Positions 1-64,000 of a stretch of DNA of 64,000 bases are shown one piece after another. The translations under genes were made by a program, and so were the position numbers. This DNA is from Paraglaciecola sp. MB-3u-78 (GTDB taxonomy: Bacteria; Pseudomonadota; Gammaproteobacteria; Enterobacterales; Alteromonadaceae): contig NZ_PJCF01000004.1 in NCBI RefSeq assembly GCF_002835935.1, positions 248,001 to 312,000 of the forward strand. Direction: 5' to 3'. Positions within the stretch are counted from its first letter, which is position 1. Each line of letters begins with the position of its first letter. The notes beneath the pieces were generated by a model. That model saw only the letters and a program-made list of their open reading frames with translations. It ran no database searches and had not been told where the DNA came from.

Positions 1-629
1 GCTAGCGTTGACTCGTGAATGGGGTTTCTGGCTAAGTGAGGGTAGGCGACATGGCCTTGGATACCTTTAACAAGTAAATCGCCGGTGAGTGAACCTCTGC
101 GTCCATTTTTGACGACATCACCCACTTCGTTCGTGCTTGATGGTTCGCCTACTAAACACCATGTGATTTTTTCGTTACGCGCCTCTAAGGTGTCAATAAC
201 TTTAGTGGTGCCATTAATAAAAGGTCCTTCTTCATCACTGGTGATTAAAAAGGCAATTGAGCCTTTATGTAATGGATTCGCTTTTACAAAATTTTCTGTG
301 GCCGCTAACATGGCGGCCAAACTGCCTTTCATATCCGCTGCACCACGACCATGTATATAGCCCTCTTTTTCGGTGGCTTCAAAGGGTGGGGTTTGCCAGT
401 TCTTTTCTGGGCCACAAGGCACTACGTCAGTATGTCCAGCAAAACAAAAAAGAGGTCCATCTGTGCCTTTGCGGGCCCAAATGTTTTTAGTGTCGGCAAA
501 GGTTAAGTCTTCAATTTCAAACCCTAATGGTTTAAGGATATTCGCCATCATGTCCTGACAGCCCGCATCTTCAGGGGTAACTGATTTTCTGTTGATCAAG
601 TCTTTAGTTAAATCAAGAGTGCGGCTCAT
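1..629 (-). CDS. dapE: Succinyl-diaminopimelate desuccinylase, 5' part only (DapE)
   Basis: Cytoplasmic zinc hydrolase of lysine and peptidoglycan-precursor synthesis; it converts N-succinyl-LL-diaminopimelate to LL-diaminopimelate and succinate. The reverse strand reads open from ATG at 629 to the window edge, giving about 209 of the roughly 375 residues usual in the family. The metal-binding and catalytic landmarks [23 protein letters not shown] and [12 protein letters not shown] are all present in order. The ATG overlaps the stop of the upstream ArsC-like gene by four bases (ATGA), so the two are probably translationally coupled. The same gene pair is adjacent in enterobacteria. The C-terminal catalytic part lies outside the window. 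Confidence 0.95.
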
Positions 630-970
630 GAGAAAACCTCTGCGAATTGTTCTGCTTTAAAACCAATGAAATACTCATCGTTATGGATCAGTATTGGGCG
701 CTTGATCATGGCTGGGTATTCAAGCATTAATGCTAAAGCTGACATTTTATCAACCCCTTGTTTTTGCTCTTCACTTAACTGTCGAAAAGTAGTGCCGCGT
801 TTATTTAACATTAGCTCCCAGCCCAAGGTTTGTTCCGTTTGTTCTAGCCATTTGGTATCCAAGCCATCTTGTCTATAATCGTGGAAAATATAGTCGATAT
901 TGTTTGCAGATAACCAAGCGCGTGCTTTTTTGATGGTGTCGCAGTTTTTAATGCCGTACAGGGTGGTCAT
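626..970 (-). CDS. yffB: ArsC/Spx-family small reductase-like protein (YffB type)
   Basis: A 114-residue thioredoxin-fold protein of the ArsC/Spx superfamily. The N-terminus reads [20 protein letters not shown], which holds the single active-site-like cysteine of YffB proteins. The region around residues 91-93 (KRPILI) matches the conserved Arg-Pro element of the fold. Length is normal. The physiological substrate of YffB proteins is not established; glutathione-dependent thiol chemistry is a family-level guess. It precedes dapE with a four-base ATGA overlap, an arrangement conserved in gammaproteobacteria, which supports the assignment. Confidence 0.85.
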
Positions 971-1237
971 GGTGTCCTATTGAGTTCATCTTAAGGGTAA
1001 TGTACAGACTATAACGATAAAGAGTGGCGCAGGTAAAGGTCGATAACGATGCTTTTAGTTTGTTCTTATTCTTAAATTATATGTAAATCGTCATTATTTT
1101 ATCTTCGCCAGCGATAACGTGAAAATAGTGCGCTTGTAGGCCTTTATTTTGTCGCTGTTGAGCAAGGTAATGGGACATAAAATGCTGTGGAGATGTCTTT
1201 TCATCTTAACCAGCGAAAATTCGGCAAGTAGCTGTCT

Positions 1238-1582
1238 TTATTCAAAATTTTCACCTTGCTTGACTACTCGCTTAAATCCTTCCCCCATCATAAGGTGAGA
1301 ATCAATCCCTAGCTGTATTTGTAGCTGTAAGCCATTTTGCGCCTTTATTCTTAATTGATTAGCCAGTTCTGGGAATTGCAGCATAGTACCAGCGAACGGT
1401 GCTAATAATTGGTAACCAGAAGGTTTAATGGCAATGCCTTCCCCAAAAAGTCGTTCAGTAAAAAGTGCATGGGGTACTTCATCCAGTGCCAGCACTGTGC
1501 CCGATAGCGGGCTATAAATATCGATAGATTTTTTATGAGACGGCAGTGAACTGGCCTCTACAAGGCGACTAAACAACCCCAT
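1238..1582 (-). CDS. Shortened EIIA-Glc-like protein lacking both active-site histidines
   Basis: The 114 residues resemble the N-terminal two thirds of the glucose PTS protein EIIA (Crr, about 169 residues). Shared elements are SPLSGTVLALDEVPHALFTE, GEGIAIKPSGYQLLAPFAGT and LGIDSHLMMGEGFKRV. Aligned by eye to E. coli Crr, the helper histidine 75 is Asn and the phosphorylated histidine 90 is Gln (LGID preceded by Gln instead of His-Phe). It ends at a clean TAA after GEGFKRVVKQGENFE, so about 50 C-terminal residues of the beta-sandwich are missing. It therefore should not carry phosphate; a regulatory or decaying role are both possible. No PTS partner genes are nearby. Start ATG at 1582 follows a weak AGG. 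Confidence 0.7.
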   Translation of the reverse strand: MGLFSRLVEASSLPSHKKSIDIYSPLSGTVLALDEVPHALFTERLFGEGIAIKPSGYQLLAPFAGTMLQFPELANQLRIKAQNGLQLQIQLGIDSHLMMGEGFKRVVKQGENFE

Positions 1583-1934
1583 GATAAACCTTATTCGTGA
1601 ATCGGGATGATAGGGGATGTTTGTGTTTATTCTGTGAATTAATCTTTAGCATAAGACAATATCGAATTTCATTTTTTGGGTATGATAGCAAAACAGTCGT
1701 CCTTAATGATGTCAATTTGGGTTTATCCACTGTTCCTGTGGATAAGTCTGTTGAGTACTGTTTATATGTCGGTTAATAAACTGATATATATAGAGAAATT
1801 CCTGTTGGTTGTAAATCACTCGATAGCTAAAAGCTTGATTGAAATTGCAGCATTTTGGGGGGGTATTATAAATAATACACATTTGGGTATATTAGCTTGT
1901 TTAGATTTAATTGTGCCGAATGCAAAAAGAATGA
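1583..1934. other. Gap with no convincing gene
   Basis: A 352-base AT-rich stretch between the EIIA-like gene and the decayed glyoxalase-fold gene. A 91-codon reading frame from a TTG at 1676 exists, but it has no ribosome site, no recognisable family and a hydrophobic, low-information translation. I do not treat it as a gene. It may include the eroded 5' part of the neighbouring pseudogene. Confidence 0.5.
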
Positions 1935-2128
1935 ATCAAGACTTACCTTAAGTATATTAAGGTATCTGATTTAGATGCATCTATGACACAAGTTGTTAAA
2001 CTTGGCGGCAGTTATTTAACGGCCATAAAAAACTCAGTGATAGCAGTTATGACTCCGTTATAAAGGAACCGTCTGGCGCAGTATGTGCCATCTATGCTGA
2101 GTTTAAAAGATATCTAGCGTTTGAGTAA
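1935..2128 (+). pseudogene. Remnant of a VOC (glyoxalase/bleomycin-resistance fold) protein
   Basis: Two frames together give the C-terminal half of a VOC-family domain. The first reads KYIKVSDLDASMTQVVKLGG (residue-level match to the usual VDDIDAALARVEALGG pattern). After a one-base frameshift near 2036-2040 the second reads SYDSVIKEPSGAVCAIYAEF, the usual DPSGAVCALYQ ending, and stops with TAA at 2126-2128. No start codon, RBS or N-terminal half is visible, so this is a broken gene. It lies 10 bases before the patatin gene start and may supply part of its leader. Confidence 0.6.
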
Positions 2129-2138
2129 AAGGAATAGT

Positions 2139-3206
2139 ATGCAGGTTTTGGATATTTATGCTGGGAAAAATGCTCTGGCACGTATTAAACAAGATGGCTT
2201 TAGTGCTGATTTATTTGATTATATGTTGGGCGCATCCGGTGGGCCTAAGTGGTTTGTGTTAGCGGGACTTGACCGTTATATTTTTCCAGAATTTTTTGCT
2301 GGGAGAACCAGACCTTTAAATATTATTGGTTCGTCAGCGGGGGCGTTTCGATTTGCCTGTTTCGCTCAAAACGACCCCTTGTCTGCGATTAATCGCTTAG
2401 CCGAGCGTTATTCTCAGACTGTTTACTCTGATAAACCGAGCGCTAAAGAAATCACGACAAAAGGCACGGCGCTGCTAAATTACGTGCTTGGTGAAAATGG
2501 CTGCGAAGAAATTATCAATAACCCAATCATAAAAGCACATTTTATTGTGGCAAAGTGTAAGGGGCTAACTCAGTTCGAAGCAAAGCCATTACAAATGACG
2601 GGGTTAATTGCCAGCGCTAGTGCTAACGCACTAAAGCGGAAATGGTTAGAAAAATTTTACCAACGTTATGTGTTTTCGTCGCCTAATTCTGATTTAAATG
2701 TCAATGATCCGAATAACATGGCCACATATTCTATTCCTCTTACCCCTAAAAACTTACCTCAGGCCTTGATGGCGTCAGGCTCTATTCCTATTGTAATTGA
2801 AGGTGTAAAAATCATTGATGGCGCACCATCTGGCATGTATAGAGACGGTGGCATTATTGACTATCACTTTGATTTAACCTTTGGACCGCAAAAAGGCTTA
2901 GTGCTTTATCCGCACTTTTACTCAAAACCTATACCTGGCTGGTTCGATAAGTCGCTTAGAAAGCGGCTACCCCATGCTAACAGTTACGATGATGTGGTAA
3001 TGTTGGTGCCTTCTGATGAGTTTGTCGCGAGCTTACCTTACGCCAAAATTCCCGACAGAAAAGACTTTGAAGTCATGCCCTCAGCCCAACGTATTGAATA
3101 TTGGCAAACCGTTATTGCACAAAGTGATATTTTAGGGCAGGCGTTTAAGGATATGTGTGACAATCAAAAAATCGCCGAATATATTAAGCCTATTGAGTTT
3201 GGGTGA
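2139..3206 (+). CDS. Patatin-like phospholipase
   Basis: A 355-residue serine lipase/acyl hydrolase of the patatin family, probably cytoplasmic as no signal peptide is seen. Visible landmarks are the glycine-rich oxyanion element GASGGPKWF near residue 34, the nucleophile elbow IIGSSAGAF (Ser about residue 65) and the catalytic DGG (YRDGGIIDYHF, Asp about 236). Together they give the Ser-Asp dyad of the family. I chose ATG at 2139, which follows GGAATAGT, over an in-frame TTG at 2121. The gene stands alone, with the decayed VOC gene upstream and the GGDEF gene convergent downstream. Lipid substrate is not predictable from sequence. Confidence 0.85.
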   Translation: MQVLDIYAGKNALARIKQDGFSADLFDYMLGASGGPKWFVLAGLDRYIFPEFFAGRTRPLNIIGSSAGAFRFACFAQNDPLSAINRLAERYSQTVYSDKPSAKEITTKGTALLNYVLGENGCEEIINNPIIKAHFIVAKCKGLTQFEAKPLQMTGLIASASANALKRKWLEKFYQRYVFSSPNSDLNVNDPNNMATYSIPLTPKNLPQALMASGSIPIVIEGVKIIDGAPSGMYRDGGIIDYHFDLTFGPQKGLVLYPHFYSKPIPGWFDKSLRKRLPHANSYDDVVMLVPSDEFVASLPYAKIPDRKDFEVMPSAQRIEYWQTVIAQSDILGQAFKDMCDNQKIAEYIKPIEFG

Positions 3207-3303
3207 GATATAAGGAGTGAGGTCAGTGATCTGGGCGGCCATCAGTAGTCATACCCATTAAACTGAGTTTAGGTTAATGACCATCCCATGAGATTAAACA
3301 CGT

Positions 3304-4977
3304 TTATTTATTTAATACATCCACACAAATTTGGCTTCTACCTGCATCTTTAGCTTGGTATAAAGCTGCATCGGCGGAGGATATAAGCTCACTGAGTTTC
3401 TCGTGATCAGTTGAACTAGCTAAACCTGCACTAAAGCTACAATTAAAGGACTGTTTATCGACAGTATAGTTGATGTGTAAAAAGGCGGTTAAAATGTTAT
3501 TCATCTTACTTTCGATGACCCTAGGGGTTGCGTTACTAAACACCACCATAAATTCTTCTCCGCCATAGCGGCCAACATAATCAGTGTCGCGCACCGATTG
3601 GAGTAATAATTGTCCTAAAGAAACCAGCACCTTATCCCCACCCAAATGACCATATTTATCATTCACTCCTTTGAAATGATCTAAATCAATCATCACGACC
3701 ACAGCCGGTTTCTCTTGGCGCTTAGAAAGTCTCAGAGAATGAGCTGCGGCATCCATGATTTGTCCGTGGTTAAGTACACCTGTTAAGCTATCCCTAGATG
3801 CAAGGTAGCGGATTTCCTGTCCTCTTTGAATACGACTGTCAACCTGTTGCACGATAATGTTAGGTGGGGTGCTTTTGGAGATGACATCATCAGCACCACA
3901 CTCCAAGACTTCAAGTTTGGTTTTGATGTTATCGTCAGACGTCAGGAAGATAATTGGCACATAATCGTATTTAGCTTGTTGACGTAGTAACCGAGCTACT
4001 TCCAGACCACTGATGTTTGGCATGTGCATATCTAACAAAAATACATCGGGATGGAAAGATTCTAATTCTGTCATAATGGCATCGGCTTTACTTATTGCCA
4101 GTACCTCAACGTGTTCGTCCTCTAGTAATGTTTTATAAAAACTGCCCACTAAGGCTTGGTCATCTAACAGTAAAATTCTATAGGGTCTGATTAAATCTAT
4201 TTTGAAATTTTTACGAATTTTGGAGACTAATGTAGTGATATTAACTGGTTTTAAAAGATATTCATTTACTTTTGATCTCACTGCCGAAAGTCTATTTTCA
4301 AAGGAACTCGAGGAAGATAAAATAAATACGTCAGTATCGAATGTTCTCAGTTTGACAGCAAAGGCAAACATTTTTTCAGAGGGGTTAGTTGAGTTATCAG
4401 TATCAATCAACACTAAATTGTAGGTGTTTTTTTGTAACACTTTTTCGAGCTGTTCGATTGAATTGAACTGGTTGATTGTAAACCCAAATCCAGCAAGAAG
4501 TTTAGCGTTAACAGCTGATGTGTTTTCATTGTCATCAATTAATGCAATCTTAATATCACGATAAGACTGTGGGGTGATTTCTTCTTTGTTTTTTTGTGGA
4601 TCCCGTAATTCACCTAAAAGAGAAGCGGCTTCTTGTAATACCAGCAAAGAATTAGGGGTGTTTCTTGATGCTTCATTCATCGAATTCATATGACGATCAA
4701 TAAAGGGAATAACAGTTTTTAAACTGTTGATTTGTTCTTCGCAAGGAGCAATTTTTTCTTCAATGATACCGAGCCTATTACTCAGTGTTAAAAAATTAAG
4801 TGCACCACTAGAGCCTTTGAGGCTGTGTACTTCAAACCTAAATTTTTTAACTGCTTCCAGTGATTGAGACGTTCTAGCGTTTGACCATAATTTAGTCAGA
4901 ACGGCAAGTTTGTCATTAAACTCAGCAATAAAGGTGATACGAAACTCTGCTATTTTCTGTTCTAACTTAGAACTCAT
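3304..4977 (-). CDS. Hpt-REC-REC-GGDEF diguanylate cyclase
   Basis: A 557-residue cytoplasmic signalling protein. Domains in order: Hpt (about 10-110, with HSLKGSSG and phospho-accepting His51); a first receiver (about 142-258, acceptor Asp192 in LIDTDNS); a second receiver (about 266-385, LLDD, acceptor Asp316 in LLDMHMPN); and a GGDEF domain (about 392-557). The active-site loop is GGEEF at 472-476, a catalytically competent variant. An RDTD product-inhibition site lies five residues before it. It should make cyclic di-GMP in response to a phosphorelay. Carrying its own Hpt suggests it can take phosphate from, or pass it to, a hybrid kinase encoded elsewhere; no kinase is adjacent. The start ATG at 4977 has a weak upstream site. 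Confidence 0.93.
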   Translation of the reverse strand: MSSKLEQKIAEFRITFIAEFNDKLAVLTKLWSNARTSQSLEAVKKFRFEVHSLKGSSGALNFLTLSNRLGIIEEKIAPCEEQINSLKTVIPFIDRHMNSMNEASRNTPNSLLVLQEAASLLGELRDPQKNKEEITPQSYRDIKIALIDDNENTSAVNAKLLAGFGFTINQFNSIEQLEKVLQKNTYNLVLIDTDNSTNPSEKMFAFAVKLRTFDTDVFILSSSSSFENRLSAVRSKVNEYLLKPVNITTLVSKIRKNFKIDLIRPYRILLLDDQALVGSFYKTLLEDEHVEVLAISKADAIMTELESFHPDVFLLDMHMPNISGLEVARLLRQQAKYDYVPIIFLTSDDNIKTKLEVLECGADDVISKSTPPNIIVQQVDSRIQRGQEIRYLASRDSLTGVLNHGQIMDAAAHSLRLSKRQEKPAVVVMIDLDHFKGVNDKYGHLGGDKVLVSLGQLLLQSVRDTDYVGRYGGEEFMVVFSNATPRVIESKMNNILTAFLHINYTVDKQSFNCSFSAGLASSTDHEKLSELISSADAALYQAKDAGRSQICVDVLNK

Positions 4978-5215
4978 TAAGACCCTTCCAATTTAAGCGA
5001 CAACACTATTAACGTTGTTCCCAATAACTGTTTATAACTTACTGATTGATAATGTATATGTACAGAACATTATCAATGTTTACAAGTTTAAGTGGTGATT
5101 GTTAAAGAGTAACGGAAATCCATATAATAGTTCAATCCCAAATATTGAATTTGCACCATTATAATTAGATGTCAATCAAATATGGTCGATGTTATTTACC
5201 CTGTGAATCGACTGT

Positions 5216-5229
5216 TTGATGCAGATCAA
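5216..5229 (+). promoter_or_regulatory. FNR box upstream of usp-glgC
   Basis: Perfect match to the FNR operator TTGAT-N4-ATCAA (TTGATGCAGATCAA). A TTTAAT hexamer at 5251-5256 sits where the -10 element of a class II FNR promoter (site at -41.5) would fall. The rest of the 343-base gap before the usp gene shows nothing else I can name. Confidence 0.85.
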
Positions 5230-5320
5230 TGTCCCCTAATTTCTTTGAGTTTTAATCAACTAATGATGTTAAACATATTCTTAAAGAAAGTTAGAATTTC
5301 ATTTAATAGGTGAATTAAAT

Positions 5321-5743
5321 ATGGATAGTTATCAAAATATTTTAGTCGCACTGGATCTTTATTCTGATTACAAACCTGTGTTAGAACGAGCACTGAATAT
5401 TGCTCAAAGTCCGTCGCAAATTAGTCTTGTTTATGTCACTTTCCCGCAGGTTTATTTTGAATCATACGGGGTTGGGGTAGGTACGGATTATGTGAATGAT
5501 AATCAAGAAAGTGCAAAAGCAACACTATCAGAATTGGCTAAAACACATCACATCCCAGACGCTCAAGTATATGTACCTATTGGCTCAGCAGTGAATGAAA
5601 TTCATGTGTTGTCTGAAAGTATTAAGGCTGATTTGATTGTTATGGGTACTCATGGTCAAAGTGGTTTGAAGTTATTACTAGGCTCTACTGCCAATGGTGT
5701 ATTGCATGGAGTGAAGTGTGATGTGTTGGCAATCAGAATTTAA
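5321..5743 (+). CDS. Universal stress protein, single domain
   Basis: A 140-residue UspA-family cytoplasmic protein. It starts MDSYQNILVALDLYSD and carries the ATP-binding signature G-2x-G-9x-G-S as GTHGQSGLKLLLGSTANG at about 108-125, so it probably belongs to the ATP-binding UspFG-like class. A perfect FNR box lies about 90 bases upstream. glgC follows after 53 bases on the same strand without an obvious terminator, so the two may be cotranscribed. USPs help survival in stasis and low oxygen; the exact role here is inferred from the box and the neighbours. Confidence 0.92.
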   Translation: MDSYQNILVALDLYSDYKPVLERALNIAQSPSQISLVYVTFPQVYFESYGVGVGTDYVNDNQESAKATLSELAKTHHIPDAQVYVPIGSAVNEIHVLSESIKADLIVMGTHGQSGLKLLLGSTANGVLHGVKCDVLAIRI

Positions 5744-5796
5744 TCAGCAATTATCAGCCATCCTAATATCAGCCATATTTATATCAGGTAAACATT

Positions 5797-7059
5797 ATGA
5801 TCTCCTCCAACTCACGTTACGTTAGTCAAATCACACGAGATACCTTAGCCTTGATCCTTGCAGGAGGTAAAGGCAGTCGTTTGTGTGAGTTAACCCAATA
5901 TCAGGCTAAACCTGCGATTCATTTTGGTGGAAAATTCAGAGTGATAGACTTCCCCTTGTCGAATTGTATTAATTCAGGGATAAGACAGATTGGGGTCATG
6001 ACCCAATACAAAGCCTATTCATTAATACGTCATTTGTCTCGAGGGTGGGGGCATTTAAATCGAGAGTTAGGTGAATACGTTGAACTGTTACCTGCGTCAC
6101 AGCAATATTCTCCCAGTTGGTATGAAGGTACGGCGGATGCGCTGTATCAAAACATTGAGTTTATTCGTGAACATGTACCTAAGTATGTGGTGGTGCTGGC
6201 AGGTGATCATATCTATAAAATGGATTATGGCGACATGTTAGTCCAACATGTCGAAAGTGGTGCAGATATGACGATATCTTGTATCGAGATGCCAGTTAAA
6301 GATGCGGCAGGTGCCTTCGGTGTGATGTGTGTGGATGAACACAATCGGATCACTGATTTTTGTGAAAAACCCGATAAACCTTGTCCCCTCAAAGACAAAC
6401 CTGATTACACATTGGTATCCATGGGCAATTATGTGTTCAATACAGAATTTCTCATTCAGCAACTGATAGCGGATGCTAAAAACCCAGACTCGCAGCATGA
6501 TTTTGGAAGAGATATTATTCCTGCTGCAATTAATACTAATCATGTGATGGCGTTTATGTTCCTTTCGGATGATGAACAATCTGCTCCGTATTGGCGTGAT
6601 GTGGGAACCTTAGATGCATTTTGGCAGGCCAATATGGATCTTGTTGCTATCACCCCAGAATTAAATATCTATGATCAAGACTGGCCCATTTGGACGCATC
6701 TGAAACAATCACCTCCAGCCAAATTTGTTTTTAATGATGATGGCCATCGTGGCTATGCTGTGGACTCGATTGTGTCAGGTGGTTGTATTGTTTCTGGTGC
6801 CGAAATTAGTCAATCATTGTTGTTTTCAGATGTGCATGTTCACTCATATAGTAAAATTGAACAGTCGGTGATCCTGCCTCAAGTTGATATTGCTCAGCAT
6901 GTTAAAATTAAGCGCGCAATTATTGATACTGGCTGCCGAATACCTGAAGGAATGAGCATTGGGATCAACAAAGAACATGACATTGCACGGGGATTTCGTA
7001 TCAGCCAAAATGACATAGTATTAGTGACTAAAGACATGATAAACCAAGGAGATAACTAA
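5797..7059 (+). CDS. glgC: Glucose-1-phosphate adenylyltransferase
   Basis: A 420-residue ADP-glucose pyrophosphorylase, the committed step of bacterial glycogen synthesis (glucose-1-phosphate + ATP to ADP-glucose + PPi). Landmarks: nucleotide-binding [18 protein letters not shown] with the following [21 protein letters not shown], the substrate-binding FCEKP, and YWRDVGT. The C-terminal third has the isoleucine-patch left-handed beta-helix typical of GlgC. Length is normal. No glgA, glgB or glgP is nearby. It follows a usp gene that has a perfect FNR box, suggesting glycogen storage is linked to low oxygen; that link is inference. Confidence 0.96.
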
Positions 7060-7231
7060 CAAGGTTGTTCAGACAGTAATATGTAACTTAGGATCCCTGC
7101 CTAGGGGCCTGAGTATCGTCCAAAGTTCTTTTTCTTAAAAACGTTCCCTATTCGTTTCCTAAGTACTTTCCGAAGTAAATTACGCAGAATAACGAATACC
7201 CCAGCGCCCAGCTAATCTTTATTATTTAATC

Positions 7232-7245
7232 TTGATCTATATCAA
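7232..7245 (+). promoter_or_regulatory. FNR box upstream of the fnr-like gene
   Basis: TTGATCTATATCAA is a perfect FNR consensus. It ends 38 bases before the start codon of the FNR-like regulator, consistent with autoregulation as in E. coli fnr. A TATCTT at 7265-7270 is a possible -10. The 224-base gap after glgC contains no other clear element. Confidence 0.85.
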
Positions 7246-7283
7246 TGGCAGTTAGCCTTTGACTTATCTTCTAGGATTGACAA

Positions 7284-8054
7284 ATGTCTATACATACAAA
7301 ACCGCAGCCTTCACTTTGCCAACATTGCACCATGTCTGACATGCGTTTTTGTCAAGTTAACAAAAGTAAAGTAGAGCCAAAAGTAAAATATCATAAGGTA
7401 TACAATAAGTCGGACGTATTATTTGGATCTGGCCAGATATTTGATGCTATTTATATCTTGCGTAGTGGTTCAGCAAAATCTTCCGTTTTAGCTAATAGTG
7501 GTCATGAGCAAATTAGTAGATTTCACTATCCAAGTGATTTGATTGGTCTGGATGGTTTTGACAATGGATCCCATGCACAATCGATAAAGTTCTTGGAAAC
7601 CAGCAGTGTGTGTCGTATTGGCTTAGGAGAGTTGGATAAGGCCATGGTGAATTCAGCAAGCATCAGATACAAATTGTTGCAAGGCATGAGTCATGCACTG
7701 AATGATGAAGATAAATTTTTACTTAGTTTAAATAACATGAATTCTGCTGAGCGCCTTAGCTCATTTTTATTGGACTTGTCTTCACAATTTGAAAACAGAG
7801 GGTTATCTGGCAATGTGTTTGACTTGAGTATGACTAGAGTGGATATTGCCAATTATTTAGGCATGGCGATTGAAACTGTTAGTCGGTTACTCACTCAGTT
7901 ACAAAATGAAGATATTATTGAGGTGGAAAAACGCCGCGTCAAGATTTTGAACTTTAGAAAACTAAATCAATGTCTATTACATGAACGTGAACCTCATATT
8001 TTACTTACAGCCAAAACTCGTCAACTCAACAACATTCAAGCTCGGGTTGCTTAA
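7284..8054 (+). CDS. fnr: FNR-like CRP-family oxygen-sensing transcription regulator
   Basis: A 256-residue CRP/FNR regulator. The N-terminus has Cys12, Cys15 and Cys23 (CQHCTMSDMRFC), and Cys110 lies in LETSSVC at the position of E. coli FNR Cys122. These four are the ligands expected for an oxygen-sensitive [4Fe-4S] cluster, though the second spacer is 7 residues rather than 5. A cyclic-nucleotide-like beta-roll precedes the HTH, whose recognition helix reads IETVSRLL with the FNR-type Glu197, Ser200 and Arg201. That predicts TTGAT-N4-ATCAA binding, and six such boxes surround the gene. A RBS (AGGA) lies 7 bases before ATG 7284. It is the likely master of the 5-13 kb block; a second paralogue elsewhere in the genome cannot be excluded. 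Confidence 0.92.
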   Translation: MSIHTKPQPSLCQHCTMSDMRFCQVNKSKVEPKVKYHKVYNKSDVLFGSGQIFDAIYILRSGSAKSSVLANSGHEQISRFHYPSDLIGLDGFDNGSHAQSIKFLETSSVCRIGLGELDKAMVNSASIRYKLLQGMSHALNDEDKFLLSLNNMNSAERLSSFLLDLSSQFENRGLSGNVFDLSMTRVDIANYLGMAIETVSRLLTQLQNEDIIEVEKRRVKILNFRKLNQCLLHEREPHILLTAKTRQLNNIQARVA

Positions 8055-8070
8055 ATTTTTTGCGACACAG

Positions 8071-8433
8071 TTAAATAGGTGGGTTTTGTTCTTTCTCAAA
8101 CTCATTCAGGGCTTCCAAAGCTTCACAGCCATAGACCATGGATGGTCCGCCACCCATTAAGATTGCTACGCCTATTGCTTCCACTGTCTCTTGCCTGCTC
8201 GCGCCTGCGTTTAATGCATCATGCACATGAAAAGCAATACATCCGTCACAATGCACTGCTATGGCAATACCCAGAGCGAGCAATTTTTTTGATTTTGTAT
8301 CCAGAGCACCTTTTGAAACTGCCGAAGAATGTAATGCTCCAAAGCCTGCCATCACCTCTGGTATTTCTGATATTAGTTTTGCACTGAGCTCTTTTAGTTG
8401 TTCATATCGTTGAACATGGCTGGTAGTTGTCAT
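8071..8433 (-). CDS. AhpD-like carboxymuconolactone decarboxylase-family protein
   Basis: A 120-residue all-helical protein of the CMD/AhpD family. The sequence AVHCDGCIAFHVHDAL carries the paired cysteines and distal histidine (CxxC-x3-H) of AhpD-type alkylhydroperoxidases. That suggests thiol-dependent peroxide or quinone-related redox chemistry rather than aromatic decarboxylation. ATG at 8433 is chosen because GGAG lies 7 bases upstream; an in-frame TTG at 8445 overlaps that site and is less likely. A perfect FNR box lies about 50 bases upstream. It converges on the fnr-like gene with a 16-base gap. Confidence 0.87.
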   Translation of the reverse strand: MTTTSHVQRYEQLKELSAKLISEIPEVMAGFGALHSSAVSKGALDTKSKKLLALGIAIAVHCDGCIAFHVHDALNAGASRQETVEAIGVAILMGGGPSMVYGCEALEALNEFEKEQNPPI

Positions 8434-8483
8434 AGCTGTCTCCAATAGGTTGCAGTGAAGTGCTGTTTACCGGCTCGTTGATA

Positions 8484-8497
8484 TTGATGTTGATCAA
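8484..8497 (-). promoter_or_regulatory. FNR box upstream of the AhpD-like gene
   Basis: TTGATGTTGATCAA is a perfect consensus FNR site, lying between the 3' end of ldhA and the 5' end of the AhpD-like gene. It is 51 bases from the AhpD-like start codon. No good -10 is visible at the class II distance, so the mode of action is unclear. The gap could also contain ldhA transcript end signals, but no hairpin is evident. Confidence 0.8.
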
Positions 8498-8510
8498 TTA
8501 ATTTTAAATT

Positions 8511-9500
8511 TCAAAGCACGCCATTTTGAACGCTACCATCTTGTTCGAATTGACTGATATTCGAAAGGGTAGTTTGCGCGATGTTGAGCATCGCTTCTTG
8601 AGTAAAAAAACCTTGATGACTGGTCACAATGACATTTGGGAAGGTCGTTAATCTGGCTAACAAGTCGTCTTGTATCCCTTGAGCAGAAAAGTCTTCAAAA
8701 AACAAAGCTTCTTCTTCTTCGTAAACGTCAAGTCCCAATAAACCTACTTTACCCGATTTAAGAGCATTTATGATGGCTTTGGTATCAACAAGTTTGCCTC
8801 TGCTGGTATTAATAATAGTAACGCCGTCACGCATTTTGGCTAAAGCTTTTTGACCTATCAAATGATAGGTGTCTGGGGTAAGCGGACAATGCAGTGAAAT
8901 AACATCAGCACGACTAAGCAGGTGGTCGAGAGAAACATAAGTAACGCCAGACTTAATACACTGTTCATTGTGAACCACATCATAAGCAATAACATTGCAG
9001 CCAAAACCTAGCATGATGTTAGCAAAAGCTTCACCAATCTTACCTGTGCCTATTATCCCAACTGTTTTGCCATGTAAGTCAAAGCCCATTAAGTTACGCA
9101 GTGAAAAATCACCTTCACGTATGCGATTATGAGCTCGATGGATACCTCGATTTAAACATAACAACAAACCCACCCCATGTTCTGCCACTGCATAAGGAGA
9201 GTAGGCAGGAACACGCACCACAGGTAGTGAAAGCTGTTTCGCACAGGCTATATCCACATGATTAAATCCCGCTGAACGAAGAGCAATGAGCTCAATCCCT
9301 TTATCCTTCAACTTATGTAACACCTGGGCATCTAAATTGTCGTTAATAAAAGCGCACACCACTTTTTCATCACTGATCAGCGATGTGGATTCGAGATCTA
9401 AGCGAGATGAGAAATAACGAATCTGGTGAGTACCAGCAGAATTTACACGATCAAAGTATTCTTGGTCATAGGGTTTAGTATTAAAAAAAGCGACTTTCAC
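8511..9500 (-). CDS. ldhA: Fermentative D-lactate dehydrogenase
   Basis: A 329-residue D-2-hydroxyacid dehydrogenase that aligns along its length by eye with E. coli LdhA (same length). Landmarks: IALRSAGFNHVD, VRVPAYSPYAVAEH, the NAD-binding VGIIGTGKIGEAF, SLHCPLTPDTYHLI, NTSRGKLVD, GLDVYEEE and the catalytic His in TSHQGF. It would reduce pyruvate to D-lactate to recycle NADH. The start is a GTG at 9500; an in-frame stop lies four codons upstream and there is only a weak ribosome site. A near-perfect FNR box with a TAGAAT -10 lies 60 bases upstream, fitting induction without oxygen. Confidence 0.93.
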   Translation of the reverse strand: MKVAFFNTKPYDQEYFDRVNSAGTHQIRYFSSRLDLESTSLISDEKVVCAFINDNLDAQVLHKLKDKGIELIALRSAGFNHVDIACAKQLSLPVVRVPAYSPYAVAEHGVGLLLCLNRGIHRAHNRIREGDFSLRNLMGFDLHGKTVGIIGTGKIGEAFANIMLGFGCNVIAYDVVHNEQCIKSGVTYVSLDHLLSRADVISLHCPLTPDTYHLIGQKALAKMRDGVTIINTSRGKLVDTKAIINALKSGKVGLLGLDVYEEEEALFFEDFSAQGIQDDLLARLTTFPNVIVTSHQGFFTQEAMLNIAQTTLSNISQFEQDGSVQNGVL

Positions 9501-9559
9501 TGTGAAGACTCATATCTATTTTGGTTAGTGTCATTCTAGAAAATACTCTAACTTGCTCA

Positions 9560-9573
9560 TTGACCCTGATCAA
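9560..9573 (-). promoter_or_regulatory. FNR box between ldhA and the cation efflux gene
   Basis: TTGACCCTGATCAA differs from the FNR consensus at one base. On the reverse strand a TAGAAT hexamer at 9533-9538 sits at class II distance toward ldhA, so ldhA is the likelier target. The divergent cation efflux gene begins about 70 bases to the right and could also respond. Confidence 0.75.
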
Positions 9574-9643
9574 TTAATTTTAAAGATAAGCTGATATCGT
9601 CGTCTTAACAAAAATGTATATTGCGGTTTCCAAAGGTGAAACG

Positions 9644-10507
9644 ATGCACGTTAGAAAGGTTCTGCTTATTGAAGGCAGTGTAAATGCACTGATCACGGCA
9701 AGCAAAATGACGGTTGGGTTAATGACCGGGTCAGCAGCAGTATTAGCAGATGCGGTGCACTCCCTCACTGATTTGGCAAATAACCTTTTTGCTTGGTTAG
9801 CAGTAAAAATTGCTGAATCACCTGCCGATAGTTCCCATCCTTATGGTCATCAGAAATTTGAACAATTAGCCGTGTTTGGACTTGCGTCTTTGTTAACTAT
9901 AGTCGCATTTGAAGTGATAGTGAATGCAGTCGAACGATTTGGGCAGCCAGTCGAACAAAGCATGTTGGGGTTGGTTATATTAATTTTTTCCTTGGTAATC
10001 AATATATGTTTGACGTTCTGGGAGCGTTATTGGGCTAAAAGGTTAGTCTCAGAAATATTACATGCAGACGCCACCCACACCTTAAGTGATGTGTTGACCA
10101 GCGCAGTGGTGATTGTCGGATGGCAATTAGCGGCTCGGGGATACTATTGGATCGACACTGTATTTGCGCTAATTGTATCTAGCATTATTTTTTATTTGGC
10201 ATTCAAACTTTTTCAAAGGGCAATACCGGTGTTGGTTGATCAGAGCCGTTACCCCCCAGAGGAATTAAAAGCCGCTGTTAACAAAATTCCAGCGGTGATA
10301 ACTGTAGGTAATATTCGTTCTAGAGATACAGGCAAGGGGCAGGCAGCTGATGTCACTGTAACTGTTTGTGCCAGTCTTAGTACATTAGAATCACACCAAA
10401 TAGCCGATAATATTGAGCGTGTGTTAGCCCATAAATTCGATATTCAAGATGTTGTGGTCCATATCGAACCTGATGTGGACCAAGAAGTAAGTGATCAAAA
10501 TAGTTAG
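9644..10507 (+). CDS. Cation diffusion facilitator (FieF-like metal efflux)
   Basis: A 287-residue CDF-family inner-membrane transporter with six predicted helices and a cytoplasmic C-terminal domain. Helix 2 carries ADAVHSLTD and helix 5 HADATHTLSD, the paired His/Asp sites that bind Zn2+ or Fe2+ for proton-coupled export. The C-terminal ferredoxin-like domain (VTVGNIRSRDTGKGQAADV, IVVHIEPD-like ending) is present. I chose ATG 9644, which follows AAAGGTGAAACG, over ATG 9614, which has no ribosome site. It is divergent from ldhA and shares its FNR-box gap. The metal specificity cannot be read from sequence; Fe2+ detoxification under low oxygen would fit the context. Confidence 0.9.
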   Translation: MHVRKVLLIEGSVNALITASKMTVGLMTGSAAVLADAVHSLTDLANNLFAWLAVKIAESPADSSHPYGHQKFEQLAVFGLASLLTIVAFEVIVNAVERFGQPVEQSMLGLVILIFSLVINICLTFWERYWAKRLVSEILHADATHTLSDVLTSAVVIVGWQLAARGYYWIDTVFALIVSSIIFYLAFKLFQRAIPVLVDQSRYPPEELKAAVNKIPAVITVGNIRSRDTGKGQAADVTVTVCASLSTLESHQIADNIERVLAHKFDIQDVVVHIEPDVDQEVSDQNS

Positions 10508-10547
10508 TAGTAAGATTACTAAATTTTTCATCTGACAGGACATTATT

Positions 10548-10790
10548 ATGCTTATTTCAGAACTCGCTAGTTTTTTTGCATGGTGTACACTGATTAACTA
10601 TTCGGTGTTGTTGATATGGTTTTTAATATTTAGTTTAGGCCATGACTGGTTGCACTTGATGCATGGGAAATGGTTTGAATTGACCGAACAGCAGTTTGAT
10701 TTAGTCAACTATTGTGGCATAGGGCTTTTTAAGTTATTTATCGTTGTATTTAATTTAGCGCCATATATAGCGCTAATTATTATCGATTGA
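10548..10790 (+). CDS. Small two-helix membrane protein (DUF6868-like)
   Basis: An 80-residue protein with two hydrophobic segments (about 12-31 and 58-78) and a conserved-looking middle HDWLHLMHGKWFELTEQQFD. It resembles the small family I know as DUF6868; that name is from memory. CAGGACATTATT before ATG 10548 gives a ribosome site. It follows the CDF gene by 40 bases and may share its transcript. No function is known; the histidine-rich loop between the helices is the notable feature. Confidence 0.65.
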   Translation: MLISELASFFAWCTLINYSVLLIWFLIFSLGHDWLHLMHGKWFELTEQQFDLVNYCGIGLFKLFIVVFNLAPYIALIIID

Positions 10791-10819
10791 TTATATTCTC
10801 TACTCCATTCGTCTCTCAA

Positions 10820-11776
10820 TCAATGGAACGGTGCTTCGAAGCCTTTGGGTTTAACCGCTAGCAAGTCACAGTCAACTGCTTCGACTAATCTTTGGGCTGT
10901 GCTACCCAATAACCCCGTGCGATAGGTGGTACCTAATACTAGAATGCCAGCGTCAAGTTGAGCTAACGTTTTTGGCAGTACATGGTTGATATCGCCAGAA
11001 ATGATATGTTGATTTTCGCTGTTGGGTACATATTCAGAGCATTCTTCTGCAAATTTAACATTATGTTGATACCTTAATTGTTCAAGTACCATGGATTCAT
11101 TTTGATGTTCGTCAACAGAAAATACATCTGCCCACATGCCACTTTTATCGACTGCTTCAAGTAAGATATCCCAATAACTAGGATCAAAGCAGTGTAAAGC
11201 GTGCAAAGGCATACCTAGACTTGAAGACATGGAAAAGCCTGCTTTGAGAATATGCTTGTCCAACTCACTTTTTTTGCTTAAGTTATGCTCAGGATCGATA
11301 GCTGCGACTACAGAGGTGTTTTTAGTCCATTTACGATTTTTAACTAATAAAATGGGTACCGGGCAGGCTTTCAGCAAATACCAATCTGTCGGAGTAAACA
11401 GGCGCCTCGCTATGACTTTATGTTGATGAGTCGCCTTTATCACTAAATCAGGTTTGAAGCTGTCTACTACTTTTAATATGCCTTGATAAATGGGTGAATG
11501 CCACATCACTTCAGTTTCATAAGTCACATTTTCTTGCGCGTGCTGTGAAATCAGTTGTTTGAGTCTGCCTTGATTCATTTTGATGATTTCAGCTTTGGTT
11601 TTCTCTAGTTGTTTTGGGGTCAATAAATTACTGGCCATCACAGCAGGATAATACAAACAGCTCAATAATTTAATGGTTATAGGTTGTTGTTTAGCAAAGT
11701 GTAATGCTTTGCTAAGTGCAGGTTGCTCTTGTTTATCAGGATCAATATCTACGAGTATTTTTTTAATGGTTTGCAT
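10820..11776 (-). CDS. Tandem-domain universal stress protein
   Basis: A 318-residue UspE-like protein with two fused Usp domains. Domain 1 (about 1-148) starts IKKILVDIDPDKQEQPAL and has degenerate nucleotide-binding glycines. Domain 2 (about 155-310) ends LVLGTTYRTGLLGSTAQR, a G-2x-x-9x-G-S-like loop. ATG 11776 is preferred over an adjacent TTG. It lies 21 bases downstream of a second tandem Usp gene on the same strand, so the pair is an operon led by the FNR box at 12767. In E. coli UspE is likewise linked to fnr; the exact role here is inferred. Confidence 0.88.
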   Translation of the reverse strand: MQTIKKILVDIDPDKQEQPALSKALHFAKQQPITIKLLSCLYYPAVMASNLLTPKQLEKTKAEIIKMNQGRLKQLISQHAQENVTYETEVMWHSPIYQGILKVVDSFKPDLVIKATHQHKVIARRLFTPTDWYLLKACPVPILLVKNRKWTKNTSVVAAIDPEHNLSKKSELDKHILKAGFSMSSSLGMPLHALHCFDPSYWDILLEAVDKSGMWADVFSVDEHQNESMVLEQLRYQHNVKFAEECSEYVPNSENQHIISGDINHVLPKTLAQLDAGILVLGTTYRTGLLGSTAQRLVEAVDCDLLAVKPKGFEAPFH

Positions 11777-11797
11777 CAAGTATTGCCTTACTGCTAG

Positions 11798-12709
11798 TTA
11801 TAAATTTGGTTTCAGGGTCAATATATCGCAGTTCATATTTGCTAAAATATGTTCCGCGGTATTACCGATAAAAGCCCCTGATAAACCGGTTCTGCCTACC
11901 GTGCCTAAAATGAGTAGCTGTGCATCAATTTTCTTTGCAATATCAGGTATGACGATATCCGCCCGACCTTCTAATACATGATAGGGATTAATAAACAAAT
12001 CATGTTCTTTAAGCAAGGTTTCCATTTTGTTTTTATGGGCATTAGTGGTGTCAACTTTAATGCTTTGAAAATCGATATTTGCCCAACCTACATCCATAGA
12101 GGGTCCCATGTTGGGCGTCTCAAACGTATTCACGCTGTGTAATTGGGTTTTCGTCACCTGGGCAAGCATTTTCGAATATTCGAGTATATTGTGATTGAGT
12201 GCGATGTGCTTTGTGTCTCTGACAGTGGGGTCTATGGCTGCCAATATTGGTTTGTTCACCCAATGTGAGTCTCTAATCAGCAAAAGTGGCGCTTTGCAAT
12301 AACGGAGTAAATGTCTATCAACGGGCATTGCAAAAGGATTGATATTGAATCTGTCGGCCGTAATGCATTTGATCACCAAATCGGGTTCAAGCTCATTGAC
12401 AATTTCTTCGATGGCTTCATGTAGCTCTCTATGCCATGCCACATTGACACTGCAACTGATACCTTTTTGATCTAAATCATCAGCTAAGGTATCCATATAT
12501 AAATACCTGTCGGCCATATATTGGCTTTTCATTTCTTTACGATGTTCACTGGACAAAACATCGGTTAACTCCATTACTGGTTCGTAAATGGAGTTAAATA
12601 AATGGATATGAATGTCATCTAATTCGGCAAACTTTAACGCCCGTTCTAACGCTGGGTGTTCAGTATGTCTGCCACTTATCACCACTAATATTCGTTTAGG
12701 TGTTTTCAT
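11798..12709 (-). CDS. Tandem-domain universal stress protein, first gene of the pair
   Basis: A 303-residue two-domain Usp protein, clearly paralogous to the gene that follows: the same PKRILVVISGRHTEHPAL-type start, a mid-protein DLVIKCIT element and a DSHWVNKPILAAIDP opening of domain 2. The second domain ends LLILGTVGRTGLSGAFIGNT, the ATP-binding-type loop. ATG 12709 follows AGGGTAAAA. A perfect FNR box lies 58 bases upstream with a TACAAT -10 at the class II spacing, predicting activation when oxygen is low. A duplication within the operon is the simplest origin of the pair. Confidence 0.9.
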   Translation of the reverse strand: MKTPKRILVVISGRHTEHPALERALKFAELDDIHIHLFNSIYEPVMELTDVLSSEHRKEMKSQYMADRYLYMDTLADDLDQKGISCSVNVAWHRELHEAIEEIVNELEPDLVIKCITADRFNINPFAMPVDRHLLRYCKAPLLLIRDSHWVNKPILAAIDPTVRDTKHIALNHNILEYSKMLAQVTKTQLHSVNTFETPNMGPSMDVGWANIDFQSIKVDTTNAHKNKMETLLKEHDLFINPYHVLEGRADIVIPDIAKKIDAQLLILGTVGRTGLSGAFIGNTAEHILANMNCDILTLKPNL

Positions 12710-12766
12710 TTTTACCCTCTCAAGTATTTCATTTATTGAATTGTACCGAGCGCCGTTCTAAGTCGC

Positions 12767-12780
12767 TTGATACAGATCAA
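12767..12780 (-). promoter_or_regulatory. FNR box upstream of the tandem usp pair
   Basis: TTGATACAGATCAA is a perfect FNR site. Read toward the usp genes, the TACAAT hexamer at 12740-12745 falls at the spacing expected for a class II FNR promoter, matching the geometry at 5216 and 9560. This consistency makes it one of the best supported sites in the window. Confidence 0.88.
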
Positions 12781-12789
12781 ATACCCCTG

Positions 12790-13257
12790 TTACAACATTC
12801 TATATTGGCCATAATGTGTGTAAGTAATGGGTTTAACCTCGTATTTAGGTTGCAAAAATGAGACTAAATCAATCAGTTCTTGCACTGTCATAACGTCATT
12901 AAATACCCGCATCTTTGAAGTCCCATCCTCGTTAGTGAGTTTTTCTTCGATAGACTTGTTTCTGGGTGCTAATTTATGGGACGGGTTAATAACAGATGTC
13001 ACTAACTGAGCGTAGGTTTTCACCATAGATGATGTGCCACCTAGTGGAACTAATGTATCAAACTCTTTGATGAGTGAATTATCTTCATAGCCCTTTAAGG
13101 CATGGCAAGACTGACATTTATATTGCATAAACACTTTTTCACCCTTTGCGATATCTCCTTCAGGTAAACTAAAACCTTTAGGGGAATCAGGGCCATAGCT
13201 ACAAGCAGCCATAACAAAAAGTAAAATAATTGAGGTAAACCAAATTAATGTTTTCAT
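12790..13257 (-). CDS. Monoheme cytochrome c lipoprotein
   Basis: A 155-residue exported electron-transfer protein. The N-terminus is a lipoprotein signal peptide with lipobox VMAAC (lipidated Cys19), so it should be anchored to a membrane facing the periplasm. The heme site is CQSCH at 48-52, and a C-terminal Met in KMRVFNDVMTVQEL could be the second axial ligand. The fold is a class I-like cytochrome c. A perfect FNR box lies about 80 bases upstream, suggesting use under low oxygen. Its electron donor and acceptor are unknown, as no oxidase or reductase genes are adjacent. Confidence 0.88.
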   Translation of the reverse strand: MKTLIWFTSIILLFVMAACSYGPDSPKGFSLPEGDIAKGEKVFMQYKCQSCHALKGYEDNSLIKEFDTLVPLGGTSSMVKTYAQLVTSVINPSHKLAPRNKSIEEKLTNEDGTSKMRVFNDVMTVQELIDLVSFLQPKYEVKPITYTHYGQYRML

Positions 13258-13339
13258 GTTGATGCCTTATCTTTGTTATTAGACTAGGCATTAACATAAA
13301 GGAAAAGTCAGGGAAGTGGGTAAAGGTTAGCGGTGTTTA

Positions 13340-13353
13340 TTGATAGGGATCAA
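13340..13353 (-). promoter_or_regulatory. FNR box upstream of the cytochrome c gene
   Basis: TTGATAGGGATCAA is a perfect FNR consensus in the 321-base gap between the cytochrome gene and the RRM gene. The remainder of that gap contains a short TTGATAATCAA palindrome at about 13508-13518 that lacks the four-base spacer and is probably not an FNR site. I see no other element. Confidence 0.82.
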
Positions 13354-13578
13354 ATTTGTGGATAAAAGCCTTAGACTCTAGGTTATTTCCGGAAAAAGGA
13401 TGCAACTTATATTTTGCATTACCATCTGGAATAAATCTTATATGCGGACTTTATTGACAATTATAAAAATCAATATCTAAAGTTTGCAATCGATTAGAGC
13501 GGTTTTTTGATAATCAAATACATGGAACAAAGCAACCACAGGAAGTGTTTTTAAATCTGCTCGGATGCCATTGTTGCA

Positions 13579-13851
13579 CTAATTTGTTTTTGGCTTAGCT
13601 TGAGTGACAACCTTATCTTCTGCATATTTAACTCTAATTTTGTTAGCACCTAACATACTGTCGTTAAGATTTTTAACTGCGACTTTTGCTTCACCGGCCT
13701 TAGGCATTTCAATAAACCCAAATCCTTTTGATAAACCATTAGATTTTTCTTTGACTATATCGCTAGATTGCACTTTACCATGTGCTTCAAAAGCGGTTTG
13801 TAGTTCTTGTTCGGTCGTTTCTCTGTCAAGATTTCGGATTAATATTTTCAT
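13579..13851 (-). CDS. RRM-domain RNA-binding protein
   Basis: A 90-residue single RNA recognition motif protein. RNP2 reads ILIRNL at about 3-8 and RNP1 KGFGFIEM near residue 46, both with the aromatic residues that stack on RNA. The tail is short and lysine-rich. Proteins like this in gammaproteobacteria and cyanobacteria are often cold- or stress-inducible RNA chaperones. I chose ATG 13851, which gives the canonical MKILIRNL start, over an upstream in-frame GTG-type extension to 13917 that adds 22 residues without similarity. It is divergent from the GH13 gene. Confidence 0.87.
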   Translation of the reverse strand: MKILIRNLDRETTEQELQTAFEAHGKVQSSDIVKEKSNGLSKGFGFIEMPKAGEAKVAVKNLNDSMLGANKIRVKYAEDKVVTQAKPKTN

Positions 13852-14046
13852 ATAGATTGTCACTTCTTGGTCATAATGATGATTAGCACACGATGATAAC
13901 AGCTTAATGTTCACCAAACGATCTGATTTGAAAAACTGATTACCTCTTTTGGGATGTCAATAAGTTGTGAATACGTATGTAAGATACTATTAGATAACTG
14001 CGGCTAGAGGTATGATTTAGCAAGCTTTATCGAGAGAGATTTTTAT

Positions 14047-16005
14047 ATGTTTGCAACAAAATTTGCCAAGTGGAATCGCACTATTTTGTCTATTGTTATC
14101 TGTGCAGTTACTATTGGGTGTTCTCCAGCGCCTAAAGAAGAATCATCAACCCAAAAGCAGCAAGATAGTATGCAGATTGAACATTTATTACCTGATAAAC
14201 CACAAGGTAAACCTGTTGTTTATCAGGTCTTTACTCGGCTTTTTGGGAATACCAACACGACTAATAAACCTTGGGGCACTATTGAAGAAAATGGTGTAGG
14301 TAAGTTTAGTGACTTTACTGATACCGCATTGCAAGGCATTAAAGAACTTGGTACCACACATATTTGGTATACAGGCGTACCCCACCACGATGTGATCACC
14401 GATTATTCAGCTTATGGTATTACGGGTGATGATCCCGATGTCGTTAAAGGCCGCGCAGGTTCACCTTATGCGGTTAAAGACTATTATTCTGTTAATCCAG
14501 ACTTGGCAGACGATCCAACAAAACGTTTACAAGAATTTGAATCCTTGATTGCCAGAACCCATAAAAATGGCATGCAGGTTATCATTGATATTGTGCCTAA
14601 CCATGTGGCGCGTAATTACCGCTCACTGGCTAAACCTGAAGGCACGAGTGATTTTGGCGAACAAGACGATACCGGGGTTGCGTATGCCAAAGACAATAAT
14701 TTTTATTACGTGGTGGGAGCAGATTTCCAAGTACCTTTATCTTTAGATGGATATCAACCTTTGGGTGGGGAAGTTCATCCGCTGTCTGATGGAAAATTTG
14801 CTGAGTCACCCGCCAAATGGACAGGTAATGGCTCTCGTAAAGCGCAACCGAATTTTCATGATTGGTACGAAACTATCAAGGTTAATTATGGCGTTAAACC
14901 TGACGGTAGTTACGACTTCCCGCGGCTACCAGAGCAGTATATGCAACTTGAAATTGAGCAACATGCTAAATTTTGGCAGGATAAAGTGGTCCCTGATTCA
15001 TGGCGTAAGTTTCGCGAAATTACTCACTATTGGTTAGATAAGGGAGTCGATGGATTTCGTTATGATATGGCAGAGATGGTGCCAGTAGAATTTTGGAGTT
15101 ACTTAAATTCATCTATAAAAATGAAAAATCCCCGTGCTTTTTTATTAGCTGAAGTATACAACCCTGAATTATATCGCCATTACATTCAGCTTGGAAAAAT
15201 GGATTATTTGTACGATAAAGTTGAATTTTACGATAGCCTAAAATCCATTATGCAAGGTAAAGAAAAAGGTAAAGTGTTACATCAAATCCAGTCAGGCCAT
15301 CAAGATATTGAACAGCATATGTTGCACTTTCTAGAAAACCACGATGAGCAACGTATCGCCAGTGACGATTTTGCTGGCAAGGTTGGAGGGGCACAAATGG
15401 GCAAACCCGCCTTAGTGGTGTCTGCATTGATCAGTCGTTCGCCTACATTGCTTTATTTTGGCCAAGAAGTGGCAGAAGACGGCAGTGAGGACCTAGGTTT
15501 TGGTGACCCATCCCGGACCAGCATTTTTGATTATGGTGGCGTGCCAGCGCACCAACGTTGGATGAATAACGGCAAGTTCGATGGTGGTCAGTTGAGTCTA
15601 TCTGAAAAAGCGTTACGGAGTTTTTATGTTGACGTGATGAAAATTTCTGCTTTTCACCCAACCATGTTAGGTGGTTATATGCCAATAAGTTTTAAACCCG
15701 ACCAAGTTGCGGATGCACAGACTGGCGAAGTACTAAACCGCCAAGCTGCTGATAAGTTAGTCGCATTTGTTCGTTATACCGATAACCAGCGAGTCTTGGT
15801 GGTCAGTCATTTTGAGCAACAGCGTACAATCAATTTAGATGTTGTATTAACCGCAGCACAACTCAACACATTACAACTAACAACAGGGGAATACCTAGGC
15901 GTGGATTTATTAACTGGGGCACAGATAACCTTGATGGTTGAACAAGAATTAGGCGTGATGGCGTTAAATTTAGGACCAATGCAATCTGTGGTGATCCAGT
16001 TATGA
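14047..16005 (+). CDS. GH13 alpha-amylase-family lipoprotein
   Basis: A 652-residue glycoside hydrolase exported as a lipoprotein (signal ending VTIGC, Cys about 25). The (beta/alpha)8 landmarks of GH13 occur in order: VIIDIVPNH (about 178), GVDGFRYDMAEM with nucleophile Asp about 340, FLLAEVYNP with acid/base Glu about 368, and ENHDEQRI with Asp about 432. A C-terminal beta domain follows. It probably cuts alpha-1,4-glucans at the cell surface or in the periplasm. Its stop overlaps the start of the next lipoprotein gene (ATGA), and GH31 follows, so the three form a starch or maltodextrin locus. Exact subfamily is not resolvable by eye. Confidence 0.9.
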   Translation: MFATKFAKWNRTILSIVICAVTIGCSPAPKEESSTQKQQDSMQIEHLLPDKPQGKPVVYQVFTRLFGNTNTTNKPWGTIEENGVGKFSDFTDTALQGIKELGTTHIWYTGVPHHDVITDYSAYGITGDDPDVVKGRAGSPYAVKDYYSVNPDLADDPTKRLQEFESLIARTHKNGMQVIIDIVPNHVARNYRSLAKPEGTSDFGEQDDTGVAYAKDNNFYYVVGADFQVPLSLDGYQPLGGEVHPLSDGKFAESPAKWTGNGSRKAQPNFHDWYETIKVNYGVKPDGSYDFPRLPEQYMQLEIEQHAKFWQDKVVPDSWRKFREITHYWLDKGVDGFRYDMAEMVPVEFWSYLNSSIKMKNPRAFLLAEVYNPELYRHYIQLGKMDYLYDKVEFYDSLKSIMQGKEKGKVLHQIQSGHQDIEQHMLHFLENHDEQRIASDDFAGKVGGAQMGKPALVVSALISRSPTLLYFGQEVAEDGSEDLGFGDPSRTSIFDYGGVPAHQRWMNNGKFDGGQLSLSEKALRSFYVDVMKISAFHPTMLGGYMPISFKPDQVADAQTGEVLNRQAADKLVAFVRYTDNQRVLVVSHFEQQRTINLDVVLTAAQLNTLQLTTGEYLGVDLLTGAQITLMVEQELGVMALNLGPMQSVVIQL

Positions 16006-16853
16006 GCAAGAAGCTAATTATGAGAAGCGTATTGTTTATCTTCCCTTTGTTTTTGTGCGCTTGCAGCGAACCACTCAAAACCTTTACTGCGACTGACAGT
16101 GTTCAAGTATTGCCTTACCAATTTGTTATGCCCGAATTAGAAAGACAGCGCAGCATTCGCCTGTATTTGCCACCCAGTTATCAAGCGTCTGAAAAACGTT
16201 ACCCTGTCATTTATATGCACGATGGGCAAAATTTATTTGACGATATGACTGCATTTGCAGGAGAGTGGGGTGTAGACGAATCTCTCAACCAACTCGCTAA
16301 GAATCAAGGGCTTGAGGTGATTGTTGTAGGCATTGATAATAGTGCAGATTTTCGAATGAATGAGCTGTCACCATGGGAGAATAAACGTTTTGGGGAAGCA
16401 CAAGGTAAGCAATATATGGACTTTATTGTAGACGTTGTTAAACCTTATATAGACACCAACTTTCGCACTAAAGCAGACCGTTTACACACAGCAATAATGG
16501 GTAGTTCTATGGGCGGGTTAATCTCCCACTATGGGGTGCATGCCTATCCAGAGGTTTTCAGTAAAGCGGGGATCTTTTCACCTGCTTACTGGTATTCCCA
16601 AGATGTGTTTTCTTTTACACAATTAAAAAAAGCACCATTGGATGCTCGTTTGTATGTGATGTATGGCGACAAGGAAGGAGATGGCATGATAGCTGATACC
16701 GATAAAATGCAGCGACAACTCAGACAACAAGGTCACCCTAGGCAAAACATGCTGTTTAAACGTGTGCTTAATGGCGAACACAACGAACAACTATGGCGCA
16801 CAGAATTTACTGAAGCCGTTCAATGGTTATTTCAACAAGAGCCCGCTTTCTAA
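16002..16853 (+). CDS. Esterase-D-like alpha/beta-hydrolase lipoprotein
   Basis: A 283-residue putative esterase. The signal peptide ends FLCAC, so it is probably membrane-anchored in the periplasm. The body starts with YPVIYMHDGQNLFDD, typical of the Fes/esterase-D superfamily, and has the nucleophile elbow MGSSMGGLIS at about residue 165-174. A late NGEHNEQLW supplies the likely catalytic histidine. It overlaps the GH13 gene by four bases and is therefore cotranslated. The link to starch suggests removal of acyl groups from modified sugars, or a maltooligosaccharide-binding hydrolase role; neither is proven. Confidence 0.85.
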   Translation: MSKKLIMRSVLFIFPLFLCACSEPLKTFTATDSVQVLPYQFVMPELERQRSIRLYLPPSYQASEKRYPVIYMHDGQNLFDDMTAFAGEWGVDESLNQLAKNQGLEVIVVGIDNSADFRMNELSPWENKRFGEAQGKQYMDFIVDVVKPYIDTNFRTKADRLHTAIMGSSMGGLISHYGVHAYPEVFSKAGIFSPAYWYSQDVFSFTQLKKAPLDARLYVMYGDKEGDGMIADTDKMQRQLRQQGHPRQNMLFKRVLNGEHNEQLWRTEFTEAVQWLFQQEPAF

Positions 16854-16896
16854 ATACATCTAGCCCGCATTCACTTTTACCTAGAAGATAATCAAT

Positions 16897-19365
16897 ATGT
16901 TTTTCAATAAAAATACGATTTTTAGTACTATTTCACATCCAACTCTCACATCACTTAAAACAATTAGTCTGTTTGTTTTTGTACTTTTTAGTGCATTAAT
17001 TCAAGCTGCAGAGTACCAAAGCCATAGACTTGAAGGTAATAAACTGGTGGTGTTAACCGATGCAGGGAAAGTGTCACTCACCGCCCATTCTGCCAATGCC
17101 TTTGAGGTTTTTTATCAACCCGGACATACCAAACAATTACCTTCTTTTGCACTTATGGATAGTCAATACTCAGTCGAATTAAATTTCAAAAATACCCTCA
17201 GCACCTTGCAAGTAAGTACTGGAAAACTGACAGCCATTATCAATAAATCACCTCTAAAAATAAGTTATTACCAAGATGAAAAACTACTTGTCGAAGAAGA
17301 AGTGGGTCTGTTCTTACAAGATACGCAACGGGGTTTTCGCTTTAAGCTGCAACCGGATGAAAAATTAATTGGCGGGGGCCAAAGAGTGCTGGGTATGGAT
17401 AGGCGAGGGCACCGGTTCCCTTTATACAATAAGGCTGACTACGGTTACAGCACAGAATCAAACCAAATGTACTTTGGTTTATCTGCGGTTATGTCAAATC
17501 GCCATTACGCATTGATTTTTGATAATTCAGCCAGCGGTTATATGGACTTAGGCCATACTGAATCAGACATCATGCAATTTGAGGCCGTTGGGGGGCGAAC
17601 CGCTTATGTGGTCGTGGCAGGCCTTGATTATCCGACTGTGATTAATCATTTTGTTGAGGTCACAGGTAAACAACCGCTCCCACCTCGTTGGGCACTTGGT
17701 AATTTTGCCTCTCGGTTTGGTTATAAAACCGAACAGCAAACACGGGATACAGTTAATGGCTTTATTGATCAGGATTTCCCACTCGATGCCGTGGTATTGG
17801 ATTTATATTGGTTTGGTAATGACATAAAAGGCTTTATGGGTAACTTAGACTGGGATAAAGAAACCTTTCCTACACCACAAAAAATGATGGCTGACTTTAA
17901 AGCCAAAGGTGTTAAAACAATATTGATCACTGAGCCTTTTATTTTATCCAGCTCAGACAAATGGCAAGAAGCAGTTGATAAACAAGTGTTAGCCAAAAAT
18001 CATGCTGGCGATCCCCGGCGTTTTGATTTCTATTTCGGAAATACTGGGCTTATCGATGTATTTGATAATCAAGCCAGTGACTGGTTTAAAGAGATTTACA
18101 CTGACTTATTCAAACAAGGTGCGGCTGGCTGGTGGGGCGACTTAGGAGAGCCAGAAGTACATCCTGATGACAGTATTCATAACTTCGATGGCATACAAGT
18201 GACGGGTGACGAAATTCATAATGCCTATGGGCATATGTGGGCCAAACGGGTATACGAAAATCAACTGGCTATTGCGCCCAATCAACGCCCGTTTATCATG
18301 ATGCGCTCAGGTTTTGTTGGCTCCCAGCGTTATGGCATGATCCCATGGACAGGAGATGTCAGCCGTTCTTGGGGGGGCTTAAAACCGCAAGTTGAACTGT
18401 CATTACAAATGGGCTTGTTAGGATTAGGTTATACCCATTCAGATTTGGGTGGTTTTGCTGGTGGCGAAGCGTTCGATCAAGAGCTGTATATTCGCTGGTT
18501 ACAATACGGTGTGTTTCAGCCGGTATTTAGGCCTCACGCCCAAGATAATATTGCCCCAGAGCCTATTTTTCATGATAAACAAACAAAAGATATTTTGCGA
18601 AAATACGTAAAACTGCGCTATGCCATGTTGCCCTATAATTATTCATTAGCTTACGAAAATAGCCTAACGGGTATGCCACTAATGCGTCCGGTGTTTTTTG
18701 AAGATTCATCAAATGATGATTTGATTGACATCAAAGACAGCTATTTTTGGGGGGATGCGTTTTTAGTCAAGCCTATCACCGAACCCAATCTCACAGCAGT
18801 AACCATGGATTTACCTAAGGGAGTTTGGTTTGATTATTGGACAGATAAAAAATATCAAGGTAATCAGTCAGTGCAATTAGCGACTCAGCTAGATAGATTG
18901 CCTGTGATGGTACGTGGTGGTTCGTTTATCCCTATGGTCGAGTCGGTGCAATCCACAGACAACTACACCACACAAACATTGTACTTACATTATTATGCTG
19001 ACTCGTCGATTAAGTCCGCATCTGGCATTATGTATGATGATGATGGGGTAGATCCTAATGCCATAAAAAATAAAGCATTTGAAAAGCTGACTTTTAATGG
19101 ACAGCAAAAAGAAAACCAACTCAATTTTAGCCTAAAGCGCCAAGGTCACTATCCAACAATGCCAGCAATTCGGGCATTAACCTTGTTAGTTCACAACTGG
19201 CCGAAGGCCGCTAAGATTATATCAATCAATCATAAAACTATCGATCTCGTTGAAGATAAACAAACATTTGCAAATGTTAGTCAGGCAGGATTCTGGGACC
19301 AAGAGAGCAGGGTTTTACAGGTTAAATTTAATTGGTCTGAAGATGCAGAATTAGAAATAAAATAG
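16897..19365 (+). CDS. GH31 alpha-glucosidase, exported
   Basis: An 822-residue glycoside hydrolase family 31 enzyme with an N-terminal signal peptide (hydrophobic 20-37, ending IQAAEYQ). The beta-sandwich N domain precedes the catalytic barrel: DAVVLDLYWFGND, nucleophile WWGDLGEPE (Asp about 416) and acid/base PWTGDVSRSW (Asp about 486). A proximal and distal C-terminal beta domain and a DUF5110-like tail follow. It should release glucose from maltooligosaccharides made by the neighbouring GH13 enzyme. The gene is 43 bases after the esterase and ends in a strong hairpin terminator, closing the operon. Confidence 0.93.
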   Translation: MFFNKNTIFSTISHPTLTSLKTISLFVFVLFSALIQAAEYQSHRLEGNKLVVLTDAGKVSLTAHSANAFEVFYQPGHTKQLPSFALMDSQYSVELNFKNTLSTLQVSTGKLTAIINKSPLKISYYQDEKLLVEEEVGLFLQDTQRGFRFKLQPDEKLIGGGQRVLGMDRRGHRFPLYNKADYGYSTESNQMYFGLSAVMSNRHYALIFDNSASGYMDLGHTESDIMQFEAVGGRTAYVVVAGLDYPTVINHFVEVTGKQPLPPRWALGNFASRFGYKTEQQTRDTVNGFIDQDFPLDAVVLDLYWFGNDIKGFMGNLDWDKETFPTPQKMMADFKAKGVKTILITEPFILSSSDKWQEAVDKQVLAKNHAGDPRRFDFYFGNTGLIDVFDNQASDWFKEIYTDLFKQGAAGWWGDLGEPEVHPDDSIHNFDGIQVTGDEIHNAYGHMWAKRVYENQLAIAPNQRPFIMMRSGFVGSQRYGMIPWTGDVSRSWGGLKPQVELSLQMGLLGLGYTHSDLGGFAGGEAFDQELYIRWLQYGVFQPVFRPHAQDNIAPEPIFHDKQTKDILRKYVKLRYAMLPYNYSLAYENSLTGMPLMRPVFFEDSSNDDLIDIKDSYFWGDAFLVKPITEPNLTAVTMDLPKGVWFDYWTDKKYQGNQSVQLATQLDRLPVMVRGGSFIPMVESVQSTDNYTTQTLYLHYYADSSIKSASGIMYDDDGVDPNAIKNKAFEKLTFNGQQKENQLNFSLKRQGHYPTMPAIRALTLLVHNWPKAAKIISINHKTIDLVEDKQTFANVSQAGFWDQESRVLQVKFNWSEDAELEIK

Positions 19366-19405
19366 GCGCAGTTCATTGCTAATAATATGCATGCGCCTAT
19401 TTTTT
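19361..19405 (+). terminator. Rho-independent terminator after the GH31 gene
   Basis: A 10-base stem AATAGGCGCA (19361-19370) pairs with TGCGCCTATT (19392-19401), followed by a T run. The left arm overlaps the GH31 stop codon. Confidence 0.8.
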
Positions 19406-19410
19406 GAATG

Positions 19411-19441
19411 CTCAAGACTAAGGATTATCCTTAGTCTTGAG
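19411..19441. repeat. Perfect 15-base inverted repeat at the mscS 3' end
   Basis: CTCAAGACTAAGGAT, one base, then its exact reverse complement. It begins inside the last codons and stop of the MscS-like gene. There is no good T run on the reverse strand, so it may protect the mRNA end or act with the adjacent terminator rather than terminate by itself. Confidence 0.75.
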
Positions 19442-20270
19442 CTCTTTCTTGGATCATATGTATATCCCGTTGCGGGAATGGAATAGTTAAACCCGCTTCT
19501 TCAACCGCAGCCTTAAGTGCTGGACGTATATCAAAGAATAAACCCCAATAGTCATCAGTTTTTGCGAAAGCTCTGACTAAAAAGTCAACCGAGCTGGTGC
19601 CTAAATCAACTACAGCGACTACATTGCCTTCGTCTTGTAATACTCTTGGATCCGCTTTTAATACCGCCTCCATTGCTGCTTTGCCTTTGGCAATATCATC
19701 TGAGTAAGAAATACCAATGGATATCTCAACCGCTCTAACATCACTTGCGGTGTAATTGATGATGTTGCCGTTTGCTAATGGGCCATTAGGCACAATAATG
19801 ATGCGTTTGTCGAAGGTCATAAAGGTAGTCACGAAAATACCAATATCCGTTACTACGCCTTCTAAACCTTGTGCTCCTACGTAGTCACCTACTTTGAATG
19901 GGCGGAATATTAACACCATCACACCCCCAGCAAAATTAGACAGACTGCCCTGCAGTGCAAGACCAACAGCCAAACCTGCGGCACCTAAAATAGCGATAAA
20001 CGAGGTAGTTTGAATACCGATCATCGATGCGACGCTGATCACCAATAATACTTTTAGTATCACTTCAAAAATATTGGTTAGAAATTTTGCTAAGGTTTCG
20101 TCTGGTAAACCTTTAACTGCGCTACGTCTAACTCCATTACTCAATTTACCTATTACCCACAAGCCAACTACCAGTACGACTATCGCGAGTATAAATTGAG
20201 TACCGTATTCTGTTCCTAGGGTGATGGCTTTGTCATAGAATGTTTGTAATTGTGTTTCAACGGAGTCCAT
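19431..20270 (-). CDS. Small-conductance mechanosensitive channel (MscS family)
   Basis: A 279-residue MscS-like channel, close to the 286 residues of E. coli MscS. Three N-terminal hydrophobic helices are followed by the pore-lining TM3 segment AAGLAVGLALQGSLSNFAGG (glycine/alanine packed) and the beta domain signature FKVGDYVGAQGLEGVVTDIGIF. The C-terminal alpha/beta vestibule is present (IPFPQRDIH). It should release solutes on hypo-osmotic shock. It stands alone, convergent with the GH31 operon. Confidence 0.93.
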   Translation of the reverse strand: MDSVETQLQTFYDKAITLGTEYGTQFILAIVVLVVGLWVIGKLSNGVRRSAVKGLPDETLAKFLTNIFEVILKVLLVISVASMIGIQTTSFIAILGAAGLAVGLALQGSLSNFAGGVMVLIFRPFKVGDYVGAQGLEGVVTDIGIFVTTFMTFDKRIIIVPNGPLANGNIINYTASDVRAVEISIGISYSDDIAKGKAAMEAVLKADPRVLQDEGNVVAVVDLGTSSVDFLVRAFAKTDDYWGLFFDIRPALKAAVEEAGLTIPFPQRDIHMIQERAQD

Positions 20271-20402
20271 AGTATTTCCTTAAAGGGGGGATTCATGAGT
20301 CTAAACTATGGGTCGAAAATTGGTTTTGGACAATTTTTTTGTATGTTTTTTTTATGTAGATAGGTATTAGGAGAAAATTCTGTTTAATGATGAGTTGTAA
20401 AA

Positions 20403-20426
20403 GGGCCTGCAATAAGTAGCAAGCCC
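20403..20426 (-). terminator. Probable terminator of the DUF2780 gene
   Basis: On the reverse strand GGGCTTGC, an 8-base loop and GCAGGCCC form a stem with one mismatch, followed by TTTTAC. It lies 10 bases after the gene's stop. Confidence 0.55.
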
Positions 20427-20435
20427 ATTTACATA

Positions 20436-20969
20436 TTATAGGGATAACGTGTTTAAGCCTTTCATTAATTGTTCTTTGATTTTTTGACCTTCATCAGTGT
20501 CTAAATAAGTTTTGGCACTATTAACAACTTGCATGATCATTTCTGAACTTAACCCTAATGCTTCGAACTGTTTTTTTAACTCGTTGACTGCTTTTAACGA
20601 AGCATTGTAATTGGCTGCTTTGTCCATCAATCCGCCTAATCCACCTTCAGACGACATACCGCTGATATCTGGCACTGCACCCATTAATGAATCGAGGCCA
20701 GGAAGTGAATCACTTAAACCGCTGAATTGTTCAGCAGAGATGTTTTCTTTAGCATAGTTAAACACTGATGCTAAGCTACCTTTTGCTTGAGATTCATCAA
20801 TGCCGACAGATTCGCTGACTGAGCTAATCATATCAGTTACGTTTGGCATGGCAGGTGTTTCTGCTTCCATACCAAACATACCCTTAATAGAATCGAGCCA
20901 ACCTTCGGCGTGACTTGCTGGTGAAAAGGCAAGGGCGGATACAACAATAAGTAAATAAGAGACTTTCAT
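20436..20969 (-). CDS. DUF2780 (VcgC/VcgE-like) exported protein
   Basis: A 177-residue protein with a cleavable signal peptide (MKVSYLLIVVSALAFSPASHA, predicted cut after Ala-21 or so). The mature part is helical and rich in Gly, Met and Ser, with repeats of short amphipathic helices. It fits the gammaproteobacterial family DUF2780, whose Vibrio members are called VcgC/VcgE. No enzymatic motif is visible and the family has no established function. It is a single gene with its own weak terminator. Confidence 0.75.
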   Translation of the reverse strand: MKVSYLLIVVSALAFSPASHAEGWLDSIKGMFGMEAETPAMPNVTDMISSVSESVGIDESQAKGSLASVFNYAKENISAEQFSGLSDSLPGLDSLMGAVPDISGMSSEGGLGGLMDKAANYNASLKAVNELKKQFEALGLSSEMIMQVVNSAKTYLDTDEGQKIKEQLMKGLNTLSL

Positions 20970-21077
20970 AATTAATCTTCAACCTAGTAAGTGAATAATT
21001 ACTGTAATAATAAACCCAAATCCGAGATCACGTTAATAGATTTTAAAACAAAGCCAGTACCCTAGTATTTCTATTTG

Positions 21078-21512
21078 TTAAATGATCATCACTTTATCGC
21101 CGACCTTTATCCTTCCATCAGAAATGACGCGACAACAAACACCACCGCGCCAATCAGGTGTAAGTGCTTGGGTTAGCCCTTGATGTTGCGCGTCCATTTT
21201 TGGGCAAGGGTCGGTCTCACCGGTAACATACAAAATACATTGACCAATCTTGATTTGTTGACCTACCATACTTGCATCAAAACTCACGCCGTCAACCAGT
21301 AAATTAGCTCGCCTGACTGTCCATGGAAGTGTGGTACCCACTTCATCACAAGCAAGTTGCCACTGTTCAAAACTCATGACTGTCACCTGACGTTTGCCGG
21401 GCTTACCTCTAAAGTCACCCTCTACACCTGCTACTTTGCTTACCATAGCCTCTAATTTAGTTTGCATCGGGGCTCTAGATTTTGGGCGAAATGCGATATC
21501 CAATAACTGCAT
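21078..21512 (-). CDS. MOSC-domain protein
   Basis: A 144-residue stand-alone MOSC domain, the beta-barrel found at the C-terminus of molybdenum-cofactor sulfurases. Visible family elements are RPKSRAPM near the start, VEGDFRGKPGKRQVTVMS, the conserved single cysteine in TGETDPCPKMD, and WRGGVCCRV near the end. It may bind a sulfur donor or a molybdenum-cofactor-like ligand. It lies 12 bases after the MATE pump gene on the same strand and is probably cotranscribed; a functional link is not evident. Confidence 0.85.
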   Translation of the reverse strand: MQLLDIAFRPKSRAPMQTKLEAMVSKVAGVEGDFRGKPGKRQVTVMSFEQWQLACDEVGTTLPWTVRRANLLVDGVSFDASMVGQQIKIGQCILYVTGETDPCPKMDAQHQGLTQALTPDWRGGVCCRVISDGRIKVGDKVMII

Positions 21513-21524
21513 ATTGATCCCTAT

Positions 21525-22880
21525 TTAAGGGTTAATGGAGTGGAATGGTTTGTTTTGAATATACTTGAGTCGTAACCCTAAAGTTACAGCCGCTGTACTT
21601 AAACCACATATAAAGCCTATCCAAAAACCTGCCGCAGCCATTTGCGGCACTATCCAATCAGTTAGCCCCAACACACATCCTATTGTCATACCGACTACCC
21701 AATAGGATATAAAGCTTAAATAGAACATCGCTGTTGTGTCTTTGTAACCGCGCAGCGCAGTACCTGAGATGACTTGAATTGCGTCTGAAAATTGAAACAT
21801 AGCAGCCAACAATAAAAGGCCTGAGGCCAACTCAATCACAGGTGGGTCAATACTGTATAACTTAGCAATAAACTCACGGCCAATAACAGTTAAGCAGGCA
21901 GTGAATACGGCAATGCTGATACCCAACAAGAAAGCACACTTTGTGGCGACTTTTGCTTGTTCAGGATCTTGCTCACCAAGTAAATGCCCAATACGAATGC
22001 TGGTTGCCATACCAATACTTAGGGGGATCATAAACATCAGTGCAGAAAAGTTTAGTGCCACTTGATGAGATGCCACCGCAATTGCACCAAAAGGCGCCAG
22101 TAAAATGGCCACTGCCGCAAACAAGGTGACTTCAAATAGTATGGTCATAGCGATAGGCAAACCCAATTTCAAACATTCCAGCATATCTTGATAATGTGGG
22201 CGGTACAATTTGGTATATAAGTCATACCTAGCCAGTTTTTTGGATTTGAGTGTATATAACCAGGTAGCAATAAACATGGCCACAAACACTAGTGCTGTTG
22301 CCACACCACAACCCGCGCCGCCCATTTCAGGCAATCCAAATTTACCGTAAATAAGCACATAGTTAGCAGGAATGTTCACCAATAGACCGATACCCATAAT
22401 GAGCATGCTAGGTTTAGTAATCGATAACCCTTCGCAGAAATTTCTGAGTACTTGATACAAAGCAAAGGCAGGCATCGAATACAAAATATAATGAATGTAG
22501 TCGATGGTAATTCGCCGTAAATCCTCATCCATTTGAATGTATTGCATCAAAGGTTCAAATACAAAACCAAATAACACGGCAAGAATAGAAAAAGCCAAGG
22601 CTAGCCAAATCATTTGATGGGTATAGTTAGCGACTTTATCAATCTGTTTTGAGCCATTAAAACGCGAAATAATAGCCGGCAGTGCAAGGGTGATCCCTTG
22701 AAGAAACACTATAATTGGCAGGGTAAAACCAAACCCTATGGCCACAGCCGCCATATCGGTAGCTGAATAACGACCCGCCATAATAGTATCTGACACCCCC
22801 ATCAAGGTTTGGGTGATTTGCGCAACCAGTAAAGGCCACGCTAGATGACAAATTGTTTTTAATTCTTTCTTAAATGCCAC
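21525..22880 (-). CDS. norM: MATE-family multidrug efflux pump (NorM-like)
   Basis: A 451-residue inner-membrane antiporter with about 12 predicted helices. The two MatE half-domains are visible: LLVAQITQTLMGVSDTIMAG at residues 17-36 in the first and the related GLPIAMTILFEVTLFAAVAI in the second. Typical NorM elements such as NIPANYVLIYGKFGLPEMGG are present. It would export cationic drugs using Na+ or H+. The MOSC gene follows closely. A short stretch of IS110 remnant lies upstream, but the gene itself is intact. Confidence 0.92.
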   Translation of the reverse strand: MAFKKELKTICHLAWPLLVAQITQTLMGVSDTIMAGRYSATDMAAVAIGFGFTLPIIVFLQGITLALPAIISRFNGSKQIDKVANYTHQMIWLALAFSILAVLFGFVFEPLMQYIQMDEDLRRITIDYIHYILYSMPAFALYQVLRNFCEGLSITKPSMLIMGIGLLVNIPANYVLIYGKFGLPEMGGAGCGVATALVFVAMFIATWLYTLKSKKLARYDLYTKLYRPHYQDMLECLKLGLPIAMTILFEVTLFAAVAILLAPFGAIAVASHQVALNFSALMFMIPLSIGMATSIRIGHLLGEQDPEQAKVATKCAFLLGISIAVFTACLTVIGREFIAKLYSIDPPVIELASGLLLLAAMFQFSDAIQVISGTALRGYKDTTAMFYLSFISYWVVGMTIGCVLGLTDWIVPQMAAAGFWIGFICGLSTAAVTLGLRLKYIQNKPFHSINP

Positions 22881-23009
22881 AAATTATGCTTCTTATTGTT
22901 GTTGAAAATTAAAACTAAAAGATTTTTTTACCACAGAGATGTATGGACCCCCTCCCCCTAGGGGGATAGCGTAATAAGTAAGCAAACTTTTACCAACAGG
23001 AGCCCATAC

Positions 23010-23492
23010 ATTGCCAATTTTAATGTGTTAGCGATAGATTTAGCAAAGAATGTTTTTCAAGTATGTAAAACCAGGTATAGAGGCAAGGTTATTTACAACA
23101 AATCCTTCACTAGAAAAAAATTGAAAGAATTACTGATTAAAAAGCCCATGTCCTTGGTTGCGATGGAAGCATGTAGTGGTACGCATTACTGAGCACGTTA
23201 TGCGATTGAGCACGGTCACAAAGTAAAAAGCATGTCAGCCAGGCGAGTCAAAGCATTTAGACAAGGTCAAAAAACAGATGCAAACGATGCGGCAGCGATT
23301 GCCATCGCGGCATTACAACCGCAAGTTAAACCAACACGACTGCTGAGTATAGAAAATCAATGCCAACAAGGGCTAGTACGCATTCGGGAATTGTTAGTGA
23401 CGCAGAAAGTGGCGACAGCGAAACAAATTCGAGATTTACTTTTAGATTTTGGTTTTCCTATTCCAAAAGGTGACAGACCAGCGTTAGCCTAA
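23010..23492 (+). pseudogene. Truncated IS110-family transposase with an internal stop
   Basis: One frame from about 23010 reads ANFNVLAIDLAKNVFQVCKT, then LVAMEACSGTHY, a TGA at 23190-23192 where family members have Trp, then SARRVKAFRQGQKTDANDAA. This is the N-terminal DEDD RuvC-like catalytic half of an IS110-family transposase, with the acidic residues in IDLAK, MEAC and KTDANDA. The serine-containing C-terminal half is missing; the frame ends after GFPIPKGDRPALA. It directly abuts a corA fragment, so an insertion followed by deletion is likely. Confidence 0.85.
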
Positions 23493-23494
23493 AG

Positions 23495-23710
23495 TTGAAT
23501 GACGTCATGAAGGTACTGACAATCATTGCGACTATTTTTATTCCACCTACCTTCATTGTTGGTGTTTATGGAATGAATTTTAATCCACAAGTAAGTTATC
23601 TAAGCATGCCAGAACTTGAGTGGCAATATGGCTACATCTCAGTATGGATGATTATTGTACTGATGATCACTGGAATGCTGATATTTTTCAAAAAGCATAA
23701 GTGGATTTAA
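23495..23710 (+). pseudogene. corA: 3' fragment of corA (magnesium/cobalt transporter)
   Basis: About 71 codons beginning LNDVMKVLTIIATIFIPPTF and containing the CorA signature YGMNF, then the second membrane helix and the basic C-terminus FKKHKWI. This is the membrane part of a CorA subunit. The cytoplasmic N-terminal domain (about 250 residues) is absent; the sequence instead joins IS110 remnant DNA three bases upstream. Although the frame could start at TTG 23495, a functional transporter is unlikely. Confidence 0.85.
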
Positions 23711-24040
23711 ATCCTACACTGCTGACATTCTTTTATTAGGATGTTAGCTAATGATTTTGTAAATAATATCCAATGTCCGAATTCTTAAGACAAAATTAAC
23801 CAATAATTGCTCGATTATCCCCACTTTCCTCTATTTCAGATCTTGTCCTCGATTATTATGTTTTGCGAATGTTTCAATCAGAAGCAACTGAACCTTAATT
23901 AATTTGATTGAATATTCGCGGATCCTCAGGCTTTAAACTTATAAACCTGAGTTCAATTTATTGACTCGGGTTTATGAAATAGTGGACTCTATTCAACCGA
24001 TATTTTTATCTTTTGTTAATGGCATCTGGAAAAGTAAAGC
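23711..24040. other. Gap without genes
   Basis: AT-rich DNA between the corA fragment and the terminator of the giant lipoprotein gene. A weak inverted element with CTCAGGCTTTAAAC / GTTTAAACCTGAG-type pairing is visible at about 23925-23955 and could be the old corA terminator. Nothing else is recognisable. Confidence 0.4.
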
Positions 24041-24071
24041 AAAAAAATGTCGGTGTTAGCCGACATTTTTT
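24041..24071 (-). terminator. Terminator of the giant lipoprotein gene
   Basis: AAAAAAATGTCGG, a six-base loop and CCGACATTTTTT form a stem flanked by A and T runs, so it can work on either strand. It lies 40 bases after the stop of the 2771-residue gene. Confidence 0.85.
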
Positions 24072-24110
24072 AATGTTTCGAAGTATCCAACGTGAGAGCT
24101 GGAACTGCCT

Positions 24111-27100
24111 CTAATGTGTAATGATCAACTTCATGTCAATTTCACAACCCGCAGGATCATTACTCGCACTTGTGGTTGTTGCGCCTAGTTGTTTAATGTC
24201 GTAGGTTAGATATGATTGCGACGTAACTTCGGCATAACTAACAGAACGAGAAAATCGTTTCATACAACCCGATTGAAATTGGCTAACAACATTTGCACTG
24301 CCAATTGGACATGAAGTAAGGCTTTCAATATCGTCTACCCGCATTAACACTCCTGACAAATTGATATTCTCTCCTTCGTGGATTACAAATGTTTGCTGAC
24401 CATAAACCCCAGCATTTTGAGAAAGTTGGCGGTACAACATACGACCTTCACTAGATAAATCAAAATAACGATTACCATCTTCATCTGTTTTTACTACCGC
24501 AGGTTTAACAATTGAATCATTCGTTACACTAGTTTTGACTAAGCCGCGGATAATATGTCTCGAGGCTGCTAAATCAACCGCGACTGACATAAGATCTTTT
24601 GGAGTTAAAAGAACATTGTCAATATCTCTAATATTAGCACCTTCAATGTAATAACGACTATGTGCATCAGACTCAAGTCTATTTACTTGATTAGCTTTAA
24701 TTACGTCAAAAGACACTGCTTCCCTAAATATTTTCATTTCAGAGCCTTTCATGCTGCCATAATAGGATAATCCGGGCGCGTATTTTTTGTTTGGAGAAAT
24801 GATATTATCCATCTCAATTGATCGATTTAGTGAAATAAAACTAGTTTGATTAGGATCTCTTTCAATACCAACACATGAATAAGAGCCATTACCAAGAGTA
24901 TGCCTTAAGTTATCTAAAGGAACAGGTACCTTGCCGTTGAGAACAAGATTACCATTTGTATCAAATGAAGGCGTCTGCCACTGCATTAGTAAACGTGCAT
25001 CACCATGATGCTCAAAATATTCAATTTCAATAGTTTTCCAACCGGGTTGAGAAACTGTTAATTTAAATTCTTTATTTTGATTAGAATTTAGAGACCATTC
25101 ATCATTAACGCCCGGCCATTCGACCCCTTCACCACTTACTGTCATTCGAAACCCATCATCAGAATTAATGTGTATGAAATAATCAGCATCTTCAAAAAAT
25201 ACTTTTGGCAGCCAAGTAGCAGGATCATATGTAGGATTGCCATCGGTATCTAGTATGGGAGTAGTACCATCAGATTCAAACAGCTGATCACCAGTTTGAG
25301 GATCTAGTATGACATTCCCATCACTATCTAATTTAGTAAATGACTTTAACCCTTCACCTAAATAGATCTGGCCACTCCATTTAACTTTGAAATCGTTATC
25401 CGCTGCCGGAAGTCCACCCCGCCCCCAATTAACATAAGCACTTGCGTTATATCCGCGGTCACCAAAGTTTAGTGGTAGATAATCGTCACAAGTAGTTGCA
25501 TCAAATTCTGGAGATCCTTCACAATAGCTCACTTCCATAAGCAGCCCTCTGGTAAAGTCAGTCGAATCAGGAATCTCACCTGGTGGTAAAATAGTCTGGT
25601 TAACGAGTTGTTGATGACCTGATGCTAAGGGTCTTACTGTTCCTTCTGGGGTATAAGCAAATTCATCAGAACTGGAAAGGATACGATTTCCTTGCTCTGC
25701 TCCATCATTCCCCTCCCCATATAGCCACCACAAAATATTTGTAAGCTCTTCGCAATCTTCCTGAGGATTTAGAGCACATTCTCCCTCACCCATATACCCT
25801 AAATAAATGGACTCATAACTTACATGAACTAACGCATCTCTTTGTAAAGGATTAATTAAAGCGCTATCAATTTCACTTTTATCGTCAGTACCATCGCCAT
25901 CGGTATCAACTTTATTCGCATTGGTAATGTAACCATTGAAATTATTTGCTTCTTCATAATCTGTTAATCCATCTCCGTCTGAATCGGCTTTAGTAGGGTT
26001 TGTATAAATAATACCCCAGGGCTCTAACTCTCCGGTAAGTATTACGGTGTAACCGGTTATTACTTCAGCATGATCTGTTAAGCCATCCTCATCAGTATCT
26101 TGTAAAAGTGGATTAGTACCATACGCATCCGGATTTATTACCAAGTTAAACCCTGTAAAAAACGATTGAATATTTGCATAGTCAAAGACACTGAAGCTAT
26201 ATTCTTCGCTGCCATCAATAGAAGTATGAGTAATGGAGCGAAACTCTTGATAATCATCGATACCATCATTGTCGGTATCGGCGCTGTTTGGATCACTACC
26301 AATATCACGCTCTACATAATCTGGTAAACCGTCGAAATCAGAATCTGCTAATACTGAACTTGGACGAACTAATAAGCCTACTGTCGAATTATTGATAGAA
26401 ACTATCCAACCGCGAGCTTCGAGTGCATCTGACAAACCATCGAAATCACTGTCTCTGAAATTATCTCCATCGTTTTTAGTGGGATCGGCACCAATTGCCA
26501 CTTCAAAACCATCGGGTATAGCATCATTGTCGCTATCTCTTCGTAATGGGTCGGTAAATACTATACGACCATAGAGTTTTACATCTTTGCCTTCAGGAAT
26601 AGGTAACCAAGGCTCTACATATTTTGCATCAGTAATACCAATCGGTTGACCTGCCGAATTCCAAACAGCTGGCGCGTAAGGGGCTAATGTTGTGTTTTCT
26701 GCTTTATAAACCACCACATTAGTGCCATCTGCTGGATTCGTAGGATAAACAACAGGAATATCAACACTATTTAACTCTCGGTCAGGTCCAGCAGCGATAA
26801 ACCACTCAGATACCGTTTGATCGTTGCCTACTGGTTGTGTTTCCAAAATACCGTTTAAACCTGCGGTAATAATGATATCGCCTACTTTGGTCCTACTTCC
26901 ATAGGAAATACGTTGAATATCATCACCTTGTGCAACTGTATTCACTATCCCCCAAGTTTTAGTTGAGGATACACAACTATTTGCAATGGGATCATAACAC
27001 TCAGTTTCAGCAGTTTCGATAATAGCCATGCCAGCAGCAAAGCCAAACAATTCATCACCATCACTGACTCGATCATCATCGGTATCACTTGAAAGCGGAT

Positions 27101-30100
27101 CGGTTGCAGGCAAATTCACACTGGAGTTTGAATATTCATCATCATTATTGAGACTGGTATCAATAATGCCATTGGGACCAGGTAAAATACCGACTGTAGC
27201 AAACATTAGGTTTCGATTAAATCGACTACTTTCAGGGTCAGTAATGTCAACAAATGCATAGACATCATCGCCTTGAGCTTGGGTATCTAACATGCCATTT
27301 TTGCCAACTATAATTGCACTGGCTTTATCCATAGCCACAGTCCGGTCAATACATAAAGCATCACTTCGAGGATCATCATCCTTACAAAATTCTCGCAAAT
27401 CTTGCTCTTGAATATCCCATAACCCATCATTGTCAGAGTCTGGTGTTGCCGGACTTGAAAACACTCGTTTTAATTGACCATTTCGACTAATTAACCAACC
27501 TAATTTGGCTTCAACTAAATCACTAATGCCATCGCGATCACTATCCATAGAATCAGGTAAACCATCTCCATAAACAGCTGGGTCTTTACCTACATTGTCC
27601 GCACTAATGAAATATTCAAGTTGCTCGAGTGTTTTCTTCAGGTAACGATTATTAATCACTATAGGCACAAAATCATCGTTATTGTAGTTATCAACAGCAC
27701 TATCTACCGAACCGAAGAGGAATTCTTCATGGGCAAACAATCCGTCTTTATCTAAGTCTTGCAGAAAAGCTAAACGAATTGACTGACCTGCTTTTAATTC
27801 AATTTGGTCAAAATCAACAGAGGTAGGCATGTCACCTTCAAGTCTTGCAAACCAATTTGCACCGTAATCACCGTTACGGAATGTTTTGACCCGTACTAAT
27901 CCTTTAGGACCATCACAACTACAATCAGCAGTAGTCGCTAAACAATATTGCCCAGCTATTTGTGGTAATGACGAAGCAACAGAACAGGTTCGCTGTAGTT
28001 CATAACCACTCATAAACTCTTGTTCGTCACCGATGCTTTGTATTGAATCTAGGACACCATTCTTACCAGGGTCAATGACTAAGGTCCTAGGTGCAATACC
28101 GCTAGAACCAAAAGGAATTAACTGCACATCATCGCCCTGAGCTAAGGTATCTACTTTTTTATTAACCCCGGCAATAATACCGGTACTTACAGAGCTATTG
28201 CGCAATAAATCACCTATTGCCGCTTTTGTGGTGAGAATCCCATCGGCACCAGCCGTTATTATATTGCCATTTTCAACGTCATCACCGTCGGCAGTAGTAC
28301 TTAGATTGCCGTCTGGTCCGGCATCAATATAATCTTCAGATGTATCGTGCTGATTAAGACCGAGCACATTTTCTAGTAAATAGCCTAAAGATAATCCTTT
28401 GTTCTTACCCGAACCATCAAATCCACCAAGGTAAGTTTTATTGTTTAAAACGCCATTGGTCGCTACTTGATAATTTTCACTACCAAGTTCACCAAAATCA
28501 AAGCTAATTCCTGCTGTACGATCATGTACAGTTTGGCTGCTAAACGCAAAATTACGCTGGTATTCATCGGCAATATCATAATTTACCACTTTGAAAACTA
28601 AGCTTTTCGGGTCACGCATTAATGTTTCAATTACAGCTGGGAAAACATCATTATTAGCAAACACAAATGGCCCTTTACTGCCATCAAATGGTCCAATATT
28701 GATTTCTAAATCATTGCCAGTAATCAAAGTTGAATCAGCAATTAAAGTAGCGATGGGTAAGTAGCGAGATGGATTTTGTGGATCTACTTGTAATACCGAT
28801 ATCTCTAAATTTTTAACAGTAAATGCTACATCACCTTTATTCTGAACATTAATATTGGCACTAATTCTGGCAGCAGTTAATTCACGCGTTACCTCTTGGC
28901 CTTTAGCTTGTTCATTAAACTTAATTAACGAATTCTCTAGTGCACGCTGTGCTTCTCGGGCACTTTCTGTATCAATTTGAGTATTAGTACCGGTATGTGA
29001 CTCAGTGGTCCCACCTAAACCAACTTCTATAAATAAACGATCAAAAAGTGATGTTAAATAACAGGCCCAACAAGCTACTTCGGCTCCATTTACCGATGAA
29101 TGATCGGCTTGAGCATCTCTTAAACCAAAACCCACATCCCATGAGAATGAACTAGTGTTTTCTCTAAACGTTAATGTGCTATTGGCAAAAGATGTGTTTT
29201 CTGAGCTACTCAGAAAAGCGCTCGTACTGGATTCACTACTAACGTTTTCGCCTTCGCTATTCACATAAGTATAACGTTCATCAATTTGTAGATTAATACC
29301 GTCTACTTCGATATCTAATTCTGGCATATCAGCCACTTTTGGATCACGATTTAACGAAATTATTTCTTCGTCGTCAGTAAACTGGTCGCCATCGGTATCA
29401 GCCAGCAGCGGTGAGGTAAGGAAGAAAGTATGTTCAGCTCCGTCCGGTAACGAATCACCATCGGTGTCTTGCTCAGCAGGCGCACTATAGATAACGTTCC
29501 ACTCGATATAGTCGCTCAAACCATCGGCATCTGTATCAGGTGAACGTGGATCCATACCAAATGCCCACTCTTCACCGTCCGATAGACCATCTTGATCGGT
29601 ATCCTTAGTGGTAGGGTCGCTGGTCACTTCACGAAGAATAGTTTCACCACTAACTAGCCTAATCATTACGGTCGTGCCGCGCAATTCTTCATTATCTGCC
29701 AGACCATCGCTATCACTGTCGACTAAACCAGATACTGAATCACCACTATCAATCAGATCATTGTTGTTCGCATCGTCCCAATTGTCGACAGAACCATCTT
29801 GGTCTTTATCTATAAGTACTAGCGCATTGCCATCAACAATAACTGTGTCACCACCATCAATAATGCCATTGTCATCATTATCAATAAGTTGGTAATTACC
29901 GGTGGCTAAAGACCAATGCTGGGCGATAGGAGGAGAGCCCGGGAAAACCGCACTTCGCGGATCGTAGTTAATGTTAAAAGTACCGTCTTGAGTCGCCAGC
30001 GGATTACCCTGCAGGTCTTTTACATTCACTACTGTTGCACGGTAGGTAACTTCGTTTTGCGAAGTTGTTTGAATATTAACTGACGTATGGGTTGCATCAA

Positions 30101-32426
30101 ACCATGTTACCGCCATGGTGAATACCGTACCCACTTCACTGTTAACATTTTCTTGGGTAAAAACATAGTTGCCTGGCAACAGTGCACTATCGCCCATTAC
30201 TGAACTGAAACTAAGTGTTACACCGGTATTACCAGTTGATATTGCACCAACTACCTTAGGTAATTGAGTCGGGTCTGACACACTGGTCGCCCCTTCGTAG
30301 TAAGCATCAATACTGTTAGCGCTGGCTAAAATAATATTACCACTGGTGTCAGTAACACCATCAGTAATCTGAACATAATAAGTTGTACCATCTACTAAGG
30401 TTTCTGTGGTTAAGGAAACTTGTGTATGGCTTGGATTCAATTCTGCACCAAGCACTTGCACTTTCCCATTCGTACAACTTCCGTTTGCAGCAAACGGCTG
30501 CGTACAAACACGATAGTAAAGTGGGTTTGCAGCGCCCGCGTTTACTTCCTCACTAAAGGTCAAGGTAATACTATTAGTACTAGTAAAAGTGAGATTAGCC
30601 ACACTAGGAGAGAATTTATCTTCAAGTAATAAACCAAACGAACCAGAAGACAGATTTGGATCCATACTATTATGCGGTAATGGCATTGCCTGATCTGTCA
30701 CTTGTGAGCTTACGTCAACTTTATGGGGAACTCGAGGAGCAATATTCTCTACAGTCAGAACGACTTCAGTATTTGACTCAACAAGCTGCGCAGAAAGAAC
30801 CGGTAAATTAATCAATGTACCTGAGCTACAAGTTTGAAATTCAGGACAAAACGTTATGGTGTAAAAATTGGGAGTCTCAGCTGAAACATCAAGTGGCTCA
30901 CTAAAATATAAACGAACTCTATTACTTGATTCCGCAATTGAGGCAATTAAGTAGGGTTGTTGCGTATCTTTAAGGTCAAATCCAACAAACAAAGCAGGTA
31001 CAGGTGGATTAGCCATTAATAAACCTTCAGCACTGTGAATGCTACTTGCAACCAATTGATAATCAATTCGGGCTTGTGGTGTCGTAGTTAAAATAACATG
31101 CCATTGATCATCACCAAATATCGCATTAATAATATCAAGCGATGGATTTTCTACCCGATATTTGGTCCAATCAAGCGCATCATCATCCATTCTTTCGGTA
31201 AAATTTACCAATACATGAGTATTATCTGTGGCGATAGCACTGGCAATACTAGGGGCGCTCAGTCCGCTACCAATAAATTTAGCAACCGTAAAATCTGCAA
31301 TAATATTGCCCGGCGCAGGAGATGCTCGATCTGTTACATTAGTGACAGATAAGTAGTAATTAACTCCGCTGTCTTGAGGGCCTGTAATGATTGAAACTTG
31401 GGTATTTAGACCAACCAATTCACTAGAGATAACACTCAATTGATTGTTCTCAGGGCACTGACCGGCATTATCAAATGCAATTGAACAAATTTGGTAATGT
31501 TTTGGCTCTGCAGCTGTATCCCAAAGCGGTTCGTTAAAAGTTGCTATAACACTATTGTGAGATGTTGATACTGCACTTAGTAATAATGGAGCTGTGATAT
31601 CTGTTTCAGAAATCCCAAAAAAGTAGCCGCCATTTCGATCTGGGTGAATAAGCTTACTACCCGGTTGAGTGATGATATTAGTGATAACTAAGACATATTC
31701 TATGTTGGTCATCGGAGTAGTAGTTAGCGTAATCAAACGAGGATCTTTGTTATCCACTTCAGCTGCTAGAACCTCAATTCTACCTTCTTCAACATTTGGA
31801 ACACTCCCATTGGGCGCTAGAATTCGATAGGCAGACACAAGTTCAGCCGAACCTTTATTCATATCACGGTCCATGGTTACCAGCACCGAGGTGTTTGACA
31901 TAGCGGTAACGGACATAACAAAAGGTTCTGGCCCTGTGCTACCAATAAAGTTGTCGGCGTTAGTAAAAGTAATAGTCGGGTCTACTTTCGTTGTCTTTGA
32001 GGTAGAACTGGACATTGCTTTGGCTTGTGTACTTGAACCTTGTGAATTCAACACAATGGTGTAAAGGATTGGGTCCTGGGCCTCTGTTTGTAATACAGCA
32101 CCTAAGCCGTCAGCGTAAAATGATAATTTTTCTACCTCTAGCTTTTGGCCCGCCCCAGAAATAATACTGATATCGCTTGCTTTGAGCAGATCTGAGGTAA
32201 CAACCTTGTCAAAGGTGAATTCTATAAAATGCTGACTGAGGGATTGTGTATTGGTCACTTGCGGCGGTGTTTCTATCACCACTTCTGTGGGTGGTGTGAC
32301 AACGGGTGGTGCTGTGCCAACTGGCGGTGGGGTAACAGTAGCAGGCGTATCACCACCGCTCCCTCCACAAGCACTTAGAAACAAAGCTGTAAGTAAAATA
32401 GTGCATTGTGCATGCATCTTAATCAT
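24111..32426 (-). CDS. Giant lipoprotein with Ig-like, calcium-binding and PA14 domains
   Basis: A 2771-residue surface lipoprotein. A signal peptide ends LSAC (Cys20), then comes a Gly/Pro/Thr-rich linker to about residue 58. Residues 60-840 hold about seven related beta-sandwich repeats of the SbsA/SwmB Ig-like type (HNSVIATFNEPL, NSITLTFSEEV and so on). Two clusters of thrombospondin type 3-like DxDxDG calcium loops lie at about 845-1025 and 1960-2185. Between them is a run of GxNGxLDT...GDD motifs (about 1365-1855). A PA14-type domain (YFIHINSDDGFRMTVSG) sits at about 2340-2480. Start ATG 32426 follows AGAGGG. Adhesion or glycan binding at the cell surface is likely; there is no partner gene. 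Confidence 0.88.
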   Translation of the reverse strand: MIKMHAQCTILLTALFLSACGGSGGDTPATVTPPPVGTAPPVVTPPTEVVIETPPQVTNTQSLSQHFIEFTFDKVVTSDLLKASDISIISGAGQKLEVEKLSFYADGLGAVLQTEAQDPILYTIVLNSQGSSTQAKAMSSSTSKTTKVDPTITFTNADNFIGSTGPEPFVMSVTAMSNTSVLVTMDRDMNKGSAELVSAYRILAPNGSVPNVEEGRIEVLAAEVDNKDPRLITLTTTPMTNIEYVLVITNIITQPGSKLIHPDRNGGYFFGISETDITAPLLLSAVSTSHNSVIATFNEPLWDTAAEPKHYQICSIAFDNAGQCPENNQLSVISSELVGLNTQVSIITGPQDSGVNYYLSVTNVTDRASPAPGNIIADFTVAKFIGSGLSAPSIASAIATDNTHVLVNFTERMDDDALDWTKYRVENPSLDIINAIFGDDQWHVILTTTPQARIDYQLVASSIHSAEGLLMANPPVPALFVGFDLKDTQQPYLIASIAESSNRVRLYFSEPLDVSAETPNFYTITFCPEFQTCSSGTLINLPVLSAQLVESNTEVVLTVENIAPRVPHKVDVSSQVTDQAMPLPHNSMDPNLSSGSFGLLLEDKFSPSVANLTFTSTNSITLTFSEEVNAGAANPLYYRVCTQPFAANGSCTNGKVQVLGAELNPSHTQVSLTTETLVDGTTYYVQITDGVTDTSGNIILASANSIDAYYEGATSVSDPTQLPKVVGAISTGNTGVTLSFSSVMGDSALLPGNYVFTQENVNSEVGTVFTMAVTWFDATHTSVNIQTTSQNEVTYRATVVNVKDLQGNPLATQDGTFNINYDPRSAVFPGSPPIAQHWSLATGNYQLIDNDDNGIIDGGDTVIVDGNALVLIDKDQDGSVDNWDDANNNDLIDSGDSVSGLVDSDSDGLADNEELRGTTVMIRLVSGETILREVTSDPTTKDTDQDGLSDGEEWAFGMDPRSPDTDADGLSDYIEWNVIYSAPAEQDTDGDSLPDGAEHTFFLTSPLLADTDGDQFTDDEEIISLNRDPKVADMPELDIEVDGINLQIDERYTYVNSEGENVSSESSTSAFLSSSENTSFANSTLTFRENTSSFSWDVGFGLRDAQADHSSVNGAEVACWACYLTSLFDRLFIEVGLGGTTESHTGTNTQIDTESAREAQRALENSLIKFNEQAKGQEVTRELTAARISANINVQNKGDVAFTVKNLEISVLQVDPQNPSRYLPIATLIADSTLITGNDLEINIGPFDGSKGPFVFANNDVFPAVIETLMRDPKSLVFKVVNYDIADEYQRNFAFSSQTVHDRTAGISFDFGELGSENYQVATNGVLNNKTYLGGFDGSGKNKGLSLGYLLENVLGLNQHDTSEDYIDAGPDGNLSTTADGDDVENGNIITAGADGILTTKAAIGDLLRNSSVSTGIIAGVNKKVDTLAQGDDVQLIPFGSSGIAPRTLVIDPGKNGVLDSIQSIGDEQEFMSGYELQRTCSVASSLPQIAGQYCLATTADCSCDGPKGLVRVKTFRNGDYGANWFARLEGDMPTSVDFDQIELKAGQSIRLAFLQDLDKDGLFAHEEFLFGSVDSAVDNYNNDDFVPIVINNRYLKKTLEQLEYFISADNVGKDPAVYGDGLPDSMDSDRDGISDLVEAKLGWLISRNGQLKRVFSSPATPDSDNDGLWDIQEQDLREFCKDDDPRSDALCIDRTVAMDKASAIIVGKNGMLDTQAQGDDVYAFVDITDPESSRFNRNLMFATVGILPGPNGIIDTSLNNDDEYSNSSVNLPATDPLSSDTDDDRVSDGDELFGFAAGMAIIETAETECYDPIANSCVSSTKTWGIVNTVAQGDDIQRISYGSRTKVGDIIITAGLNGILETQPVGNDQTVSEWFIAAGPDRELNSVDIPVVYPTNPADGTNVVVYKAENTTLAPYAPAVWNSAGQPIGITDAKYVEPWLPIPEGKDVKLYGRIVFTDPLRRDSDNDAIPDGFEVAIGADPTKNDGDNFRDSDFDGLSDALEARGWIVSINNSTVGLLVRPSSVLADSDFDGLPDYVERDIGSDPNSADTDNDGIDDYQEFRSITHTSIDGSEEYSFSVFDYANIQSFFTGFNLVINPDAYGTNPLLQDTDEDGLTDHAEVITGYTVILTGELEPWGIIYTNPTKADSDGDGLTDYEEANNFNGYITNANKVDTDGDGTDDKSEIDSALINPLQRDALVHVSYESIYLGYMGEGECALNPQEDCEELTNILWWLYGEGNDGAEQGNRILSSSDEFAYTPEGTVRPLASGHQQLVNQTILPPGEIPDSTDFTRGLLMEVSYCEGSPEFDATTCDDYLPLNFGDRGYNASAYVNWGRGGLPAADNDFKVKWSGQIYLGEGLKSFTKLDSDGNVILDPQTGDQLFESDGTTPILDTDGNPTYDPATWLPKVFFEDADYFIHINSDDGFRMTVSGEGVEWPGVNDEWSLNSNQNKEFKLTVSQPGWKTIEIEYFEHHGDARLLMQWQTPSFDTNGNLVLNGKVPVPLDNLRHTLGNGSYSCVGIERDPNQTSFISLNRSIEMDNIISPNKKYAPGLSYYGSMKGSEMKIFREAVSFDVIKANQVNRLESDAHSRYYIEGANIRDIDNVLLTPKDLMSVAVDLAASRHIIRGLVKTSVTNDSIVKPAVVKTDEDGNRYFDLSSEGRMLYRQLSQNAGVYGQQTFVIHEGENINLSGVLMRVDDIESLTSCPIGSANVVSQFQSGCMKRFSRSVSYAEVTSQSYLTYDIKQLGATTTSASNDPAGCEIDMKLIITH

Positions 32427-33568
32427 GAGTAAATCCCTCTAATAACAGTACGACCAAACCAACAGTGAACTGGTTGGTTTGGTGTTTGAGTATTCCTTCA
32501 CGCAACACGAAAAAGTTATTTGTCGCTAACTTAGCGTAGAAAAGGGGTTCTTAGTGATAGAATATAGATAATATAATTTCCTTGTCCAGTAGACATTGTA
32601 TTATTTTTAAACAAATGAGTGGTTTGGAGAAGTTAACTTCACTTCACTGCATTTCACTGCATTTCACTGCTTAGGAATGCATATATTTTCTTGTATTAGA
32701 AATATCATTATCAAAAAGTTGGTTTAATAGAAGTTGAGCAAGGAAAAAACATTTTGTGTTTTGAGATAGGGTAACGATTGAGGAAATGCGAACAACGAAC
32801 TTCGATCAAAGCACAGTCGCGTAGTTATCTGCATTTTCTGTAAGCGTCCGCTAAAGCTCACATTCCATTAATTGTATTAACAAAAAAGACTATTTTTTTC
32901 AAAAAGAGTGTTTTAAATTCAAAAACAATTTGAATCGCGTATGACCGGTTTTGGCTGAGGCTGTGTGAAAACTCAAAATATACAATAGAGAACGTGCACC
33001 TGCGTAAATATCAATTCAAATTCAGACCGCTCGGCAATTGAAATTTAATGTAGTTCGTGGTTTTTCAAAATTAACTAGCTAATATAGTTTTCACACGCTC
33101 TGGGCTCGGAACTGCCTTTCAGTCTGGTCTACCTCAACTTCTGTGCTAGCATTTTTTAGTCGAACATCGGCTCTGAAAACCAACAAAAGCTTACGTCAGC
33201 TTTCAGGAAATTTTTGACTTTAACCAAGATTACTCAACGGCTCATATGAGCGATGACTTACTAGTCGCGATTGATTCAACCGTATGATTGCATCACGCTC
33301 AGTCCAGTCCAATCTAGGATGACTTTTTATTACTCACCTACATAAACCAAAATATTATTCATGGATGTATGGGTAATTGTATCTACATAAATTGTAAACA
33401 AGAGCAGTGTTATGGTTTTATTAGATGATTAATAATCATGGTAACGTTAGTCGTGGGCAAAAAGGATTGAATTAATCCGATCATATTAAAGCTAATCTGT
33501 AGGATAATGTTGTCAATGATATCCAAGCATTACCGAGTCACTTTAACGTTTTTTTTTGAGGAATAAAT
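32427..33568. other. 1.1-kb gap with small repeats, no gene
   Basis: No convincing reading frame. Contents seen: a hairpin just upstream of the giant gene (listed separately); a 10-base tandem repeat of TTCACTGCAT, three copies at 32643-32672; and an 11-base inverted repeat, GTGTGAAAACT at 32963-32973 with AGTTTTCACAC at 33086-33096. The last resembles insertion-element termini, but no transposase is present. The right end should contain the promoter of the thioesterase gene. Confidence 0.6.
32454..32482. repeat. Perfect inverted repeat in the leader of the giant lipoprotein gene
   Basis: CCAAACCAAC and GTTGGTTTGG, separated by nine bases, form a 10-base stem 28 bases upstream of the start codon of the giant gene. 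It could be a regulatory hairpin in the mRNA leader or an operator. No T run follows it on the reverse strand. Confidence 0.65.
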
Positions 33569-34042
33569 ATGAATAATAAAGCATTTCAAGATTGTTATCC
33601 TGACGATTTAAGCCATTGCTATGGTTGCGGCAAAAACAATCCTGAAGGTCATCAACTAAAAAGCTATTGGCATGGTCAGCAGACTATCGCTCACTATACT
33701 CCTAAGTCTTACCATACTGCGATCCCTGGTTTTGTTTATGGTGGTTTGATCGCCTCATTAATTGATTGTCATGGAACGGGTAGTGCTGCCGCCATGGCGT
33801 TTCGTAATGCAGAAAGAGATATGGATACATTACCAGCTATACGCTTTGTTACTGGGGCATTGAATGTTAATTATTTAGCTCCCACCCCACAAGGAGTTGA
33901 GCTTGAACTAATCGGGTCTTTTAACGAAGTCAAAGAGCGCAAAATCATAGTTGATATTATCGTTTCAGCTAATGGTGTGATATGTGCCAAAGGCAGCGTT
34001 ATTGCGGTCAAAATGCCTGAAAGTATGGTAGTAAAGCAATGA
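33569..34042 (+). CDS. PaaI-family hotdog-fold thioesterase
   Basis: A 157-residue hotdog thioesterase. The N-terminus has a cysteine-rich element, CYGCGKNNPEGHQLKSYW, found in many PaaI/4HBT relatives. The hotdog helix reads GGLIASLIDCHGTGSAA, with the Asp expected for acyl-CoA hydrolysis. Residues LNVNYLAPTPQG follow. It should hydrolyse acyl-CoA thioesters; the acyl group is unknown. GAGGAATAAAT before ATG 33569 is a clear ribosome site. It stands alone. Confidence 0.87.
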   Translation: MNNKAFQDCYPDDLSHCYGCGKNNPEGHQLKSYWHGQQTIAHYTPKSYHTAIPGFVYGGLIASLIDCHGTGSAAAMAFRNAERDMDTLPAIRFVTGALNVNYLAPTPQGVELELIGSFNEVKERKIIVDIIVSANGVICAKGSVIAVKMPESMVVKQ

Positions 34043-34345
34043 TTATTGTAAAGATATAAAGGAACACGACGCCCAAGTTAATGTTGTGAAATATTTCGCA
34101 ACGGGTTCTGTTAATTTTACTCTGATGGCAACGACCACACTTTATTTCAATATTATTATCTAACTCAACACACCCAAAGACATATACAAAATATAATTGC
34201 AGAGTTGCTAATGGATTCATGGGAATAATGGGTGTTAAGTTGCTGCCAAGCCCGAATTAACTTTAACAATCCAATTAATCTAACCTCAACTCACTAGGTT
34301 CGTTTCGTTGGCATGTTGGGGCTTATACAAAACTAGGAAGTACAG
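34043..34345. other. Gap without a supported gene
   Basis: 303 bases. A reverse-strand 70-codon frame crosses it and reads IEIKCGRC, faintly like phage Com zinc-binding proteins, but it overlaps the thioesterase gene and has no ribosome site. I see no hairpin terminator. Confidence 0.4.
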
Positions 34346-34948
34346 ATGACTCAAGATCTTTTCGAACACAAAGCGGATATTTACGAGAGCGATGAGAATA
34401 GAGTTTCAAATGTCGATAACATTGCTAATGCTATAATAGGATGTGTCAGTCTCAATCGTACAATGCATTTAATGGATTTTGGATCCGGTACTGGATTGTT
34501 GCTCCAACGCATTTCGCCATTTGTAAGAAAAATTACAGCAATAGATATTTCAGAATCGATGAACCAACAGCTTGAAAAAAAACGAAGCAGTCTGAGTTGT
34601 GAAATCGATATTTTACACATTGACTTAGAGTCCAACGATATCCCTGACAAATTTGATGGGATCATATCTTCAATGACAATGCATCATGTGAGCGATATTC
34701 GGGCAATGTTCGTAAAATTTTATTCTATGTTAAATGATGGTGGAATAATCGCTATATCTGATCTCGACAAGGAAGATGGAAGCTTTCATACAGAAGACAC
34801 GGGTGTCTATCATTTTGGTTTTGAACGAATTGCAATTGTTAATGCTGCACAACAAGCTGGTTTAAAAGAGGTTGAAATTGTAGATGCCAGTGCAGTGCAT
34901 AAACCACATGGGGCGTTTCCAGTATTCTTGCTAACGGCTAAAAGATAG
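34346..34948 (+). CDS. Class I SAM-dependent methyltransferase
   Basis: A 200-residue Rossmann-fold methyltransferase. Motif I is LMDFGSGTGLLLQRI (about 43-57), followed by the acidic ribose-binding AIDISESM and motif IV FDGIISSMTMHHV. The small size and the mid-protein SMTMHHVSD resemble UbiE/Tam-like methyltransferases (Methyltransf_11/25). The substrate cannot be inferred. ATG 34346 follows AGGAAGTACAG. It is a lone gene between the thioesterase and the DCC-family gene. Confidence 0.9.
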   Translation: MTQDLFEHKADIYESDENRVSNVDNIANAIIGCVSLNRTMHLMDFGSGTGLLLQRISPFVRKITAIDISESMNQQLEKKRSSLSCEIDILHIDLESNDIPDKFDGIISSMTMHHVSDIRAMFVKFYSMLNDGGIIAISDLDKEDGSFHTEDTGVYHFGFERIAIVNAAQQAGLKEVEIVDASAVHKPHGAFPVFLLTAKR

Positions 34949-34976
34949 AGATGGATGTGTTCCAAAACATGCAATA

Positions 34977-35018
34977 TCAATAAATAACTTTAAATTTTTG
35001 ATTGAATTATTATGAAAG
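34977..35018 (+). repeat. Weak copy of the 35-40 kb dispersed repeat
   Basis: TTAAATTTTTGATTGAAT followed by TATGAAAGT resembles the consensus of the better copies but is degenerate. It lies upstream of the DCC-family gene. Confidence 0.35.
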
Positions 35019-35066
35019 TTTTTTTAAATGAGTTTTATACATACCTCAAAAGGCGAGGGTACCCCG

Positions 35067-35486
35067 ATGTTCTGTGAAGAAATTTTACTTGTGTATGATA
35101 CTGAATGCCCGGCCTGTAATGCTTATTGCCAAGTCGTGAGGATTAAAGAAAGTGTGGGTGATTTACGTATTGTGGATGCAAGGAAAAATAGTGAAGTGAT
35201 GAATGAAATCACCGCACAAGGTTTTGACATCGATCAGGGAATGGTTTTGAAGATGGGTGATCAGTTTTATTATGGCTCTGATGCGATACATAGGCTTGCT
35301 TTGATTAGCAGTCGTTGGGGCATATTTAATCGTTTTAATTATTGGATGTTTAAATCAAAAGACCTTTCAAATATTCTTTATCCGCCCCTCATGTTTTTTA
35401 GAAATTTGCTATTGAAAATACTTGGGAAAACCAAAATCAACAATTTGAAGCCTCATCTCAAGGATAAAGAAAATCATAAATTCTAA
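35067..35486 (+). CDS. DCC-family thiol-disulfide oxidoreductase-like protein (DUF393)
   Basis: A 139-residue protein with the family motif near the start: YDTECPACNAYC, i.e. D-x2-C-x2-C. Cys14 and Cys17 are the putative redox pair. The rest, with a hydrophobic PPLMFFRNLLLK segment and a basic tail, fits the YuxK/DUF393 family. I chose ATG 35067 because GAGGG lies 7 bases upstream; an earlier in-frame ATG at 35028 has no ribosome site. Substrates of DCC proteins are largely unknown. Confidence 0.8.
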   Translation: MFCEEILLVYDTECPACNAYCQVVRIKESVGDLRIVDARKNSEVMNEITAQGFDIDQGMVLKMGDQFYYGSDAIHRLALISSRWGIFNRFNYWMFKSKDLSNILYPPLMFFRNLLLKILGKTKINNLKPHLKDKENHKF

Positions 35487-35544
35487 CGCCTTATGGAACT
35501 TAACAGACAGCATAACTCGCCACCCATAGTCAATTTATCAAATG

Positions 35545-35580
35545 CTTCTAAAAATTTGATTGAATGACAATGGGTGTCTG
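35545..35580 (+). repeat. Dispersed repeat, copy A
   Basis: Contains TCTAAAAATTTGATTGAATG then ACAATGGGTGTCTG. It shares the TCTAAA-ATTTGATT core and the ATG-G-GTCTG end with copies B and D. It lies between the convergent DCC-family and acyl-CoA ligase genes. Confidence 0.65.
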
Positions 35581-35601
35581 CGTAGTTCATAAAAAATAAG
35601 A

Positions 35602-37248
35602 TTAGCGTAGTGCTTTTTTATCAATCTTACCTACTGGTGTCAGAGGTATGGCATCGATAAAGTGAATATGTTTTGGTGCTTTAAAGGCAGCCATAGATTC
35701 ACGGCAAAATGTTAAAATTTTATCTTTTATTGCGTTTTGATCGGCATCTATATAACGGGCAGATAACTCAACATACAAATTGACTATATCGTTACCTGGA
35801 CGGGCTTTATCTTCGGTACCTATTATCGCACAAGCTGCAATTTCAGGGATAGCGGAAAGCTTATCTTCTACTTCGACTGAGAACACTTTGAAACCGCCCA
35901 CAATCAGCATGTCTTTGGCGCGATCACAAAGGAAAATATAACCATCTTCGTCCATGTATCCTACATCGCCAGAAAACATCCAGCGCTCGCCGTCAATCTC
36001 TCGCAGAGCTTTGGCCGATTCGTTAGGTAAATTCAAATATCCTTTCATTACTTGGGGCCCGGAACAAATAATCTCTCCCGGTTCGCCGTAGGGCATGTCT
36101 TGATTACCTGTCTCAACGTCGCGAATACGTACCTTTGCATTTGGAACAGGAAAGCCAATTGACCCAAGTTTATAACGCTTCGGTGGATTGGCAGTGTAGC
36201 AAGGTGCTGTTTCGGTCATGCCAAACGCATCAGATATCTTATTTTCGCCAATAATAGCTGCAAGCGCGTCGTAACTTCCGCGAGTGAGAGGGGCGGCTCC
36301 TGATACCGCCACTCTTAGTTTGGAAAAATCGAGGGATGAAAATGCAGGATTAGCAACCATCATGTCATATAATGCAGGGACTCCAACGATAACGTTTGCA
36401 GGGTGCTTTTGAAGTTGCTCACAAATAAAATCTGTATCCCGTGGATTGGGCACGAGGATCATCTTGCCACCATAAATGGCTGCGGCAATTGCATTGGCTA
36501 GTCCTGCAATATGAAACATTGGAAACGCGCTCAATAGCGTTTCTTGGCTTTCGTTAAAAGGATTCACTGCCATCGATTGCGCTGTGTTATGCATAACATT
36601 ACGCTGCGACAACATCGCGCCTTTAGGTTTGCCTGTGGTACCGCCAGTATATTGGATCATGAAGGTATCGTTCCAATGGACATCAGTTTGATTATATTCA
36701 TCTGATGCCGATTGAGTGAGACTTAAATACCGGAACACTTCACAATTTTTAATTTCTGGAAGTTCAAAGTCTGTTGGGGTTAGTAAATCCGCAGCCCCTG
36801 TTACAATTGTATATTCTAAACAGTCTGGGGTTACAGGCATAGCTGCTAAAGCTAATGCAAGTTCGTTTAGCGTGATAATGACTTTAATGCCTGCATCTTG
36901 AATTTGATATGCCACTTCTGGTGGGGCTAAGAGCGGCGAAATTCCTGAACCGATTGCGCCTATCTTACTGATTGCCGCTAACGTTATTGGATATTGCGGA
37001 ATATTAGGCAGGTGAATGCCAACAACATCTCCTTTATTAACCCCCAATGATATTAAAGCATTGGCTAAGCGATTGGCTTGTTCATTGTATTCTGCATAGC
37101 TAATTCCACGTGCTACATACCACATCGCCATCGCTTCAGGCTGAATACGGGCATGTTCCTCAATAAAGCTACCAAAAGGTCTATCTTCAAACTCTGGGGT
37201 GATAATACCTAAAGATTCGTAGTGAGCTAACCATGGTAAATTCATCAT
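35602..37248 (-). CDS. Acyl-CoA synthetase, AMP-forming
   Basis: A 548-residue ANL-superfamily enzyme that activates a fatty or aromatic acid to its CoA thioester via an acyl-adenylate. Core motifs are complete: the P-loop YTGGTTGKPKGAMLSQ (about 200-215), SDAFGMTETAP, the adenylate-binding WMFSGDVGYMDEDGYI and the C-terminal hinge and lysine TPVGKIDKKAL. Length and order are typical of medium/long-chain FadD-like enzymes. Start is ATG 37248 or the adjacent ATG at 37245; the ribosome site is weak. No beta-oxidation genes are adjacent. Confidence 0.92.
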   Translation of the reverse strand: MMNLPWLAHYESLGIITPEFEDRPFGSFIEEHARIQPEAMAMWYVARGISYAEYNEQANRLANALISLGVNKGDVVGIHLPNIPQYPITLAAISKIGAIGSGISPLLAPPEVAYQIQDAGIKVIITLNELALALAAMPVTPDCLEYTIVTGAADLLTPTDFELPEIKNCEVFRYLSLTQSASDEYNQTDVHWNDTFMIQYTGGTTGKPKGAMLSQRNVMHNTAQSMAVNPFNESQETLLSAFPMFHIAGLANAIAAAIYGGKMILVPNPRDTDFICEQLQKHPANVIVGVPALYDMMVANPAFSSLDFSKLRVAVSGAAPLTRGSYDALAAIIGENKISDAFGMTETAPCYTANPPKRYKLGSIGFPVPNAKVRIRDVETGNQDMPYGEPGEIICSGPQVMKGYLNLPNESAKALREIDGERWMFSGDVGYMDEDGYIFLCDRAKDMLIVGGFKVFSVEVEDKLSAIPEIAACAIIGTEDKARPGNDIVNLYVELSARYIDADQNAIKDKILTFCRESMAAFKAPKHIHFIDAIPLTPVGKIDKKALR

Positions 37249-37514
37249 GCGTTACTTTTCCGTTTAATTATTAATAAAGACAACGCTAAATCACCGGACA
37301 GTCAATATTTGAAAAGTGAAGTTTAAGGTTTCAATAAATGTAAATGTAAATGTAATGTGTCAGGTTATGTACAACGCGTCTAGTGCTTTCATTTCGCCAA
37401 TAAAAGGTTTTCATAACATTTATAAGCAACGCTGAACCAACACGTGCTAAATATGTGCCCTTCGACCCTTATAGAAAAAACCATATTGAACTAAAGACTT
37501 ACCAAGCCACCCAA

Positions 37515-37568
37515 TGTAAATATGCTCAAATGACTCTAAATATTTGATTATGTTACGATGAGGGTCTG
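37515..37568 (+). repeat. Dispersed repeat, copy B
   Basis: About 54 bases with ATGCTCAAATGACTCTAAAT, then ATTTGATTATGTTACGATGA, then GGGTCTG. Over 43 bases it matches copy C at about four positions in five. It lies about 75 bases before the small lipoprotein gene. The rest of the 393-base gap after the ligase gene shows nothing else. Confidence 0.7.
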
Positions 37569-37641
37569 TATGATTTACTTGTTTAGCTAAATCAAAGTCA
37601 GTTTTTGTCTGATTGTTTACTTTGTGTAATTAAGGATTTAT

Positions 37642-37878
37642 ATGCGTAATGTGTTGTTAACCAGTATTTTGGTGTTGGGTTTGAGTGCTTGTGCACAGCC
37701 AAGAGCGGTGGTTGCAAATCCGTCTGTACTTGAAAAAAATGACACTAAAAATGTATTGGGAGAAAAATGTGAAGATGCTAAATATCAACTTGATAAAACG
37801 GTTGAAGAAGGTCAGTTATCTGATTTGAGAGAATTAAAACGCAATATTGAATTGTACTGCGTTTGGCGCAGGAATTAG
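37642..37878 (+). CDS. Small lipoprotein of unknown function
   Basis: A 78-residue protein with a clear lipoprotein signal peptide, MRNVLLTSILVLGLSAC (lipidated Cys17). The short mature part has two more cysteines (Cys43 in EKCEDAKYQL and Cys74 in LYCVWRRN) that could form a disulfide. AAGGATTTAT before the ATG is a ribosome site. I do not recognise a family. It has no operon partner. Confidence 0.65.
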   Translation: MRNVLLTSILVLGLSACAQPRAVVANPSVLEKNDTKNVLGEKCEDAKYQLDKTVEEGQLSDLRELKRNIELYCVWRRN

Positions 37879-38183
37879 TATTTCGAAAAACAAAATGGGG
37901 TATGGTTAAAAAGAGCGTATATATAATGATTTAAATGTGAATAAGTCAGGTGTTAAGACTCTAGGTTATTAACACTGAGAGTATCCGATGCCGAGTATCA
38001 AGTACCGCGCACCGAGAACGTTGTGGTAGAGATAATATCGCGTTTTTTATATGAGCTTATTTTTTGAATTTTAAATGATGCCAGTCAATTTACTTTTCTG
38101 TATGTGCTAAGTAGCTGTGTAATTTGTGGTAAAAAACGTCTATTTTTCTGTTTAATATAGTACCTAGCCATGAACTAACCTAT

Positions 38184-38236
38184 TGTAATTATGCTCAAAT
38201 AATTCTCAGTATTTGATCAAATAACGAAGGGTAGGG
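38184..38236 (+). repeat. Dispersed repeat, copy C
   Basis: TGTAATTATGCTCAAATAAT, then TCTCAGTATTTGATCAAATA, then ACGAAGGGTAGGG. It aligns with copy B without gaps. It ends 12 bases before the stop codon of the Rho-like gene. The remaining part of the 369-base gap (37879-38183) contains nothing I recognise. Confidence 0.65.
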
Positions 38237-38247
38237 ATATTAGATTC

Positions 38248-39207
38248 TTACACTTTTGGCATAAAACAGTTTAATAGCTCTGCATTTGTAGGATATTTTT
38301 CAAGTAACTCAGCCAATTTCCTGGCGCCTTCTAAAGGTTTAAGGTGGGAAAGCGCCCTACGTAAAACGATTACTTTGTCGAGATCTTTGGGGTTTAAAAG
38401 TAGTTCTTCACGGCGCGTACTACTTTTAGCAATATCAAGTGCGGGAAAAATCCTCTGATCTGCAATCTTACGTGATAAAACGATTTCCATGTTCCCAGTG
38501 CCTTTGAATTCCTCAAATATCACCTGATCCATCTGGCTTCCAGTATCAACCAGTATGGTCGCTAAAATAGTGAGGGAGCCACCATTTTCGATTTTTCTAG
38601 CGGAGCCAAACAGTTTTCTTGGTACTTCTAAGGCTCTAGAGTCAAGCCCGCCGGACATTGTGCGACCGCTGCTCTTTCTACTTGCATTATGAACTCGAGA
38701 GAGCCTCGTAAGAGAATCGATGACAATCATAACGTCATGACCTTCTCCAGCTTGCTTGCGAGCGGAGTTAAGCAGTTGATTCGCTACGCGCACATGTTGC
38801 TCATAGCTTGAATCAGTAGATGAGGCATGAACTTCAGCTGGCACACTGCGCTTAAAATCAGTGACTTCTTCTGGGCGTTCATCAATAAGTAAGGCATAAA
38901 GCTTTATTTCGGGATAGGCTTTTCCTACCGACTGACAAATATGCTTTAAAATGGTGGTTTTTCCGCAGCCCGGTGGAGCAACAATTAAACCTCGTTGCCC
39001 CATTCCTATCGGCGTGATCAAATCCATCGCTCGGGTAGTGAATTCTTCAGAGCCTAATTCTAGTTGAATGCATTGAGTTGGGTTGACGGCTACGCCATTT
39101 AAAAAACGTTTTTGCGGGTCACCGTGTGTTAAGTCCTTGACCACTTCATCAACTTGTTTAGGTTCTTCATTTTTTTTTACTTTCAAAGATAATATTTTTC
39201 TTGTCAT
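38248..39207 (-). CDS. Rho-factor paralogue lacking the N-terminal RNA-binding domain
   Basis: A 319-residue protein equivalent to the C-terminal ATPase half of transcription terminator Rho (about 419 residues in E. coli). The N-terminal helical and cold-shock-like primary RNA-binding domain is replaced by about 30 lysine-rich residues. Retained: Walker A APPGCGKTTILK, LLIDERPEEVTDF, Walker B VMIVIDSLTRLSR, the Q-loop region SSGRTMSGGLDSRAL and R-loop/arginine-finger region EEFKGTGNMEIVLSRKIADQ. It should be a hexameric ATPase with secondary RNA contacts intact. Divergence suggests a specialised paralogue, not the housekeeping Rho. Start ATG 39207. Confidence 0.9.
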   Translation of the reverse strand: MTRKILSLKVKKNEEPKQVDEVVKDLTHGDPQKRFLNGVAVNPTQCIQLELGSEEFTTRAMDLITPIGMGQRGLIVAPPGCGKTTILKHICQSVGKAYPEIKLYALLIDERPEEVTDFKRSVPAEVHASSTDSSYEQHVRVANQLLNSARKQAGEGHDVMIVIDSLTRLSRVHNASRKSSGRTMSGGLDSRALEVPRKLFGSARKIENGGSLTILATILVDTGSQMDQVIFEEFKGTGNMEIVLSRKIADQRIFPALDIAKSSTRREELLLNPKDLDKVIVLRRALSHLKPLEGARKLAELLEKYPTNAELLNCFMPKV

Positions 39208-39550
39208 GATATCGCTTTATAACTTTATAGAATTTGGTGTTTTTGACGTGCTTGAGTCAATTATCATAGGTGTCTATTTAATTGTTTTTAACAACAAGTA
39301 ACCTATTAACAGGACTCAAATGGACACTTCTGTGAGGTAAGTTCACTAGTGTACCTTTTTGCGGCGCAGCAACATAAAGCTTTGTTTTGCTTTTTTGAGT
39401 TTGCCTGATGTTGGGTGTTCAGTTTAAAAAAAAATTAACAATACGTCCATTATAAATATTTTCACAGGGCTATATCAATTTGATTCAATTACCTTGGCTG
39501 TAGGTGTGATTTCTAATATGTACCACTTAGTATAGGATCTAAAGCTGTCG
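39208..39550. other. Gap without genes
   Basis: 343 bases. A run CTTTGTTTTGCTTTTTTGAG and a poly-A tract around 39425-39435 are visible but form no clear hairpin. The promoter of the Rho-like gene should lie in the left half. I see no RNA gene or insertion element. Confidence 0.45.
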
Positions 39551-40090
39551 CTAAAATGGATTTTGACTATAACCCTGTGAAGCTAAAATTGCGTGGGCCG
39601 TCATGGCTGATAACGCCATATTAACACCTTCAACCATATCTTGGTTAGCCATCTGATGATAGGCCGCAGATTGGCCACACTGAATTAGCTCAACATTATA
39701 TTTCAATAAGGTTGAAATCAATTCAATATTTGGGTTTTCTTTACCATATTTAGCTAGGTACACTTTGCTATTTAGCATTTCGTTACTGGCACTGCCGTGC
39801 ACCACTATGGCTAAGTGAATATTTTTTGTGGGTATGCCATTGGCTACATGCATATTCAAAAATCGTGCGACGCTGTCAAAACCACGATTAACAGCCCCAT
39901 CTTTGCCAGCTTGACTGACATCAAACACCACTTTAAGCAGGGCATCTTTCTCAAGCTGCATATCTTGTTGCACTGGTGTATGTTTGCCATAGCCAAAAAT
40001 AACCGGACCGTCTGTAAATTCAGCTGCTATGCTTTTGCCCCATGCACTGCTAAGCAGCATGATTAATGTCACTATTGTTAAAAATTTCAT
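39551..40090 (-). CDS. Exported DsrE-family protein
   Basis: A 179-residue DsrE/F-like protein with a signal peptide (MKFLTIVTLIMLLSSAWGKS, cut near AAEF), so it is periplasmic. The DsrE fold elements are visible: LKVVFDVSQ, ARFLNMHVANGIP, HLAIVVHGSASNEML and VELIQCGQSAAYHQM, where the cysteine matches the reactive Cys of the family. Periplasmic DsrE-like proteins are often found with sulfur or thiosulfate genes, but none are near. ATG 40090 follows AGGAG by five bases and is preferred over an in-frame GTG at 40096. Confidence 0.85.
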   Translation of the reverse strand: MKFLTIVTLIMLLSSAWGKSIAAEFTDGPVIFGYGKHTPVQQDMQLEKDALLKVVFDVSQAGKDGAVNRGFDSVARFLNMHVANGIPTKNIHLAIVVHGSASNEMLNSKVYLAKYGKENPNIELISTLLKYNVELIQCGQSAAYHQMANQDMVEGVNMALSAMTAHAILASQGYSQNPF

Positions 40091-40337
40091 TTTCACTCCT
40101 TTTTTTATGTAATATTAAGTCACTGTTCCTGATACTTATTTGGCTAAATCTGCCTCGCGACTGCCATTAAATGGCACATACTAAGGGCTGCAAAAGCACA
40201 GCCTTTAACATAATTATAAAATTGATGACGTAAACTTGAACTAGGCATAGTTGAGGTCTCGAAATGGATATTGTTGCAGTCTATCGTACTTAAGTCCCTT
40301 ATTTCTTTAGAATTATCAATCCACTCATTATCAATCT

Positions 40338-40382
40338 TGTAACATGTCTGTAAATATTTGATTGAATTGTAATGAGAGTCTG
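40338..40382 (+). repeat. Dispersed repeat, copy D
   Basis: TGTAACATGTCTGTAAATAT then TTGATTGAATTGTAATGAGA then GTCTG. It shares the TAAATATTTGATT core and ATGAG-GTCTG end with copy B but lacks about nine bases between them and the TGTAA. The surrounding gap (40091-40476) also shows two small imperfect hairpins near 40160 and 40195. Confidence 0.65.
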
Positions 40383-40476
40383 AGGCATTTTTTTTATCGA
40401 TATTGAAAATTTGGAAATAGGAATAGGTAGCTACCTACAATCCCATACATTTGACTTTTTAACACTAACACTAAAC

Positions 40477-40764
40477 CTAAAGACTGAGGCTTTGTTTTAA
40501 GTTTTCCAAATCAAGGAATGTTGAATCATGGAGGACATCTGCTGTATGTGGCTTATGTATCATACTCATATCCATTGAATGTCTACTTATCGGTAAATCA
40601 TCCTTAATGAAAATAAGATTTAAAAAAAGGGGCACGCCCTGATCTGTCATCACATAAGACCATGTTATGGTATTCATTCGGTTAACTTGCTTTATTTCAT
40701 AATGGTTTGGCAACATATTTCTATATTCCCTAGGGGTGGTATGACTCGAATGGGAAACCAACAT
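40477..40764 (-). CDS. Possible small protein of unknown function
   Basis: A 95-codon reading frame, or 79 codons if the internal ATG after GGGAATATAGAA is the start. The text is protein-like (NTITWSYVMTDQGVPLFLNL) but I recognise no domain. It is divergent from the PrnB-like gene with only 18 bases between the starts, so the promoter of that operon would have to lie within it. This makes it doubtful. Confidence 0.3.
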   Translation of the reverse strand: MLVSHSSHTTPREYRNMLPNHYEIKQVNRMNTITWSYVMTDQGVPLFLNLIFIKDDLPISRHSMDMSMIHKPHTADVLHDSTFLDLENLKQSLSL

Positions 40765-40782
40765 AATAATAATTAGGAAAAC

Positions 40783-41961
40783 ATGAAATTACTGACACCA
40801 AAAACACAAGCCTTTGATAGTTGGATCCGTAGCGATTTTGTGAAGCTTAATGATGAATTGGAAGCCCTGTATTTCCAACAAGAAGACAAGTCCAATGTTG
40901 AGGGTATAGGGGAGGACATCAAACAGAGCTTGGAGAGGGAAGGGCGAGATTTAATCAAAGAATTGTTGGCTGAGGGTAATACCGATCAAGGCTTCGATAG
41001 TGCTTTTGATTTATTAGGTAATGTGGGTCTGTATATGGCCGCCTGTCGTCGCCACGAAATTACTGAGCCTAGTCGAGAGACGACTTCACCGCTAATTGAA
41101 GCATCGGCTTTAGCCATGCATATTGGTGCCTCGATTGGGGTTACACCGCGTTTTGCTACTGCCCATTTAACCACACATAACAGCGCTCAAAATGGTATTT
41201 ATAAGCGCTTCACCAGTTTAGACGATGAAAAGCTTTTTTTGGATTATAATACCCGGGGTATTTTGGCCTATAAAAGGGCTGCAGACGCGCTCTTAAAAAT
41301 TCAACCGCTGGGGATATCTCATCCCATCAGCCATGATTTATTGGTGTCGTGTCAAAAGGCATTGCAAGAAGTGATCGATTCGAATGCTATATTGTTTGAA
41401 CGTTTAGATGCGACACGCTTTTTCTATTGTGTGCGTCCCTACTATAAACCTTACCGTGTTGGCTCTCAGGTGTTTCGCGGCGCCAATGCAGGGGATTTTG
41501 CGGGTATCAATGTTATTGATTTGCTATTAGGTCTGTGTCCGGCAAATGATTCAAATTATTCTCAGCTGTTAGTGGATAAGTTTCTCTATATGATGCCTGA
41601 AGATCAAACCTTATTGCGAGACTGTATGCGCCGGGAAAGTCTTATGAACGATTTTCTCAATGCTAAAAACTGCGCCAATCAAGACTGGTATCAGGACAAC
41701 TTAGGTCAATTCTTAACCGCCTGTCAGTTGCATGGTGAAACCGCCAATCAGCATCATGAGCAACTGGTTAATAAGTATATTACTCAGCCTGCCAGTGACT
41801 TAACTCAAACCCACTTAAATTCTGTGACGGCAAGTGGTCCTCCTCTTGCATCTCTGCTAAGTGGATTAGAAAAACTCAAAGATAAACGCATGGCAAATGA
41901 ACGTAGCGACATTCTGACTCGCTTTAATGATATCAAGACTCTCAAGGCTAGCCTTAGATGA
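40783..41961 (+). CDS. PrnB-like heme dioxygenase-superfamily protein (DUF1864)
   Basis: A 392-residue protein that I assign to the PrnB family (monodechloroaminopyrrolnitrin synthase; DUF1864), a branch of the indoleamine/tryptophan 2,3-dioxygenase heme superfamily. The most telling stretch is VRPYYKPYRVGSQVFRGANA followed by GDFAGINVIDLLLGLC at about 220-255. Also typical are the N-terminal helical bundle and AHLTTHNSAQNG near residue 125-137. An indole- or tryptophan-like substrate is likely. There is no signal peptide. AGGAAAAC precedes ATG 40783. Its stop overlaps the next gene's start (ATGA), so both proteins are made together. No tryptophan halogenase or PrnC/D-like gene is nearby, so pyrrolnitrin itself is not expected. 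Confidence 0.75.
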   Translation: MKLLTPKTQAFDSWIRSDFVKLNDELEALYFQQEDKSNVEGIGEDIKQSLEREGRDLIKELLAEGNTDQGFDSAFDLLGNVGLYMAACRRHEITEPSRETTSPLIEASALAMHIGASIGVTPRFATAHLTTHNSAQNGIYKRFTSLDDEKLFLDYNTRGILAYKRAADALLKIQPLGISHPISHDLLVSCQKALQEVIDSNAILFERLDATRFFYCVRPYYKPYRVGSQVFRGANAGDFAGINVIDLLLGLCPANDSNYSQLLVDKFLYMMPEDQTLLRDCMRRESLMNDFLNAKNCANQDWYQDNLGQFLTACQLHGETANQHHEQLVNKYITQPASDLTQTHLNSVTASGPPLASLLSGLEKLKDKRMANERSDILTRFNDIKTLKASLR

Positions 41962-43094
41962 CATTAGAATTATCGAGCAAGGATTATAAAGCAGATTTTT
42001 GTTTGCCTGAGCAAGGTTGTTATTTGTTGAGTCATTCGGTCGGTCGCCCGCTTAAGAGCGCACCTCAGGCTTTTCAGGATGCTTTTTTTAGCCCTTGGCA
42101 AAATTTGAGTACTGAGCCTTGGCAACAATGGCTTAGCAGTATTGAAACATTTCAGTCTGCTTTAGGGCATTTATTCAACCATGAGCCAGACAATTTTTGT
42201 CCTCAGGCAAATTTATCTAGCGCCTTGTGCAAGCTTCTTATGTCTCACCCTAGGCTAACCAAACCCTCTGCTAAGGTGTTGATGAGTGAACAAGATTTCC
42301 CCAGTATGGGGTTTGCATTACGCCATGCCTTACCTGAATGTGAGATTTTTTTTATTCCAAAAGACTTAGATACTACTTCTGTAGATGTGTGGCAAAGCCA
42401 TTTAAGGGAAGACATAGATTTGGTATTTATCAGCCAAGTGTATTCAAACTCAGGGCAACAGGCGCCAGTAAAATCTATAGTCGATAGTGCGAAACACCAA
42501 GGTATTCTGACCCTTATAGATGTGGCGCAATCGGCGGGTCTCATTCCTTTAGATCTGACCGAAACAGTGCCCGATTTTATGATTGGGTCTTCGGTGAAAT
42601 GGCTATGCTCAGGTCCAGGGGCTGCCTATTTATGGGTGCATCCGAGTCAGATAAAAAATTGCGAGCCAAGAGATGTAGGCTGGTTTTCCCATGACAATCC
42701 CTTTGAGTTTGACATACACAACTTTAACTACCATGAAGGTGCATTACGATTTTGGGGGGGCACGCCCTCAATCGCTTCCTTTATCTTAGCTGCCCACAGT
42801 ATCGATTATGCTAACCAAATAACGCCAGGCTTGGCAAGACAGCATAATCTGCGTCTTTTAGCTCTATTGGATAAAGCGTTTGGGGCACAACTTGTGTCAC
42901 CTAGGGCGGCCAATAAATGCAGTGGTACCGCAATATTACAGTTTGGTGATGGGCAAAACTCTGTTCTCAAAGCCTTAAAAGCCGCACATATAGGAGTCGA
43001 TGTACGGAGCTTAGGGATACGTGTCTCGCCACATATCTATAATGATGAGGATGATATCGAGTATTTGATTGATGTGATAAATAAAGCCTGTTAA
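41958..43094 (+). CDS. Kynureninase-like PLP enzyme (aminotransferase class V fold)
   Basis: A 378-residue PLP-dependent enzyme of fold type I. The cofactor-ring aspartate is in TLIDVAQSAGLIPLDL (Asp about 188) and the Schiff-base lysine in GSSVKWLCSGPGAAYLW (Lys about 214), a pattern closest to kynureninases and their relatives (KYLCGGPG). YSNSGQQAP and the later LRFWGGTPSIASF (kynureninases have GTP.I) also fit. It overlaps the PrnB-like gene by four bases. The pair parallels TDO plus kynureninase, suggesting oxygenation of a tryptophan-like compound followed by side-chain cleavage; this is inference. A selenocysteine-lyase-like role is less likely. Confidence 0.8.
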   Translation: MTLELSSKDYKADFCLPEQGCYLLSHSVGRPLKSAPQAFQDAFFSPWQNLSTEPWQQWLSSIETFQSALGHLFNHEPDNFCPQANLSSALCKLLMSHPRLTKPSAKVLMSEQDFPSMGFALRHALPECEIFFIPKDLDTTSVDVWQSHLREDIDLVFISQVYSNSGQQAPVKSIVDSAKHQGILTLIDVAQSAGLIPLDLTETVPDFMIGSSVKWLCSGPGAAYLWVHPSQIKNCEPRDVGWFSHDNPFEFDIHNFNYHEGALRFWGGTPSIASFILAAHSIDYANQITPGLARQHNLRLLALLDKAFGAQLVSPRAANKCSGTAILQFGDGQNSVLKALKAAHIGVDVRSLGIRVSPHIYNDEDDIEYLIDVINKAC

Positions 43095-43122
43095 TTCGAG
43101 GTGGGCCGCTATTTAATCTGCT

Positions 43123-43641
43123 CTAAGGAAAAAGCTGTACAATGCCACTTTTGCCATCCCAGTCACCTACTATCCAAATTTGTTCAAAGGGATGGGTAGA
43201 GGGAATTGATATACAATGTTGCAGAGCTAATATTTGATCTTTCCCCCAAGCAGGGTGAGCATTACGGATCACTAACCAAACCCGCTTGGTTTTATAGCGC
43301 TTAAAGGATTTATTAAACAGAATTCGGTTTAGAGCCGTTAACAGGCGCCCATGTGGCATAGTGTTTTTTTCCAATGCTTGAAGTTCTTGACGGGTCTGGT
43401 CACTTAGTTCTCGTTTCAATATTTGCATGGCCTCCTGCTCACTGCCATATAGATGAGCGACTTCCAAATCTAATCTGTCTCCCTCAAAACGACAAGACAC
43501 ATCAGGTTTGGCGGGGCGGTTATGCCAAAGGTGGCGTATTGGATTACCTGTATCGTGCTCATACCAGCGCATAAACAGTTTTGCCGCCTGATGCTCTAGC
43601 ACTATCTTTTCATGTTCACTGTTATTCAGTTCAGACGCCAC
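43123..43641 (-). CDS. Protein of unknown function, possible PD-(D/E)xK-like fold
   Basis: A 172-residue soluble protein starting at GTG 43641, supported by GAGGGGGAT just upstream. The motif KPDVSCRFEGDRLDLEVAHL (about 44-63) has the spacing P-D...x-E-x-A seen in some nuclease-superfamily proteins, though the usual lysine is not there. The C-terminus WLVIRNAHPAWGKDQ and IWIVGDWDGKSGIVQLFP are distinctive. I do not recognise a named family. It converges on the kynureninase-like gene with a 28-base gap and stands alone. Confidence 0.6.
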   Translation of the reverse strand: MASELNNSEHEKIVLEHQAAKLFMRWYEHDTGNPIRHLWHNRPAKPDVSCRFEGDRLDLEVAHLYGSEQEAMQILKRELSDQTRQELQALEKNTMPHGRLLTALNRILFNKSFKRYKTKRVWLVIRNAHPAWGKDQILALQHCISIPSTHPFEQIWIVGDWDGKSGIVQLFP

Positions 43642-43756
43642 AGGATCCCCCTCATTTTTTCTTGTAGGTTTATATCAGCCATCTTGATGGTCCACAGCAA
43701 TTTTTATGATTATAATGCATAAAGATATAATTTTATTATTGCGGTAATCTAACCTT

Positions 43757-45226
43757 ATGCTTTCTTTCTCTTCTAGTTTTTCACTCTCCCGTTTGGAGCG
43801 CAAAATGCTCCGTGCCGACAGTTATGCTGATTGGAAAAATACTGCGCTTGAGCACGATTCAAAGTCTGGTTTCGAAGCATGGAAAGCCAAAGACGAGTCA
43901 AAGAGTTACGATTATGCCAATATTCGTTCCAGGATAGATGCACTTAAAGAGCACAGACGTCAAGCAGACAACATTGGACTATTATTTGCGCTGAATGAAG
44001 GGATACACGGAAATCAGGGAGGAATGGGGAAATCTGAACTCTATAAAATGGCTAAATTTGGTACAAAACATCTAATCGAAGAATACGTTGATGAAATAGT
44101 CGGTGCCTTAGAACATATATCCTCTATTCCAGAGTCAGGTGAGATCACCAAAGAAGACAAACTGGATTTTTTTGAACGTGCCAGCCACTGTTTTGGCCGT
44201 TCAGCTTTGATGTTGAGTGGTGCCGGTTCACTTGGACATTTTCATCGTGGTGTGATCAAAACGTTGTTTGAACATAACGTGTTGCCTACTGTGATTTCTG
44301 GCTCAAGCGCAGGGGCGGTTTCTGCAGCCATACTTGGAACTTATTCTGACGAAGAGTTACCTGCTGTTTTGCAAGGTGACAATGCACTGGATCCTCTACA
44401 AGAAAAGATTGATAAGCGTCCCAAAAGCCTTATACGCAAGCAAGTTGACCCTGCATCATTGAAAATATTGTTGGAGGCTCTCATCCCTGATATGACCTTC
44501 CAGGAAGCCTATGAAAAAACAGATCGAATGATCAGCATTACTATCGCACCAGCCGAAGAACACCAAACGTCAAGGTTAATGAATGCAATCACTTCACCTA
44601 ATGTTTATGTGCGAACGGCGGTGATGGCTTCCTGTGCAGTACCTGGTGTATATGCACCTGTTATGTTGATGGCGAAAAATGTCTATGGTGAGGCCCAGCC
44701 CCATTTACCTGAGCGTCGTTGGGTAGATGGTGCCGTCACTGATGATTTACCAGCCAAAAGACTCGCCAGACTCTATGGGGTTAATCATTATATTGTCAGT
44801 CAGGCCAATCCATTAGCATTGGCTATTATCAAAGGCGAACAGTATTTGCCTGTGTCTGAAGGGGCAAAAAAGGTTTTACGATTATCCACCCATGAAATTT
44901 TAAAAAGTGGCGAAAAATTTAGCCGACGTTATTTACGTAAAATTCCGGATTTGGGTAAAACCATGAGTATGTTCTATTCGGTTATGGCTCAAGATTACAA
45001 AGGTGATGTGAATATTGTACCCAACTTTAATTTTGTGGATCCTCAAAAACTGCTGGGCCAACTCACCTCTACTGAAATCGATGAATTAGTTATTGAAGGT
45101 GAACGGTCAACTTGGCCTCAATTAGAACAAATTAAAATTAGTTCTAAAATTGGACATAAATTAGATGAAATACTGGATCACCATTCCAAGCATAATATCA
45201 AACGCTTTTACAAGAAACGCCGCTGA
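43757..45226 (+). CDS. DUF3336-patatin lipase
   Basis: A 489-residue lipase with an N-terminal DUF3336 region (about 10-150) and a patatin core (about 155-400). The core has the oxyanion element SGAGSLGHFHRG, the nucleophile elbow VISGSSAGAVSAA (Ser about 184) and the catalytic Asp in WVDGAVTDDLP (about 325). This architecture is that of the Tgl3/Tgl4/Tgl5 and SDP1 triacylglycerol lipases of eukaryotes and their bacterial relatives. It likely hydrolyses storage or membrane lipids. No signal peptide is present. SMP-30 follows after 21 bases, so the two may share a transcript. Confidence 0.88.
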   Translation: MLSFSSSFSLSRLERKMLRADSYADWKNTALEHDSKSGFEAWKAKDESKSYDYANIRSRIDALKEHRRQADNIGLLFALNEGIHGNQGGMGKSELYKMAKFGTKHLIEEYVDEIVGALEHISSIPESGEITKEDKLDFFERASHCFGRSALMLSGAGSLGHFHRGVIKTLFEHNVLPTVISGSSAGAVSAAILGTYSDEELPAVLQGDNALDPLQEKIDKRPKSLIRKQVDPASLKILLEALIPDMTFQEAYEKTDRMISITIAPAEEHQTSRLMNAITSPNVYVRTAVMASCAVPGVYAPVMLMAKNVYGEAQPHLPERRWVDGAVTDDLPAKRLARLYGVNHYIVSQANPLALAIIKGEQYLPVSEGAKKVLRLSTHEILKSGEKFSRRYLRKIPDLGKTMSMFYSVMAQDYKGDVNIVPNFNFVDPQKLLGQLTSTEIDELVIEGERSTWPQLEQIKISSKIGHKLDEILDHHSKHNIKRFYKKRR

Positions 45227-45247
45227 ATTAAAAAGATAAGGATTCTA

Positions 45248-46120
45248 ATGACACAATCAACCATATTAATCGACGGACTTTATTTTGGGGAAAGCCCACG
45301 TTGGCGTAATGACCGCCTCTGGTATAGCGATTTTTACGATAAAGCTGTTAAGTCCGTTGACCTGCAAGGCGAGGCGAGATTGGAATTGCAATTGGATGAG
45401 CAACCCTCGGGCTTAGGTTGGCTGCAAGATGGACGTTTACTCGTGGTATGTATGGAATCACTTGCGTTAAAGCGACTTGAAAAAAACGGTTTGGTTTTAC
45501 ACGCTGATTTATCTCAATACTCTAAGCATTTATGCAATGACATGGTAGTTGATAAGCAAGGTAATGCCTACGTTGGCAATTTTGGGTTTAACCTTGACGA
45601 AGAGATGCAAACACGTGGTGTAGAGTCAGTGATTGCTGATCACCCTAAAGCCAATATCGTGAAAGTGACACCACAAGGTGACGTAAGTGTCGCGACCGGC
45701 GGTATGAGTTTCCCCAATGGATCTGTTATTACAACCGATGGCAAAACGTTCATTGTCGCCGAAACCTTGGGGCTGTGTTTAACCGCCTTTGATATTGATG
45801 AAAATGGCTCTTTGAGTAATCGAAGAGAGTGGGCAGCTACCGGAGCACGAGTGCCCGATGGAATATGTATGAATGCCGATGGGAATATATGGGCAGCAAA
45901 CGCAGTCAATAACGAGTGTGTTCTTTTTGCACAAGGCGGAGAGGTATTAGAAGTAGTGAATACCAGTCAAAATTGTTATGCCTGTATGTTAGGCGGGGAG
46001 GATGGTAAAACCTTATTTATGCTCACAGCGCAGAGCTCCCAAGCACAGATAGTGAGCGCAAAGAGAACCGGGAAAATTGAAATGACTAAAGTCGCATCGC
46101 CTAGAGCGGGTCGTCCTTAA
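45248..46120 (+). CDS. SMP-30/gluconolactonase-family protein
   Basis: A 290-residue six-bladed beta-propeller of the SMP-30/Gnl family. The metal-site residues expected in this family are visible as the Glu of YFGESPRWR (about 14-22), the Asn of HLCNDMVVD, the Asn of GMSFPNGSV and the Asp of RVPDGICMN. It would hydrolyse a sugar lactone or similar ester using a divalent metal. AAGGATTCTA before ATG 45248 is a ribosome site. The lipase gene lies just upstream; the metabolic link is not obvious. Confidence 0.88.
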   Translation: MTQSTILIDGLYFGESPRWRNDRLWYSDFYDKAVKSVDLQGEARLELQLDEQPSGLGWLQDGRLLVVCMESLALKRLEKNGLVLHADLSQYSKHLCNDMVVDKQGNAYVGNFGFNLDEEMQTRGVESVIADHPKANIVKVTPQGDVSVATGGMSFPNGSVITTDGKTFIVAETLGLCLTAFDIDENGSLSNRREWAATGARVPDGICMNADGNIWAANAVNNECVLFAQGGEVLEVVNTSQNCYACMLGGEDGKTLFMLTAQSSQAQIVSAKRTGKIEMTKVASPRAGRP

Positions 46121-46465
46121 TTTTTTTGAGCTACTCAGAGTGATAGGGATAGGTTTTTTAGTGACGAATGTTGTTTTAAACTTATCTCTAACTGCAATTT
46201 TAGATCCCAGTTTTATGGAATGCTTGAATTAGGACCACTTTTAATTAATACACCCCTTACCCAATCCCAGCAAACATGGGATGTCATTTCTAATCACTCT
46301 GCTTGATTAGTCAGTGCTCATACCTAAGTTGAATAGAGCCGATACATCGTATAATGTTATTAAATTCAAACAGGCTTTATGCCACTAAAGCGCGCTGAAA
46401 ATTAAGCCGTTTAATGATGATGGTTTTATAGTCTGACATGTGAAAATCAACTTGGATAAAATGCT
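46121..46465. other. Gap without genes
   Basis: 345 bases of AT-rich DNA before the beta-lactamase-fold gene. A possible stem CCCAGCAAACATGGGA is too weak to call. I see no FNR box, repeat copy or RNA gene. Confidence 0.4.
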
Positions 46466-47734
46466 ATGCCATCAAAAATCATTCAGATGACTAAAAATAA
46501 TAACATCATGAGTGTCGCTGTTTTTGCTTTACTGTTTTTTAGTTCTTCATTATTGGCTAAAGACTATAATTTCACCGCTGCTAAGAGTATTTTAAATGGA
46601 TATGTAGAGACGAATAAAATTGCTGGAGGTGTCATTCTTGTCATGAAAGATGGCAAGGAAATTCTGCATGTCGCGGCGGGTAAGCAGAATATTGAAGCTA
46701 ACAAAGAAATGAAAATAAATAGCCTGTTTCGTATTGCCTCTCAAACAAAAGCACTCACATCAGTCGGCGTCATGATCTTGAATGAACGGGGACTCATTAA
46801 TTTTACAGACCCTGTTTCCAAGTATATTCCTTCCTTCAAAAAGACGAGTGTTTTAGTGATGAATCAAGACAAGTCTCTTTTTGAAGTACCTGCGGAACGC
46901 GAAATCACAATTCATGATCTTCTCACTCACTCTGCTGGCATCAGTTATGGATGGGGTGTAAATGAAGACAAGTGGAAGAAGATAGGATTACACGGTTGGT
47001 ATTTTGCTGATAAAAATCAAACCATGAAACAAGCTTTAGCGCCAATAACAACATTACCTCAACATGCTCAACCTGGATCAGAGTTTGTTTATGGTCACAG
47101 TACAGATTTACTTGGTGTCATCATTGAGATTATATCAGGGCAAAGTTTAAAAATATTTTTTGAGACCGAAATTACAGGCCCATTAGGGATGATTGATACA
47201 CATTTTTATATACCGCAAGGTAAATTAAATCGCCTGACTGCTGTTTATAACGCTACTGATAGTGATATAAAAAGAGCAAGGGATTCCGATACCGCTGATG
47301 ATTTTATGCTTAGCCAAGGCCATTATGCTGATGGCCCCAAGCAAGCATACTCAGGTGGCGCCGGGCTAGTATCAACGGCTAGTGATTATGCAAAATTACT
47401 CTCAATGTTACTGAATCAAGGCTCTTTGAAGGGAACCAAAATACTATCGCCCTCTTCTGTAGCGCTGATGACAAGGGATCAAATACCTTACATTGATATG
47501 GATTGGAACGATGGTTTTGGCTATGGTTTTGCGCTAACAATAGGTAACGAAGGGGATTTAAAAGGCAAAACACTACAATATGAGTGGGGCGGTGCCTACA
47601 ATTCAAAATATTATGTTCGACCTGAAGACGGAGTCATAGTCGTTTATCTTACGCAGTTAAAACCAACCAAGGGGCTTAAAGATTGGGAAGAAATAAACGC
47701 AGTGATTAAGATAGCGCTAGGGATAAAGCCGTAA
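46466..47734 (+). CDS. Beta-lactamase-fold serine hydrolase (class C/esterase type), exported
   Basis: A 422-residue exported serine hydrolase of the beta-lactamase/CubicO family. The catalytic S-x-x-K is SQTK at 92-95 (RIASQTKALTSVG). The tyrosine motif is YGHS (about 209) in place of Y-x-N, and the third motif is WGGAYNSKYYV near the C-terminus in place of KTG. These changes are typical of esterase or peptidase relatives such as EstB rather than true antibiotic-hydrolysing AmpC. The signal peptide is MSVAVFALLFFSSSLLA, so starts at 46466, 46487 and 46508 are all possible. It stands alone. Confidence 0.87.
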   Translation: MPSKIIQMTKNNNIMSVAVFALLFFSSSLLAKDYNFTAAKSILNGYVETNKIAGGVILVMKDGKEILHVAAGKQNIEANKEMKINSLFRIASQTKALTSVGVMILNERGLINFTDPVSKYIPSFKKTSVLVMNQDKSLFEVPAEREITIHDLLTHSAGISYGWGVNEDKWKKIGLHGWYFADKNQTMKQALAPITTLPQHAQPGSEFVYGHSTDLLGVIIEIISGQSLKIFFETEITGPLGMIDTHFYIPQGKLNRLTAVYNATDSDIKRARDSDTADDFMLSQGHYADGPKQAYSGGAGLVSTASDYAKLLSMLLNQGSLKGTKILSPSSVALMTRDQIPYIDMDWNDGFGYGFALTIGNEGDLKGKTLQYEWGGAYNSKYYVRPEDGVIVVYLTQLKPTKGLKDWEEINAVIKIALGIKP

Positions 47735-47953
47735 CTTATTCATTTCAACTCGGGTAAATAATCGCGATACTTATTACTTCATAGGTATCAAGAAGAGTTG
47801 ATTTTTCAGAAAAATGCGGATCCCAGAACTGGCTTCAAAGTCACAACTTCTATGAACTAACTACTGAGCGGTCGTCAGAAATAAAAGTGGAAGGTGTATG
47901 GCTCGCTGGTGCACAAAAAATTTAACGGGTTAGATGATTTCTAGCAGAGGTAT

Positions 47954-47983
47954 GCGGGGCGTTTCTAATGACATTCGCCCCGC
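47954..47983 (-). terminator. Probable terminator of metY
   Basis: GCGGGGCG and CGCCCCGC form a perfect 8-base GC-rich stem with a 14-base loop, 15 bases after the metY stop. No long T run follows, so it may act in both directions or need Rho. Confidence 0.6.
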
Positions 47984-47997
47984 TGGTTATATATTTC

Positions 47998-49287
47998 CTA
48001 TTTCACAGCATCAAGTGCTTGGCTTACATCTGCAATGATGTCGTCAATATTTTCGATACCCACAGATATTCTGACGAGGTCTTCACTGACTCCCGCTTTA
48101 GCTAATTCTTCTGGATTGAGTTGCCTATGTGTAGTAGATGCGGGGTGACAAGCTAGGGATTTTGCATCGCCAATGTTTACCAGTCTCAAAATCATTTGTA
48201 AGGCATCGATAAACTGACCACCAGCGACCTTGCTTGAAGACTCAGCTGTGGTTTTTATACCAAAGCTTAAAATACCTGATGCTTTGCCATCAGTGATTTT
48301 TTGGCAAGTTGCTTGGTAAGGACTATCTGCTAATGCAGCATAGTTAACCCAGCTTACTTTTGGATGGTTAACCAAATATGCGGCTAGCTTTTCGGCATTT
48401 TCGCAATGGCGTTCCATACGTAGGCCTAATGTTTCAAGGCCCATTAAAATATTGAACGAGTTAGTCGGCGAAATAGCTGCGCCCGTGTTACGAAGTGGAG
48501 CAACACGACAGCGGCCAATATAAGCCGCTGCACCGAGTGCTTCAGTATAAACAACGCCGTGATAAGACGGGTCAGGTTGATTTAAAATAGGGAAACGTTC
48601 TTTGTTTGCTACCCAGTCAAACTTACCTGAGTCTACAATAATGCCACCAATAGAGGTGCCATGACCGCCAATGTATTTGGTTAATGAATGAATAACAATG
48701 GCAGCGCCATGTTCAAAGGGGCGACATAAAAAAGGTGTAGCTACGGTGTTATCAACAATTAAAGGTACACCATGTTTAGCGCCAATTTCTGCCAGCTTTT
48801 GTAAATCCACAACATTGCCAGCCGGGTTGCCAATTGATTCACAGAAAATCGCTTTGGTATTTTCATCAATGGCTGCTTCGAAGGCTCCATAATCGTCACC
48901 GGGGATCATGCGTGCTTCTATACCTTGATTCGGTAGTGCATGAGCAAATAAATTGTAAGTCCCGCCATATAGCTGACTGGTACTGATAATATTGTCACCT
49001 ACTGTGCAAATACATTGAATAGCGTAAGTGATAGCAGCCATTCCAGATGCAACGGCTAAAGCGGCTATACCGCCTTCCATCGCAGCAATTCTTTCTTCAA
49101 GCACTGCTGTTGTTGGGTTCATGATCCGCGTGTAGATATTTCCTGGTACTTTTAGGTCAAACAAATCTGCGCCATGCTGGGTGTTGTCAAAGGTATATGA
49201 CGTAGTTTGGTAAATAGGTACAGCTGCGGCTTTAGTGGTTTCTTCTGAGGTGTAACCATGGTGTAAAGCTAAGGATTCTAGTTTCAT
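47998..49287 (-). CDS. metY: O-acetylhomoserine sulfhydrylase
   Basis: A 429-residue PLP enzyme of the Cys/Met metabolism (gamma-replacement) family. It makes homocysteine from O-acetylhomoserine and sulfide. Visible elements: SYTFDNTQHGADLF near the N-terminus, the PLP site VIHSLTKYIGGHG with Lys204, AIFCESIGNPAGNV and the C-terminal LVNIGDAKSLACHPASTTHR. Length and the SLTKYIGGHG variant fit MetY/OAH rather than MetB. It is a single gene. I looked for a SAM riboswitch or clear MetJ boxes in the 150-base leader and found only a weak AGAGACTAAGAGCTAT. Confidence 0.94.
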   Translation of the reverse strand: MKLESLALHHGYTSEETTKAAAVPIYQTTSYTFDNTQHGADLFDLKVPGNIYTRIMNPTTAVLEERIAAMEGGIAALAVASGMAAITYAIQCICTVGDNIISTSQLYGGTYNLFAHALPNQGIEARMIPGDDYGAFEAAIDENTKAIFCESIGNPAGNVVDLQKLAEIGAKHGVPLIVDNTVATPFLCRPFEHGAAIVIHSLTKYIGGHGTSIGGIIVDSGKFDWVANKERFPILNQPDPSYHGVVYTEALGAAAYIGRCRVAPLRNTGAAISPTNSFNILMGLETLGLRMERHCENAEKLAAYLVNHPKVSWVNYAALADSPYQATCQKITDGKASGILSFGIKTTAESSSKVAGGQFIDALQMILRLVNIGDAKSLACHPASTTHRQLNPEELAKAGVSEDLVRISVGIENIDDIIADVSQALDAVK

Positions 49288-49438
49288 GTTGAGCGTGTTC
49301 CGTTATGAGTCGAATTTTTAATACATCAACCATAGCTCTTAGTCTCTGATGAGTTCAAACAGAAGTGTTTAAATTTTTGTGCTTATTTGGAATAAGGTAT
49401 GCGCCAAATCATAAAGTGGGTTGGAACATCAAACAGAG

Positions 49439-50296
49439 CTAAATAAGGGTCAAGTGCGCTTTACCTGCAATATAAGCTTTTTTGAATTGGTGAAAGTACT
49501 CCCCAAGGGCTTCTGCAGCATGGTTATCGTCTGCCATATTTAACACCTCAATGGCTACTTCTGCGGTACACAGTTGATGCACATGTGCGGCTTCACGTAG
49601 TTGATAAGACGATGCTTTTTCAGGTTGGATACCCAAAACAGGCAAGGTAGCAAACGATGGGCTTTTAAACATTTTACTCGCTTCACGCCAGGTACCGTCT
49701 AACATCACAAATAGTGGCGTTTTACCTTGTTGTATATCGACTAAATCTTTGGGTGAGTCTATACATCTTTCTGCTGCGGCATATTGCTGAGGAAATACCA
49801 ATATCGGGGCGTACTTTGGATTTTGTAGTAACGCGATTAATGCGGGATCGGGGGCGACTCTGTCCCATCTAAATGCATAGTTGTCGGCTATGACATCTGC
49901 AATAAGTTTACCGGTATTGGTGGGTTTGTAATATTCATTTTTATACATCACCAAACAAAAAGCACTGTGACTGAAAATCGATGGACGCTGTGCACAAATA
50001 CATTTTTTTTCTGGGATTAAACACTCTTCGCAGCGTTTAACTTTATAACCTCTAGCCCTAAATTTTTTAGTCGATAGTGCTAGCTGCTGTTTGCGCAAAA
50101 TATGTACTGTATTGATATGTGCCAAAAAAATCCCGTGAACAAATAGCGGTTTATGTAATATCATCGCTTTTTTTAGACATTTTAAATAGTTAAAGTATGA
50201 AACTTCAGGTTGATAACGATATTCACATCTAGCTTTTAGTGCCCGCATTTGCCGAGCGTTTATATGACCTGTAAGTGGATCATGCGGTGTACTCAA
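49439..50296 (-). CDS. DTW-domain protein, likely tRNA-uridine aminocarboxypropyltransferase (TapT-like)
   Basis: A 285-residue cytoplasmic protein of the DTW family, whose bacterial members add the 3-amino-3-carboxypropyl group of SAM to a tRNA uridine (acp3U). The naming motif is FVMLDGTWREASKMF (about 208-222). Upstream is the cysteine cluster CEECLIPEKKCICAQRP (about 94-110), likely a zinc site as in the family. The 40-60 residue N-terminal extension is longer than in E. coli TapT, so a separate subgroup is possible. ATG 50296 is used. It is convergent with nothing and sits next to the insertion element. Confidence 0.88.
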   Translation of the reverse strand: MSTPHDPLTGHINARQMRALKARCEYRYQPEVSYFNYLKCLKKAMILHKPLFVHGIFLAHINTVHILRKQQLALSTKKFRARGYKVKRCEECLIPEKKCICAQRPSIFSHSAFCLVMYKNEYYKPTNTGKLIADVIADNYAFRWDRVAPDPALIALLQNPKYAPILVFPQQYAAAERCIDSPKDLVDIQQGKTPLFVMLDGTWREASKMFKSPSFATLPVLGIQPEKASSYQLREAAHVHQLCTAEVAIEVLNMADDNHAAEALGEYFHQFKKAYIAGKAHLTLI

Positions 50297-50339
50297 TGTT
50301 AGCCAGTGAATATCAGACTAGCGAGCTTAATTAATAAAA

Positions 50340-50940
50340 GGTAAACCCCCGGCTCTGCCGAGGAGACTCGCATAGGTTTTACCGTTACCGTGGTGCAGGT
50401 ATCTTTCGTATCTCGACCAAAAGAACGAAGGAAAAAACCTATTCGAAATTATAAAAGTTTGGCCCATACAAGGTGGGATTGTAAATACCATATCGTCTTT
50501 ATTCCCAAGAAAAGGCGAAAGATTATATTTGGAACGTTAAGAAAATATCTGGGAGAAATATTTCACGAATTGGCGCAGCAAAAAGGAGTAGTGATAGAAG
50601 AGGGGCACTTAATGAAGGATCACGTCCATATGTGTTTGAGCATACCTCCAAAGTTAGCGGTTTAAAATGTAGTAGGTTACCTGAAAGTAAAAAGTGCAAT
50701 ATCAATAGCTCGAAATTTTAAAGGTAAACAAAAGAATTTCGCAGGGGAAGCCTTTTGGGCTAGAGGGTATTTTGTATCTACAGTAGGACTTGACGAAGAA
50801 ATGGTTAGGGAATATATCCGAAATCAAGAAAAGAATGACGTTGACAGAGAGCAGCTAAAATTCGGTATTTAACGCGCCTTTGGCGCTTACTTTAGCCTTT
50901 TTAGGGCGTCATCTAATAAGCCCCCGGCTCTGCCGGTGGT
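50340..50940 (+). mobile_element. IS200/IS605-type element with both hairpin ends
   Basis: About 600 bases. The left end carries the hairpin CGGCTCTGCCG at 50350-50360. The right end has a related CCGGCTCTGCCGG at 50924-50936 and, just after the transposase stop, GCGCCTTTGGCGC at 50874-50886. Such imperfect palindromes near the ends, without terminal inverted repeats, are how single-strand transposing IS200/IS605 elements mark their ends. The exact tips and target tetranucleotide were not fixed. The only gene is the transposase pseudogene. Confidence 0.8.
50390..50872 (+). pseudogene. tnpA: TnpA (Y1 HUH) transposase with one in-frame stop
   Basis: The frame encodes a typical IS200/IS605 TnpA: SLAHTRWDCKYHIVFIPKKR, then EEGHLMKDHVHMCLSIPP with the HUH pair His-Val-His, then a TAA at 50663-50665, and afterwards in the same frame NVVGYLKVKSAIS, FWARGYFVSTVG and EEMVREYIRNQEK with the likely catalytic Tyr. 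Family members have Ala/Gln-Val-Val at the stop position. The single stop, with no frameshift, indicates recent inactivation. It could be moved only by a transposase supplied elsewhere. Confidence 0.88.
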
Positions 50941-51374
50941 ACTTTAACTCTAGTGGGGAGTATCTATTACTTTATCTACGGCACATGCACTTTGCAAAAC
51001 GAGTCAACAAATATGCTCGTTAGGTCAATTTTGTTGAGTGCTTTAAAATAAAGCGTACTTTTAAATACCGCCTAATTTTCTTACGCATTAACTTGTACAA
51101 ATAATCCACTAAATTACTTAAATACCAACAAAATCAATGCCTGTTGCATAGATCAAGTATGTGTACTAATCTTCCTGTACTCGAATAAATCGAGGGAATT
51201 AAATGGAACGAAATAATGAATTATTTCGAGCGCCACGGTCCTAGGGATATGGAGTTAGTTTTATTCAGGGGTGCCCAAAGGGCAGCTCTCCCCCCATTTC
51301 TGTTTCATTACTGTTTGTTTTCTTATACCGCCTGCTTAATTTCCCTTTAACCGGGGGCAACATGGAGTGTCACA
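50941..51374. other. Promoter region of the caspase operon
   Basis: 434 bases without a gene. It holds CTCGA-ATAAA-TCGAG at 51180-51194 and the perfect palindrome at 51209-51228 (listed separately). Further on is a GC-rich stem GTGCCC-AAA-GGGCAG near 51276-51290 followed by CTCTCCCCCC. Together they look like operators plus a structured leader; no transcription start can be fixed by eye. A 13-codon frame starting at 51204 with GGGAATTAA before it is too short to call. Confidence 0.5.
51209..51228. promoter_or_regulatory. Perfect 20-base palindrome upstream of the caspase gene
   Basis: CGAAATAAT, GA, ATTATTTCG: two exact 9-base arms. Together with a weaker CTCGA/TCGAG pair 15 bases to the left it could be a repressor operator. 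No dedicated regulator gene is adjacent. Confidence 0.55.
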
Positions 51375-53360
51375 ATGCCTGAAAAACACGCTTTACTCAT
51401 TGGAATAGACAACTACAGCAATTTCGAGGAGCGTTACCAGCTTAGGGGCTGCGTCAATGATGCAAAGTTGATGAAAAGCGTCTTGGTCGACCACTTTAAT
51501 TTTAAGGAATCGGAAATAACCGAACTGCATAATGCCGCAGCAAGCCAGCGGGGTATTCTTGACGCGATGGAAAACCTAGTTGAGCAGATAGGGCAGGATG
51601 ACATAGTCGTGTTTCATTTTAGTGGGCATGGATCCCAGCGAAAATCAGCCGATACCGATGAGGGAACCGGTATGAACAGTACGATCACGTCCGCCGATAG
51701 CGGATACATGGATCCGTTTCCTAACCTAGATATTATCGACAACGTGATCAATGACTGGTTGACACGTCTGGCCAGCAAAACTCGCTATATCTCATTAACG
51801 TTTGACTGTTGCCACTCAGGCACCATCACTCGAGACGCACTTAGTGCAAGGGCAAGAGGCCTACCTGCGGATCCACGGTCTCTGACTGCCATGGGGGTCG
51901 ACAAAACCACACTGCCGCCAGCACCGCGCAAACAGGGCAATGGGGCAAAACCAAGCGGATGGCTGGCACTCAGTGACAACTATGTAGTGATGTCGGGTTG
52001 CCGAGATGACGAGTATTCATATGAATTTGAGACCGAAGGGGGCGGCGAACCTATTAGGAATGGCGCTCTGACCCATTTTCTAACTAATGCCTTGCTTAGT
52101 GCCAAGCCTGGCTCGACCTACAGGGACGTATTCGAACTAGCTAGGCAGGGTGTCAACTCGAAATTCAAGCAGCAACATCCGCAGATTGAAGGTGTCCAAG
52201 ACCGAGAGATTTTTGGCGTTAAGGATATTGAACCGCTGCGTTTCATTGCGGTTGCTGCGGTGGAAGGCGAGAAGGTCACCCTAGCGGGCGGCGCAGCCCA
52301 CGGCCTGTGTGTCAATTCCCTGTGGTCTGCTTACCCACAGGGCACCAAACAAACGAAGGGCCTAACGCCGCTTGCATCCATCGAAATTACACAGGTAGGC
52401 TCACTAACAGCACAGGGCGTGATCCGCAAGGGTGAAGGAAACCTCACCATAGGCGCCCGCTGTGTTGAAGCCGCCGCGTCTGCTGAGCAGTTTCTGCTCA
52501 GTGTCGACCTGAGTCAGATGGATAAAGAGGCAGCTCAAGGACTCGCCGAGGGAATTAAAGCATCCCTCTTGCTTACCATCACCGAGACGCCCGGCGCGGG
52601 TGACTTTTGTGCCTATATTTTGATGCCAGAGGATAAGGTTCGTGCAGGCCTGTCTTTGCCTACAACGATAAATATTGAGGAGCCAACTTGGGCGATGGTT
52701 GATCGCACTAGGGAGCTGGCCATGCCTCTGCATGTGATCAGTAATGAGAAGGCTATCGAAACGATAGTCAGCAATCTTGAGGCAATGGCCCGTTATCGCA
52801 ACGCGCTCAAATTAGACAATCCGGCTAGCCAACTCAACGTTGAGTTCAATATTTTCCATGTAGACTCAGATGGCGAATTGCACAATATCAATGGCGAAGA
52901 CTTTGTCTTCGAAGAAGGTCAAAATCTAGCATTTGAGGTGGTCAATCATGAGCCAAACAACGTCTTTGTGAGCTTGCTGGACTTTGGGCTGACAGGAAAG
53001 GTTTCATTGTTTTATCCTCAAAAAAACAGCAGCGAAATGATTGCTCCCGGTAAGGCCCTTAAAATTGGCGCCGATGAGAGAAAAATCCAGCTCAGCGTTC
53101 TTTCGGAGTTTGTCGGTAATCAGGGTACAGAAACCGTCAAGGCCATTTTCACCAGCGATGAGTCGGATTTCCGCTGGTTACAACAAGAGGGCACGCGCTC
53201 GCTCGCGACCAAGCGCTCATCGCTGCGTCAGCAATTTGAGGCTGCTTATAATGGTCCGCCTACTCGTAATATGTCTTTCGAGACTGAAGCCGAAGCCGAT
53301 ACAGACGAGGACTGGAAAGCAATAGCCCGCTCCTTCGAATTGAAGCGACGGTTAATTTAG
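51375..53360 (+). CDS. Caspase-family protease (metacaspase/orthocaspase) with C-terminal DUF4384
   Basis: A 661-residue protein. The N-terminal peptidase C14 domain (about 1-290) starts KHALLIGIDNYSNFEERYQL and has the catalytic dyad: His85 in FHFSGHGSQR and Cys146 in TFDCCHSGT, with the Asp of LRGCVNDA typical of the family. A linker region (about 300-490) precedes a DUF4384-like beta domain (about 495-600, VFVSLLDFGLTGKVSLFYPQ). No signal peptide or membrane helix is seen. It should cut after basic residues if metacaspase-like. A ribosome site GGAG precedes ATG 51375. Base composition is visibly more GC-rich than neighbouring genes. A membrane protein gene follows after 35 bases. Confidence 0.9.
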   Translation: MPEKHALLIGIDNYSNFEERYQLRGCVNDAKLMKSVLVDHFNFKESEITELHNAAASQRGILDAMENLVEQIGQDDIVVFHFSGHGSQRKSADTDEGTGMNSTITSADSGYMDPFPNLDIIDNVINDWLTRLASKTRYISLTFDCCHSGTITRDALSARARGLPADPRSLTAMGVDKTTLPPAPRKQGNGAKPSGWLALSDNYVVMSGCRDDEYSYEFETEGGGEPIRNGALTHFLTNALLSAKPGSTYRDVFELARQGVNSKFKQQHPQIEGVQDREIFGVKDIEPLRFIAVAAVEGEKVTLAGGAAHGLCVNSLWSAYPQGTKQTKGLTPLASIEITQVGSLTAQGVIRKGEGNLTIGARCVEAAASAEQFLLSVDLSQMDKEAAQGLAEGIKASLLLTITETPGAGDFCAYILMPEDKVRAGLSLPTTINIEEPTWAMVDRTRELAMPLHVISNEKAIETIVSNLEAMARYRNALKLDNPASQLNVEFNIFHVDSDGELHNINGEDFVFEEGQNLAFEVVNHEPNNVFVSLLDFGLTGKVSLFYPQKNSSEMIAPGKALKIGADERKIQLSVLSEFVGNQGTETVKAIFTSDESDFRWLQQEGTRSLATKRSSLRQQFEAAYNGPPTRNMSFETEAEADTDEDWKAIARSFELKRRLI

Positions 53361-53395
53361 CCACTGGATTAGTAACCTCATAAAGGAGAGATAGA

Positions 53396-53833
53396 ATGGG
53401 ACGTTCCATTATTACGAGTGTGCCTACTGCCAGCGAAGCGTCCCGGGGAGGCCCGGGAAGTGAGACTCAGGCGGCGCCAGCCGTAGACGGCTATTCCGAT
53501 GCATTGATGAAGCTTATTCCTGCAGAGGTGATTAGTGTCTATCTGGCGATGCAATCAATTTTGATTAACGGGACGCCCAAACCAAATTGGGTGGCCTTCG
53601 TGGTCGTTTTTATGTTCGGCGTTTTTGCAACCTATTTCTATCTGCGCGTCAGCCTGAAAGTCACCAATAAATTGCAATTGCTGTTATCGGTTGGCGCATT
53701 TTGTGTCTGGGCCTATTCGATGTTACCCCAGGATTGCAGCTGGCATAACGGCACTTACGCCGGACTGTTGTTAATTGCGTACACATTTATAGCGCCCAAA
53801 ATTTCTTTAGATGTAAAAACCCAACCAAAATAG
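53396..53833 (+). CDS. Small polytopic membrane protein downstream of the caspase
   Basis: A 145-residue protein with a polar N-terminus of about 35 residues and about four hydrophobic segments: around 40-58 (IPAEVISVYLAMQSILI), 65-87 (WVAFVVVFMFGVFATYFYL), 94-111 (LQLLLSVGAFCVWAYSML) and 120-137. The element ALMKLIPAEVISVYLA is notable and probably family-defining. AAGGAGAGATAGA before the ATG is a good ribosome site, and it is surely cotranscribed with the caspase gene. I do not recognise a named family. A role as a membrane partner or substrate of the protease is a natural but untested guess. Confidence 0.8.
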   Translation: MGRSIITSVPTASEASRGGPGSETQAAPAVDGYSDALMKLIPAEVISVYLAMQSILINGTPKPNWVAFVVVFMFGVFATYFYLRVSLKVTNKLQLLLSVGAFCVWAYSMLPQDCSWHNGTYAGLLLIAYTFIAPKISLDVKTQPK

Positions 53834-53911
53834 CTCGGGGAATCTGTCTATCGGGTGACTTGAGCTGGAATGCCACCTAGCCCTTATTTGGAAGCTGGAT
53901 GAGTATCAGGT

Positions 53912-54928
53912 TTATTGCTTGGGCAATGGCATTGTTACATCAGTGATTAAACCTGTATACAACATAGCTACGTTACAGCGTGCGTAGTTCTGTCCGTAAT
54001 CTTGCATAATAGTGTTGTCATGTATAAAGCCATTTTTTTCGTAGAGATGGATAGCTGACTCACATTTTGCGTTGGTGAGTAAAAATAGCTTTTTAATGCC
54101 TAATGATTTAGCTTCATCGAGTACATGTTGTAGTAAAATCTCACCTACTTTAAGTCCTCTTGCAGATTTTAATACCCCCATTTTGGTCAGCTCAAAGCTG
54201 TTGTCGCCCTTATTCCAGAAGGCGCATGTGCCTACAATACCTAGGGTCGGGTGTTCAGCAAACCAAATTTTACCCCCTTGATTGATAATATGGCTTTGTG
54301 GATCTTCGAGTACTTGTTTATCGATAGTTTCTAACACAAACATATCGTCTATCCATTCTTTGTTAATGGTTTCAAAATGGTGGGCGAGGGCAGGTTCAAA
54401 CGGCTTAATCATTACTTGGGCTTGTATAGCGGTTTGGTCAAGATAACGCCGCGTGCGGGTAAGCAACGACTCACTAGAAAATGATTTTTCGAGCTTCAGT
54501 AAAGACCGATAAAAATCATTATTATGTTCAGTACACAAATCTACAGCTGCCTGTTGCACAGCGTCCCAGATTGGCTTCATCTCTTGCACTCGGACGCGGC
54601 CTTTAGGGGTTAAACTCAGTACCCGTTTACGTGAATCAGATTGGTCTATAACAATCTTAATCAGTTTTTCATTTTGTAACTGTTTACTAAACTGACTTAA
54701 GGCGGGCTGTGATAAACCCAGTAAATTCGATGCTTCCACTATGGTCAATACTTGTTTGTTGCTGTCTTTTACGTCTAGTAGCGCCATTAAAGTGAACCAT
54801 TTAGGATTAATGTTCATGCTAAATTCTTGATAAACATCCGACGTGCTGGCTAACATTCGCTCACTCATACGTTTTAGGCGACTGCCAAGAGCTAACTCTG
54901 CTAATTCATTTAAGAAATCTTGTTGCAT
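53912..54928 (-). CDS. MarR-family regulator fused to a GNAT acetyltransferase
   Basis: A 338-residue fusion. Residues 1-165 form a MarR-type winged helix (TIVEASNLLGLSQPALSQFS as recognition helix, DQSDSRKRVLSLTPKGR as wing). Residues 175-330 form a GNAT domain with the acetyl-CoA loop KMGVLKSARGLKVGEILLQH and LTNAKCESAIHLYEKNGF. Such MarR-GNAT proteins usually repress their own promoter and acetylate a small molecule or protein. Both halves look intact. ATG 54928. It converges on the membrane protein gene with a 78-base gap. Confidence 0.9.
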   Translation of the reverse strand: MQQDFLNELAELALGSRLKRMSERMLASTSDVYQEFSMNINPKWFTLMALLDVKDSNKQVLTIVEASNLLGLSQPALSQFSKQLQNEKLIKIVIDQSDSRKRVLSLTPKGRVRVQEMKPIWDAVQQAAVDLCTEHNNDFYRSLLKLEKSFSSESLLTRTRRYLDQTAIQAQVMIKPFEPALAHHFETINKEWIDDMFVLETIDKQVLEDPQSHIINQGGKIWFAEHPTLGIVGTCAFWNKGDNSFELTKMGVLKSARGLKVGEILLQHVLDEAKSLGIKKLFLLTNAKCESAIHLYEKNGFIHDNTIMQDYGQNYARCNVAMLYTGLITDVTMPLPKQ

Positions 54929-55040
54929 ATTATGCTCTATTAGAAAACTACATAACTTATTATATAAGTGGTTATGTAAAATGCAAAGGCACTGTTTTAT
55001 TGTAATTGACTAATTTGTATACCTAAATATCTACAAAGGT

Positions 55041-55862
55041 TTATTTATGATTTACGGCACTTGTAGGATAGCTAAATAGTACTTTTAGTTTTGCTTTAAG
55101 GCCTTTTGCATTAAGGGTTGTTTTAGCTAAATAAGCCCATTGATGAAAGGTAATTGTGAGTGGGTTATTACTATTTAACTGCCCAATAATCCCATATTTG
55201 CAGGGTTTTGATGCTTCTTCTTCAGCGTAAGTACCAAACAATTTATCCCAAATAATAAGCACCCCTGCAAAGTTTTTATCTAAATAACCTTTATTAATAG
55301 CATGATGCACTCGGTGGTGCGAAGGTGTATTAAATACTTTTTCAAACCAGCCTAATTTCTTCACTGTTTGGGTATGCACAAAAAATTGATAAGCCAAATT
55401 AAGCGCCACTACCGTAAATACAGTGATGGGGTCAAAGCCTAGTAATATCATCGGCATCCAAAATAACCACATACCCGCAATGGGATACATTAAGCTTTGT
55501 CTAAATGCAGTGGTAAAATTCATTTTAGTCGAGCTATGATGCACGATATGCGCAGCCCATAACCAATGAATATGGTGCGACGCTTTATGAAACCAATAAT
55601 ATAAAAAGTCTTGTAATATAAAGGCTACAAAAACACTGAGTGCTGAAAGTTCTATATCAAATAATCGATACCCATAAAGCCAATAAAAAAACGGCATTAA
55701 CAAAAGTAAAGCAATCGCATCTGCGCCTTGGTGCATCAGTGCTAGTGCGGTATTGGCCAAGCTATCCTTTATATCGTAATAGTGCCCATGCTTAATAAAC
55801 TCATAACTGATAAAAATCATAAATATAGGGCTTAGCATGAGTAAAATAGTTTCAATGCTCAT
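55041..55862 (-). CDS. Sterol-desaturase/fatty acid hydroxylase-family membrane protein
   Basis: A 273-residue integral membrane di-iron enzyme. The histidine boxes of the superfamily are HKASHHIHWLWAAHIVHHSS and, further on, HTQ followed by SHHRVHH. About four hydrophobic segments are seen. It should hydroxylate or desaturate a lipid; the specific substrate (fatty acid, hopanoid or carotenoid) cannot be told. It overlaps the SRPBCC gene by four bases and so is cotranslated with it. The divergent AraC regulator is the likely controller. Confidence 0.9.
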   Translation of the reverse strand: MSIETILLMLSPIFMIFISYEFIKHGHYYDIKDSLANTALALMHQGADAIALLLLMPFFYWLYGYRLFDIELSALSVFVAFILQDFLYYWFHKASHHIHWLWAAHIVHHSSTKMNFTTAFRQSLMYPIAGMWLFWMPMILLGFDPITVFTVVALNLAYQFFVHTQTVKKLGWFEKVFNTPSHHRVHHAINKGYLDKNFAGVLIIWDKLFGTYAEEEASKPCKYGIIGQLNSNNPLTITFHQWAYLAKTTLNAKGLKAKLKVLFSYPTSAVNHK

Positions 55863-56305
55863 AGGGCAACGTCTTTAAAGTGAGTAGCTAGTTTTTTGAG
55901 GGCTTGAGTGATATCTTTTTTAATGAAAAATCCAAGTACAAAACTGGGTATCCACCATGGCGCTTTACAGCTTATGTTGTAGGTAATTTCAGTTGTTGCC
56001 ATTGCACTACTATTATCTGTATCAAAAGATATATCGCCACGATGCAGGGCTACGGGTTTATTGCCCATTATTTGATAACTAATATGCTTGTCATCTGCGC
56101 TAATAATCTGTTCTTGAAATTTACCGCCAAGCATACTGACTTGCCTGATAGAGCCTTTGCCACCCCTTATTTCACCTTCATTTTGTGTTTTTAAGAGTAA
56201 AAATGTGGCATTAAAAAATCGATTTAAATGCTCATGATCAAGCAAAGTCTCTCTGACTTGTGAAGGCCTCGCGGCAAGACTTTGTTTTAAGCTTATTGAT
56301 ATCAT
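55859..56305 (-). CDS. SRPBCC-family lipid-binding-like protein
   Basis: A 148-residue START/Bet v 1-like protein. The N-terminus VRETLLDHEHLNRFFNATF and C-terminal amphipathic helix DITQALKKLATHF match the helix-grip fold. The body has the alternating beta strands KGSIRQVSMLGGKFQEQI and AMATTEITYNI. These proteins bind hydrophobic ligands; here the ATGA overlap with the desaturase gene suggests it delivers or removes the enzyme's substrate, which is inference. ATG 56305. Confidence 0.8.
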   Translation of the reverse strand: MISISLKQSLAARPSQVRETLLDHEHLNRFFNATFLLLKTQNEGEIRGGKGSIRQVSMLGGKFQEQIISADDKHISYQIMGNKPVALHRGDISFDTDNSSAMATTEITYNISCKAPWWIPSFVLGFFIKKDITQALKKLATHFKDVAL

Positions 56306-56402
56306 TTTTACAACAGCATCTATTTATCAGTTGAACTAGCATATAAAAATATTCCGTGACAGTATTGCTGTTACGCGACCATTTTTTAGCTTTAGGCGAC
56401 AA

Positions 56403-57407
56403 ATGAGCACACTTGCCGATCATTACTTTTCAAGTAGTCTTGATTACCTTGAAACTCTAGGACTTAACAGCCAGGTTGTTTTGTCGGCGATTAATTTTAA
56501 TGAGTACAATAATAAACAAGCACAACAGCTAGCGCCTCGCATTAGTTTAACTAGCTATAACGCATTGCTGGATTATGCACAACATACCTTAAATGAACCT
56601 TTGTTTGGTTTTAAACTTGGCCAGCAAATTCGTACTGCTGATTTTGGTGTGTTGGGATATTTGATAGAGTCGAGTAACAACCTTGCCAGCGCAATTGCAG
56701 CGCTGCTTAATTATGACAGTTTGGTAGCAGACATAGGCAAGGCGCAATTTGAGCAGCAAGATGATATTGCTGTTATTCGATGGTTACCCCATCCAAGCTG
56801 CAACCCACAGGTTATTTTACGTAACATGACGGCTTGGGTCTGTGTGATACGCCAATTACTTAACTCGCAGTTATCACCGAGTACGATTTATTTTACCCAA
56901 CCTTGGTCTCATACTGAAAAAAAGAGTCTCGCTAACTGGTTTCATTGCCCAATTGAAACTAACGCCCAATATAACCAAATTGAGTTCCCCAGTAGTTATT
57001 TAGCACTGCCTTTTAAAACCGACAACACACAAATTAATCTTGTACTTAAGCAAATATCAGAGCAGCAATTATCACGGTTTAAGAGTCAGCAATTATTAAC
57101 TGAAAAGATTAATCATTTACTGATGGCTAAAAATGATTTGGACGACTGCAATTTAATACGCACAGCAAGCGCATTAAATATGACTCCTCGAACTGTGCAG
57201 CGGCATTTAAAACGAGAACAAACAACCTTTGCTGATTTACTTGAGAGTGAACGTAAAAGGCGCCTTCATCTTTACATTGGGAAATACGCTTTTAGTACGA
57301 TTGCCATTAAGCTTGGTTTTAATGACCAAAGTTCGTTTAATCGCGCATTTAAACGCTGGTATGGATATAGCCCATTATATTATTTAAAACATAAATTAAT
57401 GCTGTAG
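56403..57407 (+). CDS. AraC-family regulator with Arabinose_bd-type sensor domain (OruR-like)
   Basis: A 334-residue transcription regulator. The N-terminal part (about 1-200, ADFGVLGYLIESSNNLASAI) is the Arabinose_bd/OruR-type sensor often tied to lipids, ornithine or opines. The C-terminal AraC domain (about 235-330) has two helix-turn-helix units, SALNMTPRTVQRHLKREQTT and IAIKLGFNDQSSFNRAFKRW, then the usual YGYSP. It is divergent from the SRPBCC-desaturase operon with a 97-base gap, so it most likely regulates that operon. ATG 56403. Confidence 0.92.
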   Translation: MSTLADHYFSSSLDYLETLGLNSQVVLSAINFNEYNNKQAQQLAPRISLTSYNALLDYAQHTLNEPLFGFKLGQQIRTADFGVLGYLIESSNNLASAIAALLNYDSLVADIGKAQFEQQDDIAVIRWLPHPSCNPQVILRNMTAWVCVIRQLLNSQLSPSTIYFTQPWSHTEKKSLANWFHCPIETNAQYNQIEFPSSYLALPFKTDNTQINLVLKQISEQQLSRFKSQQLLTEKINHLLMAKNDLDDCNLIRTASALNMTPRTVQRHLKREQTTFADLLESERKRRLHLYIGKYAFSTIAIKLGFNDQSSFNRAFKRWYGYSPLYYLKHKLML

Positions 57408-57517
57408 AGCCTGTTAATACTGAATAGTGTAGTCAATTTGGCATTTATTATTAAAAACCTAAACGCTTGTTATGTGGCGGTTAATAATTAGTCCACATTA
57501 CATTTTGGTTTAGAAAC

Positions 57518-57745
57518 TCAGCCTGATTTTTGTTTTTTATACACACATAAAGCGGATTGAGGGTAACCAAACAACGAAGAGATACACACGCTGACAATAT
57601 GCCATTCCAACGTAGCCTGAGCATTAATTACACCATCTAATTCATCTGTATTTAATTCTGAGTTCGTCCAACGCTTTTTGAACTCTAGATTAACTGTTTT
57701 ATATTCCCAATTGATATCTTCATCCCTATAGATATCAAAACTATG
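57518..57745 (-). pseudogene. Possible coding remnant without a start
   Basis: About 75 open codons on the reverse strand with no ATG, GTG or TTG start or ribosome site. The translation looks protein-like (RWTNSELNTDELDGVINAQA then TLEWHIVSVCISSLFGYPQS) but I recognise no family. It may be the 3' end of a decayed gene. The rest of the gap 57408-57852 has nothing I can name. Confidence 0.3.
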
Positions 57746-57852
57746 TTAATGACAGAAGCATATAACTTGTTTAAAATTTTGCCTAAACGGGTTGGCAATA
57801 ATTTCACAATATAATTCTGAAATATATGCCAACGAGTTTGGGTTTTACTGGG

Positions 57853-58092
57853 TTAGATTTTCTTATGACTACCATCACACATTGGCTGGGACGCCGTCAC
57901 TTTACAGCCACAAAAAAATACTTTCTTGGACTCGGTTGCCGTGTACTTCACAGGTGTAAAACCAGTGCCACCATGAGAACCATCACAAAAAGGTTGTTTG
58001 CCACTTTTACCACAAGCACACCAAAAGTAGTTTTTACCTGATTCTACTTCTACTGCATATGGCGTGTCAGATGCTCGAATTGCCTCACTCAT
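57853..58092 (-). CDS. Double CDGSH iron-sulfur domain protein
   Basis: A 79-residue protein with two CDGSH-type [2Fe-2S] sites. Site 1 is CACGKSGKQPFCDGSH (about 25-40) and site 2 CGCKVTASQPMCDGSH (about 61-76). Each fits C-x-C-x6-P-x-C-D-G-S-H except that the usual Ser/Thr after the first Cys pair varies in site 2. This is the bacterial tandem mitoNEET-like arrangement. It is likely a cytoplasmic redox or iron-sulfur carrier. ATG 58092 follows GAGGAATGTATT. A 70-codon frame that overlaps its start is not supported. Confidence 0.9.
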   Translation of the reverse strand: MSEAIRASDTPYAVEVESGKNYFWCACGKSGKQPFCDGSHGGTGFTPVKYTATESKKVFFCGCKVTASQPMCDGSHKKI

Positions 58093-58366
58093 AATACATT
58101 CCTCATAATTGTTAAATAACTTGAATTCTGGATAAGCCGTACTCTAGCACCGCTATTATCATACCTATCTTGGATGAACTTGCTCTCAATAGCTCGTTTT
58201 TCTTTCACAAGTTCGCCTCGATAAACGCAATAATAGCAGAACTGGATATGTTCAATTAATTGCATTTTTCGACCGTTATCTGTTCTCAGTTTCATTTGCA
58301 CATTGCGAGAGCTCTACCCAAGTGGTACAAATTCACCATTATTAATCATTAAATTAAAATAACGAC

Positions 58367-59119
58367 GTGCCTAAACAAATACTGACCACCGAGCAAGCTT
58401 TGCGTTACAACCGGCAAATAGTGTTACCTAACTTCGACTTAGATAAACAAGAAATCCTACTTAACGGCAAAGTGCTCATTGTTGGGGTAGGTGGCTTGGG
58501 TTGTGCTGCTGCTCAGTATTTAGTGGCCGCCGGTGTTGGCGAAATGACATTGATCGACGATGATAATGTTGAAAAAACGAATCTTCAGCGTCAAGTGTTA
58601 CATGGTGAAGCAGATGTAGGCGTAAATAAATGTGTGTCAGCTAAGGCATCATTAGAACAACTCAACAGTGATATTAAAATTAATGTCATACAAAAACGTC
58701 TTGAATTAGATGACTATCTTGAGCTTATTCAGTCACTTGATATGGTGCTAGATTGCACGGATAATTTGGCTAGCAGAAACACCCTCAATCAAGCTTGTTA
58801 TCAGGCAGGTACACCTTTGGTTTCAGCAGCAGCTATTCGTATGGAAGGCCAGCTGATGAGCATAGTACCGCAAGAAAAATCTGCCTGTTATGCTTGTATT
58901 AGTGCTTATTTTGGCGAGCAAAATTTAAGTTGTGTCGAGTCAGGTGTGATGTCCCCTGTGGTAGGTATTATCGGTGCTATGCAAGCATTAGAGGCGATTA
59001 AAGTGTTGTGTCACTACGGACAATGTCATATCAATAAATTGCTGATTTTTGATGGTATGACATCTACTTGGCAGACTTTTAAAGTGCCTAAAAAAGTCAA
59101 TTGTACAGTGTGTGGTTAA
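58367..59119 (+). CDS. moeB: MoeB/ThiF-type adenylyltransferase
   Basis: A 250-residue E1-like enzyme that adenylates the C-terminus of a ubiquitin-like sulfur carrier (MoaD or ThiS). The start region LRYNRQIVLPNFDLDKQEIL, the nucleotide loop VLIVGVGGLGCAAAQYL and the conserved NLQRQ are all seen. The zinc cysteines are CYAC (about 183-186) and CTVC at the C-terminus. It resembles MoeB slightly more than ThiF. The start is GTG 58367 with no good ribosome site. No other moe or thi gene is near, so which carrier it serves is open. Stand-alone location is unusual. Confidence 0.88.
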   Translation: MPKQILTTEQALRYNRQIVLPNFDLDKQEILLNGKVLIVGVGGLGCAAAQYLVAAGVGEMTLIDDDNVEKTNLQRQVLHGEADVGVNKCVSAKASLEQLNSDIKINVIQKRLELDDYLELIQSLDMVLDCTDNLASRNTLNQACYQAGTPLVSAAAIRMEGQLMSIVPQEKSACYACISAYFGEQNLSCVESGVMSPVVGIIGAMQALEAIKVLCHYGQCHINKLLIFDGMTSTWQTFKVPKKVNCTVCG

Positions 59120-59282
59120 TATGCACGTTTCGTTTTTCCTTTCAGACGTTACTAATCCATATTCTGGCTAAAAGCAATATAAACGCACACATAATAAATC
59201 ATCAACCTACATTCGTTTACAGTGCTCAACTTGTCACATTATTGATTTATAGTGGGGTCACTAATTATTTCGGGATCGATCA

Positions 59283-60974
59283 ATGAACCAATTCTCTCGC
59301 CGTCACTTTCTTAAATCGTCAGGTCTGGCAGCCAGCTCTATTGCCATTTCTACTGCTATTACTGGTTGTGCAACTGATACCACACACACCAAACTCTCTA
59401 ATATCGAATTTGAACATGGTGTAGCCAGTGGAGACCCAAGTAGTAGCGCGGTAATTATTTGGACTCGTGTCCAACCAGCATTAAAAGTAAATACAGCTCA
59501 ACTAACCTGGGAGCTAGCCGGTGATCGTGATTTCACCCAGATTTTACGCTCAGGTGTTGTCACAACACAACGTCATCAAGATTTTACAGTCAAAGTTGAC
59601 GTGCAACAGTTAAAACCTGCAACCGCTTATTATTATCGTTTTATCGGCGCGAATAACACCAGCCAAACCGGTCGCACACTCACGTTACCCGTTAACAATG
59701 TAGACAAAATTAAACTGGTTGTGGTGTCATGTTCTAATTATCCTGCCGGATATTTTAACGCTTACGACCATGCGGCACAGTTAGAAGACATTGATGCTGT
59801 ACTGCATTTAGGCGATTATATTTATGAATATCCTATGGGGGGTTATGCCACCGAAAAAGCCGCTGAAATTGGACGTGCTTTAGCACCAGATAACGACAAA
59901 GAAATTATCAGTCTAGACGATTACCGAAAGCGTTATGCCATCTATCGTACCGATAAAGGATTGCAAGCTTTACACGCCGCCGCGCCGTTTATTGCAGTGT
60001 GGGATGACCATGAGGTTTGCAACGACACATATAAAAACGGAGCCCAAAATCATAATGAAGGTGAAGGTGATTTTTTTGCACGACGTGCCGCCGCTATTCA
60101 AGCTTATTATGAATGGTTACCCATTCGCCCCCCATATGGTGAACAAAAACCTGAAATATACCGCAGTTTCGACTTTGGTCACTTGCTCAGCTTGCACATG
60201 TTAGACACACGCGTTATTGGTCGTGACAAACAATTAAGTTACAACGATTACCGGGACTCTGTAACCAAACAGCTAGACATAAAACAATTTTCACAAGATT
60301 TATATAAGCCACAAAGAACGCTCTTGGGAAAACAACAGATGTCTTGGTTGAAGAAATCGGTGAATCAATCAAAGAGCCAGTGGCAAATGCTTGGTCAACA
60401 AGTATTGATGGCGAAAATGCTAATTCCGGTTGAAGTATTTGCGGGTGGTGATATCGCAAATACCCCAGAGCGTATTACAGTCTTAAAAAGCCTAAAAGAC
60501 ACCCTTGATGCGGGGGGAGCACTTTCCCCAGAACAACAACAAAGACTAGCGTCTGTTATGCCGTATAATCTCGATGCATGGGATGGTTATCCTAAAGAGC
60601 GTGAAGATCTTTACGCCTTATTTAGCGCTCAAAACAAACGATTAGTGGTAGTCGCTGGTGACACTCATAATGCTTGGCACAGTGAGTTGAAAGATAGTGA
60701 AGGCAACATTGTGGGTGTAGAATTTGCCACTCCGGGGATCTCCTCTCCTGGCATGGAACAATATCTAAAACTGACTAAGGATAGTGCACAAATAGTGGCT
60801 GAAAACCTCAGCAGCCTAATTGCTGATCTTGAATATTGTAACCTACATCAGCGAGGGTACATGGTCGTGACCATTACGCCTGAAAGTGCTAGCGCCAAAT
60901 GGCATTTCGTTGACAATATACTCTCTGATAAATACAGTGTGATAGATACTCATCAAGCCAGTTATAAGGCTTAA
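59283..60974 (+). CDS. phoD: PhoD-type alkaline phosphatase, Tat-exported lipoprotein
   Basis: A 563-residue PhoD-family phosphodiesterase/phosphatase. The twin-arginine signal is SRRHFLKSSGLAASS followed by lipobox AITGC, suggesting Tat export and lipidation. The metal-binding sites are visible as AVLHLGDYIYEYPM, AVWDDHEVCND and VVVAGDTHNAWHSEL. The N-terminal PhoD_N beta domain (VASGDPSSSAVIIWTRV) is present. It scavenges phosphate from phosphodiesters using Ca2+ and Fe3+. ATG 59283. No Pho box was found upstream by eye. Confidence 0.93.
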   Translation: MNQFSRRHFLKSSGLAASSIAISTAITGCATDTTHTKLSNIEFEHGVASGDPSSSAVIIWTRVQPALKVNTAQLTWELAGDRDFTQILRSGVVTTQRHQDFTVKVDVQQLKPATAYYYRFIGANNTSQTGRTLTLPVNNVDKIKLVVVSCSNYPAGYFNAYDHAAQLEDIDAVLHLGDYIYEYPMGGYATEKAAEIGRALAPDNDKEIISLDDYRKRYAIYRTDKGLQALHAAAPFIAVWDDHEVCNDTYKNGAQNHNEGEGDFFARRAAAIQAYYEWLPIRPPYGEQKPEIYRSFDFGHLLSLHMLDTRVIGRDKQLSYNDYRDSVTKQLDIKQFSQDLYKPQRTLLGKQQMSWLKKSVNQSKSQWQMLGQQVLMAKMLIPVEVFAGGDIANTPERITVLKSLKDTLDAGGALSPEQQQRLASVMPYNLDAWDGYPKEREDLYALFSAQNKRLVVVAGDTHNAWHSELKDSEGNIVGVEFATPGISSPGMEQYLKLTKDSAQIVAENLSSLIADLEYCNLHQRGYMVVTITPESASAKWHFVDNILSDKYSVIDTHQASYKA

Positions 60975-61306
60975 AGTTAACCTGAACTCTGCTTAAGACC
61001 TGCCGCTTCCTTGAAAATCATTGCAACAATAACAGTCTCTTAGAGAGTAATAGTGGTGCTGGACGGTATGGCTTATCTAAGGCTAAGGTTAACGATTAAA
61101 CCTCGTACAAATTACACTATATCCCATAGTTTAATTGAATGGGCCTGTTGGGAAAGTACCAGCCGTTTTTGTGCTGCGTTCTCGCTACTTGAAAAGGGAA
61201 TGCCCTTGCAAGTCGCGACGCCTTGCCCAAAAGCCGCTGGTATTGCCTAAGAGGCCAATTATTTATGCCCACTGGTATAAGTTTGTAGGGAGAACTGATC
61301 ATCCTT
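60975..61306. other. Gap, possibly holding a dispersed repeat
   Basis: 332 bases. Overlapping short frames on both strands run through 61120-61260 (forward RFCAAFSLLEKGMPLQVATP, reverse KASRLARAFPFQVARTQHKN). That pattern, GC-richer than its flanks, is what intergenic repeats look like when mistaken for genes. From memory, similar short translations are common in Alteromonadales, but no second copy lies in this window. No terminator of the RND gene is evident. Confidence 0.4.
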
Positions 61307-64000
61307 TTAACCTAAATGCGCCACCTCTTCAGCCGCTATACCTTCCTCTTCATTCGTCAACTCTATAAAACCAATATCTTCCATTATCCCGTAAGCCGCA
61401 GGTAGCACTAGTAGCACTAACATTGTTGAAGTCAACATACCGAAGACGATACTGGTTACCAATGGGATCAACACTTGTGCCTGTAAACTGGTTTCTAATA
61501 GCAGTGGTGCCATACCAGCGATAGTGGTTATCGAGGTAAGGAAAATGGCACGGAAGCGATCATGCACCGCCTGACTGGCAGCATCATGTAACACCATGCC
61601 TTCCTTAACCCGGTATTTAACAAATTCAACTAGCAGAATGGAATCATTCACCACCACACCTGCGAGTGATACAAAACCAATCATGCTCGGCATAGTGAAA
61701 TCGAGTCCCATAATGTAGTGGCCAAAGATTGCGCCAATCAATGCGAGTGGAATATTCAGCATCACCACTATTGGCTCTCGGTAATTTTTAAACTGTAAAC
61801 TCAGTAATAGAAATACCCCAGTAAGCGCTAGAAAGAAACCCGTGAAGATTGAATTATTGGTTTCTGCACTGCTTTCAACTTCACCTTTCAAAGATATGGT
61901 GAGGTCGGGATAACGTTGTTGAAGCTCAGGGAATAAACGTTTTTTGGTATCATTCAATACTTCTGATGTGTTGGCTTTAGCAGAGTCAATATTACCGAAG
62001 ATATTGACCACACGTTTATGGTCAACATGACCTATACGTGCGTAGTCTCTGTATTCCTCTATGGTTGCGACACTCACCAATGGAATGCTTTGTCCGGTTT
62101 TGGAAAAAATAATCATATCGTCAAAATCAGCAAGGGCATTTTCAAGACTGCTGTCTAATTTAACGTTAATTTCGTAAGCTTCTCGATTTTTGTAAATATC
62201 GTTAACTTTTGCTCCTTGATACGCTGAGCGTAACTGAGCCGAAACCATTTTCGCATTGACTCCGGCTGCAAGTGCGCCGGGCAATAAGGTCACTTTGTAT
62301 TGGGGTTTTCCTGGGCGTAGATCATCTAGAATATTGGACACACCGTCATAACCGAGTAACCAGTTTTGTATTTCATAAGACGCCTTAGATAATTCACTAA
62401 GGTCATTACCTCTTAGTTGGATTTCAATAGCGCGTCCAGCGGGGCCAAATGACGGCTCTTTAAATTGTAGGCTGATGATGCCTGGTATTGAACCTGTATT
62501 TTTACGCCAAGCGGGAGTGAAATCTGCCAGTGATGTATGACGTAATTCAGTATCTAAAATATCTAGATTGACGGTTGCTAAGTGGGCTCCCGATTCGCTG
62601 GAATCACCATTTTCACTATATGCGACTTGGATATTTTTAATTAATGGTGCTGACTCATTTTTCTGAAATTGGTCCTGTGTTTTACGTGCTGCAGCGATGA
62701 GTTTTTCAACCAAGGCTTCGGTCTTCGCCAGAGGTGTTCCTTGTGGATAGAGAATACGGGCTTCAAGCCTATTTCCCTCAAGATCAGGAAACGCTTTGAA
62801 TTTAATCGTACCTGTTGCCAGCATACCGATAGACAGTATGAACAAAGCAAAAGCAATGCCTACAGTAATATAGCGATAGGTAATAGCTGTTTGGGCAAAC
62901 GATGTAAAGCGGTCACGAAGTTTTAAGAAGTTAGCATCGAAAACATTGCGCCATTGTGGTTTCTTCTTTTCATGAGAATGCTCTAATGAATGTTTTAAGT
63001 GATGGGGTAAAATAAGGAATGCTTCGAGTAAACTAAAGGTCAAAACAGCCAATAATACAACGGGCAGAACCCCCATGACTTGACCCATGTCTCCTTTCAT
63101 AAATAACAAACTGCCAAACAATAAGGCGGATGTGATAAATGACGAAAATACACCGCGGGCTACTTTTTGTGTGCCTGAAATAGCCGCTTCCATGGGGCTT
63201 TTACCTTGATTATATTCATGAGAGATACTTTCGGAGAGCACAATGGCATCATCCATTAAAATACCAATTGCCATTAACAGGGCAACCATAGAGATCATAT
63301 TGATGCTTATACCTAGAGTACTCATAACCGCTAAACCACCCAGAAAAGAGACAGGTAATCCTAGTGCTATCCAAAAGGTATAGCGGTAATTGAAGAATAA
63401 AAGCAGCGCCAATGTTGCCAGCAACAGACCTTGCCATGCATTTTTTAAGATCAACTGCAGACGATCTTTAACGATACTCGCAGCATCTTGAGTCAGTGTG
63501 AGTTTGGTGCCATCGGGTAAACGTGCATTTTCTTGGTCAACAAATTCTTGTACGCTATCGAAAATGGTGATGGTGTCATCGCTGGTATTTTTAGTTACTT
63601 TGAGCAGTGCAGCCTGCTTGCCATCAAGCTCTACACGCTCTTCTAAATTTTCGAATTGATCTTCAATGGTGGCAATATCACCTAAACGTATTTCACCCCC
63701 TTTGTCAGTGTTAATAATCACCAAAGAAGCCAGTTCAGCTGCTGTTTTGCGGGCATTATCAAAGCGAATTTGGTAAGACGTATCTTTGGATTTGAGGATA
63801 CCTACAGGCAGTTCCAGCGCCTGTGATTTAATTAAATCGGCAATATCTTGAATGCTCAAATCGAATTGCAGCATTGCGTCTGATTTGACCAAAACATTCA
63901 ATTGATGGGTAGAAAAACCGGAAACGGTAACAATGGAGACTTGTGGTAAAGCCAGCAAGCGATCGCGGTAATATTCAGCTAACGTTTTGAGTTCGGGTGA
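61307..64000 (-). CDS. RND-family efflux pump permease, 3' part
   Basis: Inner-membrane proton-driven efflux pump of the AcrB/HAE-RND superfamily. The frame is open through the right edge, giving 897 C-terminal residues of about 1030. The second porter subdomain, the TM segment IGILMDDAIVLSESI with the proton-relay aspartates, and the repeat GFVSLAGVVVNDSILLVEFV in the second half are all visible. The missing part is the N-terminal 130 or so residues. The acidic residues and lack of heavy-metal-type motifs favour drug or lipid export over CusA-type metals. The adaptor and channel genes would lie beyond the edge. Confidence 0.93.
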   Translation of the reverse strand, partial: SPELKTLAEYYRDRLLALPQVSIVTVSGFSTHQLNVLVKSDAMLQFDLSIQDIADLIKSQALELPVGILKSKDTSYQIRFDNARKTAAELASLVIINTDKGGEIRLGDIATIEDQFENLEERVELDGKQAALLKVTKNTSDDTITIFDSVQEFVDQENARLPDGTKLTLTQDAASIVKDRLQLILKNAWQGLLLATLALLLFFNYRYTFWIALGLPVSFLGGLAVMSTLGISINMISMVALLMAIGILMDDAIVLSESISHEYNQGKSPMEAAISGTQKVARGVFSSFITSALLFGSLLFMKGDMGQVMGVLPVVLLAVLTFSLLEAFLILPHHLKHSLEHSHEKKKPQWRNVFDANFLKLRDRFTSFAQTAITYRYITVGIAFALFILSIGMLATGTIKFKAFPDLEGNRLEARILYPQGTPLAKTEALVEKLIAAARKTQDQFQKNESAPLIKNIQVAYSENGDSSESGAHLATVNLDILDTELRHTSLADFTPAWRKNTGSIPGIISLQFKEPSFGPAGRAIEIQLRGNDLSELSKASYEIQNWLLGYDGVSNILDDLRPGKPQYKVTLLPGALAAGVNAKMVSAQLRSAYQGAKVNDIYKNREAYEINVKLDSSLENALADFDDMIIFSKTGQSIPLVSVATIEEYRDYARIGHVDHKRVVNIFGNIDSAKANTSEVLNDTKKRLFPELQQRYPDLTISLKGEVESSAETNNSIFTGFFLALTGVFLLLSLQFKNYREPIVVMLNIPLALIGAIFGHYIMGLDFTMPSMIGFVSLAGVVVNDSILLVEFVKYRVKEGMVLHDAASQAVHDRFRAIFLTSITTIAGMAPLLLETSLQAQVLIPLVTSIVFGMLTSTMLVLLVLPAAYGIMEDIGFIELTNEEEGIAAEEVAHLG

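What the first reader, a model, noticed from the sequence alone, without database searches (positions are those of the whole stretch)
51375..53833. Caspase-DUF4384 protein paired with a four-helix membrane protein, next to an insertion element
The two genes are 35 bases apart with strong ribosome sites, and both look more GC-rich than the genes on either side, a sign of recent transfer. The protease has an intact His85/Cys146 dyad. Caspase-like proteases joined to membrane-perturbing partners are a known theme in bacterial defence and regulated cell death (for example Gasdermin systems), but this small membrane family, marked by ALMKLIPAEVISVYLA, is not one I can name. The protease might cleave and activate the membrane protein, or the pair may act in surface or stress processing.
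Basis: partly seen in the sequence, partly recalled or inferred. Interest (0 to 1): 0.75.

Follow-up and report, generated by a model that had tools for sequence, protein, structure and literature searches.

The report
Protease-paired membrane protein, probable defence module
A bacterial caspase gene sits next to a gene for a small, unnamed membrane protein whose relatives in other bacteria nearly always sit beside a protease gene, many of them inside predicted anti-invader systems, so it may be the membrane part that such proteases act on or through.

Summary
In detail: 51375-53360 encodes a caspase (C14, His85/Cys146 intact) with DUF4384; 35 bases on, 53396-53833 encodes a 145-residue membrane protein ("MEM") without a Pfam, NCBIfam or PADLOC family. 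Both exceed the other window genes in GC3, and the nearest relatives found lie outside the window's family, so recent transfer is likely. MEM belongs to a wider family. In gammaproteobacteria 6 of 6 loci found pair it with such a caspase; three also carry a caspase-nSTAND1 gene, one a CHAT gene. In 16 of 16 cyanobacterial loci of a class sample it adjoins a trypsin-like protease gene: 11 in VMAP-type conflict operons, 2 with EAD1-TPR genes, 3 with trypsin-NB-ARC/NACHT. Two distant relatives have no adjacent protease. So the partner is a protease of NTPase-linked conflict systems, not caspase alone. MEM's tail starts with a conserved Arg/Ile motif; caspase-linked forms add a fixed Arg-small-x-Pro site (R17), a candidate cut. 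Best reading: MEM is the membrane output, switched by tail cleavage; an anchor or adaptor is nearly as likely. No function was measured. The system kind is known; I found no description of this component in what I could read.

The parts
51375..53360 (+). Caspase (Peptidase_C14) with C-terminal DUF4384, 661 aa; no TM-like segment by hydropathy (no signal-peptide predictor was run)
51627..51629 (+). Codon of catalytic His85 (FSGHG)
   Evidence: invariant in 6 of 6
51810..51812 (+). Codon of catalytic Cys146 (FDCCHSG)
   Evidence: invariant in 6 of 6
52908..53159 (+). DUF4384 domain (residues 512-595)
   Evidence: 27.2 bits, cut-off 27.0
51364..51367 (+). Ribosome site GGAG of the caspase gene
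   Evidence: read from sequence
53383..53389 (+). Ribosome site AAGGAGA of the membrane-protein gene
   Evidence: read from sequence
53396..53833 (+). MEM: 145-aa membrane protein of an unnamed family; predicted helices at residues 33-57, 65-86, 92-108, 119-135
   Evidence: (no family)
53396..53413 (+). Conserved N-terminal motif of MEM (MGRSII; Arg one or two residues before an invariant Ile)
53444..53446 (+). Codon of Arg17 in SRGGP, candidate caspase cut site (invariant in the six caspase-linked MEMs)
   Evidence: cleavage is inference
53510..53533 (+). Core motif KLIPAEVI (residues 39-46) near the start of helix 1
50390..50665 (+). IS200/IS605-type transposase ORF, ended by an in-frame stop (neighbour, not part of the module)

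Best explanation
The two genes are a horizontally acquired cassette of a membrane-located, protease-driven conflict (probably anti-invader) module. Shown here: MEM is a conserved family whose members, apart from two distant ones, stand next to a gene for a protease with intact catalytic residues, of caspase or trypsin type, and often next to NTPase genes (caspase-nSTAND1, trypsin-NB-ARC/NACHT, or VMAP with an AAA gene); the window's genome also carries a caspase-nSTAND1 protein, on another contig. Inferred: an NTPase senses invasion, the protease is switched on, and it cuts the cytosolic N-terminal tail of MEM (in the window most likely after Arg17 in SRGGP); the trimmed or released MEM then changes the membrane (pore, leak or depolarisation), giving growth arrest or death.
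For: Adjacency: 6 of 6 gammaproteobacterial loci with a caspase gene of this type (Pfam C14 plus DUF4384 for the window, L026, L027 and L029). 16 of 16 cyanobacterial loci of a class sample with a neighbouring trypsin-like protease gene: EAD1 and Trypsin_2 in 13 of 13 upstream proteins; Trypsin_2 plus NB-ARC/NACHT in L030 and L033; the sixteenth, L055, by likeness to L033, split there into two overlapping ORFs. Outside the sample, L031, L032 and the Fischerella plasmid L077 fit too. The 16 genomes hold 183 Trypsin_2 matches in about 102 Mb, about one per 560 kb, so adjacency is not chance. Catalytic residues: caspase dyad invariant in 6 of 6; trypsin-type H181, D235, S310 invariant in 13 of 13 (role read from motifs). 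NTPases: nSTAND1; VMAP-C in 11 of 14 scanned downstream proteins from 13 loci; 11 of the 13 loci carry the AAA gene and the long third gene. Own genome: a 993-aa caspase-nSTAND1-TM protein, 73% identical to the Aliiglaciecola one that stands beside MEM there. Tail: M1 and I5 invariant in 23 of 23; in six caspase-linked MEMs the linker keeps only the R and P of [SAT]R[GAS][GAV]P, which fits the basic-residue preference of orthocaspases (abstract start of PMC6426788). The charge pattern suggests a cytosolic tail.
Against: No cleavage, toxicity or phage protection was measured. Trypsin-linked MEMs lack the R17 site; they share only the N-terminal Arg just before Ile, where a cut would remove 4-6 residues, so that Arg may be a docking motif instead. 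R17 and Pro20 are fixed across what looks like only three lineages. Two distant relatives stand without an adjacent protease. Related caspase genes without MEM exist (4 of 7 in the family; the 4 plasmid loci opened of 192 matching records; two of the plasmid caspases scanned show no DUF4384). No pore or toxin fold was recognised and model confidence is modest. The window's caspase-nSTAND1 lies on another contig and is of a different lineage than its MEM. Two of the 13 EAD1-trypsin loci (L059, L061) lack VMAP, AAA and the third gene.
Confidence: 0.42

Rival explanations
1. MEM is a membrane anchor, adaptor or sensor, not an effector: its conserved N-terminal motif and KLIPAEV region hold or gate the protease/NTPase complex at the membrane, as proposed for EACC1, and as the Trypco partners are thought to act beside trypsins; the real target lies elsewhere.
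For: MEM stands beside the trypsin gene, where Trypco1/2 genes are described for other systems (PMC7159879 section 9); no ORF of 60 aa or more lies between the trypsin gene, MEM and the next EAD1 gene in 13 of 13 loci; the strongest conservation is at the tail start and the start of helix 1; MEM is kept while protease and NTPase types change; EACC1 is a membrane partner of caspases (section 33).
Against: EACC1 is described with one TM helix and in the 5' gene; MEM has several predicted helices and is the 3' gene. The fixed Arg-small-x-Pro site occurs in the caspase-linked MEMs only, which suits a substrate better than an anchor.
Confidence: 0.36
2. MEM is a brake: its N-terminal Arg tail sits in the protease active site as a substrate mimic and keeps it off until an NTPase signal removes it.
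For: The Arg near the extreme N-terminus is conserved in both caspase- and trypsin-linked MEMs, and both protease types are expected to prefer basic residues (inference); pairing with proteases whose catalytic residues are kept.
Against: A multi-helix membrane protein is an unusual inhibitor (inference); related caspase genes exist without MEM.
Confidence: 0.1
3. The module serves envelope or stress processing rather than defence.
For: The window neighbourhood looks like ordinary chromosome; the caspase-nSTAND1 partner has a TM-like segment and a C-terminal stretch with sub-threshold likeness to ABC_transp_aux/DUF4350 that could be periplasmic.
Against: Patchy distribution (3 of 295 family genomes) with signs of transfer, and residence of relatives in VMAP-type operons, one beside an annotated reverse transcriptase, are typical of conflict systems.
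Confidence: 0.08
4. Chance neighbours brought in by one transfer; no joint function.
For: Only two genes in the window, with a broken IS200-type gene nearby.
Against: The same pairing in 6 of 6 gammaproteobacterial loci across 41-85% MEM identity, and protease pairing in cyanobacteria.
Confidence: 0.04

Closest known systems
VMAP (vWA-MoxR-VMAP) ternary conflict systems with EAD1-trypsin (Kaur et al. 2020, PMC7159879)
   Same: In 11 of 16 sampled cyanobacterial loci MEM stands between an EAD1-trypsin gene and a VMAP-C gene followed by an AAA gene and a long third gene; protease plus NTPase logic
   Different: The window has no VMAP, MoxR, vWA or EAD gene beside it; the sections and passages I read name Trypco1/2 as trypsin partners, not a multi-helix membrane protein
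EACC1-caspase two-gene system (PMC7159879 section 33)
   Same: Two genes: a caspase with a further C-terminal part and a membrane protein; membrane-near caspase activation proposed
   Different: EACC1 is described as a single-TM domain in the 5' gene; MEM has several helices and is the 3' gene; the window caspase scores 44.2 bits against a cut-off of 140 for NCBIfam caspase_w_EACC1
Caspase-nSTAND1 proteins
   Same: Adjacent in L026, L028 and L029 and present elsewhere in the window's genome
   Different: The window's caspase itself has no NTPase domain match
Bacterial gasdermins with caspase-like proteases (Johnson et al., as commented in PMC9079055; only the search listing with the abstract start seen)
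   Same: Works-like analogy: protease next to a membrane-acting partner
   Different: MEM is predicted all-helical, 145 aa and membrane-embedded as made; no gasdermin family match

Membership tests
Orthocaspase / metacaspase-like C14 peptidase | C14 domain with His-Cys dyad | tested here: met
Orthocaspase / metacaspase-like C14 peptidase | Segments that carry the acidic S1 pocket (GCxxDA and DxCHSG) | tested here: met
   GCVNDA and FDCCHSG align with GCINDA and FDSCHSG of solved metacaspases; the pocket role of these residues is recalled
Orthocaspase / metacaspase-like C14 peptidase | Proteolytic activity | not testable with these tools
   needs an assay
VMAP ternary system (window locus) | VMAP, MoxR AAA and vWA genes in order beside the pair | tested here: not met
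   none seen among the flanking ORFs; flanking proteins scanned by Pfam are a DTW protein, an IS200 transposase and a MarR/GNAT-like protein
VMAP ternary system (cyanobacterial MEM loci) | VMAP-C, AAA/MoxR-like and third (vWA) gene in order | tested here: met
   VMAP-C in 11 of 14 proteins from 13 loci; AAA and long third gene by likeness in 11 of 13, Pfam AAA in L056 and L060. A vWA domain was not hit by Pfam in the two third genes scanned and is inferred from order
EACC1 two-gene system | 5' single-TM EACC1 gene and 3' EACC1-type caspase | tested here: not met
   order reversed, several predicted helices; NCBIfam cut-off not reached
Trypco1/Trypco2 | Match to the family model | tested here: inconclusive
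   11 MEMs scanned against Pfam: nothing reached a curated cut-off and no Trypco model was listed; that Pfam holds both models is recalled
Gasdermin | Beta-rich N-terminal pore-forming domain with a C-terminal inhibitory part | tested here: not met
   only helices in the modest-confidence model, 145 aa; no Pfam match
Catalogued anti-phage defence system | PADLOC model for MEM or for a partner that defines a system | tested here: not met
   only the single-protein model PDLC02987 'caspase' for the protease; none for MEM

The most novel reading that the evidence does not exclude
MEM founds a family of proteolysis-switched membrane executioners, unrelated to gasdermins, that bacteria have plugged into both caspase-STAND and trypsin-VMAP systems. 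The same membrane effector is fired by two unrelated protease folds, and its tail site (R-small-x-P, or R-I) has been retuned to the protease at hand.
Probability: 0.28. Interest if true: 0.88.

Novelty: new variant of a known kind. Interest (0 to 1): 0.62.

Why it matters
What the proteases of VMAP and STAND systems act on is not settled: Kaur et al. propose that the peptidase frees effectors from the vWA protein, while the DGR-sensor paper proposes that the peptidase is itself the effector (passages of PMC10907252). A small membrane protein that follows the protease through two protease folds, several NTPase types and two phyla is a concrete candidate for the missing output or anchor, and it is small enough to test by co-expression. 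If it is cut, it would be a second, non-gasdermin way for bacterial proteases to act on the membrane.

Tried and rejected
Phages and viral contigs: no MEM relative. Plasmids: none with the window MEM, one Fischerella plasmid with a cyanobacterial MEM. PDB by sequence: the single MEM gave an immunoglobulin-receptor gamma chain at E=0.045, the profile nothing below E=1; read as chance between helices. Fold: Foldseek PDB 0 matches at E<=0.001, BFVD 0, VIA-align best Z 6.1, with WeiTsing (Z 5.0, rmsd 10.8) and NINJ1 (Z 3.5) among the weak rows; not read as kinship. Sub-threshold Pfam scores of MEMs (best E 0.005; 8xMP at 0.19-6 in three of ten) led nowhere. The caspase model (pLDDT 55.3) was too poor to use. 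Synteny: the two window flanks are not neighbours in G650 (about 570 kb apart) and lie on different contigs in G546, so no empty site was found. PADLOC on 40 of 43 window ORFs (two open-ended ones and the 2771-aa ORF left out): besides the caspase model, the 24 other families shown of 39 are 22 E1-E2, one GlgB and one mad2 model, each matching one gene; 14 families were not shown. I read them as housekeeping likenesses.

Rows dropped: one search listed 135 of 295 genomes at E<=1; 3 (own, G616, G459; E<1e-20) were kept, the next best (2.4e-4, G378) has a stop and covers residues 68-125. G821 (385-aa other membrane protein) dropped, leaving 16 of 17. G1259 (552-aa protein) dropped; G975 and G1280 kept as distant kin. 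L096 was left out of the tree. L031, L032 and L077 are outside the counts of 6 and 16.

Considered and rejected: gasdermin (fold), EACC1 (order, TM number, score), chance pairing (recurrence).
Full report
What is there. Window 51375-53360 (+) encodes a 661-aa caspase: Pfam Peptidase_C14, E=1.6e-27, residues 4-273, then DUF4384 just above its cut-off. Catalytic His85 and Cys146 are present. Its nearest solved sequences are metacaspases (best E=1.1e-16). Window 53396-53833 (+), after 35 bases and a good ribosome site, encodes a 145-aa protein, MEM, with no Pfam, NCBIfam or PADLOC family. AlphaFold2 with 23 rows gives a disordered tail (about residues 1-32) and four helices (pLDDT 67.7). Helices 2-4 are hydrophobic in 23, 18 and 20 of 23 sequences, helix 1 in 8 of 23, so it may be interfacial. 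Loop 3 is acidic (8 K/R, 33 D/E over 23 sequences), while helix 2 with its end and the C-tail are basic (29 vs 3; 38 vs 24); the tail itself is balanced (80 vs 75) and loop 2 nearly so (33 vs 26). This suggests both termini in the cytoplasm, weakly (inference).

Transfer. Of 36 window ORFs of at least 150 aa the caspase has the highest G+C and GC3 (0.506, 0.536); MEM, shorter and not in that set (0.484, 0.534), exceeds all of them but the caspase. The nearest caspase relatives found are in an unclassified gammaproteobacterial MAG (L025, 81%) and a Kangiellaceae MAG (L026, 77%), while the copies in the window's own family (Glaciecola sp. UBA2563 and Aliiglaciecola sp. M165, the contigs of G616 and G459) are about 44% identical. 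MAG contigs can be misbinned, which weakens the host labels of L025-L028. The window's family is inferred to be Alteromonadaceae. MEM was found in 3 of 295 genomes of that family, in no genome but the own one of 369 in a class sample (single-sequence search) and in 2 further of 398 genomes of a phylum sample, both distant. The flanks are not neighbours in the relatives looked at, so the insertion site could not be shown.

The partner rule. In all 6 gammaproteobacterial loci found (window, L025-L029) a caspase gene of this type precedes MEM on the same strand, directly in five (gaps 35, 58, 67, 34 and -11 bases); in L027 a CHAT-domain gene (PF12770, E=2.2e-31) lies between. L028 and L029 continue with a caspase-nSTAND1-TM gene, and L026 has one upstream. 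A profile search in a class sample of cyanobacteria gave 17 of 291 genomes; one is a false match. In 13 of the 16 the gene directly before MEM encodes EAD1 plus Trypsin_2 (13 of 13 by Pfam; putative triad H181, D235, S310 invariant). Downstream, EAD1 was found in 13 and VMAP-C in 11 of 14 scanned proteins from these 13 loci. Eleven of the 13 continue with an AAA gene and a long third gene alike to those of L056 or L060; L059 and L061 do not, and have EAD1-TPR proteins. In the other 3 of the 16, MEM is followed by a trypsin-NB-ARC/NACHT-TPR protein (Pfam for L030 and L033; L055 by likeness, split into two overlapping ORFs). As a yardstick, these 16 genomes carry 183 Trypsin_2 matches in about 102 Mb, so adjoining a trypsin gene 16 times out of 16 is far from chance. 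Outside the sample, L031 and L032 adjoin the same trypsin-NB-ARC type, and a Fischerella plasmid shows the whole VMAP-type layout, with an annotated reverse transcriptase gene downstream.

Limits of the rule. Two remote relatives have no adjacent protease: L074 (taken to be alphaproteobacterial; the group label is my inference), whose protein also begins MGRLV and which lies about 3 kb from an nSTAND1 gene and near a radical-SAM gene, and L075, among housekeeping-like genes. The class of L074's genome gave 1 of 270 (itself). Conversely the caspase does not need MEM: of 7 near-full-length matches in 5 of 290 family genomes, 3 have MEM and 4 do not, one of the 4 with a stop and near a contig end. 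The 4 plasmid relatives opened, of 192 matching records, have no small membrane-protein gene annotated directly behind them; they stand in other company, e.g. further caspases and a lysozyme in Rhizobium, and the two of these caspases scanned show C14 but no DUF4384. MEM therefore follows proteases; this caspase type does not always have MEM. Phyla other than Pseudomonadota and Cyanobacteriota were reached only by the pattern-based scan of genome contigs and the plasmid search.

The third component in this genome. The window's genome has one other match to the caspase profile at E<=1e-5: a 993-aa caspase-nSTAND1-TM protein on contig C67, 73% identical to the Aliiglaciecola protein that stands next to MEM there; its G+C is 0.499, the flanks 0.398 and 0.441. 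Its GHG and DCC motifs are present. The Kangiellaceae version, which would match the window's MEM lineage, is only 37% identical. So the parts may work together in trans, but were probably acquired separately.

Mechanism. The window caspase, one EAD1-trypsin and one trypsin-NB-ARC protein show no TM-like segment (no signal-peptide predictor was run), so a cytosolic MEM tail would be within reach. In all 23 aligned MEMs Met1 and Ile5 are invariant and an Arg stands one or two residues before that Ile: R-I in the 17 trypsin-linked rows, R-[SA]-I in the 6 caspase-linked ones. Residue 2 is always G, S or P, so the initiator Met should be removed (inference). Within the linker of the six caspase-linked MEMs only Arg17 and Pro20 are fixed, as [SAT]-R-[GAS]-[GAV]-P; small residues after Arg suit a metacaspase cut (recalled). 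The protease type and the host phylum go together here, so this difference may also be plain ancestry. The caspase keeps the GCxxDA and DCCHSG segments of Arg-specific metacaspases (pocket role recalled). I therefore rank tail cleavage that switches a membrane effector first (0.42), an anchor or adaptor akin to Trypco or EACC1 second (0.36), a protease brake third (0.10). Shown: the proteins, their intact catalytic residues, their recurrent pairing and the fixed residues. Inferred: order of events, cleavage, membrane action, defence role.

Comparison with print. Kaur et al. 2020 (PMC7159879; sections 9, 20, 32 and 33 read, plus passages) describe VMAP, iSTAND, EACC1 and NucA systems, with Trypco1/2 as partners of trypsins. 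Passages of the 2021 paper (PMC8195603) describe EACC2, including multi-TM domains fused to such caspases that might form pores. Passages of PMC10907252 describe DGR-diversified sensors in VMAP systems. None of what I read names a separate multi-helix membrane protein between trypsin and VMAP or behind a caspase. Searches in the held library; of their hits only these three papers were opened. Source-data tables and supplements were not readable here, so the family may be listed there without discussion. Verdict: a known kind of system with an apparently undescribed membrane component.

Noticed in passing
G000 contig C67, locus L086 6489-9470: The window's genome carries a caspase-nSTAND1-TM protein far from the pair, 73% identical to the one beside MEM in Aliiglaciecola and with raised G+C.
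   Followed up: partly
window 50390-50872: IS200/IS605-type transposase gene interrupted by an in-frame stop, upstream of the caspase.
   Followed up: partly
L094-L097: A second Alteromonadaceae branch of this caspase without MEM; three of the four loci (L094-L096) carry a three-TM protein with a VTYAVxGWLILQVAGLTFxPLGxP segment nearby, two (L094, L096) a protein with a trypsin-like look, one (L096) a CHAT-like gene; a similar three-TM segment is at the edge of L026.
   Followed up: partly
L027 2219-4450: A CHAT-domain protein with one TM-like segment between caspase and MEM; matches the PADLOC SAVED_CHAT model (E=7.6e-19).
   Followed up: partly
L078 (Rhizobium leguminosarum plasmid): Cluster of four caspase-family genes and a lysozyme gene: here a lysozyme gene follows the caspase.
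   Followed up: no
L059 5902-8932, L061 5026-8877: EAD1-trypsin, MEM and EAD1-TPR genes without VMAP or AAA genes: a reduced layout that may show the minimal unit.
   Followed up: partly
L075 8021-8599: Remote MEM-like 192-aa protein (RLIPGEILGAY) among housekeeping-like genes of another proteobacterium, without protease: may be a domesticated or ancestral form.
   Followed up: no
window 24111-32426: 2771-aa ORF that starts like a lipoprotein, the largest in the window; not studied.
   Followed up: no
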